Shown here piece after piece: positions 1 through 42,074 of a stretch of 42,074 nucleotides of DNA (its first letter is position 1; the number at the start of each line of letters is the position of its first letter). The translations under genes were made by a program, and so were the position numbers. The notes below the pieces were generated by a model, which saw only the letters and a list, made by a program, of their open reading frames with translations, made no database searches and was not told the DNA's origin. The DNA comes from a virus. The stretch lies in IMG/VR virus record IMGVR_UViG_3300030328_001803, positions 1 through 42,074 of that record. One strand, given 5' to 3'.

Positions 1-2
1 TA

Positions 3-389
3 CAAAAGAGTATGTTTGAAAGTAAACTTGGTCAAAAGTTTTTAAGTGGAGGAGTTACTATTGTTCAAGGTAATGCAAGCACTAATCCACTATATAAAGA
101 TTTTATAGGAGGTAAAACTACTACTCCTACTCCTACTCCTACTCCTACTGGTGGTAATGGTGGTGGCACTGGTGGTTTACCACAAGATGAAGATCCTACA
201 AGTGATGCAGATGAATTTGACGCTGCTAGACAAATTACTAAAAAACCAAATGTTAAAGCACCGGGACAAGAAGCAACAGAAGCATCTAAAACAAGGACTG
301 CAGATGAAAATATTGCAGCAGGAGATTATAGTTTTTTAAATAAAGGAGGACTAGCAACAAGAACAAAAAAACGTAAAAATAAAAAGTAG
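3..389 (+). CDS. C-terminal part of an unknown virion-region protein (cut by the window start)
   Basis: The frame is open to the left edge, so this is probably the end of a longer protein; the first ATG in view is at 12. I do not recognise a family. A Thr-Pro run encoded by a six-base repeat (about bases 118-150) is followed by a Gly-rich linker, an acidic stretch and a very basic tail ending in TKKRKNKK. It sits just before the scaffold-like gene, where podoviruses usually carry the portal, but nothing in this low-complexity tail identifies a portal. It could be the end of the portal or a separate small virion protein. A purine-rich ribosome site for the next gene begins about 25 bases after the stop. 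Confidence 0.6.
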   Translation, partial: QKSMFESKLGQKFLSGGVTIVQGNASTNPLYKDFIGGKTTTPTPTPTPTGGNGGGTGGLPQDEDPTSDADEFDAARQITKKPNVKAPGQEATEASKTRTADENIAAGDYSFLNKGGLATRTKKRKNKK

Positions 390-430
390 ATTGGCTACTC
401 AACAATGTTGACCCCAAGAAAGGAAACGGA

Positions 431-1306
431 ATGCCAGAATTAGAAGAAGTAAAAAAAGTAAAAACTGTAGGATTTGTAGACAGTAGATACACTAAGAAAG
501 ACAGGATTGCAAAAGAAGAAAAAGAACTTCAAGAGTTAATTGATAAAGAACAAGGAAAAGTTAAAGAAGCTCAAGAAAAAGCAGAAAAGGAAGAAGCTAA
601 GAAGAACGAACCTGAACTTAGTGATGAAGAAAAATCCTTTAAAACTCGTTATGGTGATGTAAGAAGACACCTAGCTGCTAAAGAAAAAGAATATAATGCC
701 AAGATTAAGGAGCTAGAAGATCAACTAGGACAAACTGAGAAACTTGTTCCACCTAAGTCCGAAGAAGAACTTGCTGAGTGGGTTGATAAATACCCTGATG
801 TAGCAGGGATAGTAGAAACAATAGCCGACAAACGAGCAAAACAAATGTTTGATAAGGCTAATATACAATTAGAAGAACTCAGTAAGGCTAAAGAAGAAGC
901 AACAAGGAGTCGTGCCGAGAATGAAATTAGGGAAGCACATCCAGATTTTGATAAACTTCGTGATTCAGACAATTTTCATAACTGGGTTGAAGAACAGCCT
1001 AAGTGGGTGCAGAACGCTTTGTACGAAAATACGGATGATGCTCCTTCAGTTGTACGTGTTCTTGATTTGTATAAAGTTGATAATGGACTTACAAGATCTG
1101 ATAAAAAAGATAAAACAAAAGCTGCTGCCTCGTTGGTAGACAGAGGATCTAAAACAAGAGTTGATACAGAAGAACTATCAAATAAGATAAAAGAATCGGA
1201 TATAGAAAGAATGAGTGCTGCAGAGTATGCTAGAAAAGCTGATGAAATCAATGAAGCTATTCGTTCTGGTAAAATTATATACGATATTTCAGGAAATGCT
1301 AGATAA
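431..1306 (+). CDS. Probable capsid assembly scaffolding protein
   Basis: This 291-residue protein is highly charged, rich in Lys and Glu, and mostly predicted helical. A long coiled-coil-like segment covers roughly residues 20-165, and a basic/acidic C-terminal third follows. It has no membrane segment and no enzyme motif. Phage scaffolds usually have this composition and lie directly upstream of the major capsid gene, as here. A purine-rich AAAGGAAACGGA site precedes the ATG. The assignment rests on position and composition; there is no sequence signature that proves it. An alternative is another internal head protein. The stop is five bases before a strong promoter, so the capsid genes can be transcribed separately from this gene. 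Confidence 0.65.
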   Translation: MPELEEVKKVKTVGFVDSRYTKKDRIAKEEKELQELIDKEQGKVKEAQEKAEKEEAKKNEPELSDEEKSFKTRYGDVRRHLAAKEKEYNAKIKELEDQLGQTEKLVPPKSEEELAEWVDKYPDVAGIVETIADKRAKQMFDKANIQLEELSKAKEEATRSRAENEIREAHPDFDKLRDSDNFHNWVEEQPKWVQNALYENTDDAPSVVRVLDLYKVDNGLTRSDKKDKTKAAASLVDRGSKTRVDTEELSNKIKESDIERMSAAEYARKADEINEAIRSGKIIYDISGNAR

Positions 1307-1310
1307 GGTC

Positions 1311-1338
1311 TTGACAAAAAAGATTTTATCAGTATAAC
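1311..1338 (+). promoter_or_regulatory. Strong sigma70-type promoter for the capsid genes
   Basis: A perfect -35 box TTGACA (1311-1316) and a near-perfect -10 box TATAAC (1333-1338) are separated by 16 bp. The promoter lies immediately after the scaffold stop and about 215 bp upstream of the major capsid ATG. The same TTGACA-16-TATAAC arrangement recurs on the other strand at 28840-28867, which supports both as real host-type promoters. Confidence 0.75.
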
Positions 1339-1344
1339 TAGAGC

Positions 1345-1554
1345 CTAGACACAAAGCCTCTGTTAAAGACTACCTTTATGTCTATGTTTAATTTAACACA
1401 AAGTCTAAACAGAATAAATAAGACTACCTATATAAGTAAAGACCCAAGGATTATTAGGTTAGCTGCCGAGTAATCTTCTGCACTCTAGAACGTATAGCCT
1501 CTTCTGAGATGTTTAGCTTTTCAATAAGCCAAACCAATTATAGGAGGATTTATT
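1345..1554 (+). promoter_or_regulatory. Structured 5' leader of the capsid mRNA
   Basis: There is no ORF in this 248-bp gap, which is long for this compact genome. Two hairpins can be drawn by eye. The first pairs 1447-1455 with 1469-1477 (9 bp including two G-U pairs, 13-nt loop). The second pairs 1511-1519 with 1526-1534 (8 of 9 pairs, 6-nt loop) and ends just before the ribosome site AGGAGG near 1542-1547. The decamer AAGACTACCT also occurs twice (near 1366 and 1420). A role in capsid mRNA stability or translation is inference. Confidence 0.45.
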
Positions 1555-2616
1555 ATGGCTTTTAAAACCGCAGCAGGTTATGGTAATCTGCCTAACGGTA
1601 ATTTCTCGCCAGTCATCTATTCCAAACAAGTTCAGTTAGCGTTTCGTAAGGGTTCTATTGTAGAAGCAATTACAAACTCTGATTATTTTGGAGAGATTTC
1701 AGGAATGGGAGATACCGTTAAGATTATTAAAGAACCTGAAATTACTGTTAAAGAGTATGCTAGAGGTGGTCAGATTACACCACAAGACCTAGATGACGAA
1801 GACTTTTCCCTTGTTGTTGACAAAGCAAATTACTTTGCATTTAAAGTTGATGACATTGAAGAAGCTCATAGTCATGTAAACTTTCAAAGTCTTGCGACTG
1901 ATCGTGCTGCATACAGATTAGCAGACCAATTTGACCAAGAAGTTCTTGGCTACATGACAGGATTTAAGCAGTCTTCATTAAGCTCTGTTGCAGGAACAGC
2001 TAATACCACAGTATCTGGTACTAAAGCTGTATCTACAGCAGGATCAAATGAATTGCTTACCTCTATGCTTGTAGACGCAAATGACTTTAATGGAGGTACA
2101 GCAAATAACTCTATTGTAGTTGTTCCAAGAGCAGGTGGAGATAGCTTAAATACTACTACAGCTAAAGCTTCACCCTTGTCTGTAATTGCAAGAATGTCAA
2201 GGAAACTTGATCAGCAGTTTGTTGACACTAACGGAAGATGGTTAGTGATTGACCCTGTATTTGCAGAACTACTCAAAGATGAGGATTCACGATTGATGGA
2301 TGCTGACTTTGGAGGTTCTGGATTGCAGAACGGACTAGTCTTTAATAATATACACGGATTTAAAGTGTATATGTCAAACAATCTACCATCTGTCGGTAAT
2401 GGACCAACTGGTGCTACTGCAACAGGAAGCTCTCACTATGGAGTTATCTGTGCAGGTCATAGCTCTGCTGTTGCCTCTGCTGAACAGATCAACAAGACAG
2501 AAACATATCGTGACCCTGACAGCTTTGCTGACATTGTTCGTGGTATGCATTTGTATGGCAGAAAAATATTACGTCCAGAGGCTTTGACTCGTGCGTTTTA
2601 TTGTTCATCAATATAG
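1555..2616 (+). CDS. Major capsid (coat) protein
   Basis: This 353-residue protein has the length and make-up of podovirus coat proteins with the HK97 fold. An N-terminal arm is followed by a GDTVKI-type strand, an acidic E-loop-like segment near residues 75-90, a helix rich in D/R around residues 110-130, and a C-terminal beta-rich domain ending in an R-rich segment. It would form the icosahedral shell. It follows the scaffold-like gene and has the strongest upstream signals in the structural region: a consensus promoter, a folded leader and an AGGAGG ribosome site seven to eight bases before the ATG. That fits the most abundant virion protein. The capsid call rests on position and general resemblance, not on a catalytic motif. 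Confidence 0.85.
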   Translation: MAFKTAAGYGNLPNGNFSPVIYSKQVQLAFRKGSIVEAITNSDYFGEISGMGDTVKIIKEPEITVKEYARGGQITPQDLDDEDFSLVVDKANYFAFKVDDIEEAHSHVNFQSLATDRAAYRLADQFDQEVLGYMTGFKQSSLSSVAGTANTTVSGTKAVSTAGSNELLTSMLVDANDFNGGTANNSIVVVPRAGGDSLNTTTAKASPLSVIARMSRKLDQQFVDTNGRWLVIDPVFAELLKDEDSRLMDADFGGSGLQNGLVFNNIHGFKVYMSNNLPSVGNGPTGATATGSSHYGVICAGHSSAVASAEQINKTETYRDPDSFADIVRGMHLYGRKILRPEALTRAFYCSSI

Positions 2617-2630
2617 GGAGGGATTAGAAA

Positions 2631-3161
2631 ATGGCTACTTATGATATGACATCTTCTGACACTACTGGTGTTTCTTCCAACTCTATCGCTACTTTACCTT
2701 CCCAAACTGGTATGGGTGCAATGCGTATGGTTCAAGCTTACTTGGACATTGATGCACTTGTAGCAGCAGGATATTCTGGTGCTGATGGTGACATCTTTCA
2801 GTTACTTGAGATTCCTGCAGGAACACTTGTTCTTTTTGCAGGTGCTGAAGTAGAGAAAGCTTTCACCTCAAGTTGTGCTTTGGATATGGACTTTGCAGCA
2901 GGTGATGACATGATTGATGGTGCAGATATCACCTCAACAGGTTTCTGTGCTGAAGGAACTAATGGACAAGCCAATGATGTTACCACAGGTGCAGCATCCT
3001 TGTTCACGCAATTCCAATCATCTACTGATACAATTGATTGTAAGATCACAGGTGCAGCTCCTGCCACAGGAAGGTTAAGAGCCTACGCTTGTGTCATTGA
3101 TTGTAATGACTTAGGTGCAGCAGGTAAAGCTGATACAGTTGACAGAGATCAGTTAGCTTAA
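2631..3161 (+). CDS. Small head protein, possible capsid decoration protein
   Basis: This 176-residue protein is rich in Ala, Gly, Thr and Asp and appears to be all beta, with no signal peptide, membrane segment or enzyme motif. It has five cysteines spread through its second half. It starts 15 bases after the coat-protein stop behind a GGGAGGG ribosome site, and a rho-independent terminator follows. It should therefore be made with the coat protein in large amounts. A head decoration or stabilising protein is the usual occupant of this position, but I do not recognise the family. Other head or head-completion roles are possible. Confidence 0.6.
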   Translation: MATYDMTSSDTTGVSSNSIATLPSQTGMGAMRMVQAYLDIDALVAAGYSGADGDIFQLLEIPAGTLVLFAGAEVEKAFTSSCALDMDFAAGDDMIDGADITSTGFCAEGTNGQANDVTTGAASLFTQFQSSTDTIDCKITGAAPATGRLRAYACVIDCNDLGAAGKADTVDRDQLA

Positions 3162-3172
3162 TCACATTAATT

Positions 3173-3202
3173 GAGAGGGTGGGGAGACTTGCCCTCTCTT
3201 TT
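3173..3202 (+). terminator. Rho-independent terminator after the capsid genes
   Basis: A perfect 7-bp stem, GAGAGGG (3173-3179) with CCCTCTC (3192-3198), encloses a 12-nt loop and is followed by TTTT. It lies 12 bases after the stop of the decoration-like gene and 17 bases before the next start, so it could limit read-through from the capsid promoter into the tail genes. This is the only classical terminator I could find in the window. Confidence 0.85.
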
Positions 3203-3218
3203 AACATAAAGGTAACTT

Positions 3219-3989
3219 ATGGCTACTACATTTTTATCGTTAACAAACGAGTTATTAAGAAGACTTAATGAAGTAGTTCTTACTACAGATACTTTTTCTG
3301 CAGCTAAGAATATTCAAGCTCTTGCAAAGGATGCTATAAATAGTGCAATAAGAGAAATACTTCAGGATGGTCATCAATTTCCATTTTTAAAAGTTGCATA
3401 CTCCCAAACACTTACGGCAGGTACAGGAATATACGATTTCCAAAGTGATATGTCTACAGTGGATTGGGATACTTTTTATTTAAAAACCCTTTCTTCTGAA
3501 TCAAATACAGCTAGATCTCTTCCTACTATTTCTTTTGAGAGTTATACAAGGAACTATAGAACTTTAGAAGATGCTTCAGGAGAAGCAGGTAGAACTGCTC
3601 CAACTATAGTTTACCAAACAGCAGAAGAAAAGTTTGGTGTTACTCCTATTCCTAATGCAGCTTATGTTGTAGATTATGTCTACTATAAGTTCCCTAATCC
3701 TATGGGAACAAACGCAAGTACAGGAGCAGCAACAGATGGTACACATACTACCTATGATATACCTATTATTCCAGAAAGATTTAATTATATTATTATAGAT
3801 GGTGCTATGGTCTATATGATGAGGTTTAGATCTAACGAACAAAGTGCTCAGATACACCAACAAAAGTTTATGCAAGGCATGAAAGCTATGCGTAGATTAT
3901 TACTTGATGATCCTCTTTTTGTTGAATCTACTTTTATTACAAGACCTAAATATTCTTCACATATGTTAAGTGTAAGTAGTAGTTCTTAA
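3219..3989 (+). CDS. Head-tail adaptor / tail tubular protein A-like
   Basis: This 256-residue protein has the plan of T7 gp11-like adaptors. An N-terminal helical part begins SLTNELLRRLNEV and is followed by AINSAIREIL; a central beta region follows, and a C-terminal helical segment carries several Met and Arg residues near QQKFMQGMKAMRRLL. Such proteins form a ring under the portal and connect it to the nozzle. The gene sits between the capsid genes and the larger nozzle gene, the T7 gp11-gp12 order. Its stop overlaps the next ATG in TAATG, which suggests coupled translation. The call comes from layout, size and N-terminal pattern. Confidence 0.75.
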   Translation: MATTFLSLTNELLRRLNEVVLTTDTFSAAKNIQALAKDAINSAIREILQDGHQFPFLKVAYSQTLTAGTGIYDFQSDMSTVDWDTFYLKTLSSESNTARSLPTISFESYTRNYRTLEDASGEAGRTAPTIVYQTAEEKFGVTPIPNAAYVVDYVYYKFPNPMGTNASTGAATDGTHTTYDIPIIPERFNYIIIDGAMVYMMRFRSNEQSAQIHQQKFMQGMKAMRRLLLDDPLFVESTFITRPKYSSHMLSVSSSS

Positions 3990-5527
3990 TGGCAGATGAA
4001 GTACAAACATTTAAAGCAGTCTGCAGGGGTGGTTTAAATACTACAGGAGATGTTCTTTCTCAGGGAGAAGAAACTCCGGGAAGTGCTACAAAGCTTTTAA
4101 ACTATGAGCCTGACCTTCAGGGTGGCTATAGAAGAATTAGTGGGTTTGCACATAGTTATGGTACAATAACAGGTACAGGATCTGTATTAGGTGTTTGTAT
4201 AGCTGATGGTATTCATAATGGAATACTCGCTGCAAGAAAACCTTCCTCTGGAAATAACTATCTACATTACTGGACAGGCTCTGCATGGACTGCTATTACT
4301 TGTGGTGGTTCACCCTCAATGACCAGTGTAACTAAAGTAAGATTTACCAGATTAAACTTTGGTTCACCTAAAGTTGTACTTACAGATGGTATTAATCCTG
4401 CAGCTACTTATGATGGTAGTAGCTATGTTCAGATAACAGATTCTAACGCTCCTACTGATCCAGTAATATCTGAAGTTTTTGCTAATCATTTATTCTTAGC
4501 AGGAGATCCTGCAAAAAAAGATGAGTTATTCTTTAGTGCTCCTTTAGCTGAAACAGACTTTACTCCTGCAAATGGTGCAGGAAGTTTTAACGTAGGTTTT
4601 GATATTGTAGCTATAAAAGTTTTTCGTAATATTCTTTATATATTTGGTACTAACAATATTAAAAGACTTGTTGGTAATAATGAAACAGATTTTGCATTAG
4701 AGAATGTTACAAATAACTTAGGTTGTCTAGCTACAGACAGTGTAATAGAAATAGGTGGTGACTTACTATTTTTAGCACCTGATGGTGTTAGACCTATCGG
4801 TGGTACTGCAAAAATTGGTGACGTTAACTTAGAGACTGTTTCTAAGAAAATTCATAAAACTGTACAAAATATGATTACAACAGAAACTCTCTCTGGATTG
4901 TCTTCTGTATTAATTAGATCTAAGTCACAGTTTAGATATATGTTTTCTGGAACAAGTTCTGTAGGACTTTTAGGAGCACTGAGAGAAAATCCTCAAGGAG
5001 GGGGATTTAGTTTTGAGTTTGCAACCTTATTTGGTATTGCAGTTACGTGTGCTGATAGTGGATACATAGGCACAACAGAAACAATTATACATGGTGATTC
5101 AAATGGTAAAGTTTATGCACAAGAATCAGGAACATCTTTTGCAGGATCTAGTATTTTAAGTATTTATCAAACCCCTTATTTATATTTTGGAGATCCTAGA
5201 AGAAGAAAAAATTTCTATGATGTTTCTACTTATTTACGTGCAGAAGGAACAAACTCTTTGTCACTAGGTATTGTGTATGACTTTGATGATACAGATGTTG
5301 CAACACCGTCTAACTTGTCAATAGCAAACACAAGTCCTGCAGCTATTTATGGTTCAGCTATTTATGATACAACACAGATATATGATGGTAATCCTGCACC
5401 AGTAGAAACAAAAACATTCACAGGATCAGGTAAATCAATTTCGTTTAAATTTGTTGCAGAGGATACAAATGCAAGTCACAGTATACAAGGATTTACAATC
5501 ACTTTCGGATTAGGAGATGTAAGGTAA
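3989..5527 (+). CDS. Tail nozzle / tail tubular protein B-like
   Basis: This 512-residue, beta-rich protein begins FKAVCRGGLNTTGDVLSQG and has repeated short beta segments such as GGDLLFLAPDGVRPIGG. That is typical of nozzle proteins with a propeller-like core in podoviruses (T7 gp12 role). It would extend the tail tube distal to the adaptor and carry DNA during ejection. It lies directly after the adaptor gene and before the fibre gene, and both junctions are one-base TAATG overlaps. The family call is from gene order, length and general pattern, because these proteins diverge strongly. It is shorter than T7 gp12 (about 790 residues), which is common in marine podovirus relatives. Confidence 0.75.
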   Translation: MADEVQTFKAVCRGGLNTTGDVLSQGEETPGSATKLLNYEPDLQGGYRRISGFAHSYGTITGTGSVLGVCIADGIHNGILAARKPSSGNNYLHYWTGSAWTAITCGGSPSMTSVTKVRFTRLNFGSPKVVLTDGINPAATYDGSSYVQITDSNAPTDPVISEVFANHLFLAGDPAKKDELFFSAPLAETDFTPANGAGSFNVGFDIVAIKVFRNILYIFGTNNIKRLVGNNETDFALENVTNNLGCLATDSVIEIGGDLLFLAPDGVRPIGGTAKIGDVNLETVSKKIHKTVQNMITTETLSGLSSVLIRSKSQFRYMFSGTSSVGLLGALRENPQGGGFSFEFATLFGIAVTCADSGYIGTTETIIHGDSNGKVYAQESGTSFAGSSILSIYQTPYLYFGDPRRRKNFYDVSTYLRAEGTNSLSLGIVYDFDDTDVATPSNLSIANTSPAAIYGSAIYDTTQIYDGNPAPVETKTFTGSGKSISFKFVAEDTNASHSIQGFTITFGLGDVR

Positions 5528-8500
5528 TGGGAACAGGTTATTCAAGAACAAATTCATCAGATATACAGGCAGATGAAGTTGTAAAATCAGCACCATTAAA
5601 TGCTGAATTAAATGCAATCTTAGCTACTTATGTAGCCTCAACAGGACATACCCATGATGGTACAGCGACTGAAGGTGGTCCTGTTACTAAATTGTTAGGA
5701 ACAACTATTACGATAGGTGATGCTACTGCAGGAACAGATATTACTGTTACTTTTGATGGTGAAACTAATGATGGTGTGATAACATGGATGGAAGATACTG
5801 CTGAAGACTACTTTAAGTTTTCAGATGATATTCTTATGAATAGTACAGAGAAATTAATGTTCCAAGATACAGGAACGTATATCTATAGTAATGCTGATGG
5901 TGACTTAGATATTGTTTCTGATGGTACGGCTGTAGATTCTATTAATATAGAGTCAGCAGGAGGTATAACTCTTGATGCAGGAACAGCAGGTAGTGGTATC
6001 ATATACGAAGATGATGGCACAGAAATGTTGCGTATCTATAACGATAGTAGTAATGTTCGTATAGAATCAAAAGTATCTGACAAAGATATTCTTATAAGAG
6101 GTAATGATGGTGGTAGTGCAGTAACTGCTGTTACTTTTGATATGTCAGCTGCAGGATTAGCTACGTTTGGTGGTGGTGTAACATCTACAGCAGTTGCAAA
6201 TACTTTAGGTGCTACTTCTTTTAATGATGCCAATATTACTAATGTAGGAAATATAGCTTTAGACAGTATTACTGCAGATGGATCTTCTATTACAATTACA
6301 GGAGATACAACTTTTGCAGATGGAGCTTACGACTTTGACATAGCTAGTCACGATACTTCAAATGGATTAAAGTTAGGGGGTACACTAGTTAGTGCTACAG
6401 CAGCTGAACTTAATATTCTTGATGGTGTAACTTCTACCACTGCTGAACTTAATATACTTGATGGAGTTACTTCTACTGCAGCAGAGTTAAACATACTTGA
6501 TGGTGTAACAGCAACAACAGCCGAACTTAACTATCTTGATGTAACTACTTTAGGAACATCTGAAGCATCTAAAGCCGTTACAGTAGATAGTAATGGTGAT
6601 TTAGTTATACCAGATAGTGATAAGTTTAAGTTTGGTGCAGGTAGTGATATGCAGTTGTACCATGATGGTAGTAATTCTTATATTACAAATGCCACAGGTG
6701 CTTTAAAAGTAGCTACAGAGACAAGTGGTATAGCTATAACAATAGGTCATACAACTTCAGAAGTAACTGTTGCAGATAACTTAACTGTAACAGGAACAAC
6801 TACTTTATCTACCACATCTTTTGGTGATGCTAATATTATTAATGTAGGTGATATAGCTCTTGATTCTATTAGTGCAGATAATACAGATATTAATGTAGCT
6901 GTTACAGACAACTCTGCTACTGCTTTTACTATTAAACAAGGATCTGATGCATACCTTATTGTTGATACAGCTAATAGTAGTGAGTCTGTTTCTATAGGTA
7001 CAGGTGTATCAGGTACAGCTATTACAATAGGTCATGGCACTTCAGAAGTGACAATAGGTGATAACCTTACAGTGTCAGGTAATCTTACTGTTACAGGAAC
7101 ACAAACAGTTGTAGATACTGTTACTATGAATGCTCAAAATGCTGTTGTATTTGAAGGAGCTACAGCAGATGCTTATGAAACTACTTTAACAATAACTGAT
7201 CCAACTGCTGATAGAACAATTAAATTACCTAATCAGTCTGGAACAATTCCTGTTCTAGCAGCTGATAGTGATACAGCAGTAACTGCTACTCCTGCTGAAT
7301 TAAATATTATGGATGGTGGTACAAGTGCTACTTCTACAACTGTTGCAGATGCTGACAGAGTTGTTATGAATGATAATGGTACAATGGTTCAGGTAGCTGT
7401 GACAGATTTAGCAGCTTACTTTGATGATGAAATAACTGCTATGCCCAATCTTGTAACAACTGCAGCTACAACTGTTGGTGCTTTAAATAGTGGATCTATA
7501 ACTACAGGTTTTGGTGCTATTGACAATGGTGCATCAAACATTACTACAGGTGGTCTATTAAAGATTGATGTAGATGCTGATGCTGATGATTTAACTGGTG
7601 ATAGTTCTACAGGTAGAATTACATTAGGTGCAGGAGAAGACCTTAATCTTTATCATGGTGGTACTAACTCCTACATTGTTAATGATACAGGAGATTTAAT
7701 ACTTGACACAGCAGATGATATTGTTCTTGATGCAGATGGTGGTGATGTTTTCTTAAAGGATGCAGGAACACAATATGCAGCCTTAACTAATACATCTGGT
7801 AATTTAATTCTTAAATCAGGATCAACAACGGCCTTAACATTTAGTGGTGCAAATGTTACAATGGCAGGTAATATTGATGGTTCAGCAGGTACAGTAACTT
7901 TTGGCAGTCTTAGTGATGGTACAATAACAGCTACAGCATTTGTTGATGAAGATAATATGTCATCTAATAGTGCTACACTTATTCCTACTCAACAGTCTGT
8001 TAAAGCCTATGTGGATTCAGTAGCAGCATCTGCTAATAATGTTACTGGTCTTAATGCAACAGGTACAGAACTTAATGCTGTAGCTGATGGAGACACAAGT
8101 GCATCTGCTATTACTGTAGAAGATGCAGATAGAATACCTATTAATGATGGTGGCACAATGAAGCAAATTGCTGTCACTACTCTTGCTGCTTATCTTGATG
8201 ATGAGATTACAGCAATGCCTAACTTAATAACCACAGCTGCTACAACTGTAGGTGCATTAGACAGTGGTTCTATTACTTCTGGATTTGGAGCTATTGATAA
8301 TGGTACTTCAGGTATTAGAACAAACACCGTTACTGTAGAAACTTCTTTACTACCTGATGCTTCTGGTGGAGCAGATATAGGTAGTGCTTCTGCAGAGTTT
8401 GGTGATGTCTATATTGCTGATGACAAATACATTAACTTTGGTTCTGATCAAAATGTAGTTGTTGGTTATGATGAAAATGGTAATGATACGCTAGAGTTTA

Positions 8501-9171
8501 AAGCAAATGTAGAAGGAGCTGCATTAGGTTTTACTTTTAGTGCAGACCAAGCAGATGATAATGCTGATACTTGGAGATTAAGTTTAGCTGATGGTGGTAC
8601 ATGGACTTGGGATAGTTATACTTCTGGTTCATTTGCTACTAAACAAACATTAGATACATCAGGTAACTTAACCATTACAGGTGAACTTGATGCTGCTACA
8701 CTAGATATTGAAGGTGATGCAGATATAAATGGTACTCTAGAAGCAGATGCTATTACTATTAATGGTACAGCTATTGGTTCTATTTATGGTGTTGTAGCAG
8801 GTAGTTCTTCTATTGTAACTACAGGTGCATTAGATGCAGGAAGTATTAGTTCAGGGTTTGGAAATATAGATATTGGCTCAAGTAATTTAACTGCAACAGG
8901 TTCAGGATCTTTAGGTGCGACATCATTTAATGACAATAATATCACAAATGTTGGAAATATTGCATTAGATAGCTTGACAGCAGACGGAAGTTCCATTACA
9001 ATTACAGGTGACACTACTTTTGCTGATGGTGCTTATGATTTTGATATTGCAAGCCATGATGGTAGTAATGGTTTAAAACTAGGTGGTACACTAGTTACAG
9101 CAACAGCTTCTGATATAAATGGTGCAGCTACAACTGGTAAAGCAATAGCAATGGCAATGGTATTTGGATAA
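5527..9171 (+). CDS. Long repetitive tail fibre protein
   Basis: This 1214-residue protein is almost entirely beta-repeat sequence rich in Gly, Thr, Asp and Ala. The N-terminus (about residues 1-60, with GHTHDG) probably anchors the fibre to the tail. The shaft contains four tandem 13-residue units of the form AELNILDGVTSTT (bases 6403-6558) and TAELNI-like units further on. A 66-residue block at 6205-6402 is repeated at 8911-9108. The protein ends GKAIAMAMVFG, with no S74 intramolecular chaperone domain visible. Long fibres bind the host surface. The gene follows the nozzle gene and heads the fibre cluster. Repeats like these can expand, contract or recombine, and so change receptor range. 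Confidence 0.8.
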   Translation: MGTGYSRTNSSDIQADEVVKSAPLNAELNAILATYVASTGHTHDGTATEGGPVTKLLGTTITIGDATAGTDITVTFDGETNDGVITWMEDTAEDYFKFSDDILMNSTEKLMFQDTGTYIYSNADGDLDIVSDGTAVDSINIESAGGITLDAGTAGSGIIYEDDGTEMLRIYNDSSNVRIESKVSDKDILIRGNDGGSAVTAVTFDMSAAGLATFGGGVTSTAVANTLGATSFNDANITNVGNIALDSITADGSSITITGDTTFADGAYDFDIASHDTSNGLKLGGTLVSATAAELNILDGVTSTTAELNILDGVTSTAAELNILDGVTATTAELNYLDVTTLGTSEASKAVTVDSNGDLVIPDSDKFKFGAGSDMQLYHDGSNSYITNATGALKVATETSGIAITIGHTTSEVTVADNLTVTGTTTLSTTSFGDANIINVGDIALDSISADNTDINVAVTDNSATAFTIKQGSDAYLIVDTANSSESVSIGTGVSGTAITIGHGTSEVTIGDNLTVSGNLTVTGTQTVVDTVTMNAQNAVVFEGATADAYETTLTITDPTADRTIKLPNQSGTIPVLAADSDTAVTATPAELNIMDGGTSATSTTVADADRVVMNDNGTMVQVAVTDLAAYFDDEITAMPNLVTTAATTVGALNSGSITTGFGAIDNGASNITTGGLLKIDVDADADDLTGDSSTGRITLGAGEDLNLYHGGTNSYIVNDTGDLILDTADDIVLDADGGDVFLKDAGTQYAALTNTSGNLILKSGSTTALTFSGANVTMAGNIDGSAGTVTFGSLSDGTITATAFVDEDNMSSNSATLIPTQQSVKAYVDSVAASANNVTGLNATGTELNAVADGDTSASAITVEDADRIPINDGGTMKQIAVTTLAAYLDDEITAMPNLITTAATTVGALDSGSITSGFGAIDNGTSGIRTNTVTVETSLLPDASGGADIGSASAEFGDVYIADDKYINFGSDQNVVVGYDENGNDTLEFKANVEGAALGFTFSADQADDNADTWRLSLADGGTWTWDSYTSGSFATKQTLDTSGNLTITGELDAATLDIEGDADINGTLEADAITINGTAIGSIYGVVAGSSSIVTTGALDAGSISSGFGNIDIGSSNLTATGSGSLGATSFNDNNITNVGNIALDSLTADGSSITITGDTTFADGAYDFDIASHDGSNGLKLGGTLVTATASDINGAATTGKAIAMAMVFG
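6205..6402 (+). repeat. Long fibre repeat, copy 1 (copy 2 at 8911-9108)
   Basis: This 66-codon block begins LGATSFNDANITNVGNIALD and recurs at 8911-9108. By hand count 62 of 66 residues are the same, yet about 46 of 198 bases differ, almost all at synonymous positions. Copy 1 runs straight into the tandem 13-residue repeats. Copy 2 lies close to the C-terminus. Confidence 0.9.
6403..6558 (+). repeat. Four tandem 39-bp coding repeats in the fibre gene
   Basis: Units at 6403-6441, 6442-6480, 6481-6519 and 6520-6558 each encode a 13-residue AELNILDGVTST-type motif. The fourth is degenerate (AELNYLDVTTLGT). The first two are nearly identical in DNA, while the third uses many different synonymous codons, so they are not all equally recent copies. 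Confidence 0.9.
8911..9108 (+). repeat. Long fibre repeat, copy 2 (copy 1 at 6205-6402)
   Basis: This is the second copy of the 66-codon block. It encodes nearly the same protein as 6205-6402 with widely different synonymous codons. It is followed by the final ASDINGAATTGKAIAMAMVFG-like end of the fibre, so the copy may frame a swappable middle section of the shaft. Confidence 0.9.
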
Positions 9172-9186
9172 TAAAGGAGAGAAAGT

Positions 9187-9549
9187 ATGGCAAATCCTAA
9201 TGTAGTAGCTGTTAGTAGCATATATGCAAACACTGCTGTTGATGCTGATGTAGCAGCTTCTGCAGTAAGTTTGTTAACGTGTGGTTCTAACAAGTTACAA
9301 AAAATAAACAGTTTAGTTATCGCTAATATAGATGGTACAAATGCAGCTACGATTGACGTATGGGTTACTCGTTCCTCTGCTGACTACTACATAGCAAAAA
9401 CTATTTCTGTTCCTGCAGATGCAAGCCTTGTTGTTATTGACAAAAACATGGGTTTGTATTTGGTTGAAAGTGATGTTCTTAAAATACAAGCAAGTGCTGC
9501 AGGTGATTTATCTGCTACTTGTTCATATGAAGAAATAGATGATGCATAA
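9187..9549 (+). CDS. Small beta-rich virion protein in the fibre cluster
   Basis: This 120-residue protein has alternating hydrophobic and polar residues consistent with a small beta-sandwich. It contains segments such as INSLVIANIDGTNAATIDVWV and ends in an acidic tail. It has no signal peptide or membrane segment. Similar short proteins often lie between fibre genes of marine podoviruses, where they may be fibre adaptors or decoration proteins; I do not recognise a named family. An AAAGGAGAG ribosome site stands upstream of the ATG, and the next gene starts ten bases after its stop. Confidence 0.7.
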   Translation: MANPNVVAVSSIYANTAVDADVAASAVSLLTCGSNKLQKINSLVIANIDGTNAATIDVWVTRSSADYYIAKTISVPADASLVVIDKNMGLYLVESDVLKIQASAAGDLSATCSYEEIDDA

Positions 9550-9558
9550 GGATAGTTA

Positions 9559-10749
9559 ATGGGTGTAAATAAAAAGGGTGGCTTAGTAGGTGGCTTTGAT
9601 CAGCTTAGAGCACCTGATGCTCCTACTATAAGTGTTTCAGCAGGTAATGAAAAAGTTACTGTTACTTTTACTAATCCATCAGATACTGGTGGTGGTGATA
9701 TTAGTTCTTATACAGCAACAGCAATAGCAGGTGGAGTATCTACTGGAGTAACAAGTGCATCAAGTCCTATTGAAATAACTGGATTAACTAATGACACAAG
9801 TTATTCTGTTACAGGTTTAGCTAATAATGTCTTTGGTGCAGGTCCTTATAGTGCAGCTACTTCTTCAAGTCCTGTTGCACCAAGAGCATTTTGGCTTGGT
9901 AGGACAACTGTTAATGTTTTTTATTCAAACATTACTTCTTTAGGTAATACTACTGATTGGGGATATGCAATGCAATATGCAGCATATTATCCTCCAACAG
10001 CTTCATCTGCAACTAGAGGAGTGCAGTGTGGTTATGATGCTGATCCTAATGCAGCATCATCTAGAAAAATTGAAAAATTAAATCTTGCAAGTGCAGGAGC
10101 AGGTACAAATTTTGGAGAACTAAGTGTAACTAGTGCTCAAGCTGGAGCAGGTGGTGGTAATGGTACAAGAGGTATATTTACTCAAGGTTGGAATTCATCA
10201 TATGCTGCAACAGATACTATAGAATACGTTACTATTGCAAGTGAAGGTAATGCTTCTGACTTTGGTAATTTACTTACAGCGAGAGTTATAGTATCAGGTT
10301 GTGCTTCTCCGACAAGAGCTGTATTTAGTGGTGGGCAAACTTCTATAAATGTAATAGATTATGTTACAATTATGAGTACAGGCAATTCCACAGACTTTGG
10401 TGACTTAGTTGTAGGTAGAAATGGTACAGCTAGTTGTTCAAGTTCAACGAGAGGTATAATTTCAGGTGGTGATGCAGGTAGTGGGCAAACAAATCATATA
10501 GACTATATTACTATAGCAAGTGCAGGTAACGCTACTGACTTTGGAGATTTAACAAACCCTGTACGTTATCATGGTGCAGGCTGTTCAAGCACGAGAGCTT
10601 TAATTGCAGGTGAATATGTAGGCAATGCCACTGGAATTGATTATCTTACTATAGCTAGTACAGGTAATGGTACTGACTTTGGTGACTTAACAAACGCTGA
10701 AACAAATGGACTTTCTTGCTTTTCAGCTGCACATGGAGGATTATCTTAA
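9559..10749 (+). CDS. FN3-domain plus kelch-like propeller fibre/adhesin
   Basis: Residues about 18-108 form a fibronectin type III domain (PDAPTISVSAGNEKVTVTF, then LTNDTSYSVTGLANN). The rest, about residues 110-396, holds repeats of about 45 residues, each with a D/E-Y-hTIAS.GN.TDFGDL core followed by a TRG/TRA-hh-GG turn. This looks like a beta-propeller of the kelch type. Such proteins are probably virion-surface adhesins or spikes. The downstream gene carries the same repeats, and its ATG overlaps this stop (TAATG at 10747-10751), so the two may be halves or paralogues of one receptor-binding unit. Receptor specificity cannot be read from the sequence. Confidence 0.75.
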   Translation: MGVNKKGGLVGGFDQLRAPDAPTISVSAGNEKVTVTFTNPSDTGGGDISSYTATAIAGGVSTGVTSASSPIEITGLTNDTSYSVTGLANNVFGAGPYSAATSSSPVAPRAFWLGRTTVNVFYSNITSLGNTTDWGYAMQYAAYYPPTASSATRGVQCGYDADPNAASSRKIEKLNLASAGAGTNFGELSVTSAQAGAGGGNGTRGIFTQGWNSSYAATDTIEYVTIASEGNASDFGNLLTARVIVSGCASPTRAVFSGGQTSINVIDYVTIMSTGNSTDFGDLVVGRNGTASCSSSTRGIISGGDAGSGQTNHIDYITIASAGNATDFGDLTNPVRYHGAGCSSTRALIAGEYVGNATGIDYLTIASTGNGTDFGDLTNAETNGLSCFSAAHGGLS

Positions 10750-11720
10750 TGCCTAATTTTTCTGGAGTGTGGACTTTAAAAGAACAAGGTGTGGCTGTTA
10801 AAGGTGACAGGTGGCAAGGGATTCCTGAAAATGTTTTTATTTCTGGTGTTACAAGTCGTCGTGCTCTTGAAAAAATTAATTTAGCATCAAGTGGGGGTGC
10901 GTCAGATTTTGGAGAAATAAGATCAGGAGCAGGTCAATCTGGAGGAGATATTTCTGTTAGGGCAGGTTTTGGTAATGGAACAAGAGGTATTTGGTCTAGT
11001 ATTGCTGATAATTATGGTGCAAGTACAGATATAGAATATTTTACATTTGCATCAACAGGTGCTTCTCAAGATTTTGGTGATGCAACAGTTGCAACAGGTA
11101 ATGGGTCTGGATTAAGTAATAATACTAGAGGTGTAACAACAGGTCTTGGTAATACAAATGCAATGGATTACATTACCATAGCTTCAGCAGGTAACGCTAC
11201 CGACTTTGGAGATTTAGCTACAGCTTCTTCTTATGGTTCAGCTTGTTCTTCTACAACTAGGGGTGTTATTGCAATAGGTTATAATGGTAGTACTTATAAT
11301 AACGACTCTATTAATTATATTACTATAGCTTCAGCAGGAAATGCAACTGATTTTGGAAATTTAAGTCAAGCTAGAAGTTGGTCAGCTTCTTCAGGAAGTA
11401 CTACTAGAGGTGTATTCGGAGGAGGTGGTGATGGTAGTTCTTATTATAACATATTGGATTATGTAACAATAGCTTCAGCAGGTAATGCCACAGACTTTGG
11501 AGATCTAAGTGTAACAAGTAGGTGTAACTGTTCTGGGTCAGGGTCAGCTAAAGCTGTTTTTGCAAGAACTGCTGCAGGTTCTACTGATGCTGAAAAAAGT
11601 TATATAAATATAATAACTGTAGCCTCAACTGGTAATGGAGCAGACTTTGGAAATTTGACTTATAAAGGTCCTATTCAAACAGCTGCAGCAGGCGATTCTA
11701 CGCCATCACAACAAGGATAA
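10749..11720 (+). CDS. Second kelch-like propeller fibre/adhesin
   Basis: The start at 10749 is chosen because its ATG overlaps the upstream stop and yields MPNFSGVWTLKEQ. An in-frame ATG at 10716 would add 11 residues that merely overlap the previous gene. The 323-residue product has about six repeats with the ITIASAGNATDFGDL core and the TRGV..GG turn, the same repeat as the gene before, but it lacks the FN3 domain. Its N-terminal GVWTLKEQ motif resembles GVWTLEEAQ in the next gene, as if different fibre proteins share an attachment peptide. It is probably a virion adhesin; a duplication of the upstream gene is likely. Confidence 0.75.
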   Translation: MPNFSGVWTLKEQGVAVKGDRWQGIPENVFISGVTSRRALEKINLASSGGASDFGEIRSGAGQSGGDISVRAGFGNGTRGIWSSIADNYGASTDIEYFTFASTGASQDFGDATVATGNGSGLSNNTRGVTTGLGNTNAMDYITIASAGNATDFGDLATASSYGSACSSTTRGVIAIGYNGSTYNNDSINYITIASAGNATDFGNLSQARSWSASSGSTTRGVFGGGGDGSSYYNILDYVTIASAGNATDFGDLSVTSRCNCSGSGSAKAVFARTAAGSTDAEKSYINIITVASTGNGADFGNLTYKGPIQTAAAGDSTPSQQG

Positions 11721-11723
11721 ATT

Positions 11724-13766
11724 ATGACAAGATACTTAGGTGGATTAATTACTAAAGATGAATCATTAGTTCTTCCTGCTAATAATTATGAAGATACTTC
11801 TGCTCCGGGAGTATGGACACTAGAAGAAGCTCAAGCTCTTAACAAGCAAGGTCTTTGGCCTACTGCAGGTGTTAGTAATCCTGCCAAGTTTGTAGAAAAT
11901 ATATTTAGTGTTGATACTTATACAGGTAATGGTAGTGATGATCATAGCATTGTTAATGGAATTAATTTATCTGGTGAAGGTGGTTTAGTTTGGATTAAAG
12001 ATAGAGGTAATAATAGTACTAACCACTCTATGTTTGATACAGTTCGTGGTGTTAATAAAAGATTAATTCCACACAAACAAGATGCAAATGCTGCAGTATC
12101 TAATATGCTTGATTCTTTTAATTCAAATGGATTTACTCTTGGTCAAGATAATAGTTCTGGTGATGTCAACACTAATAATAATAGTTATGTAGCTTGGACA
12201 TTTAGGAAAGCATCAAAGTTTTTTGATATAGTTGAATATACAGGAACAGGCTCAGAACAATCTATAAGCCATTCTTTAGGTGCAACTCCCGGAGCAATTT
12301 TTGTAAAAAGAACAGATACAAATGAAAGTTGGTCTGTGTATCATAGAAGTAATGATTCAGAAAACAATGTTATAACTTTAAATAGTAATAGTGCTAACTC
12401 TAGTGATAATACACACTGGGGTACTCCAGACTCCTCTACTTTTACAGTAAAAACTTCTGGATATGTTAATTCAAGTGGTGGCACATATATAGCTTATCTT
12501 TTTGGACATGACACATCTTCTGATGGTATGATACAATGTGGTACAGTTGATGTTGATGGTTCTAATAATGCTACTGTTGATTTAGGTTTTGAACCTCAAT
12601 GGATTTTGTATAGAACTTACACATCTTCGTCTGATTGGGAGATCCATGATTCATTGAGAGGTTGGAGTATAAGTCAACTTAGAAAAATACAAGTTGATAC
12701 AAATGCTGAAACAACTTATAATGCTAAATATTCTTGGGTCACAAGCACAGGTTTTCAAACAAGTGGTTATTTTAGTGGTAGTCAAAAATTAAGGTACATA
12801 GCAGTGAGAAGAGGACCAATGCAAACACCTACAAGTAGAGCTAGTGTATTTGATTTAGAACTTGGTGGTTCTTCAGTAGCTGATGATGGCTTAACTATAA
12901 ATACTGGTTTTCCTGTTGATTTAACAATGTTTAGAGATAATTATGCAAGTGGTGGTTCTAATTCTATAAAAGATAGATTGCGAGGAAACAAAGTTTTAGC
13001 TACAGAACTTGATAATGCTGAACAGGGTGGAAGTACCTACCAATCTTTTGATTCTAATGACGGACTTATAAACAGAGCAGGAGGTAGTGCAGGAAATTTA
13101 AGTGGTGGCATTTACTACGCTTGGAGAAGAGCGCCGAAATTTTTTGATATAGTTGCCTATGAGGGAACAGGTAGTGCAAGAACTATAAATCACAATTTAG
13201 GTGTAGCACCAGAAATGATTTGGTGTAAGTCAAGAGAAACAGTTTCATCTAGTAACAGTTGGTGGGTTTATCATAAAAATCTTCCCTCTCCAAATGATGA
13301 TGCTTTTACTGTGAATGGTGTAGGTGACATTGCAACAGGTAATGGAACTTTACTTTGGAATAGCACTGCACCTACTTCAACTGTTTTTTCTCTTGGTACA
13401 TACAATGGATTAAACCAAAGTGGTAAAGATTATATAGCTTATCTTTGGGCTACCCTTGCAGGAATAAGTAAAGTAGGAAGTTTTAGTCACACGAATGGCT
13501 CTAGCACAGATATAGATTGTGGGTTTAGTTCTGGTTCTAGTTCGGTAATGGTAAGAAGAATTGATAGTGGTATAAGCAATGATGCTTTATTTTATCATTG
13601 GGATAGTGTTAGAGGAATTGTATCTGGTAATGACTCTTATTTATCACTTAATAATAACGCATCTGCTGTTACAAATACAGATTTAATTGACCCACTTAAC
13701 AGTGGCTTTCAAATAGCTAGTGGGTTTACAACTGGTGATTACATATTTTACGCAATAGCAGCATAG
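11724..13766 (+). CDS. Tail spike-like protein with an internal duplication (DUF7483-like)
   Basis: This 680-residue beta-rich protein starts with an attachment-like stretch, GVWTLEEAQALNKQGLWP, near residues 34-52. Two related modules follow. One contains GLVWIKDRG and then KFFDIVEYTGTG near residue 166, with ISHSLG.TPG.IFVKR. The second contains KFFDIVAYEGTG near residue 473, with INHNLGVAPEMIWCK. Both have a W-VYH motif downstream. Modules of this type, with VWIKDR followed by a lectin-like beta fold, are common in marine phage spikes. I recall the DUF7483 label for them but could not check it. The protein probably binds the host surface. No catalytic residues for polysaccharide cleavage could be assigned. 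Confidence 0.7.
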   Translation: MTRYLGGLITKDESLVLPANNYEDTSAPGVWTLEEAQALNKQGLWPTAGVSNPAKFVENIFSVDTYTGNGSDDHSIVNGINLSGEGGLVWIKDRGNNSTNHSMFDTVRGVNKRLIPHKQDANAAVSNMLDSFNSNGFTLGQDNSSGDVNTNNNSYVAWTFRKASKFFDIVEYTGTGSEQSISHSLGATPGAIFVKRTDTNESWSVYHRSNDSENNVITLNSNSANSSDNTHWGTPDSSTFTVKTSGYVNSSGGTYIAYLFGHDTSSDGMIQCGTVDVDGSNNATVDLGFEPQWILYRTYTSSSDWEIHDSLRGWSISQLRKIQVDTNAETTYNAKYSWVTSTGFQTSGYFSGSQKLRYIAVRRGPMQTPTSRASVFDLELGGSSVADDGLTINTGFPVDLTMFRDNYASGGSNSIKDRLRGNKVLATELDNAEQGGSTYQSFDSNDGLINRAGGSAGNLSGGIYYAWRRAPKFFDIVAYEGTGSARTINHNLGVAPEMIWCKSRETVSSSNSWWVYHKNLPSPNDDAFTVNGVGDIATGNGTLLWNSTAPTSTVFSLGTYNGLNQSGKDYIAYLWATLAGISKVGSFSHTNGSSTDIDCGFSSGSSSVMVRRIDSGISNDALFYHWDSVRGIVSGNDSYLSLNNNASAVTNTDLIDPLNSGFQIASGFTTGDYIFYAIAA

Positions 13767-13775
13767 GAGATAATA

Positions 13776-14282
13776 ATGGGTTGGGTACGAGAAAGAAGTA
13801 CAGGTAGAGTATTAACAGATACTACTTGGATTGTGGAGAATAAATCTAAAAGACCACCACAACCTTTGACTACAGAGTTTATGGAGCATAATCAACTTGA
13901 TCCTGTGTTTGAAGGTGCAAGACCATCACTAACACCACCTTATCAAATAGTATTAGATGATGGAGTAGAGTATAAAACTGATGGTAAGTGGTACACTAAG
14001 TATAAAGTAGGTCCTATTTACAGTGACTATACAGATAAAGATGGTAAGACTATAACTGTAGAAACTCAAACTGCTGCTCACAAAGCAAGTGTAGATGCAA
14101 GAGTAGCTGAAGGAAACAGAAGTAAAAGAACTGCTTTACTTGCAGAGACAGATTACTTTGGTCTTTCAGATGTAACGATGTCTAGTAATATGAAAACTTA
14201 TAGACAAGCTCTAAGAGATTTACCAAAACATTCTAAATGGCCTCACTTAGCAGACAGTGATTGGCCTACTAAACCTTCATAG
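13776..14282 (+). CDS. Tail-assembly chaperone-like protein
   Basis: This 168-residue protein has a C-terminal pattern of phage tail/fibre assembly chaperones (Phage_tail_APC type): R-TALLAETDYFGLSD, then M.TYRQALRDLP, then WPHLADSDWPTKPS. The N-terminal part (WVRERSTGRVLTDTTW, residues 2-17) is of unknown role. Members of this family sit directly downstream of the fibre or spike they help fold, as here. An AGGAGAT ribosome site precedes the ATG, and the next gene begins nine bases after its stop behind the same kind of site. Confidence 0.7.
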   Translation: MGWVRERSTGRVLTDTTWIVENKSKRPPQPLTTEFMEHNQLDPVFEGARPSLTPPYQIVLDDGVEYKTDGKWYTKYKVGPIYSDYTDKDGKTITVETQTAAHKASVDARVAEGNRSKRTALLAETDYFGLSDVTMSSNMKTYRQALRDLPKHSKWPHLADSDWPTKPS

Positions 14283-14290
14283 GAGAAATA

Positions 14291-14635
14291 ATGGCATATA
14301 AAGTAGTAAAATATAGATTAACAGCAGAAGGTACAATACCAACTTTTCTAAAGTTTGGTGTGCCTCAATCAACAGGAGGTATGTATCCTGTTAAAGATAG
14401 TACAGCAAGTCCAAGAGATCATGTCATGATTGGGATTGCAGATGATGGTGCAGATATATCTGGTTCTGAAGGTGAGATTACAAGTAAGGATAATCTTACA
14501 ACCTACCTTACAAGTATAAGTAGTGGTAAAGGTTGGAAACAACTTGCATCAGATGGGGTTACAGACGAAGCTTTTGTACCTGCAACTCATGCTACAAGAG
14601 TATGGAATGATTTAACAACATTAAATGGTGGATAA
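14291..14635 (+). CDS. Unknown small virion-region protein
   Basis: I do not recognise this 114-residue protein. It looks beta-rich, with a Gly/Ser/Asp-rich middle, no cysteines, no membrane segment and no motif. An AGGAGAAATA ribosome site is present. Its last 11 bases overlap the next start. Its position between the chaperone and a coiled-coil protein suggests a minor virion or fibre-linked role. Confidence 0.65.
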   Translation: MAYKVVKYRLTAEGTIPTFLKFGVPQSTGGMYPVKDSTASPRDHVMIGIADDGADISGSEGEITSKDNLTTYLTSISSGKGWKQLASDGVTDEAFVPATHATRVWNDLTTLNGG

Positions 14636-15467
14636 TTTGAAAACTGATTTAGTCGTAAAAGATATACAAAATGCTTTGGTTAAAGTAAAACCAGAATACA
14701 AAACTATGTTAAAGAACATAGATGAAAAGATGCCTGTTATACAAGAAGCAACTAGTAACTTTCATAAGTCACACTCACAGTTTATGGGTGTAACACTTGA
14801 TGTTACTGCTATTACTCCTGTTCGTTCTATTAAACATACACTAGCAGAAGTAGATAAAACAAAGAGTGCCTTACAAGAAGCTCACATTAGAATGCAAAAG
14901 AAAGCTGTAGAACTAAAGATGAAACAGCGTGAGTTACTTGAATGTCAAGATGATCTTGATAGAGAGATGTTAGAGATAGAAATACTAGAATTACAAACAC
15001 ATTCTATTAATGCCCAAAACTCTGTACAGGGTGCAATACGTAAAATGAACTTCTTTGTCAATCAATATAACTCTTTGTTAAAACATCTGGGAGTAGATGA
15101 GATTACAGAAGAGATGTATGAGAAAGAAGAAAACAGATACCACATTATGACAGCTATGAAACAAGCTTTATCAAGTGCTAGACCTAGAGGTGGTATTATA
15201 GATGAAGGTAATATGATTTATATCTTTGACTTAGGTATCAGTGGTGCTCAAGCACAAGCTGAAGTCTTTGCTTATCTTAATGCAGAAAATGAACTAATGA
15301 AGGAAGGTAAAGCACCTACACATGAGATGACTATGCGTTGGCTAGAAGCTTGTGCAGATAAGTGGGAAGGTGATCCACAAAAGTTTGCAAAACGTAGAGG
15401 ATTTACACTTCTTGACAAGCAGTCACTAACTAATACTAAGAAGATAGAGAATAAGACAAAGCACTAA
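14625..15467 (+). CDS. Unknown coiled-coil protein
   Basis: This 280-residue protein is mostly helical. A long heptad-like stretch covers residues about 75-155 (ALQEAHIRMQKKAVELKMKQ and beyond), followed by a mixed C-terminal domain with a Trp/Cys-containing MRWLEACADKWEGD segment. I recognise no enzyme motif. The start is uncertain: the ATG at 14625 overlaps the previous gene by 11 bases and has no clear ribosome site; GTG 14628 and a TTG a few codons on are alternatives. The stop overlaps the next ATG. It precedes two small membrane proteins, so a link to lysis or to virion internal structure is possible. Confidence 0.65.
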   Translation: MVDNLKTDLVVKDIQNALVKVKPEYKTMLKNIDEKMPVIQEATSNFHKSHSQFMGVTLDVTAITPVRSIKHTLAEVDKTKSALQEAHIRMQKKAVELKMKQRELLECQDDLDREMLEIEILELQTHSINAQNSVQGAIRKMNFFVNQYNSLLKHLGVDEITEEMYEKEENRYHIMTAMKQALSSARPRGGIIDEGNMIYIFDLGISGAQAQAEVFAYLNAENELMKEGKAPTHEMTMRWLEACADKWEGDPQKFAKRRGFTLLDKQSLTNTKKIENKTKH

Positions 15468-15943
15468 TGTTTGATCCAATCACGATAGGAGCTTGTTTAA
15501 CAACAGCAAGCACTGCATTTGCAGGATTAAAAAGAGCCTTCCAAGCAGGTCGTGATATAGAACAGATGAGTGGAGATCTTTCAAAGTGGATGGGTGCTGT
15601 GTCTGATATAGAACAAAAAGAAAAACAGGCAAAGAACCCACCTATCTTTCGTAAAGTCTTTGGGTCAGTAGAGCAGGAAGCACTAGAAGCATTTGCTGCT
15701 AAGAAGAAGTTAGAGGAACAAAGATACGAACTTAAAACTTTCATACAGCTTTCTCATGGACCTAAAGCTTGGGATGAGTTAATTGGAATGGAAGGTAAAA
15801 TTAGAAAAGTTAGACAAGAACAGCTTTATAGAAAACAAGAGTTTAAAGACAGGTGTATTGAAGGTGCATTTATATTCTTTCTTGTTTGCACAGTTATAGG
15901 AATAGGTTGGCTTGTATGGTACTTAAAATCAATTCAGGAGTAG
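15467..15943 (+). CDS. Small membrane protein with a C-terminal anchor (holin/spanin-region candidate)
   Basis: This 158-residue protein has a weakly hydrophobic N-terminus (GACLTTASTAFAGLKRAF), a long charged helical middle, and a clear C-terminal membrane segment at about residues 133-152 (AFIFFLVCTVIGIGWLVWYL). It would be anchored with most of the chain on one side of the membrane. It lies directly before another one-pass membrane protein and near the lysozyme-domain gene, so a role in lysis or membrane remodelling is plausible. No holin family signature is visible, so this is inference from topology and neighbours. Confidence 0.6.
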   Translation: MFDPITIGACLTTASTAFAGLKRAFQAGRDIEQMSGDLSKWMGAVSDIEQKEKQAKNPPIFRKVFGSVEQEALEAFAAKKKLEEQRYELKTFIQLSHGPKAWDELIGMEGKIRKVRQEQLYRKQEFKDRCIEGAFIFFLVCTVIGIGWLVWYLKSIQE

Positions 15944-15946
15944 TAG

Positions 15947-16177
15947 ATGGAAATCAGTATGTGGATGTTCTGGAACATCATCTTAACATTAGTAATAGCT
16001 CCTGCTGTATGGGCATTCAGAGGACTCATACAGGAAGTCAAACGTATTGATATACTATTAAATAAGACAAGAGAAGAATATGTTACACGTAAAGAAATGC
16101 GTGATGATCTTAGTCAAGTGATGGATGCACTTCATAGATTAGAAGATAAACTAGATAAAGTATTGAGCAAGGATTAG
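15947..16177 (+). CDS. Putative holin-like small membrane protein
   Basis: This 76-residue protein has one N-terminal membrane segment at about residues 5-25 (MWMFWNIILTLVIAPAVWAF). A charged coiled coil follows to the end (MRDDLSQVMDALHRLEDKLD). This plan resembles small one-pass holins or accessory proteins such as XhlA-like ones. The ribosome site CAGGAG lies just upstream and the gene starts three bases after the preceding stop. The holin role is inferred from size and topology and is not proven. Confidence 0.55.
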   Translation: MEISMWMFWNIILTLVIAPAVWAFRGLIQEVKRIDILLNKTREEYVTRKEMRDDLSQVMDALHRLEDKLDKVLSKD

Positions 16178-16181
16178 ATAG

Positions 16182-19100
16182 ATGGCAGAAAAAAGAAAAG
16201 TCACAGCAAGAGAAGCTAAGAATAATCTTGAACCTTTTGGTTATGATGGTCCTGCAAGGTGGACATCTATAGATGCTTTTGTTAAAGCTAATCCAAGAGC
16301 TAAAGCTGCAGTTACTGCTAACAAAGGTGCATTTGTACAAAGTGAAGCATTAGGTTTTTCTCCGGGTGGTTATGTTAAAAGTTACATAAATGATTCAGGT
16401 ACACTTGTTAAAGAAAGAGAAGATGGATCACTTACAAAATTTGGTGCTGAAGGTAACGTAGTTGAATTTGATGCTCAAGGTCAAGTAGCTTCCAATGTCT
16501 ATGGTGGTCATACATTAGGAGCAGATACTACTAAAACAAAAACAGTAGATCTTGATAAAGATCAACAAGCTAAACTTGGTCAACTTTTTGTTAACCCTAA
16601 GATAGATGATGATGGTATATGGGGAAAAAATAATCAAACTCAAAGAGACTATGGAAAAGGTATATTAAGTGGTAGGGGAGATAGGGTTGCACAGTTAGTT
16701 AATCAAGGTGCTAATGTTTATTTAAATGATAAAGGTCAGGTTATGTTAGAGACACCTGATGGTTCAGAAGCTAAACTTGATTATAATGCAGCAAGAAGAG
16801 CTTTTCAGGCAGGTTTAATAACAGGTGGTAAAGCTACCTATGGTGCTGCTGAAGAAGAAACTAAAGAGGAAGAAGAAACTACACCTGAAGATACAACTCC
16901 TGCTCCTCCAGTTATGTCAACACCTAAACAATCTGCTCCTGCTCCTGATATGCCAGCTGCTGTTTCATTAGAGCCTAGTCAAGACGAGATTGATAGAGCT
17001 GCAGAAATATTTTCTTCAGATGGAACTGTAACATTACCTACTGGTAGTTATGATTTACCATCAATAGAAACACCTACTGTAGAAGCTCCTGAGGGAACAA
17101 CAGCAGTAGATGCACCAACATTTGAAGCTAATGTACAAAGACAAGCTGAACAGTTTAAACAAAGAGGAATAGATCAAGCTCAACTTATACAGCCACAAAC
17201 TCGTGCAGAGAAGATAGCAGCAGGTCAAACTGTAGGAAAACTTGAGCAAAGACTTTATCAAAACAGACAGGGTATGTCTACATATATTCTTGGTGTGTAT
17301 AATAGTGAAGGTGTATGGACTCCTTCTCAACCTATACCTCAAGGATACAGAGTAGCTAATGTAGGACAAGCACCTTATCTTGTACAACAAGCAGCATCTG
17401 CTCCTACTACACCTAATATTGATGTGACTACAAACCCTTTTGGTGTACCTGCAGATAAAGTTGGTGATCCAGAATATGTTAATGTTTATCAAGGTGGTAT
17501 GATTAGAGGTTATAGTCCCGGTGGTATGCCACAAGATCCTAATGATGAAACTAGTACACCAGAAAATCCAATTACTACACCTGATACTCCTACAGTTACA
17601 GTAGCAGATCAACCTATTACTAAAGAACAAATGGCACAAGGTCAAGCTGATCTTACTGCAGGTGCAATATTAGATCCTGCAGGTACAGCAGTAGCAGCTC
17701 CTGTAGCTACAATTAATCCTGATGCAGAAGGTACAGTATTAGGTGCTACTACAGGTCAAGCATTAGGAACTGCTCCTATTATTACTGATCCTGCACAAGC
17801 ACCTAAAACAATTACTGCAGATACTCCAGACAAACCTCCAGTTTCTAAAGTTACAGCTCAGAAAGCAGAAGATAAAATAAAAACTACACTTGAGGGTGGT
17901 CTTGACGTTAAAAAAATGTTAGATAATGTTAAAGGATCTTCATTTTATAAGCCTGAATATAACCCTGAAACAGGTAAAATAACAATTGAAGTACCTCAGA
18001 TTGAAAAACATTGGTTGAGAGTTGATAAAGATGGAAATCCAATTCCACAAAAACCTTTACCACCAGTTAAAAGAGAAGTTACTCCTGAAGAGTTTGCAGA
18101 TATGTTTGGTGCTGATGTTTCAGACTTTACATCTCAAGGTGTACAAGCTGCTACATCTACTGGTCCTACAAAAACAATAGAAGCACAAACACAAGACACT
18201 ACAAAGATATCTGATCTTGAAGCAGCTCAAGGAACTACTAAAGAGATTCAAGATCAACTAAAAGAAGATATGCCTACTAGAGAGCTTCAAGAGGGAGAAC
18301 TTATATCTGGTAGTGCAGTAGATAAAGGTGAAGTAGCAGAAACTTTTGGCACAGGAGAAGTAAAAGCTGCTTCTATGCAGGATGAAATGACTACCTTGAT
18401 GGATCAATTTGAAGGAGGTAACACACCACCTTGGGCAGCAGGAGCAATGCGTAAAGCTACTGCAGTAATGGCACAGAGAGGTTTAGGTGCATCAAGTATG
18501 GCAGGTCAAGCTATTATACAAGCTGCTATGGAAGCATCATTACCAATAGCACAGATAGATACAGCTAACAAACAACAGATGGCTCTAACTAAAGCAGAAC
18601 AAAGAGCTAAGTTTATGCAGATGGATTTTGATCAAGAGTTTCAATCTAAAGTTAAAAATGCTGCAAAGGTTAGTGAAGTTGCTAACATGAACTTTACTGC
18701 AGAACAGCAAGTAGCACTAGAGAATGCTAAGATGGCACAGACTATGAATCTTGCTAACTTAAACAATAGACAAGCCTTAGTCATGGCTGAAGCTGCTCAG
18801 ATCTCTCAATTAGAGATGGCTAGTTTAAATAATAGACAGCAAGCTCAAGTTCAAAATGCACAAAACTTTTTAGCAGTTGACATGGCTAATCTTAATAACG
18901 AACAAGCTACAGAAATATTTAAAGCACAGGCTTTAGCTAATACTATCTTGAGTGATACTGCTGCATCTAATGCATCTGAACAATTTAATGCATCAAGTGA
19001 AAATCAAACTGAACAATTCTTTGCTAGTATGAAGTCTCAGATCAGTCAGTTTAACTCTGCACAATCTAATGCTATGTCACAGTTTAATGCAGGTGAAGCT

Positions 19101-19535
19101 AATGCAATACAAAAGTTTAACTCAGAGTTACAAGCTGCAAGAGAACAATTTAATGCACAGATGTATGCACAGATAGCACAAGCTAATGCTAAATGGAGAC
19201 AAGATACTACTACTGTAAACACAACTGCTGCTAATCAAAGTAACTTTCAATATGCAAAAGATGTTAATGGTTTAACTAATAAAGCTATTGATGAGATCTG
19301 GCAGAGAGAAAGAGACATTATGAACTTTGCATTTAGTGGAGCAGAGAATGCTAAAGAAAGAACTATGAATCTTATTCTTGGAGACAAAGAGTTAGAAAAA
19401 GTAAGATTACAATTAGATAAAGCTGAGAATGATGCATTCACAGAAAATATCTTTGGTTTACTTTTTGGTAAAGGTGGAATAGGTAATTTATTTGGTGGTA
19501 AAGGTTTATTTGGGGAACTAAATCTCTTTCAGTGA
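16182..19535 (+). CDS. Large internal virion protein with Pro-rich and Gln/Asn-rich helical regions
   Basis: This 1117-residue protein has three parts. An N-terminal region of about 215 residues contains DDGIWGKNNQTQRDYGKG. A long, probably disordered Pro/Thr/Glu-rich middle spans about residues 220-700. A helical C-terminal part spans about residues 725-1090, with repeats such as NLNNRQALVMAEA and SQFNSAQSNAMSQFNAGEAN. A Gly-Phe-rich tail ends the chain. It matches the length and position of internal core or ejection proteins of T7-like marine phages. The helical end may enter the host envelope during DNA delivery. I see no enzyme motif. The function is inferred from size, composition and place after the tail genes. 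Confidence 0.65.
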   Translation: MAEKRKVTAREAKNNLEPFGYDGPARWTSIDAFVKANPRAKAAVTANKGAFVQSEALGFSPGGYVKSYINDSGTLVKEREDGSLTKFGAEGNVVEFDAQGQVASNVYGGHTLGADTTKTKTVDLDKDQQAKLGQLFVNPKIDDDGIWGKNNQTQRDYGKGILSGRGDRVAQLVNQGANVYLNDKGQVMLETPDGSEAKLDYNAARRAFQAGLITGGKATYGAAEEETKEEEETTPEDTTPAPPVMSTPKQSAPAPDMPAAVSLEPSQDEIDRAAEIFSSDGTVTLPTGSYDLPSIETPTVEAPEGTTAVDAPTFEANVQRQAEQFKQRGIDQAQLIQPQTRAEKIAAGQTVGKLEQRLYQNRQGMSTYILGVYNSEGVWTPSQPIPQGYRVANVGQAPYLVQQAASAPTTPNIDVTTNPFGVPADKVGDPEYVNVYQGGMIRGYSPGGMPQDPNDETSTPENPITTPDTPTVTVADQPITKEQMAQGQADLTAGAILDPAGTAVAAPVATINPDAEGTVLGATTGQALGTAPIITDPAQAPKTITADTPDKPPVSKVTAQKAEDKIKTTLEGGLDVKKMLDNVKGSSFYKPEYNPETGKITIEVPQIEKHWLRVDKDGNPIPQKPLPPVKREVTPEEFADMFGADVSDFTSQGVQAATSTGPTKTIEAQTQDTTKISDLEAAQGTTKEIQDQLKEDMPTRELQEGELISGSAVDKGEVAETFGTGEVKAASMQDEMTTLMDQFEGGNTPPWAAGAMRKATAVMAQRGLGASSMAGQAIIQAAMEASLPIAQIDTANKQQMALTKAEQRAKFMQMDFDQEFQSKVKNAAKVSEVANMNFTAEQQVALENAKMAQTMNLANLNNRQALVMAEAAQISQLEMASLNNRQQAQVQNAQNFLAVDMANLNNEQATEIFKAQALANTILSDTAASNASEQFNASSENQTEQFFASMKSQISQFNSAQSNAMSQFNAGEANAIQKFNSELQAAREQFNAQMYAQIAQANAKWRQDTTTVNTTAANQSNFQYAKDVNGLTNKAIDEIWQRERDIMNFAFSGAENAKERTMNLILGDKELEKVRLQLDKAENDAFTENIFGLLFGKGGIGNLFGGKGLFGELNLFQ

Positions 19536-19596
19536 TATGTTATTTAGAGGCCTACTTATTTTACTTTCGTTATTATTAATAATAAAGGGGACAGAT

Positions 19597-20334
19597 ATGT
19601 CTAGTATGTATGAACAAGCTTATAATCAATACCTAAAGATGGAGGGTAGTTCTTTTGTTTCACCTGAGAAACCTAAATCTTTAGGTGGTAGACCTGATGT
19701 AAAGGTAGCTGATGCACAAATATCTAAGATAGGAGCTACTAATATTGCTATCTATGAAAGATTTAGTGCTATTAGAAAAGAAAATAAAAGACTTAAAGAA
19801 CAAGAATTTTTAAAAATGAAAGCTTCTTCAGGTAAGGATCAACCTATTAATACTAGACCAAATTTAGAAAAAGAATTTTCTAAGTCTGATGAATATAATA
19901 CTGAAAGAGCTGATAGATATTTTACAGATTTAAAGAGTGAGTTTCCTAATCTTACTAAGAAACAACTTAGTGCTATTGTTGGTAATCTTCACCATGAATC
20001 TAGAGGTTTTACTGCATTTAAAGAGACTGGTGGTAGAGGTTTAGGTGATGCCCAATGGACAGCTACAAGAAGAAAAGAATTTTTAGACTTTACTAAGAAG
20101 AATGGTTTAGATCCTAAAACTTATGAGGGTAGTTATGCTTTCTTAATACATGAATTAAAGAGTAATAAAACTCATGGATTTACAGAAGATTTTATGGAGA
20201 AGTTTAACAATCAAGATTTAAGTATTAGTCAGCTAACTAAAATGTTTGAAAGACAATATCTAGTTGCAGGTGAACCTAAGATGCAAAGTAGAATTGCTGA
20301 TGCTAATTTTTATTTTAATAGAGAGGACTTATAA
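19597..20334 (+). CDS. Tail lysozyme-domain protein (peptidoglycan-degrading)
   Basis: The C-terminal half resembles phage tail lysozymes (Phage_lysozyme2 type): LSAIVGNLHHESRGF, then GRGLGDAQWTATRRKEF, then YAFLIHELKS. The Glu of HHES (residue 134 of the 245-residue product) is the likely catalytic acid. It could open peptidoglycan during entry or act in lysis. ATG 19597 is preferred because AAAGGGG (19584-19590) lies six bases upstream. An upstream in-frame ATG at 19537 lacks a ribosome site; it would add a very hydrophobic 20-residue leader (MLFRGLLILLSLLLIIKGTD), so a signal-anchored longer form cannot be excluded. No separate endolysin gene is seen in the window. Confidence 0.7.
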   Translation: MSSMYEQAYNQYLKMEGSSFVSPEKPKSLGGRPDVKVADAQISKIGATNIAIYERFSAIRKENKRLKEQEFLKMKASSGKDQPINTRPNLEKEFSKSDEYNTERADRYFTDLKSEFPNLTKKQLSAIVGNLHHESRGFTAFKETGGRGLGDAQWTATRRKEFLDFTKKNGLDPKTYEGSYAFLIHELKSNKTHGFTEDFMEKFNNQDLSISQLTKMFERQYLVAGEPKMQSRIADANFYFNREDL

Positions 20335-20915
20335 TGCAATTTAACAGACCTGTTCCGGGTCAATCTCTAACATCAACACCTAAAGGTGCTCCATATGAGA
20401 GACCCCCAGAAATAAATGATCCAGTAAAAGCTTTAGATTACCATTTAGATATACTTGATAATCCTAAAGCAGTGGAACAAGCAATGTTTATGTTAGAGAT
20501 GGGTGTGGATTTGTCTACATTAGTAGAAGGTATTACTCGTAATGCTGTGATGGAAGGTATACATTCAATAGATATAAGTTTAATAGTAGCACCTGTTATA
20601 CATGAATACTTAAAAGGTTATGCAGACTCTTTAGATGTAAAATATGATGAGGGTTTTGAGGATAAAGGAGAAGATGAGAGGGTGTCTTATGCTAGAAATG
20701 AAATGTTAGCTAGAAAATTTTTAGCTGAAAGACAAGAAGGGGAAGGTAATATGAGAGATGGTGAGAGAACTTATTTTGAAGATTACGAGACTGATGAAAT
20801 AGATCAAGATATGGTTGTAACACCTGAAGATGTAGAAATAAGAAAAGTTATTCGTGAAGGTCAGGGTGACATGGCATCAGTTGAAAAACCAAAAGGATTA
20901 ATGGCGAGGGCATAA
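20334..20915 (+). CDS. Unknown virion-region protein
   Basis: I do not recognise this 193-residue protein. The middle is helical and moderately hydrophobic (GVDLSTLVEGITRNAVMEGI, about residues 53-72). The C-terminal third is very acidic, and the chain ends with a KPKGLMARA basic tail. The start overlaps the stop of the lysozyme gene by one base, and the next gene begins one base after its stop, so it is part of the same operon of internal virion genes. A role as a minor internal or assembly protein is the best guess. Confidence 0.6.
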   Translation: MQFNRPVPGQSLTSTPKGAPYERPPEINDPVKALDYHLDILDNPKAVEQAMFMLEMGVDLSTLVEGITRNAVMEGIHSIDISLIVAPVIHEYLKGYADSLDVKYDEGFEDKGEDERVSYARNEMLARKFLAERQEGEGNMRDGERTYFEDYETDEIDQDMVVTPEDVEIRKVIREGQGDMASVEKPKGLMARA

Positions 20916-20916
20916 A

Positions 20917-22119
20917 ATGAAATTAACAGCAGTAGGTATAAGAAACTACCAAGATAAAGTAGAAGCTCGTCAAGATCAACGAGAAAAAACTATTATGGAT
21001 TTATATGCTAAGGGTGGTGCATCATCAATAGCTAAATTATTTAATAGATCAACTGTTAATAATAGAGGTATACAGTTATTTAATCGTAATGATGAAGATG
21101 ATATAACACAAACATCTTTAGGTCCTACTATGGGAGATAGTTATGTGTTTGGTCAGTCAACAAAAGAAGCAGCTTTTATGAAGGATCTTCAAGATAACTT
21201 TGGACTAGATGATGATACAGCTGCTAAGTTTATGGCTAATGGAGACCCAACAGTTTTTGAAAGACTGCATAAAAAAATTAAAGCTGCTCAAGAATTTTAT
21301 GAAGTACAAGATAAACCTTTTGCAAGAAGTCCTGTATCAGAAAAATTTATTGGAAATTTAATACAGGGTTCTATAGCTCAAGCATCTACTCCATCAGGAA
21401 GAATAGATATTAAAAAAGTAGAAGATTACGTTGGCAGAGAGTTAGATGGTTTATATAAAGGAATACTTCAACAAGAAGAAATGCCAAGAGGTCAGATTAT
21501 TCTTGGTGATAAATTTTTAGGAGAGGATTTTAAACCTAATGAAATAAAACTTTTTGTTAATAATGCTACTTCATCAACTGCACTAATGGCAGAAAGACAT
21601 AGTGACAAACTTGGGGTTAAGATAAAAAAACTTAATGATATTAAAGAGGGTTATGTTACTGATCCTTCTGGTGCAAGAACTCAAACAACACCTAGAAATT
21701 TAACAGAATCTGAAATAATTGAAAGAGATTTTTATATAAATTATCAACAACAATTAGATAGTGCAAGAGAATCTTTTAAAGATGACGATAATCCTTTAGA
21801 ATTGTTTTTAATTTATGGTGCTAAAGGATTAGAAAGATACTTAAAACAATCGCCTAAATTAGCCAGAGATACTTTAGTTAATCAATACTTAGAAGCTGCT
21901 AGAGCTAGAGATTTTATTTTAGTTCCTGTTCTTCCCGGAAGACCTACAGAATTAATTCCTTATGATCCTAATCTTAATCCTAATACGCAAAGTTTTTTAT
22001 ATCAATTAGTTTATGGAGATAAGTTATTTGGAGTAGGAGATAAGATTGCAGCTTATGATGGAACTTTAGAATCACCTAATATATTACACTCATATGATTT
22101 AACAGATAGGTCAAATTAA
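20917..22119 (+). CDS. Unknown internal virion-region protein
   Basis: I do not recognise this 400-residue protein. It is mainly helical and charged, with an N-terminal basic stretch (IRNYQDKVEARQDQREKTIM), a middle that contains FGLDDDTAAKFMANG, and a C-terminal part with FILVPVLPGRPTELIPYDPN. It has no membrane segment or enzyme motif. It is packed between the lysozyme-domain gene cluster and the largest ejection-like protein, so it may be one of the internal core proteins of a podovirus. Confidence 0.6.
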   Translation: MKLTAVGIRNYQDKVEARQDQREKTIMDLYAKGGASSIAKLFNRSTVNNRGIQLFNRNDEDDITQTSLGPTMGDSYVFGQSTKEAAFMKDLQDNFGLDDDTAAKFMANGDPTVFERLHKKIKAAQEFYEVQDKPFARSPVSEKFIGNLIQGSIAQASTPSGRIDIKKVEDYVGRELDGLYKGILQQEEMPRGQIILGDKFLGEDFKPNEIKLFVNNATSSTALMAERHSDKLGVKIKKLNDIKEGYVTDPSGARTQTTPRNLTESEIIERDFYINYQQQLDSARESFKDDDNPLELFLIYGAKGLERYLKQSPKLARDTLVNQYLEAARARDFILVPVLPGRPTELIPYDPNLNPNTQSFLYQLVYGDKLFGVGDKIAAYDGTLESPNILHSYDLTDRSN

Positions 22120-22121
22120 TA

Positions 22122-25100
22122 ATGACAATAATGCCTATAAATATTAATACTAATATTCCAGAACCAGAAAAGTTTGACATTTCAGATTTTCTTAACCAAC
22201 AAGATTCTAATAATATTAATACACCCACTATTGAACCAACTCCTTATGAAATGGAGGTTGTACCATATAATATAGAATCACCAGTTGTTGTTCCTTCATT
22301 AAATAAAGACTCTTATATAGATCTTGAAAAGATTTTTGCTCAAGATTATGAAAACAGAAGACTTACTAAAGAACAAATACTAGCTGATAATAGACTTATG
22401 GATATTATTAAAAGTAATTTAGAAGCTAGGTATACACCGGGTGGGTTATTAACTAAAGCTAGAAGGGGTGTTGTTGGTTTAGCAGGTGGTGATATAGGTG
22501 GCCTCAAAGGTAGAGACTACAGGAATATGTCTGACGAAGATGTATTTGAAATATGGCAGAACTACCAAAGATCTTTTAGTGCAGGTCAAACAGTTACTGT
22601 AGGTAATGAGATAGCTTACACAATGAATGCTAATGATGATATTAAAGTTAAGCTTGGTGCAGGTTATAAACTATTTGATCAGATGATTAATGCTTATACT
22701 GGTGCTTTTACTGGTAAAAGTAGTTGGGCAGAAATGGCTGATGCTACTTGGGATTATGCTAAAGCAGGTGTATATGATCCTGCTACACTATTAGGTTTTG
22801 GTCTTGGTAAATTGTTTGGTTTTGGTGCTACTAAAACTTCAGCAGTTGCTGCAAAAACTCTTATGAAAGAGGCATATAAAAAAGCAGTTAAAGAAGGAAC
22901 AACTAGACAGCTAGCATTTAAAACTATTGGCAATGCTGCTAAACAAGCTTTACCTTTTGCTTTTATAGATACTACAATAGCAGTTGGTGCAGATGCATTA
23001 ACACAGATGCAGTTAATGGATGTAGGTGTTCAAGATGAATTTAGTCCTGCACAAAGTGCTATAACTGCAGCAGGTAATATGTTAGTAATACCAACTTTAG
23101 TTGCTATGGGTGCAACTGTAAAAGAACTAAGGAAAGGTCCACTTAAAAAGACTTTTCTTTCTTATCGTCAATTTGATGAAGACTTCTTAACTTTAGGAAC
23201 TAGTAAAGCTGAAGCAGAACTAAAGAAAAGAGTTAAAAAGGACATCATCATTAACTATGTAGATGAAAACTTTGGATTAATAAAAGGTGATAGTAAAAAC
23301 TTTTTAGAATGGAAAGTTCTTAGAGATAATGCTAAGAAAAGAGTAAAGGCTAGAGGTGAACAATACGATAGTAATGAGATAACAAATGCTTTCTTTCAAT
23401 ACTTTTGGTTAGGTAGTCCAGATCAAAAGACTAAAGGATTTTTTCAAGCACTAGAAGATTCAGGATTTGTTGTTCATCCTGCTATGCTAAAAAAGTATGG
23501 AACAAGAACAGCTGTTTATGCTAATGCTATTATGGAATACTTAGACACAAAACAAGTTAGGGAAATAGTAAAAAAGTTTGAAGAAGATACTGGTCGTAAA
23601 CTAATGTTTACAGATATTAAAACTGAAAAGAGAATTATAGATGGAGTAGAAACAAATGTGAATGTTTCATATCCTGTATCAGGAGATAAGATAACAGCTA
23701 GAAGCATGGGTTATCATTTTGCTAAATCAGTTAGTGAAGCAGGTGAAGCTCTGTGGCTACCATCAGAATTAAGTAGACTTGAAAAAGCAGGTGTTAATAT
23801 AAAAGATGCTATTGAAATGATAGCAGGTCAAACTAAAAAAGGAGAAGGACCAACAAGTAAAGAGATGAGACAGTTTGGTTTATCTGTCTATAAAAGACTA
23901 TTAACTTCTCATCTATCTACAACCGGTGCAAACTTAAAAGGTTTTGTTGCTTTAGTAAACTTAAATACTATGGCTGACTTTGTAACTGGTGGTATTAACT
24001 TAGCTCAGAGTGGTGTTTATTATGGAATGCTTGATGCTAAAAAGGGAAAAGAGTTTTATGATGAAGCTTATGGTAGTGTGTTTGGTGCTTTACGTAGAGG
24101 TTTTGATGTAATATCTCCAGACATTCCAATAGAGTATGCTAATAAAATACTTGAGTTAGATCCTAAAATTAAGTCTAGATTATTTAGAGATGTTGCAGGA
24201 GATGGTGGTGTAAGAGATTCTTTTGAACATTTTAATTTAGATAAAGGTAATATAATAGTATCTTCAACAGGAAGAATAATTGATGCAGCAACAAAAGGTG
24301 CACAAACTTTAACCTTTGTTAGATTACAAGATGATATAACTAAGCGTTGGGCTTTTGGGACTAATATTAATCAATATATAATGAGAGAATATGGTGTGAG
24401 TCCTGATCAGTTTTATGCCAGACCTGATGTATCTTTAGAGATGGCCTCTAAAAAATTTCAAGAAAGGGTAGTAGACAGGGCATTATTTAGAACAATGAGA
24501 GAGACTGCATCTGTAAACTGGTCTACTTTACCTGCAGGTAATGCTTTTAGAGCAGCTGCAAAACAAATAGAGAACTTTACTAATAATACTGAGATAGGTT
24601 ATATAGTTCCTTTCGGTAGTTTTATGAATACTACCATTGCTACTATGGGAGACTTAACTGCTTTCAATGCTTTTAGAGCCACATATAGAGCACTGACTGG
24701 AAAGAAACCTGACTATGCTGATCCAGAGTTTGCTGAAGCTTGGGGTAAAGCTTCTGTTGGTATAGCATTAATAGCTCTAGGAATACCTGCAGCTAGAGAA
24801 AGAATTGCTGAAGGCTTATCATATTCACAAGAAAGAAATGAAGAGGTATTACAACTTGGTCCATATAAGATAGGATCAGGACAAGGTATGGGAGATATTG
24901 AAGATAAAACTTATGACTGGCCTGTGTCAACTATCAGACTTTTATCTCAGATACTAGCTCATGGTATGAAAGATACTAATGATCCTAGAGAAATAGACTA
25001 CTCAGAGATACCTAAAAATTTAATAGATGAGGTCATACTTCAAACTGGTGGTCAAGCTATTAGAGATTTAGACTTTACAGGTAGACAAGTAAAGTATGTA

Positions 25101-25874
25101 GTAGAAAAGTTAAAGAATGGTGATATTAAACCTCTTGTAGATCTTATGGGTGGAGCAGGAGAGAGAATACTATCAGGTGCTACTCGACCTTTTGATACTC
25201 CAAATCAAGTTATAGGAATGTTTACTGATAGTAATATGAATCCTAATCTACGAGAAGGTTTATTTTTACAGGGAGAAGCTGTAAGATACATTAATAATAT
25301 ACCAAAATTATTTAGTCGAGAGAGTTTATCTGAAGATCTACCACTAAAAGCAACACCATTTAGAGGTGTAGAGTTAAGTAAAGCTGATCCCGGTAAGAAT
25401 TTATTTGGGGTTAGAACTGTAAATGAACCTAATCTAATGGAAAGAATGGTTAATGTTGCAGGTATGAGGTACTGGGATGTTTATAAAACAGATGCACCTA
25501 ATCAAATACAAAACAGAATGAATCAGATAGCTGCACCTTTCTTTGAGGACAGAGCTATAGAAGCTCTAAAAGCTAATCCTGATTTTATGGATCTTAGAAA
25601 ACAAGATCAAGTAGATATAATAATGGATATATCATCTAAGGTTAAAGAAGATGTAATTAATTTTATGGAAAAATCTTTACCTAAAGAAATTAATATTATT
25701 AGATTACTATTTAATAAAGATAAAGAAAAGGTAAAAGAAATTATGGACTTCTTAGATATAGAAGGTGAGCTAATAGATTTATTAGATAAACCAGATGGTT
25801 TAAAACAATTAAGAACTATTGAACATATGTTAAAAAACTATGATGATTATAAACCATACAAAACTTTTAACTAA
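22122..25874 (+). CDS. Very large internal virion / DNA-ejection protein
   Basis: This 1250-residue protein is the last and largest rightward gene, the position of T7 gp16-like ejection proteins. An N-terminal disordered segment (about 1-100) precedes Gly/Ala-rich, membrane-prone helices (about 215-340, for example DPATLLGFGLGKLFGFGA and ITAAGNMLVIPTLVAMGA). A long helical body follows, with more hydrophobic helices near residue 890 and a charged C-terminus. I see no lytic transglycosylase motif, unlike T7 gp16; that activity may reside in the separate lysozyme-domain gene. Its stop codon overlaps the stop of the convergent gene, so no terminator fits at this end. Confidence 0.7.
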   Translation: MTIMPININTNIPEPEKFDISDFLNQQDSNNINTPTIEPTPYEMEVVPYNIESPVVVPSLNKDSYIDLEKIFAQDYENRRLTKEQILADNRLMDIIKSNLEARYTPGGLLTKARRGVVGLAGGDIGGLKGRDYRNMSDEDVFEIWQNYQRSFSAGQTVTVGNEIAYTMNANDDIKVKLGAGYKLFDQMINAYTGAFTGKSSWAEMADATWDYAKAGVYDPATLLGFGLGKLFGFGATKTSAVAAKTLMKEAYKKAVKEGTTRQLAFKTIGNAAKQALPFAFIDTTIAVGADALTQMQLMDVGVQDEFSPAQSAITAAGNMLVIPTLVAMGATVKELRKGPLKKTFLSYRQFDEDFLTLGTSKAEAELKKRVKKDIIINYVDENFGLIKGDSKNFLEWKVLRDNAKKRVKARGEQYDSNEITNAFFQYFWLGSPDQKTKGFFQALEDSGFVVHPAMLKKYGTRTAVYANAIMEYLDTKQVREIVKKFEEDTGRKLMFTDIKTEKRIIDGVETNVNVSYPVSGDKITARSMGYHFAKSVSEAGEALWLPSELSRLEKAGVNIKDAIEMIAGQTKKGEGPTSKEMRQFGLSVYKRLLTSHLSTTGANLKGFVALVNLNTMADFVTGGINLAQSGVYYGMLDAKKGKEFYDEAYGSVFGALRRGFDVISPDIPIEYANKILELDPKIKSRLFRDVAGDGGVRDSFEHFNLDKGNIIVSSTGRIIDAATKGAQTLTFVRLQDDITKRWAFGTNINQYIMREYGVSPDQFYARPDVSLEMASKKFQERVVDRALFRTMRETASVNWSTLPAGNAFRAAAKQIENFTNNTEIGYIVPFGSFMNTTIATMGDLTAFNAFRATYRALTGKKPDYADPEFAEAWGKASVGIALIALGIPAARERIAEGLSYSQERNEEVLQLGPYKIGSGQGMGDIEDKTYDWPVSTIRLLSQILAHGMKDTNDPREIDYSEIPKNLIDEVILQTGGQAIRDLDFTGRQVKYVVEKLKNGDIKPLVDLMGGAGERILSGATRPFDTPNQVIGMFTDSNMNPNLREGLFLQGEAVRYINNIPKLFSRESLSEDLPLKATPFRGVELSKADPGKNLFGVRTVNEPNLMERMVNVAGMRYWDVYKTDAPNQIQNRMNQIAAPFFEDRAIEALKANPDFMDLRKQDQVDIIMDISSKVKEDVINFMEKSLPKEINIIRLLFNKDKEKVKEIMDFLDIEGELIDLLDKPDGLKQLRTIEHMLKNYDDYKPYKTFN

Positions 25875-26080
25875 TCTTCTTCATCTAATAATTTATCTGC
25901 CCACTCATAAGCCTCTTTAGCTACTTCTATCTTATTTGTTTTACCCTTAGCAATTAGACCTGACAATGCTTGTCCTGCAAGATAACGTCTAGTTGTTAAG
26001 GGTTTTGCTTTTTTAGTAGGTTTAACTATACGTAGTCTACGAAAGTTCCTTGCTTCCTGTTCCAGATTCTTCCACTTCAT
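25871..26080 (-). CDS. Small basic protein, last gene of the leftward operon
   Basis: This 69-residue protein has a basic N-terminal half (RRLRIVKPTKKAKPLTTRR) and an AGQALSGLIAKGKTNKIEVA..A..WADKLL helical C-terminal half. I have the impression that short phage proteins of the AGQAL-GLLA type are common, but no function is known to me. It overlaps the upstream DUF3310 gene by 44 bases. Its TAG stop overlaps the TAA stop of the rightward gene within the four bases CTAA at 25871-25874. Nucleic-acid binding is possible from its charge only. Confidence 0.6.
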   Translation of the reverse strand: MKWKNLEQEARNFRRLRIVKPTKKAKPLTTRRYLAGQALSGLIAKGKTNKIEVAKEAYEWADKLLDEED

Positions 26081-26444
26081 TTCTTTGTACCCACCTATCT
26101 CTTAATCTATTTAAATACCAGATTGCTTTATCAATATCTTGTACACCATTTTTATATTCACATCTCCACAAATACTTTAATACATTTGCAGCATGTGGTG
26201 CTATATCTCCAGACATCTTTTCTGTCATGGCTTCAATAGCTTCAATGCATTCTAGTCCACCACGATTATAATGTTTAGGGTTGTTAACATCATCATAGTG
26301 TCCATGAAAAGTTGTATCAGTAGTTAAGGTAATTGTTTCTGTCATATTTTCTCCGTCACATATTTCACACTCATAACATTTTAAGTCATCATCAAGATAG
26401 TTGCCACACATAGCACACATTTCTTTAGGAAAGATTACTGTCAT
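26037..26444 (-). CDS. DUF3310 protein with an N-terminal zinc-ribbon-like segment
   Basis: This is a 135-residue protein. The C-terminal half has the DUF3310 pattern NNPKHYNRGGLECIEAIEAM, then NVLKYLWRCEYKNGVQDIDK and AIWYLNRL. That family is frequent in phages and often labelled nucleotide kinase-like, though its function is unsettled. The N-terminus adds Cys10, Cys13, Cys23, Cys26 and Cys29, which could bind zinc. The ATG at 26444 is supported by TAGGAG six bases upstream; a start at the internal Met of MTETITL would lose the cysteines. It directly follows the ribonucleotide reductase gene and is probably cotranscribed with it. Confidence 0.75.
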   Translation of the reverse strand: MTVIFPKEMCAMCGNYLDDDLKCYECEICDGENMTETITLTTDTTFHGHYDDVNNPKHYNRGGLECIEAIEAMTEKMSGDIAPHAANVLKYLWRCEYKNGVQDIDKAIWYLNRLRDRWVQRNEVEESGTGSKELS

Positions 26445-26445
26445 G

Positions 26446-28353
26446 TTAAACTCCTATGTCTACAACCTCGCATGAGTCACCACTACAAGCCATAGTTTGA
26501 CTGCCAGATGTAGTATCACCTTTCTCATAGTCTCTTAGTTTATTCCAATTAATTCTAGTATTCATTTTAGAAAGCATATCATTATATTCGTCTTCTGTAC
26601 ACTCTTGATAAGGTGCTTGCTGATATACATGATCAGAGTGTGGTAAAAAAGATACACCAGACATCTTATCAAAATGTTTGAATACAAATGCACCTACATC
26701 TAACCACTCGTTTTCTTTAACAGTAACAGTAACAGATGGTTTATGCTCACACCAATGTTCTTGGTATATCAACCAGATATTTAATTGATCTATAGCAGAT
26801 AACTCATCTCTAACTCTAGAACCTTTAGGTGACTTCATAGGAAAACTAAATACTGTAGTAGTATCAGGTTTCATTACACATGGTTCACTAGGTACACCTT
26901 GATCTATCATAAACTTAGTAAGTGGATCTTTGTTATCACCACGTACTGTTCTTATGTAATACTTAGAATGTCTAGCATGAATACCACTAGCTGAATCACA
27001 CAGCTGAGATACTGTACCACTAGGTTTAACACATGTAATAGCAGTGCTCTCTTGGATACCAAACTTCTTAGCAAACTCTTTATTAGTATCAATAGCTACT
27101 TGCTTAAATCTTGGAAGTCTTTTATCCATATCAACTAGATTACAATTAGTATGTATACTATCCATAATACCTGTAAGACTTACACCAAGTAATCTCTCTT
27201 CTTCAGTATTAGTTCTCCATATTTTTCTTAAGTATGGAAAGTCTGTAAGTGTAGCTTGAGCTGTTCCTAGTATAGTAGCAATCCTAATCTTCTTCTCTAT
27301 ATCATCATCTTTGTCACCATCTTTTATTACTACTTCAGTAAGATTACAGAACTGATGTGGTCTTAGTATTATTTCACTGCAAGGATTAGTACCAAAGTCA
27401 TAGTTAGGATCTCTTCTCTCATTCTTCATGGCTTGTTTCTTAGCAGATACTCTATTAAAGATACCTCTCTCACCTGACTTAGATTCTACTAATGAAGTCC
27501 ACTCTCGTAAGAATGTTTCAGAGTCAGGCTTATCTGTATAAACGACAGAGTTGTTAGACAATGCCATATGTGGAGCAGTCTCCCACCATTGACCAGTCTT
27601 AGCATGACGCATTCTAATATCAGATAAGTTAGACAAACTAATCATAGCTGATCTACGTACACCACCTACTACTACAATCTCACCAACCTTACACATAATA
27701 CTATGACAATCATAGCTAGATAGCTTTCTACCTTTTGCTTCTTTAAACATATTAATAGTAAACTTAAATAGATCAACAAGAGGAGCAGGTCCAGATGCTC
27801 TACCACCAAATGTTTTTAGTCTAGCACCTGCAGGTCTAATCATACTAACATCATAAGTTGGTATCTCACCTGCATATAGTAAAGCTATAAGCATACGAAA
27901 TGCTCTTGCCCAACCTTCTTTACTATCTCTTACAACAATAGTTGTTTGACTATCTACTAAAACATCTGGCACTTCTGGTAGTTTATCTACATATTGTCTT
28001 TCAACAGAGAAGCCTACACCTGTACCACAAAGTAATATATACATAGCTTCATCAAAAGATTTAATATCATCTACCGGTAGATAACTACAGTTATATCCTG
28101 CAGTATTGTCTCTATCTAATGCAGGTCCTGCAGTCATTAAGGCTCTCATAGAGGGCATAACATCTAGGTTATGTATAGCTGCCCATATTTCATTACTAGT
28201 ATTATCATCTATACCTACTTTCTCAGACATATAATCTACATATCTAGTAACAGTTTCACTCCACGTTTCTCTTCTCCCCTCATCATCTAACCAACGTGCA
28301 TATCGTGATGTTGCAATAAAGTTTTGGTAATCTGTTGGTAGTGCATTACTCAT
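26446..28353 (-). CDS. nrdJ: Adenosylcobalamin-dependent (class II) ribonucleotide reductase
   Basis: This enzyme reduces ribonucleotides to deoxyribonucleotides without needing oxygen or a small subunit, using coenzyme B12. The 635-residue chain has GYNCSY with Cys89, the catalytic NPCSEI (Asn323, Cys325, Glu327), Cys336, the PSGTVSQL phosphate-binding stretch, and a C-terminal redox pair CSGDSC (Cys623 and Cys628). The spacings Cys325-Cys336 (11) and Cys623-Cys628 (5) match those I recall for the monomeric Lactobacillus-type class II enzyme. No intein is seen. It overlaps the MazG-like gene by four bases, so both act in the same dNTP-supply operon. The host or environment must supply B12. 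Confidence 0.93.
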   Translation of the reverse strand: MSNALPTDYQNFIATSRYARWLDDEGRRETWSETVTRYVDYMSEKVGIDDNTSNEIWAAIHNLDVMPSMRALMTAGPALDRDNTAGYNCSYLPVDDIKSFDEAMYILLCGTGVGFSVERQYVDKLPEVPDVLVDSQTTIVVRDSKEGWARAFRMLIALLYAGEIPTYDVSMIRPAGARLKTFGGRASGPAPLVDLFKFTINMFKEAKGRKLSSYDCHSIMCKVGEIVVVGGVRRSAMISLSNLSDIRMRHAKTGQWWETAPHMALSNNSVVYTDKPDSETFLREWTSLVESKSGERGIFNRVSAKKQAMKNERRDPNYDFGTNPCSEIILRPHQFCNLTEVVIKDGDKDDDIEKKIRIATILGTAQATLTDFPYLRKIWRTNTEEERLLGVSLTGIMDSIHTNCNLVDMDKRLPRFKQVAIDTNKEFAKKFGIQESTAITCVKPSGTVSQLCDSASGIHARHSKYYIRTVRGDNKDPLTKFMIDQGVPSEPCVMKPDTTTVFSFPMKSPKGSRVRDELSAIDQLNIWLIYQEHWCEHKPSVTVTVKENEWLDVGAFVFKHFDKMSGVSFLPHSDHVYQQAPYQECTEDEYNDMLSKMNTRINWNKLRDYEKGDTTSGSQTMACSGDSCEVVDIGV

Positions 28354-28661
28354 CTATTATCTCCTGACCCTTGTATTTTATTTCTCTTTTTTCTATCATG
28401 TAATTTTTTAATATTAGTATCTAATACAGTTTGTAAATCAGATCCTATATGATTAGCCAGAGCAGTAGTATAAAACAAAACATCTCCAAGCTCTTTAACA
28501 ATATCTTCTTTTGAAAAATCTTCATCTCTAATAAACTTTTTTATTTTCTCTGCTACTTCTCCTGCTTCTCCAACCAAGCCTAGTGTATTTTCTACAAGTC
28601 TAGTATTAGCAACAGTAATAACTAACTTTTCTACTTCTTCAGAATAATCTTTTATGTTCAA
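28350..28661 (-). CDS. MazG-like nucleoside triphosphate pyrophosphohydrolase
   Basis: This single-domain, 103-residue MazG fold has the metal-binding EXXE at 32-35 (GLVGEAGEVAEK) and EXXD at 57-60 (KELGDVLFY). The family hydrolyses NTPs or dNTPs, or related alarmone nucleotides, to the monophosphate. The start is TTG at 28661, with AAGGAG eight bases upstream; no ATG exists in the N-terminal region. The TTG overlaps the TGA of the 55-codon gene before it (TTGA), and its own stop overlaps the nrdJ ATG. It probably tunes the nucleotide pool together with the reductase. Confidence 0.85.
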   Translation of the reverse strand: MNIKDYSEEVEKLVITVANTRLVENTLGLVGEAGEVAEKIKKFIRDEDFSKEDIVKELGDVLFYTTALANHIGSDLQTVLDTNIKKLHDRKKRNKIQGSGDNR

Positions 28662-28825
28662 TCTAGTCTCCTTACTACATCTATATCTTCAATTTCTAGG
28701 TCATCTATATCATAAAGAGCAGACTCTATAGCACTAGTAATAGTATCTACGTTATCAGTATCTCCTACCTCTAACATATTAGAATCATCATCTATATTTA
28801 TATTAATTACTACTTCATACTTCAT
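28658..28825 (-). CDS. Small acidic protein upstream of the MazG-like gene
   Basis: This 55-residue ORF begins MKYEVVININ and ends DIDVVRRLD, and is rich in Asp, Glu, Ile and Val. I do not recognise a family. Support for it being real: it starts just downstream of a consensus promoter (28840-28867), has no overlap with other coding sequence apart from the end, and its TGA overlaps the TTG start of the MazG-like gene, so the two are probably translated in sequence. It fills a gap that would otherwise be about 200 bases. Confidence 0.6.
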   Translation of the reverse strand: MKYEVVININIDDDSNMLEVGDTDNVDTITSAIESALYDIDDLEIEDIDVVRRLD

Positions 28826-28839
28826 AACAAGAACCCCTA

Positions 28840-28867
28840 GTTATATCTAAATATTATTAATTGTCAA
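28840..28867 (-). promoter_or_regulatory. Leftward sigma70-type promoter for the mazG-nrdJ segment
   Basis: On the minus strand TTGACA (28862-28867) and TATAAC (28840-28845) are separated by 16 bp, the same as the capsid promoter. The -35 box overlaps the TGA stop of the phosphoesterase gene. Only 14 bases separate the -10 box from the ATG at 28825, so the expected transcript has a leader of roughly seven to nine bases. Confidence 0.7.
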
Positions 28868-29640
28868 CTACCGTATTCGGCTTTTAATCTATTTAACGAA
28901 ACAAATTCTGGATCGTATGTACCATTGTTTATATTTCTTTTTATGATCACACCTTTCCACCACTCTAAGTTTGCCTGACCTGCCCACCCTTCCTGACCAC
29001 CTTTAAAAGAACCTGCTACTAATCCTATAGATGGATTAGGAAATGCATCATCTTTAAAGTAAATATGTCTTTTATGACTATGTCCAACTGTGATAGAAGA
29101 GTGTCTCTTCTTAATTAAACTATAAGCATGATGTTCTCCTGACATAGCTGTACCATAATTACCAGTAGCTATATAGTGTGCATAGGATACACCATCTTTT
29201 GTAAATATATCTGGTGCTGAGTTTTTATACTCATAGTATTCATCAAACCAAGTCTTAGTTTGAAGATGGCTGAAACTAATACCATACTTTATACCCTCTA
29301 ATCTGGGATCAAAACCAATAGCTCTCTTTATCCTATGTTCATGATTACCTTCTGCTCCAAAGAATGCAGGTCTTTTTCTTTTCATCTTTTTAAACTTGTA
29401 CCTAATACGTTCTTGAGAATCATTATAACTATTAATATCTTTCTCATAGTTTTGAGATGCTATTGCAGTAGGATACTTTGTATCGTAACTATTTAATGAT
29501 CTCATGTCTGCTCCATCTCCAAGATCAATTACATAGTCAGGTTTAAGATCATATATCAATTCACCTAACCAAGTAAATCTCTCATTGGATACTTCTGGAT
29601 CTGCATGAGCACATGTGTATATCACAGCTGTTTTACTCAT
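28864..29640 (-). CDS. Calcineurin-like metallophosphoesterase
   Basis: This 258-residue protein has the phosphoesterase motifs His12 (TCAHAD), GDGAD at 41-45, GNHE at 98-101, His155 and GHSH at 186-189. These ligands hold a two-metal centre that cleaves phosphomono- or diesters, including nucleic acids in some phage enzymes. Oddly, the first motif, usually D-x-H, reads C-A-H, so Cys10 replaces the usual Asp. Its neighbours are a resolvase-like and a Cas4-like nuclease, which suggests a role in DNA processing, but the substrate is unknown. The start overlaps the previous stop by four bases. Confidence 0.8.
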   Translation of the reverse strand: MSKTAVIYTCAHADPEVSNERFTWLGELIYDLKPDYVIDLGDGADMRSLNSYDTKYPTAIASQNYEKDINSYNDSQERIRYKFKKMKRKRPAFFGAEGNHEHRIKRAIGFDPRLEGIKYGISFSHLQTKTWFDEYYEYKNSAPDIFTKDGVSYAHYIATGNYGTAMSGEHHAYSLIKKRHSSITVGHSHKRHIYFKDDAFPNPSIGLVAGSFKGGQEGWAGQANLEWWKGVIIKRNINNGTYDPEFVSLNRLKAEYGS

Positions 29641-29894
29641 GATAACATTCCTGTGTAATTTCTATCATTCATATTTATTTCTAGTGCCTCCATGTGGTTG
29701 TCAAAATATTTTTTCCATTGATAGACTTGATCAAGAGTCTCAAAGAAAAACTCATGATCTATAAGCTTGCCATCTATTTCTACTTTACAAACAGCAAACC
29801 ATTCTAGTTCACCTATATGAGGATAATCTTCAATATCTTCAGGTGGTAAATCTGTATAATGAAATGGGCCTTCTGTCATTGCCCATATTTTCAT
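29637..29894 (-). CDS. Unknown small acidic protein
   Basis: I do not recognise this 85-residue protein. It begins MKIWAMTEGPF and is rich in aromatic and acidic residues (ELEWFAVCKVEIDG, DQVYQWKKYF). ATG 29894 is preferred over an in-frame ATG at 29909, because GGAG lies nine bases upstream and the ATG follows the resolvase-like stop by one base. Its stop overlaps the phosphoesterase ATG by four bases. It is part of a nuclease gene run. Confidence 0.6.
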   Translation of the reverse strand: MKIWAMTEGPFHYTDLPPEDIEDYPHIGELEWFAVCKVEIDGKLIDHEFFFETLDQVYQWKKYFDNHMEALEINMNDRNYTGMLS

Positions 29895-29895
29895 C

Positions 29896-30261
29896 TTAGT
29901 TATCTCCATTTATTTTCCAATCTTTAAGTAAGTCCGTATAATGTTCTAGTCCTATCATTACAACCCAAGGTTTATGATCTGATCTAAAGAATACTACAGG
30001 CTCTCCTCCTTTATTTAAACTGTGATTTAATGCTTGTTCCATATATGCATATACAGTTTTTAATTCTCCCTTACGTCTTTTAACTTCTATTGCTAGTGGT
30101 AATCTTTTTCTAGCTTGTGGTGAGAACTGTATATCTGCACCTGTGTCCCCCATTATGGCAGATTTAATATCATCTTTCTCAAACTGTGGAAAAGAATCTA
30201 ATAGTTTATCACGTATCTCTTGTTGTCCTAGTCTACCTTTAGCCTTAGCTGATCTGCTCAT
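29896..30261 (-). CDS. PD-(D/E)xK nuclease, Holliday-junction-resolvase-like
   Basis: This 121-residue protein has the minimal nuclease core: Glu15 in the first helix, Asp43 (GDTGADIQF), then Glu59-x-Lys61 (AIEVKRRKGE). This spacing and size match archaeal-type resolvases and VRR-NUC-like phage nucleases, and the role is equivalent to T7 endonuclease I: resolving branched DNA before packaging or breaking down DNA. It overlaps the Cas4-like gene start by 17 bases. The specific substrate is inferred; the catalytic pattern is clear. Confidence 0.75.
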   Translation of the reverse strand: MSRSAKAKGRLGQQEIRDKLLDSFPQFEKDDIKSAIMGDTGADIQFSPQARKRLPLAIEVKRRKGELKTVYAYMEQALNHSLNKGGEPVVFFRSDHKPWVVMIGLEHYTDLLKDWKINGDN

Positions 30262-31108
30262 GTATCACCTCTTTTACTTTAGGTTTGTTTTTTACTTTGA
30301 TAAGAAACTCAGGTCCATAAGAGTATAAGAAAGTTCTCATCTCAGGCCAACAAGTTTTCTTATATTCACAGTAACTGCATTGCATACTAAGTTTAGTATT
30401 AGGACTAGTTTTAGATTGTGGTATTGGATCTATTCTTTCTTCTGGTATATCTCCCTTAACCATATCTTTAACTTCTAATATCTCTTTCTCTTTAGTTTCT
30501 AATTCTTTAGAGAAATCATAAACATCCAGACAAACATGTCCATTCTGTTTATCAACTGCAAGGAAAGCACCATGTGTTTTATTAGTAACAAGTGGATCAT
30601 CTTTACCTGCATAAACATATGAACTGAGCTGTGATATATAACCGAATGGATCATCATCTCTTAACCTTCCCTCTTTAAACTTTTTAAATGCATAGCTACT
30701 GCATGATTTAACATCAATAGTCATACCATCTATGATTGCATCTCTGTGTCCTTTGATACCATGAACATCTAATCTGTCTTGCATTCCCTCTACTTTATGT
30801 CCACTGGCAGCAGTTAAACAGAGTATTAATTCTTCAATCATATCCCCATAAAAAAACTTTAGTAATGTATATGCTTCTAATGGTTCACCTTTACCTACTG
30901 AGTTAATCTTGTACCATAACTTACGTTTACATGGTGTTCCAATTGACGACAAAGAAAGGTAGCTTCTTGGTTCTTGTGGTTTTAAAAACCTTTGGCAAGA
31001 TAACATTGCTAATTTAGAACTAAAGTGTTTAGTTATAGCTGCATTCCAATTACCTTCACCTTGTATAGTAGAGTATATATCTTCTACTAATGTGTTAATC
31101 TTTTTCAT
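30245..31108 (-). CDS. Cas4/RecB-like nuclease with an iron-sulfur cysteine set
   Basis: The 287-residue product has a full RecB-family nuclease signature: Asp123 (GHRDAI), Asp132-x-Lys134 (IDVKS) and Q160-x3-Y164 (YISQLSSY). Cys60 (GTPCKRKLW) together with Cys244, Cys247 and Cys253 (QCSYCEYKKTC) match the split Fe-S cluster of Cas4/AddB-type nucleases. It probably trims DNA ends, the job of T7 gp6 exonuclease. ATG 31108 is chosen because AAGGA lies about 10-14 bases upstream; the longer ORF from 31207 would start inside the strong hairpin of the leader and has no ribosome site. There are no CRISPR genes nearby, so a role in replication or recombination fits best. Confidence 0.85.
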   Translation of the reverse strand: MKKINTLVEDIYSTIQGEGNWNAAITKHFSSKLAMLSCQRFLKPQEPRSYLSLSSIGTPCKRKLWYKINSVGKGEPLEAYTLLKFFYGDMIEELILCLTAASGHKVEGMQDRLDVHGIKGHRDAIIDGMTIDVKSCSSYAFKKFKEGRLRDDDPFGYISQLSSYVYAGKDDPLVTNKTHGAFLAVDKQNGHVCLDVYDFSKELETKEKEILEVKDMVKGDIPEERIDPIPQSKTSPNTKLSMQCSYCEYKKTCWPEMRTFLYSYGPEFLIKVKNKPKVKEVIHEQIS

Positions 31109-31163
31109 AAGGTGATCCTTTATGTTTTCTTTTTCTAAATATGTTTTTAATTTTAAGGGGGAT

Positions 31164-31211
31164 AACCTTGAGACTAAACTGAGGAGATTGTAATTCTTTA
31201 GCCTCAAGGTT
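31164..31211 (-). ncRNA. 15-bp RNA hairpin between the SSB and nuclease genes
   Basis: On the minus strand AACCTTGAGGCTAAA (31211-31197) pairs with TTTAGTCTCAAGGTT (31178-31164) over 15 bp with one G-U pair and an 18-nt loop. The loop contains CTCCTC, complementary to ribosome-binding sites. No T-run follows, so it is not a classical terminator. The G-U pair becomes an A-C mismatch on the other strand, which favours function in the leftward transcript. RNA processing, attenuation or mRNA protection are possible roles. Confidence 0.6.
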
Positions 31212-31227
31212 TCTTGGTTTGGGTCTC

Positions 31228-31755
31228 TTAAAAGAGTACTTCTTCACTTGTTTTCTTAGATGGTTTCTTCGTGGAGGGAGGCACGTCACCATCAGTTTGT
31301 GGTTGAATATACTCTACATGTTCAAGAACTTTTACCTTCTCTAGTCTAGTACCTACATTCTGATACTTGGGTATATCATATACAGATAGGTGAACTTGAA
31401 CAGTAGACCCATTACCAATCGGTCCATCTTCATCATAGCTCCAAGGTGCATCATCATTCTTTACAACGATTGGTGGACCACATTCCCAATCATTATTGGT
31501 CTTGAACTTTCTATCAAAAGTTATCTTCTGACCTCTACCTTGAGCATCTACAACACCCTTCTTCATAGACTTAGAAGACTTCAGCTTACCAAAGTTATCG
31601 TCATCTAATATTACATCAATAGTACAAGCACCATCAGTTGCTTCATATGTACCTTGTGCTTCAGGTGTTGGTTTATAACCAGTCTTGTCACGATTCTGTT
31701 CAAATACTTTTGCCCACTCGGAGATACCGGTTAATATTACTTTTCTTGTTGCCAT
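31228..31755 (-). CDS. Single-stranded DNA-binding protein, T7 gp2.5-like
   Basis: This 175-residue protein is the size of T7 gp2.5 and lies just downstream of the DNA polymerase. The beta-rich OB-fold-like core runs to about residue 145 (VILTGISEWAKVFEQN at the start, TVQVHLSVYDIPKYQN near 120-135). The C-terminus ends in Phe after acidic residues (TSEEVLF), like the tail through which gp2.5 contacts polymerase and helicase. It would coat single-stranded DNA and coordinate the replisome. It has its own upstream promoter (31785-31814) and an AGGAG site. The acidic tail is shorter than in T7. Confidence 0.75.
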   Translation of the reverse strand: MATRKVILTGISEWAKVFEQNRDKTGYKPTPEAQGTYEATDGACTIDVILDDDNFGKLKSSKSMKKGVVDAQGRGQKITFDRKFKTNNDWECGPPIVVKNDDAPWSYDEDGPIGNGSTVQVHLSVYDIPKYQNVGTRLEKVKVLEHVEYIQPQTDGDVPPSTKKPSKKTSEEVLF

Positions 31756-31784
31756 TTAAGACTCCTATAATTAATCAAAAAATT

Positions 31785-31814
31785 ATTGTAACACGATTAC
31801 TATTTACAATGCAA
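31785..31814 (-). promoter_or_regulatory. Leftward promoter for the SSB gene
   Basis: On the minus strand TTGCAT (31809-31814) and TACAAT (31785-31790) are 18 bp apart, just after the polymerase stop and 30 bp before the SSB ATG. The match is good but not perfect. An extra promoter for SSB makes sense because the protein is needed in large amounts. Confidence 0.5.
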
Positions 31815-31820
31815 GTATTA

Positions 31821-33668
31821 TTAATGTATTTGTGCATAATTTTTTCCAAATTGTACATCAATACCTAACTCTACATTTAGTTTGAGCTGTTCATTTAACT
31901 TATCAACAGCCCAATACAATGCATTCTCATGTTCCTTCTCTTCGCCCAAAGGAACTACATTAATACTTTCATCATGGAACTGACCCACAATGTTTGGTCT
32001 TCTAGTACGATAGAATGCTACCCACTTGTCAAAGCAATAAGAACCTGTGCTTTGATTAATAGTAGAGAATGCATCTTTCTCATAGCGAAGACTATGCCAG
32101 AACTTACTCACAGGATTTTGTATCCACATCTCACCTGATATTCTTCGTATAGGCCGAGATTCAGAGAAAGCTTTGACAGACCAATTTCTTTTCCAGTAAG
32201 CATCAAGAAGTTCTTGTGCTTCACGTACAGACATACCTGTCTCTCTGGATAACTTAGCTGCACCTACACCATAGGTTGCAGAATAATTAACCACTTTAAA
32301 ATTCTTTCGTAGTGACTTCAAATCTTTTTCACCACTATTATGTTTATTAATATCATCTTGTGTAATCTTACCTGCATGTTTAGCAAGGTCTAGGTGTGGA
32401 TCAAAACCATCTCTTGACATTTCTTCTACATACTTTGGATCGTATGGTTTCATGTAATGTCTTTTAGTTGTATCCTCAAGAGAGGTCATATCAGCACCAC
32501 ATAATGTAGAATCTTTAGGTGCTACTAAACAACTACGTATCTCTTTACCCCAAGGCTTATCAACTCCGGGAAGATTAACAAGAGGTTTCTTATGTTTAAA
32601 TCTAAACGTATTAGTAAGACCATCTATCTCTGCCTTGAGATAACCATCTTGTTCACATTCAACAAAGCCATTAAAGATACCTAGTCTATGTTGTATAATA
32701 GTGAGACCTTCTAGTGTTGCAACAGCTGGGTTCTTTTCTATTAATAACTTTACAGACTCTGTAAGCTCACCATTCTTTCTAACTTGTTCTACTTTCTTTT
32801 CTTCACCAGTGTCTTTGTTCTTGTTGTATTTAAATGTACAAGGCTTCCAACCTAAAGACTTCAACCAATCTTTTACTTGATCAGTAGAGTTAGGGTTAGC
32901 ATCTTCTGCACCTTTTACTACTGTCACTTCACCATTGTAACCTTCAGGTAAACCATACTCTTCTAATAAAGAATACCATCTCTTACCATGAGATGAAAGA
33001 GAACCATCTTTCTTAAAGCATACTTTAGGTTTAGTCTGTACCCTATATAGTTTTCTCATAGGCATAGCATCAGATAGTTCTGTTACCTTCTCTGCTTGTA
33101 AAGTTAGTAGTTGATCTACACAAGACTTAGCCATGTCTACATCTAACTTCCAACCTTGTTGTTCAGCTTCTTTTGCACAATCCATTTTGAACTCTAAGTA
33201 TCTGAAGAACTTATCTAGTTCGTACCTATCTTTGTATAGATGTAAAAATCTTTTCAACAAGTTTGTCCACAATGCATTTGTTATCATCACATCATTAGTA
33301 CATCTGTCAACATATTCTTGTAGAGATAGGTTCTCCCAATCATCTATCTTTAGTTTAGGTATACCAAAGTCAGCAAAGAAACTATCAAGTCCATGCTTAG
33401 GTCTAGTTGGATTAAGAACCCAAGACATAGGCAAAGTATCAAAACGTCTAGCAGTAATATTAATATCTAGTATACGTTCTAATACTGGTACATCATAACG
33501 TATGATATTGTGACCTACTAATCCCTGAGCAGATAACAATACATCTCGCATATAATTGTAGTCATCTGTAGCAGTACACTTAGATACTTCATCATCTGTA
33601 TCTCTGAATACCATACAGTGTATCTTGTCTGGATTAATACCATTGGTTTCAATATCAAATATTATCAT
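31821..33668 (-). CDS. Family A DNA polymerase with 3'-5' exonuclease (T7-like)
   Basis: This 615-residue polymerase has an N-terminal proofreading exonuclease: DIETNG (Asp5, Glu7), GHNIIRYDVPVL and RCTNDV. The polymerase domain has motif A with Asp393 (GADMTSLED), motif B RKNFKVVNYSATYG and motif C HDES (Asp566). In motif B the position equivalent to E. coli Phe762 is Tyr462 (R454-x3-K458-x3-Y462), as in T7. It is somewhat shorter than T7 polymerase (704), with a reduced thumb/linker region. It overlaps the primase-helicase gene by four bases. With that protein and the SSB it forms a T7-type replisome; the processivity factor is presumably a host protein. Confidence 0.93.
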   Translation of the reverse strand: MIIFDIETNGINPDKIHCMVFRDTDDEVSKCTATDDYNYMRDVLLSAQGLVGHNIIRYDVPVLERILDINITARRFDTLPMSWVLNPTRPKHGLDSFFADFGIPKLKIDDWENLSLQEYVDRCTNDVMITNALWTNLLKRFLHLYKDRYELDKFFRYLEFKMDCAKEAEQQGWKLDVDMAKSCVDQLLTLQAEKVTELSDAMPMRKLYRVQTKPKVCFKKDGSLSSHGKRWYSLLEEYGLPEGYNGEVTVVKGAEDANPNSTDQVKDWLKSLGWKPCTFKYNKNKDTGEEKKVEQVRKNGELTESVKLLIEKNPAVATLEGLTIIQHRLGIFNGFVECEQDGYLKAEIDGLTNTFRFKHKKPLVNLPGVDKPWGKEIRSCLVAPKDSTLCGADMTSLEDTTKRHYMKPYDPKYVEEMSRDGFDPHLDLAKHAGKITQDDINKHNSGEKDLKSLRKNFKVVNYSATYGVGAAKLSRETGMSVREAQELLDAYWKRNWSVKAFSESRPIRRISGEMWIQNPVSKFWHSLRYEKDAFSTINQSTGSYCFDKWVAFYRTRRPNIVGQFHDESINVVPLGEEKEHENALYWAVDKLNEQLKLNVELGIDVQFGKNYAQIH

Positions 33669-35263
33669 GCAGCTTCTTCTCTCCCTATTACAACCTCTTC
33701 AGTAAGGATAGTAGTATCAGGATTATAGTATACTGTACCTGCATACCCTAACTTAGCGAATGGTCTATTCTTATCGACAATAAAGGTAGTAGTATTCTGT
33801 ACTATCTCATCTTCACTTTCAATATCTCTTTCAATCTTTATACAGATGATAGCTTCTTCTTCAAGTGATGAAGCATACTTAGTTCTACCATCATCATTAA
33901 CTTGTGATATAAATACAACACCTATATTTAATTCTTTAGATAGCTGTGCCATTCTTGCTCCAAGAGATGTGAGTACAGAGGTAGCACCATCTACACCGGA
34001 TTGACTAAGATAAGCTAGTCTTTGGACATGATCCACAAAGATATACTCTGCACCATACACAGTTGCAGCTAGTCTAGTATACTCCAATAGTTTAAGTGGA
34101 TCATCATGTGACCTCATCTCAAATACTACTGTGCGTTCACCTTCTGTGGCATCCTTTGCAGCTTTTATAACATCATCTTCTGATACTCTATTTTCTTTTG
34201 CATCATCTTTAGTCCTGACATTAACACCAAGATGGTACGTAGCCATAGCTCTGTAAGTAGTAGACTTCATCTCTTCCATATGTAGTAAAGCTATACGTGT
34301 ATCAGGATTTTTTAGTAGTCCGGTCTCAAAGTATCTGACTACCTCTGTCTTACCTGTACCTCTTGGTGCTTTAATAAAAGTAAGACCACCCTTGACAACA
34401 CCACGTATCTTATCATCAAGTCCAGAGTGACCTGTTGGTATGTAATCATAGGGACTCTCTGTAAGTATGGCTTGTTCTACTTCCTCATCAGAACAAAAGA
34501 AGTTTTCTGGTGAATACCTCTGTGGCTTTTGAGCTGCCCAATACAGAGGCTCTATATCATCTGCCTCTAGAAACTCATTAGCATCTTTGTACTTAGACAT
34601 TGGTACATAATAAAACTTTTCTGGCAGTGACTCATAGATTCTTTCAGCAGCTCGTCTACCTGCTTCATCAAGCTCACCTGCATAGATCACTTCCTTGAAT
34701 GCATTAAGGTAGTTATAATTATTTTTAATAAACTTTTCACCAATAGATGCAGATGGTAAAGACTTAACAGGAAACTTTTGTCTGAGTATCTGATACAAAC
34801 TAGCTGCATCAAACTCACCCTCAGTAATATAAATCCTGTGTGATGATCCTTGATTAAACTCAGGACCAAACAGTTCATTCATACCTACACCTCTGTCTTT
34901 TATCCAAGTCTTAGACTTGTCATTGTAGTCTCTGTACTTGACAGTGTGTGGATACTTGTAAGCATAGCGAATAGGATTACCATCCTTGTCAGTTTGTATT
35001 TGTATACCATATAGTTTACAAACTTCAGGATCAATACTACGTATGCCATCAAAGGTCATTCCGTTTACTTCTATATCCATTACATTTACTCTCCTCTTTA
35101 CTGGATATCTATGTTGCACCCAATCAAATGTGCTCAACTTAGTCTTAGATGGATAGGATTCACCACAGCTATGACAATATCCATACCCATCATTGTGCCA
35201 GTTGAATGCATCAGATGATCCACAATCTACATAAGGACATGGTTGATGGGGGTTATCGTTCAT
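33665..35263 (-). CDS. Primase-helicase (T7 gp4-like)
   Basis: This 532-residue bifunctional replication protein has an N-terminal zinc finger with Cys9, Cys14, Cys30 and Cys33 (CPYVDCGSSDAF). A TOPRIM primase domain follows, with EGEFDA at 148-153 and an AGELDEAGR acidic motif at 195-203. The RecA-like ring helicase has Walker A APRGTGKT at 299-306, Walker B YIFVDHVQRL, and a later FISQVN.DGRTKYAS segment. It unwinds DNA and primes lagging-strand synthesis. GGAGG is just upstream, and the ATG overlaps the stop of a 57-codon gene in ATGA. The layout helicase-polymerase-SSB is the T7 set, though SSB lies after polymerase rather than before. Confidence 0.93.
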   Translation of the reverse strand: MNDNPHQPCPYVDCGSSDAFNWHNDGYGYCHSCGESYPSKTKLSTFDWVQHRYPVKRRVNVMDIEVNGMTFDGIRSIDPEVCKLYGIQIQTDKDGNPIRYAYKYPHTVKYRDYNDKSKTWIKDRGVGMNELFGPEFNQGSSHRIYITEGEFDAASLYQILRQKFPVKSLPSASIGEKFIKNNYNYLNAFKEVIYAGELDEAGRRAAERIYESLPEKFYYVPMSKYKDANEFLEADDIEPLYWAAQKPQRYSPENFFCSDEEVEQAILTESPYDYIPTGHSGLDDKIRGVVKGGLTFIKAPRGTGKTEVVRYFETGLLKNPDTRIALLHMEEMKSTTYRAMATYHLGVNVRTKDDAKENRVSEDDVIKAAKDATEGERTVVFEMRSHDDPLKLLEYTRLAATVYGAEYIFVDHVQRLAYLSQSGVDGATSVLTSLGARMAQLSKELNIGVVFISQVNDDGRTKYASSLEEEAIICIKIERDIESEDEIVQNTTTFIVDKNRPFAKLGYAGTVYYNPDTTILTEEVVIGREEAA

Positions 35264-35433
35264 TTTTCCTCCGTAGTATTTTCAAGAATTGTTATTTGAT
35301 CTTGAATATGTTCTAAATCTTTTTGTAAGTGTAATAAAAATATTAGTAAGTCGTCTTTATCTTGTATGCCACCTACCTCTTCAACTAAAATAGCGATTGA
35401 CATACTAGCTTCTTTTAATACTTTTTCATCCAT
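35260..35433 (-). CDS. Small helical protein upstream of the primase-helicase
   Basis: This 57-residue ORF begins MDEKVLKEASMSIAILVEEV and ends in an acidic stretch before the stop. Heptad-like leucines and isoleucines suggest a helix pair. It is supported by an AAAGGAG ribosome site at the right distance, a promoter upstream (35454-35482), and a TGA that overlaps the primase-helicase ATG (ATGA) so that GGAGG for the next gene lies inside it. I do not recognise a family. It may be a small regulator or partner of the replisome. Confidence 0.65.
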   Translation of the reverse strand: MDEKVLKEASMSIAILVEEVGGIQDKDDLLIFLLHLQKDLEHIQDQITILENTTEEK

Positions 35434-35453
35434 TATAAATCTCCTTTTTTGGA

Positions 35454-35482
35454 ATAGTATCAGTGATTAATATTAATATCAA
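35454..35482 (-). promoter_or_regulatory. Leftward promoter for the replisome genes
   Basis: On the minus strand TTGATA (35477-35482) and TACTAT (35454-35459) are separated by 17 bp. The spacer contains the palindrome ATTAATATTAAT. The -35 box overlaps the integrase stop codon, so replication genes can be transcribed independently of the integrase module. Confidence 0.5.
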
Positions 35483-35513
35483 GCAATACTTTTTCTTTTC
35501 TGTAATGCTTGAT
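35478..35513 (-). repeat. Inverted repeat spanning the integrase stop codon
   Basis: ATCAAGCAATAC (35478-35489) and GTAATGCTTGAT (35502-35513) match as an inverted repeat in 11 of 12 positions around a 12-base pyrimidine-rich spacer (plus strand). It covers the last codons and stop of the integrase and overlaps the following -35 box. It could be a weak transcription barrier or an integrase arm site; no T-run follows. Confidence 0.5.
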
Positions 35514-36576
35514 TGGCAGTGTTGTAATTATGTTTGTTATATGGGTTAAGACTTTGTACATTCTTGTGACCTGTAACAGACATGATTGCTAGTTGATCTA
35601 CACCACTCTCTATCATCTCATTGATAGCAGTCTTTCTTAGATCACCTGCTCTAAGGTCATCAGGAAGATCACACAAAGCCTTAACTATATTAGTATACTC
35701 ACCTACTTGGGAACAAGTATACGGCCTATAGCACCCATCAGAAGCTCTGTGATAGGGTATTACATATTGTTGCCACCCCCAATCTTTAAACTGTTGGGTA
35801 AGCATATCAATTATATTAGATGGTATTGGTAATACTACTGTAGCACCACGTTTACTTTGTGTTATTGTAATCTTTTTATCTTCAAAGTTGATACAATCCC
35901 AAGTTAAGTTACGTATATCAGCAGGTCTTTGTCCCCACTCGTAACACATCAGCACCAACAATCCTATATTCCTATAATTAAAATGATTAAATGCAGTATC
36001 AAGGAATAATTCTACTTGACTTTTAATCCAGACTACTGATCTAGGTTCATGATGTTCTTTCTGTACCTTAGACATAGGATTATTCTTTATTACATCAAGA
36101 GATACACAATAGTTTAACAATACAGATAACAATCTAGCATGAGTATTACCACTACTGACGCTGACTAACTCGCACCAAGTCTGATATGCTTCTGCACAAT
36201 GCTGTGGGTTTATCGTTCCAATAGGTATATCACCAAACTCTTTACCAAATACTTTAGTCCTACACACATAGTGTAACCCATAAGTGTAAGCAATTTCAGT
36301 ATTATACGAGAGTCTCTTAAAGTGAAATGAGTCTCTGTAATGTGCAAATACCTGACGCAAAGTACTGCGAGAACCTATTCTACCTGCCTTGATCTCACCT
36401 TTCTTGTATTGTTCTATTAGTTTTAGTAGTTTAGGTATCTCATGTCTGGCAGTTCTACCATCTTGGAATGTAACATTACTAACAACACCTGCAACTTTTA
36501 CATCATCAGGTGGTGTGAATCTCCAAGATAAAGTACCATCAGCTTTACGATACTTAGTTGTATACTTAAACTCCAT
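35479..36576 (-). CDS. int: Tyrosine recombinase (phage integrase)
   Basis: The 365-residue product has an N-terminal arm-type region, a core-binding helical domain (about 70-170) and a catalytic domain. The catalytic set includes Arg in WGQRPADI, Lys in ITQSKRGA, Arg in GDLRKT, His in TGHKNV and the nucleophile Tyr in NPYNKHN. In the usual H-x-x-R box the His is Gly (GDLR), a substitution that needs care. It would integrate phage DNA into the host chromosome. ATG 36576 is preferred; a TTG six bases earlier is possible, and neither has a good ribosome site. No tRNA-like attP sequence was found near the gene. It overlaps the gene upstream. Confidence 0.88.
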   Translation of the reverse strand: MEFKYTTKYRKADGTLSWRFTPPDDVKVAGVVSNVTFQDGRTARHEIPKLLKLIEQYKKGEIKAGRIGSRSTLRQVFAHYRDSFHFKRLSYNTEIAYTYGLHYVCRTKVFGKEFGDIPIGTINPQHCAEAYQTWCELVSVSSGNTHARLLSVLLNYCVSLDVIKNNPMSKVQKEHHEPRSVVWIKSQVELFLDTAFNHFNYRNIGLLVLMCYEWGQRPADIRNLTWDCINFEDKKITITQSKRGATVVLPIPSNIIDMLTQQFKDWGWQQYVIPYHRASDGCYRPYTCSQVGEYTNIVKALCDLPDDLRAGDLRKTAINEMIESGVDQLAIMSVTGHKNVQSLNPYNKHNYNTANQALQKRKSIA

Positions 36577-36745
36577 CGTCAAACCTGTCTATATCTAAAT
36601 CATTTTCTGCATCATCTACTAACTGCATAGCGAACTGATAAACTATCCTATCTTTTGCAGGACTTTCAAGCAAATGAGAAAATGCAGACTCTGCTTCTTC
36701 AAATGCCCACTCTTTTATGCCATCTCTACTAAACAAATCTCTCAT
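36566..36745 (-). CDS. Unknown small acidic protein upstream of the integrase
   Basis: This 59-residue ORF runs from MRDLFSRDGIKEWAFEEAES to an acidic end (DLDIDRFDDGV). It overlaps the next gene upstream by 17 bases and the integrase start by 11. The purine-rich AAAGGATG stretch precedes or includes the ATG. Its helical, acidic composition is compatible with a small regulator or directionality factor, but there is no recognisable helix-turn-helix. Coding is supported by the tight packing and by filling an otherwise empty 150-base gap. Confidence 0.55.
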   Translation of the reverse strand: MRDLFSRDGIKEWAFEEAESAFSHLLESPAKDRIVYQFAMQLVDDAENDLDIDRFDDGV

Positions 36746-36917
36746 CCTTTCTTAATTTTTGTATCTTATCTCTAAGAATTGTTACTATTTCATAACGACC
36801 ATAATGTATATGATCATACTTGTCTTCTAGTTTCATAGCTCTACCACTATTAGCATAGTCTTGTATCTCATCTTCTAACCAAGACTCAATGTGTTTTAAT
36901 ATATCTTCATCTTTCAT
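36729..36917 (-). CDS. Unknown small charged protein in the integrase module
   Basis: This 62-residue, highly charged helical protein starts MKDEDILKHIESWLEDEIQD and ends KIQKLRKDERFV. A GGAGG ribosome site (minus strand, TATGGAGGTAAT) lies at the ideal distance from the ATG. It is the first gene after the AT-rich palindromic region at 36918-37028, so it is the likely first gene of the integrase operon. I see no DNA-binding motif; an excisionase or regulator role is only a positional guess. Confidence 0.65.
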   Translation of the reverse strand: MKDEDILKHIESWLEDEIQDYANSGRAMKLEDKYDHIHYGRYEIVTILRDKIQKLRKDERFV

Positions 36918-36947
36918 ATTACCTCCATACTTTAAGTGTTAATATTA

Positions 36948-36995
36948 ATACTTATAGTATTAGTAATATATACTTAAAGTATATACTATAAGTAT
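36948..36995. repeat. Nested AT-rich inverted repeats before the integrase module
   Basis: A perfect 13-bp inverted repeat, ATACTTATAGTAT (36948-36960) and ATACTATAAGTAT (36983-36995), surrounds an 8-bp inverted repeat with a one-base centre, ATATACTT-A-AAGTATAT (36968-36984). The stretch 36918-37028 has no gene. Possible roles are an operator for the integrase operon, a recombination site or a replication start. Confidence 0.7.
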
Positions 36996-37022
36996 ATATA
37001 GTAATCATTTACTATAATTCAA
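36993..37022 (-). promoter_or_regulatory. Possible leftward promoter of the integrase operon
   Basis: On the minus strand TTGAAT (37017-37022) and TATATA (36993-36998) are 18 bp apart, 76 bp before the ATG at 36917. The -10 box overlaps one arm of the 13-bp inverted repeat, which would allow repression by a protein bound there. The region is so AT-rich that chance matches are likely. Confidence 0.35.
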
Positions 37023-37028
37023 GTACCA

Positions 37029-37256
37029 TCAATCCAAAAAAGATTTAGGTGTTGCATATCGGTAACGCATTACTAGATTATCTTCACTAGTATTTTCCCA
37101 TTCACCGTCAACAGCTTGTATAACTGTAGCAATTGTAACAACTGCACCACTCTCTGCAACTCTTTGAGCTTTATCGTTGGCTTCAGTTAAATCATGTGAG
37201 TGAAACTCTGCTATAAGTTTGTCACCTTGCATCACTGTAGTTCTATATACTATCAT
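37029..37256 (-). CDS. Unknown small protein next to the metallopeptidase-like gene
   Basis: This 75-residue mixed alpha/beta protein begins MIVYRTTVMQGDKLIAEFHS and includes HDLTEANDKAQRVAESGAVV. I do not recognise a family. Its ATG shares one base with the stop of the metallopeptidase-like gene (TAATG), so the two are probably translated together. It ends just before the AT-rich palindromic region, which would make it the last gene of the segment that starts near 40700. Confidence 0.6.
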   Translation of the reverse strand: MIVYRTTVMQGDKLIAEFHSHDLTEANDKAQRVAESGAVVTIATVIQAVDGEWENTSEDNLVMRYRYATPKSFLD

Positions 37257-38239
37257 TAGCTTACCCTCTCTAAGTATTCATTAATGTACCCATGATCTTG
37301 TATACCCAACATCTCATGTAACTCATCAGCTGTGTATCCAAGCTCCTCTAATAAAAGTGCTACCTCTTGTGGATAGTCAACAATCATATCATAAATTCTG
37401 TTATCACCTGTTTCAAAAGCATCAACATCATACCTGTAACCTTTAGGTGGATAACCAAAAAAGTAATCATCATCATCATACCAATCACCATACATACTAC
37501 CCATTTCTATTACAGTATTATCTCTGTAGTATTGTAACTGATCCCAATCAGCAGATAACAAACACTCAAGCAGCTTGTATGCATACACAATATCTTGTTT
37601 CTCTTCTGTACTGTGTTGAGAATAGTAACCTACACTAACATTAGTACACTCAGATACTTTTGATTTGTATACATTACTATCTGTATAAGAACCGTTAGGA
37701 TCTGGTTTAAGTGGTAGATCAAGTGTCTTTGCAAGTAACTTTGCAAACTTATCAGAAGCAGTACGTCTACCCATCTGATGTGTAATAATAGATTTCTTAC
37801 CATACCTATCAAAAGATATAACATAGTTGACATCATCTAACCACTGTGGATCAGACTTGACAAGAGCTTCACTACCAACACAACCACCCTCTTCTTCTGC
37901 ATGAACCACATACACACCCGGAATCTTAGCATTAATCATATTACATATAAGCCATATGCCAGTGGTACAATCAGCACCTAGACACTCACCTTTACTCTTT
38001 CTCTTGAGTGATACGATACCATCTTTTGTTACTGCTAGTTTCTGTCTACCTGACGTTTTGTGTACTGTATCATGGTGAGCAGTAAAGCAAACCTGTGGCT
38101 TATTACCCACTGTCAATACATAATTACCATACTTATCAGGTAAACCCATGATAGGTTCTAAGTATTTGTTACAAAATTCCTTTTGGGTATCACTACCTTG
38201 AGGTCTTTTGTACGTCATCATTTCTACTAAATCGTACAT
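37256..38239 (-). CDS. Zinc-dependent peptidase/amidohydrolase-like protein (M20/M28/M42 superfamily)
   Basis: The 327-residue product has all metal-ligand motifs of co-catalytic two-zinc peptidases, in order: His55-His56-Asp57 (TAHHDTVHK, H-x-D), Asp90 (GADCTTG), Glu115-Glu116 (HAEEEGG), Asp144 (SFDRYG) and His209 (SQHSTEE). The fold is known for aminopeptidases, carboxypeptidases and deacylases. The region from about residue 235 is an acidic extension with runs of Asp (YGDWYDDDDYFFG) not typical of the family. There is no signal peptide, so it would act in the host cytoplasm, on a peptide, an acylated amino acid or a host protein; the substrate is unknown. It follows a zinc-motif gene by two bases. 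Confidence 0.8.
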   Translation of the reverse strand: MYDLVEMMTYKRPQGSDTQKEFCNKYLEPIMGLPDKYGNYVLTVGNKPQVCFTAHHDTVHKTSGRQKLAVTKDGIVSLKRKSKGECLGADCTTGIWLICNMINAKIPGVYVVHAEEEGGCVGSEALVKSDPQWLDDVNYVISFDRYGKKSIITHQMGRRTASDKFAKLLAKTLDLPLKPDPNGSYTDSNVYKSKVSECTNVSVGYYSQHSTEEKQDIVYAYKLLECLLSADWDQLQYYRDNTVIEMGSMYGDWYDDDDYFFGYPPKGYRYDVDAFETGDNRIYDMIVDYPQEVALLLEELGYTADELHEMLGIQDHGYINEYLERVS

Positions 38240-38241
38240 TA

Positions 38242-39792
38242 TTATTTATCTCCTTTTTTCTTTTTCTTTTCTGGATCATACCACAAACCATCATCATTTG
38301 TATCCCAACCTTTTTCTTCTAAGGCAGATAGACACACAATCTCACCGTCTGTTGTCTCACACCACTTATCTTCTTTGTATATCTCATTAGTCCACTCACA
38401 CTCAAAGTAACCTAAGTCATGCATCTGATCATGAGGTATCCACTTATCTTCTGGACCAGAGTACACACACTCATCACTATCCCAGAACTCATCTAAGTCC
38501 TCAATATAAATTACATTATCATGGTCTCTCCACACATATATTTGTTGTGGCTGTATTATAACCATGTCATCATGTGGAAAGTAATCATCTGACCACTCAC
38601 AATAATCATATCTCTCATAAAAACAATCCTCACAAAAGACATCATCACCATACCATCTTGCATTATCTTCATGAGTAGGATCACCACAATCCATACAATA
38701 CTCAGAGTCACCTAGTACACCACTATAACAACTAGCATCATAGTCACCACATTCAGTTACCTCTAAATATTTATCATTTACTACTGCTAATGATCTAGGT
38801 TCTAAATCTAAGTAAGGTCCTATCACACCATCACCATGAGGTATATGTAATAACTTTGCACCTCTCCAATCTGGATTTACACACTCAGCACCAATCTCAT
38901 CTAACGCATCTTGTATCTTGTTCATAGAATGTTCACACACACCATATATCGGACCTGCCTGTGGTCTATCTGTCTTATCTGTATGATACACCACACATCT
39001 AGAACCTGTCCTTCCTTGACCATCTTTGGTGTAGTAGATAGTAAAATCACCTGACCCATATATGTAGGCTGGGTGATGTGATTGTTTCTCAAAAGAATAT
39101 CTCATGCAAGAACAAGCAATAGACTTACGCAAAGAAGTAGTCTTAGGATTGCCCATAGGTGCATGGTTCTCCTCTTTGTATACACTGGCAAACACTTTTG
39201 GATCACTGCTCTTGTGTAACGTAAAGTCTTTACTACCAAACTCAAGATTGTACTTGTCTACTACTGCACCTAGACCTGCATCACTAAGTTCTGGAAATAT
39301 CATACGTATAGCCTTACCTACTTTCATAGCAGTTTCCCTCTCACGCACACGATCCTCATGAGATTTAGTAATAGATATTTTACCTACAAACTTTTGTGAA
39401 CGAAAAGGATTTAGACAATCTAAACGATCACGCAATTTAGTATCTGACATACTAATAAAAATACCTGCTACATTAGCATGAAACCAATCACATAGTTCAC
39501 CATCAAGTCTTGAGTGATTTAATCTGAACAATGAATTATTACTCTTAGTAACTACTGCACCCCAATCTTTAAGTACGGGATCAGTAATCTCTTTACCTTG
39601 ATAGACCTTGAAACCCTGTTCACAATTCCTGACATGATAGCACATATTATCAATGAGTACCACACCATCTTCTAGTATATCATTTTTTGTTTTGGTGAAC
39701 CGATCACCTCTTAGTATAGGATAGGCTTTACCTGCCCTAATAAATACAGAATCAATATAATCATTACGTTCTGGTTTTATGTAAAAGCTCAT
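38242..39792 (-). CDS. Unknown protein with C-terminal zinc-finger-like repeats
   Basis: This is a 516-residue protein. The middle (about 235-310) has a conserved-looking core, MRYSFEKQSHHPAYIYGSGD, then FTIYYTKDGQGRTGSRCVVY. The C-terminal 170 residues carry treble-clef-like Cys pairs (CMDCG and CEDCF) and three related acidic-aromatic units: CEWSDDYFPHDDM, CVYSGPEDKWIPHDQM and CEWTNEIYKEDKWCE. The end is a Lys run (KKKKKKGDK). I do not know its function; zinc binding and nucleic-acid or protein contact are plausible. The ribosome site AGAGGAG lies nine bases before the ATG. It stands directly upstream of the peptidase-like gene, and the two may act together. Confidence 0.7.
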   Translation of the reverse strand: MSFYIKPERNDYIDSVFIRAGKAYPILRGDRFTKTKNDILEDGVVLIDNMCYHVRNCEQGFKVYQGKEITDPVLKDWGAVVTKSNNSLFRLNHSRLDGELCDWFHANVAGIFISMSDTKLRDRLDCLNPFRSQKFVGKISITKSHEDRVRERETAMKVGKAIRMIFPELSDAGLGAVVDKYNLEFGSKDFTLHKSSDPKVFASVYKEENHAPMGNPKTTSLRKSIACSCMRYSFEKQSHHPAYIYGSGDFTIYYTKDGQGRTGSRCVVYHTDKTDRPQAGPIYGVCEHSMNKIQDALDEIGAECVNPDWRGAKLLHIPHGDGVIGPYLDLEPRSLAVVNDKYLEVTECGDYDASCYSGVLGDSEYCMDCGDPTHEDNARWYGDDVFCEDCFYERYDYCEWSDDYFPHDDMVIIQPQQIYVWRDHDNVIYIEDLDEFWDSDECVYSGPEDKWIPHDQMHDLGYFECEWTNEIYKEDKWCETTDGEIVCLSALEEKGWDTNDDGLWYDPEKKKKKGDK

Positions 39793-39835
39793 AGTTTTTC
39801 TCCTCTCTCAGCTGTTTACGTAAATCATTTGTCAT
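39764..39835 (-). CDS. Possible 23-codon micro-gene
   Basis: The peptide is MTNDLRKQLREEKNYELLHK followed by TRT. Its ATG overlaps the stop of the preceding micro-gene (ATGA at 39832-39835), GGAGGT lies upstream, and its last 29 bases overlap the start of the large zinc-motif gene and include that gene's ribosome site. It may be a true peptide or a coupling device that delivers ribosomes to the next gene. Confidence 0.35.
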   Translation of the reverse strand: MTNDLRKQLREEKNYELLHKTRT

Positions 39836-39897
39836 TTCCATTTACCTCCATTCCATAGTATTAACACATATTCCCAATGAGTGCAAGGCTTTTTCAT
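39832..39897 (-). CDS. Possible 21-codon micro-gene
   Basis: The peptide is MKKPCTHWEYVLILWNGGKW followed by K. Its ATG overlaps the stop of the 95-residue gene upstream (ATGA at 39894-39897) and its stop overlaps the next micro-ATG. GGAG lies within reach upstream. The overlap pattern continues the chain seen from 40694, which makes chance less likely, but at this length coding cannot be proved from sequence. Confidence 0.4.
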   Translation of the reverse strand: MKKPCTHWEYVLILWNGGKWK

Positions 39898-40181
39898 TCA
39901 GATATCTCCTTTTGTTTTCTTAGCTCATAAATATAATGCCAACTACCCCTACCTGTTGCACCTAAAATTAATTTACCTTCATCAGGATTCCAATTTTTTA
40001 CATGTTCTACACACTCATTTAACTTTATATCATAGAATAAAACATCTAAATCAGCAGTGTATTTATAATTCTTATTCAAGTCAATCTTAGCATAGTTAAT
40101 ACTAGTAAAAATCTTTCTCCATTCTGTACGAAAACTCTTTTTACATATCACCAATGCTTTAATTCTCCAAGTTACAGTCAT
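39894..40181 (-). CDS. Unknown early protein
   Basis: I do not recognise this 95-residue protein. It starts MTVTWRIKALVICKKSF and contains VKNWNPDEGKLILGATGRGS near the end. It is mixed alpha/beta, with a basic N-terminal third. It overlaps the previous stop by four bases (ATGA) and the following micro-gene in the same way. It belongs to the run of small early genes that commonly counter host functions in phages; its specific role is unknown. Confidence 0.6.
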   Translation of the reverse strand: MTVTWRIKALVICKKSFRTEWRKIFTSINYAKIDLNKNYKYTADLDVLFYDIKLNECVEHVKNWNPDEGKLILGATGRGSWHYIYELRKQKEISE

Positions 40182-40468
40182 TTAATAATCCTCCACCCAT
40201 TAGAACCTAAACGTCTATGAAAATCTTCACATGCGTCCATCAAGTTCATATCATAGTGACCACTATAATAAGTAACTTGACCATCTTCCATTACATCTTC
40301 AGCAATGGTCATAAAAGGTAGATCCTTAAACGTAGGATCAAGAACCTTACAAATAATATAAGTATTACCTGTATCATTTGTTTCTCTATCCACTACTAAC
40401 ACTTCCTTAATACCTATATAAATACAGTTATACATCTTTTCATATTCATTCATATAACTCTCCATCAT
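40178..40468 (-). CDS. Unknown small early protein
   Basis: I do not recognise this 96-residue acidic protein. It has segments IGIKEVLVVDRETNDTGNTY and GHYDMNLMDACEDFHRRLGS and looks mixed alpha/beta. The ATG at 40468 overlaps the stop of a 42-residue membrane micro-protein (ATGA), and an internal ATG follows at the second codon. Its stop overlaps the next start by four bases, so it is translated as part of a coupled chain. Confidence 0.6.
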   Translation of the reverse strand: MMESYMNEYEKMYNCIYIGIKEVLVVDRETNDTGNTYIICKVLDPTFKDLPFMTIAEDVMEDGQVTYYSGHYDMNLMDACEDFHRRLGSNGWRIIK

Positions 40469-40593
40469 TTAATTATAATAGGGTACAAAAAACTACTCAT
40501 ACCGAATAGATTAAGTACCAACTCAATAAGGTATACCACCACTATAATAATAATGCAATACCTTAATCTTCCATAGGCATAATAATCCATCAT
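40465..40593 (-). CDS. 42-residue membrane micro-protein
   Basis: The chain has a charged head (MMDYYAYGRLRYC) and then a strong hydrophobic span IIIIVVVYLIELVLNLF at about residues 14-30, enough for one membrane helix. Both ends overlap neighbouring genes in ATGA: the start with the stop of the 34-residue gene, the stop with the ATG of the 96-residue gene. Coupled packing plus a clear membrane segment make it likely to be real although very short. Its role is unknown; small membrane proteins of early regions may affect host membrane functions or superinfection. Confidence 0.55.
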   Translation of the reverse strand: MMDYYAYGRLRYCIIIIVVVYLIELVLNLFGMSSFLYPIIIK

Positions 40594-40694
40594 CTACGTC
40601 TGACAGGTTCATTAAGAAACCTAATCACATATCCCGTAATAAATCCACTATATACTAGTAGAAAATAAAAACCCCATTCAATATAAAGTTCCAT
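40590..40694 (-). CDS. 34-residue membrane micro-protein
   Basis: The peptide begins MELYIEWGFYFLLVYSGFIT and ends GYVIRFLNEPVRRR: one hydrophobic helix and a basic tail that would face the cytoplasm. ATG 40694 has GGAG six bases upstream; an in-frame ATG at 40706 is possible. Its TGA overlaps the ATG of the next micro-gene. It is the first gene after the structured noncoding stretch 40718-40908, so its expression may be controlled by that RNA. Confidence 0.5.
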   Translation of the reverse strand: MELYIEWGFYFLLVYSGFITGYVIRFLNEPVRRR

Positions 40695-40717
40695 CACATT
40701 CTCCATTATTTAAATTA

Positions 40718-40823
40718 CTGGCAGTTTCACTAGATGCCAAGCTAGGTGAAAGGTTCATTCTTATGTTAGCTAATGAGCTTTATGCGTGTGACTCCATCAC
40801 TTGCATCAATGTTATAATGAACC
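40718..40823 (-). ncRNA. Candidate structured RNA: three-way junction plus hairpin
   Basis: In the leftward transcript GGTTCATT (40823-40816) pairs with AATGAACC (40759-40752) as an 8-bp closing stem. Inside it are a hairpin ATGC-aa-GTGA/TCAC-ac-GCAT (40806-40782) and a small hairpin AGCT/AGCT with a CATT loop (40779-40768). Directly next to the closing stem lies a hairpin of nine pairs with one bulged C (40751-40725). Its loop segment TTGGCA can pair with TGCCAG just downstream (40723-40718), a possible pseudoknot or alternative fold. No ORF is present. It could be a regulatory leader for the micro-genes or a small RNA. Confidence 0.5.
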
Positions 40824-40879
40824 AATAACACAAATAAACAAACGACACATCATTCATTTATTAATGCTATTGCATAGAT

Positions 40880-40908
40880 AAGCAACCACACTTAATGCGT
40901 AGCTGCTT
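40880..40908 (-). ncRNA. 12-bp hairpin after the first leftward gene
   Basis: On the minus strand AAGCAGCTACGC (40908-40897) pairs with GTGTGGTTGCTT (40891-40880) around an ATTAA loop. All 12 positions pair if three G-U pairs are allowed; on the plus strand those become A-C mismatches. It lies 16 bases after the stop of the 183-residue gene and has no T-run, so it may be a processing or stability element. Confidence 0.55.
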
Positions 40909-40924
40909 ACCTGCTGTGCATCAC

Positions 40925-41476
40925 TTACTTAGTCATTAAGTATTTGCTAACAATATTATATAATTCCATATCAATATCATCATTCTTATGCTTTTCAGCA
41001 TCTTTAGTAGATCCCTCTAAAGCCCTATCCCATTTTTTCTTTAGAGAATTAATATCATCTAAAGATATAACAGGCTTATACTCAGGCTCTTTAGTAAATG
41101 TAGACCACATATTTTGATGTGCAGTAACCACATCATCATAAGATACTTTTGATCGTTTCTTATTATATGTGAAAAGAGATTTACCATCATCACCTTTAAC
41201 CCAATTAAATCCACAATATGCTTCAATCCAAGATTTAATTGCGTTGTTGCGTACTGCTGTACCATCAAGTTCTAATACAAGTGTATTCATGAATCTGCAA
41301 GCAGTACCTACATCACCAGATTGATGCCATCTTAACATCACTTTAGTCAATACAGACTGAATAGCATTATTTACAGTTTTTACTTTTGATTTTACTGCAA
41401 CAATATCCTTTTCAATCATTGCATCAGTTAATTTTACATCTAAAGTTTTTGGTAATTTTACGTTAATTTTAGCCAT
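40925..41476 (-). CDS. First leftward gene, unknown early protein
   Basis: I do not recognise this 183-residue protein. It begins MAKINVKLPKTLDVKLTDAM and is largely helical and basic, with two Trp-containing segments (KSWIEAYCGFNWVKGDDG, AHQNMWSTF) and a charged C-terminus. ATG 41476 is chosen for the GAGGAG site nine to ten bases upstream; an ORF start at 41530 would add 18 residues with no such site. It is the first gene after the operator-rich control region, and a hairpin and a structured RNA follow it. It has no recognisable DNA-binding motif, although an early regulatory role would fit its place. Confidence 0.65.
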   Translation of the reverse strand: MAKINVKLPKTLDVKLTDAMIEKDIVAVKSKVKTVNNAIQSVLTKVMLRWHQSGDVGTACRFMNTLVLELDGTAVRNNAIKSWIEAYCGFNWVKGDDGKSLFTYNKKRSKVSYDDVVTAHQNMWSTFTKEPEYKPVISLDDINSLKKKWDRALEGSTKDAEKHKNDDIDMELYNIVSKYLMTK

Positions 41477-41547
41477 AATTTTTTTCTCCTCATAATATGA
41501 CAAATATTGCATACCATCATTGATATACAATACAATGCATACATCAC

Positions 41548-41553
41548 ATTATA
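41548..41553 (-). promoter_or_regulatory. Possible -10 box for the first leftward gene
   Basis: A perfect TATAAT on the minus strand lies 71 bases before the ATG at 41476. No good -35 hexamer stands at 16-18 bp, so the promoter would be weak or activator-dependent. The nearest palindromic sites are 43-90 bp upstream of it. Confidence 0.35.
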
Positions 41554-41595
41554 AGAAACAAACACCACATAGGTGCGACCCACAAAGCTTAGACA

Positions 41596-41616
41596 TAGCG
41601 TACTAATAGTGTAAAC
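41596..41616. repeat. Operator-like site A: two half-sites in tandem
   Basis: Half-sites TAGCGTAC (41596-41603) and TAGTGTAA (41607-41614) stand one helical turn apart in the same direction. Both match the half-site TAGYGTAY of the full palindromic sites, the second with one change. Confidence 0.5.
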
Positions 41617-41625
41617 ATTCAAGCC

Positions 41626-41642
41626 ATACACTAATAGCGTAC
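41626..41642. repeat. Operator-like site B: best 17-bp palindrome
   Basis: ATACACTAATAGCGTAC is a near-perfect palindrome with consensus RTACRCTAWTAGYGTAY: both half-sites agree if purine/pyrimidine transitions are allowed. The length and symmetry are those of dimeric repressor operators. Confidence 0.6.
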
Positions 41643-41699
41643 ACACTAAACACCACTTTGCAGATCGCACCTGACAGGTAAACCCCCTTGATATTTTTT

Positions 41700-41716
41700 C
41701 CACACCTTTAGCGTGT
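41700..41716. repeat. Operator-like site C: degenerate copy
   Basis: CCACACCTTTAGCGTGT keeps one half-site (TAGCGTGT) and ACAC/GTGT symmetry, but matches site B poorly in the left half. It is included because of its spacing within the cluster. Confidence 0.35.
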
Positions 41717-41779
41717 AGACAAGCATTTGATAGCTACTTATCACTTATGGGGACTATCTTATTGGAGGGTTTTTTCACG

Positions 41780-41796
41780 ATACGTTGATAGCGTAC
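41780..41796. repeat. Operator-like site D
   Basis: ATACGTTGATAGCGTAC matches site B at 14 of 17 positions in the same orientation and keeps the full TAGCGTAC half-site. It lies about 17 bp before the rightward promoter-like pair, so it could control rightward transcription. Confidence 0.55.
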
Positions 41797-41812
41797 AGCA
41801 CCTATCCCCACA

Positions 41813-41840
41813 TTCACCTTATAACCACCACAGTTATAAC
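41813..41840 (+). promoter_or_regulatory. Possible rightward promoter with a 7-bp inverted repeat
   Basis: TTCACC (41813-41818) and TATAAC (41835-41840) are 16 bp apart, the same spacing and -10 box as the two strongest promoters in the window. The region includes TTATAAC (41819-41825) and GTTATAA (41833-41839), an inverted repeat with a 7-base spacer that overlaps the -10 box. It points at the ORF at 41897. Confidence 0.4.
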
Positions 41841-41896
41841 ATAAAGATTGCTCAATATATAGCCAGTATCATTCGATTTTTTATAAGGAAAGTTTT

Positions 41897-42074
41897 ATGA
41901 ATGATTATAGAAAACCTTATTATCTTATTATAAGTAAATTTAAAATATCTGTTTTTGTTATTCCTTTTTTCATTGATCTTAAGTGTCAGATAATAACCCC
42001 TAAAAACTTTACAAGGGGTAACAATAAAAAAAATTTAACTTTCCTGGAAAATACCTGGAAAATAGTTGTTAAGT
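41897..42074 (+). CDS. Rightward ORF leaving the window (59 codons visible)
   Basis: The frame is open from ATG 41897 to the right edge. The start has AAGGAAA seven bases or so upstream and a possible promoter about 55 bases before it. The visible part begins MNDYRKPYYLIISKFKISVF and is basic and aromatic, with a hydrophobic stretch (ISVFVIPFFIDL) near residues 17-28. No family is recognisable. As the first rightward gene across from the leftward operon it could be a repressor or an early-lysogeny gene, but this could also be a chance frame. Confidence 0.35.
   Translation, partial: MNDYRKPYYLIISKFKISVFVIPFFIDLKCQIITPKNFTRGNNKKNLTFLENTWKIVVK
42043..42064. repeat. Perfect tandem 11-bp repeat at the window end
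   Basis: CCTGGAAAATA occurs twice head to tail (42043-42053 and 42054-42064). Its meaning is unclear; if the ORF at 41897 is real the repeat is coding. Confidence 0.7.

Follow-up and report, generated by a model that had tools for sequence, protein, structure and literature searches.

Structured elements between the genes of phage early messages are already known, and several of them resemble in part the one described here. In T7, host RNase III cleaves the early polycistronic mRNA at five sites (PMC4858673); like our element, the T7 sites are long hairpins between co-directional early genes, with a duplex of about 22 bp. In our case, however, two tandem hairpins lead into a three-way junction and an H-type pseudoknot, and we claim no sequence relation. 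Likewise, in the lambda cIII/N leader and int/sib systems, structured RNA beside ribosome sites or 3′ ends controls phage genes, and RNase III cleavage exposes occluded ribosome sites, as in lambda cIII (PMC5371410), although the anatomy is different and a comparable role for our element is one that we infer. The put RNAs of HK022 lie near promoters and consist of about 70 nt with two stem-loops (PMC9378689); putL and putR share with the element the character of a structured nascent RNA in a phage early operon, but the element is about 190 nt long, follows the first gene, is intercistronic, and contains a junction and a pseudoknot. Finally, in being compact, in having A in its third loop and in lying near a Shine-Dalgarno sequence, the H-type pseudoknot recalls the translation-type riboswitches of the preQ1 and SAM-II classes and the STAXI pseudoknots; in contrast to the riboswitches, the element has no Rfam score and no known ligand-binding core was recognised in it, and STAXI pseudoknots are repeated two or three times whereas the one here is single. 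Hence, intercistronic structured elements as such have precedents, and it is the junction-pseudoknot anatomy that is unusual and lies outside any Rfam 15 family.

The window, by which we mean the whole stretch of viral DNA analysed (42,074 nt, record IMGVR_UViG_3300030328_001803), carries on its leftward strand genes for a primase-helicase, an integrase and a DNA polymerase whose nearest match, at 55% identity, belongs to Roseobacter phage CRP-6. The element studied is on the minus strand, after a stop codon and before a Shine-Dalgarno sequence, between co-directional genes: the upstream gene occupies 41476–40928, and across the gap a micro-gene starts near 40706 or 40694. Following the direction of transcription, the features of this locus are:

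40928–41476, minus strand: upstream gene, phrog_1448 (function unknown), the first gene of the leftward early operon.
40876–40912, minus strand: hairpin A, a 16-bp stem directly 3′ of the upstream gene's stop codon.
40823–40872, minus strand: hairpin B, 9 bp, a 1×1 mismatch and 13 bp (22 pairs), with the loop TGTG.
40752–40823, minus strand: P1, the 8-bp closing stem of the three-way junction, in which GGTTCATT (40823–40816) pairs with AATGAACC (40759–40752).
40782–40806, minus strand: P2, a hairpin of 4+4 bp with the pentaloop UGGAG (TGGAG in the DNA).
40768–40779, minus strand: P3, the hairpin AGCU-CAUU-AGCU.
40725–40751, minus strand: alternative 9-bp hairpin (S1 plus a UUUCA/UGAAA extension), in which TTTCA(C)CTAG (40751–40742) pairs with CTAGTGAAA (40733–40725) around one bulged C.
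40718–40745, minus strand: H-type pseudoknot, with S1 CUAG/CUAG (40745–40742 with 40733–40730), S2 UUGGCA/UGCCAG (40740–40735 with 40723–40718), L1 a single C, and L3 UGAAAC, six bases that include A.
40590–40706, minus strand: downstream micro-gene of 38 or 34 aa, with the Shine-Dalgarno sequence GGAG at 40704–40701.

The original prediction described a multi-stem RNA within 40718–40823, and its parts are all found on the minus strand: the 8-bp closing stem with two inner hairpins, and the adjoining nine-pair hairpin whose loop TTGGCA is complementary to TGCCAG. Those limits do enclose structure but are too narrow, for the structured region begins at 40912 and hairpins A and B, directly upstream of the named piece, had been left out. 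The gap does lack an open reading frame, as had been stated; a hidden one is ruled out by stops and single-nucleotide indels that differ between the window and a relative, L002, and none is conserved. A tRNA/tmRNA search found nothing. The downstream micro-gene contains a hydrophobic stretch (judged by eye).

Predicted stability is concentrated outside the piece first named. Taken by itself, that 112-nt piece is of no exceptional stability (z −1.38, with 23 of 200 shuffles as good); the proposed comparison with shuffled sequence succeeds for the full gap (40695–40924, 230 nt; z −3.86, 0 of 200 shuffles) and fails for the part. The same gap in L002 has a z of −4.86, and in the window the region is the second most structured of 418 windows of 200 nt taken on both strands of the whole genome. 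This exceptional stability is due mainly to hairpins A and B, which are two of only three hairpins of at least 15 net pairs in 42 kb, both strands scanned; they stand in tandem, on the transcribed strand only, and their G-U pairs suit an RNA of that strand. (The third, of 25 pairs at 38598–38652 on the minus strand, lies within the coding sequence of a 516-aa protein.) An 8-bp Watson-Crick stem together with a 4+6-bp H-type pseudoknot occurred in 0.2% of shuffles, a figure that is indicative only, as the criterion was set post hoc. A two-sequence RNAalifold consensus joined the 5′ strand of P1 to downstream sequence; we rejected this pairing, as both single-sequence folds give the exact 8-bp P1.

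Four pattern scans of viral contigs and three protein searches yielded only two genomes besides the window that have the locus, L002 and L003; a further relative, L008, stops before the gap. L002 carries the whole region and is the only relative bearing the element in the collections searched. Between it and the window, the junction P1–P3 is identical at 72 of 73 aligned bases (98.6%), differing by one substitution and two single-base indels: P1 and P3 are unchanged and P2 has one compatible change, C-G to U-G. Identity falls to 80.5% and 83.8% in the flanking genes (87–90% at second codon positions) and to 88–91% in other parts of the gap. All seven substitutions in the stems of A, B and P1–P3 preserve a standard pair, five of the five in hairpin B among them, whereas random placement gives seven of seven in 0.2–2.6% of trials (P 0.002–0.026, depending on the share of transitions). 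With two carriers only, the covariation comprises one double change and compatible single changes, and a shuffle control on two sequences cannot reach significance. Taken with the junction conserved above coding level and the folding energies, the compatible changes bear out the view that this is a real structured RNA on the leftward transcript, and we regard the gap element as very probably a functional RNA.

It is worth considering the opposite view, that the gap is non-functional intergenic sequence with chance folds, its identity with L002 reflecting recent shared ancestry by recombination. The unexceptional energy of the 112-nt piece, the two carriers and the lack of the element in L003 would fit; against it stand the seven pair-keeping substitutions, the z scores of the whole gap (−3.9 and −4.9) and the near uniqueness of the hairpins in the genome. 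Moreover, since the rest of the gap is only 88–91% identical, the 98.6% block is not part of one uniform recombined tract. Recombination could still be a partial source of the high local identity, but we consider it quite improbable that the element has no function.

L003 is informative in another way. It has hairpin A only; eight T come next, then a short spacer rich in A+T and, ahead of the first micro-gene, the same TGCCAG...GGAG. The 5′ strand of hairpin A, AAGCAGCTACGCAT, is common to all three relatives, yet in L003 (6545–6581), where it comes immediately after the first early gene, the hairpin makes an intrinsic terminator (17 pairs, T8), and in the window and L002 the T tract is missing. 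Support for the fold, which stands between co-directional genes, comes from two genomes; the third lacks it and has a terminator at that place. Hairpin B and the junction, with the greater part of the pseudoknot, behave as a module of about 150 nt occupying the position of the terminator tail; the three genomes are compatible with a gain in the window and L002 or a loss in L003. The gene that follows is less constant: the first micro-gene (38 aa) is missing in L002, where the RNA precedes the next one. The micro-gene set at 40201–40706 (minus strand) also varies between the sister phages, the small genes after the 96-aa gene being different in L002.

The original prediction saw a conflict between the nine-pair hairpin and the pairing of its loop, which are connected by one base, and proposed either a shortened pseudoknot or a two-state switch. 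Comparison with L002 favours the former: S2 shows one compensatory double change (TTGGCA/TGCCAG to TAGGCA/TGCCTA), and the UUUCA/UGAAA extension of the nine-pair hairpin has one C-G pair broken. The stems named at the outset are kept in the relative apart from this one pair. The simplest fold that fits both genomes is the H-type pseudoknot of 4 bp + 6 bp, whose first loop is a single base, and it settles the steric conflict without a switch. A switch is less favoured; nonetheless, the predicted energies in the window (−5.5 kcal/mol for S2 alone, −5.2 for the nine-pair hairpin) are nearly equal and may leave room for one.

Within the gap there is no minus-strand promoter-like site, and no G-C hairpin followed by a U tract that would mark an intrinsic terminator. 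These absences and the position point to an mRNA element acting in cis and not to a separate small RNA, and the suggestion of an independently transcribed phage small RNA finds no support. The position and the long hairpins do fit the other early suggestions, a leader of the membrane micro-genes or a processing domain, short of proving either. Our preferred reading, held tentatively and by analogy, is that the element may be a selectively maintained, cis-acting intercistronic region that serves processing and translation control in the leftward early mRNA, much as the RNase III sites of T7 and lambda do, and that has an unusual junction-pseudoknot domain. Hairpin A, past the stop codon, would protect the first message at its 3′ end or define that end. 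Hairpin B would offer a long duplex fit for RNase III, whose cut would part the two halves of the transcript: its length resembles that of an RNase III site, and beside the duplex of about 20 bp or longer of T7-like sites it has 22 pairs with one mismatch and hairpin A has 16, pairing that is kept in L002. The cut would create a 5′ end at which the junction and pseudoknot could fold, a short way ahead of the micro-gene's Shine-Dalgarno sequence, and there they might stabilise the micro-gene message and set ribosome loading. All of these steps, from transcription across the gap and RNase III cleavage to message protection and control of translation, are ones that we infer. Two observations sit uneasily with such processing: the conservation of the junction goes beyond what a simple stabiliser would call for, and L003 manages without the element.

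The first of these observations, an unusual conservation that may leave room for a specific partner, protein or ligand, invites the strongest alternative, which is that the junction-pseudoknot is a riboswitch or a protein-bound translational operator of the micro-genes. A ligand, or a phage or host protein, would stabilise the pseudoknot beside the Shine-Dalgarno sequence and block ribosome loading. Conservation is near total and includes the unpaired junction bases, the 3′ end of the pseudoknot stops about 10 nt ahead of the Shine-Dalgarno sequence, and S2 covaries while the competing hairpin loses a pair. On the other hand, the gene directly downstream differs between the window and L002, which is unusual for a ligand-specific switch, Rfam gives no match, and an expression platform with mutually exclusive pairings is not established; of the conserved aptamer and expression platform by which a riboswitch is recognised across several genomes, what is seen is a conserved junction in two carriers only. 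We therefore think this alternative possible but on the unlikely side.

Further from our preferred reading is the idea that the region serves read-through, either as an RNA like the HK022 putRNA that keeps the host polymerase going or as a mere replacement of the terminator tail. It would account for hairpin A being a canonical terminator in L003 and lacking its T tract in the window and L002. No phage RNA polymerase gene was found among the proteins scanned, so the host polymerase is likely used. However, put RNAs are promoter-proximal, of about 70 nt and with two stem-loops (PMC9378689), whereas the element comes after a whole gene and downstream of a terminator-like hairpin, and a leader RNA upstream in the same operon is a better put-like candidate; we judge read-through improbable. 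A similarly low probability attaches to a new class of phage regulatory RNA, in which a three-way junction with an H-type pseudoknot would act as a ligand- or protein-sensing switch or a polymerase-modifying RNA, swappable with a plain terminator in sister phages. Still less probable is retroregulation of the upstream gene in the manner of lambda int/sib, in which a cut in hairpin B would let exonucleases degrade the phrog_1448 message from its 3′ end in read-through transcripts: there is a long duplex 3′ of the stop codon, and the terminator version in L003 would yield a stable 3′ end, but hairpin A, standing on the gene side of the cut, should stop exonucleases, and a second promoter whose transcript ends at hairpin A is not known. 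A CsrA/RsmA-type site, at which a CsrA dimer would bridge the AUGGA (which we take to be a CsrA motif) in the short P2 hairpin loop and the downstream AUGGAG Shine-Dalgarno sequence, is very improbable, as AUGGAG is the common Shine-Dalgarno sequence of the operon and its recurrence may be coincidence.

The statement that no named RNA family has such a plan holds for Rfam 15: there was no match in the window at the gathering threshold, and with the search relaxed to E values up to 10 the best were far below threshold (for example mir-703, 20.2 of 88 bits). Known small ribozymes were considered, and their Rfam models gave no match. A covariance-model search of the kind that had been proposed, made with the junction-pseudoknot, recovered only the window and L002 among the relatives compared, which included the full records of ParMal1 and MedPE-SWcel-C56. 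With blastn, the gap against phages and a 161-nt core against plasmids gave only short matches at chance level, and a scan of genome contigs for GTGATGGAGTCACACGCAT gave two 19-mer matches (a Clostridiales MAG and Rhodococcus) with unrelated flanks, about the number expected by chance. Phage annotation covers proteins, and structured mRNA elements between early genes mostly go unlisted. A module that replaces the tail of a terminator between sister phages would be a case of early operons rewired through RNA alone, and this junction-pseudoknot is compact enough to be probed directly.

The most structured window of the genome (z −5.75) is the leader of the same operon, where two features precede the first gene:

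41571–41672, minus strand: leader RNA, a long interrupted stem with a conserved apical UAUGGCUUGANUGUUUAC, common to the window, L002 and L003.
41480–41564, minus strand: long hairpin directly after the leader element, 21+13 pairs in the consensus, conserved in the three genomes.

The second of these pairs the GAGGAG Shine-Dalgarno sequence of the first gene, just before its ATG at 41476, and is possibly a translation switch controlled by RNase III. In the two together, 16 of 70 pairs are changed on both sides in the three sequences and 96.7% of the cells pair; neither any of 500 shuffles nor any slid version approaches this. The leader RNA has no Rfam match, and no further relatives turned up, the context being common only to L002 and L003 among 13 pattern matches. 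Its comparative support is better than that of the gap element, and it supports the idea that RNA structure controls this operon at multiple points.

Distant homologues of the upstream gene (31–33% identity) in ParMal1 and MedPE-SWcel-C56 come right after gene-free stretches of about 1.2 and 1.9 kb, and the stretch of some 300 nt ahead of each gives a more stable fold than its shuffles (z −3.2 and −2.2, respectively). Upstream non-coding sequence in L002 (1–960) and L003 (4900–5700) is rich in GTTTA..TAAAC-like and TTGAC palindromic repeats and may be an origin or an array of regulator-binding sites.
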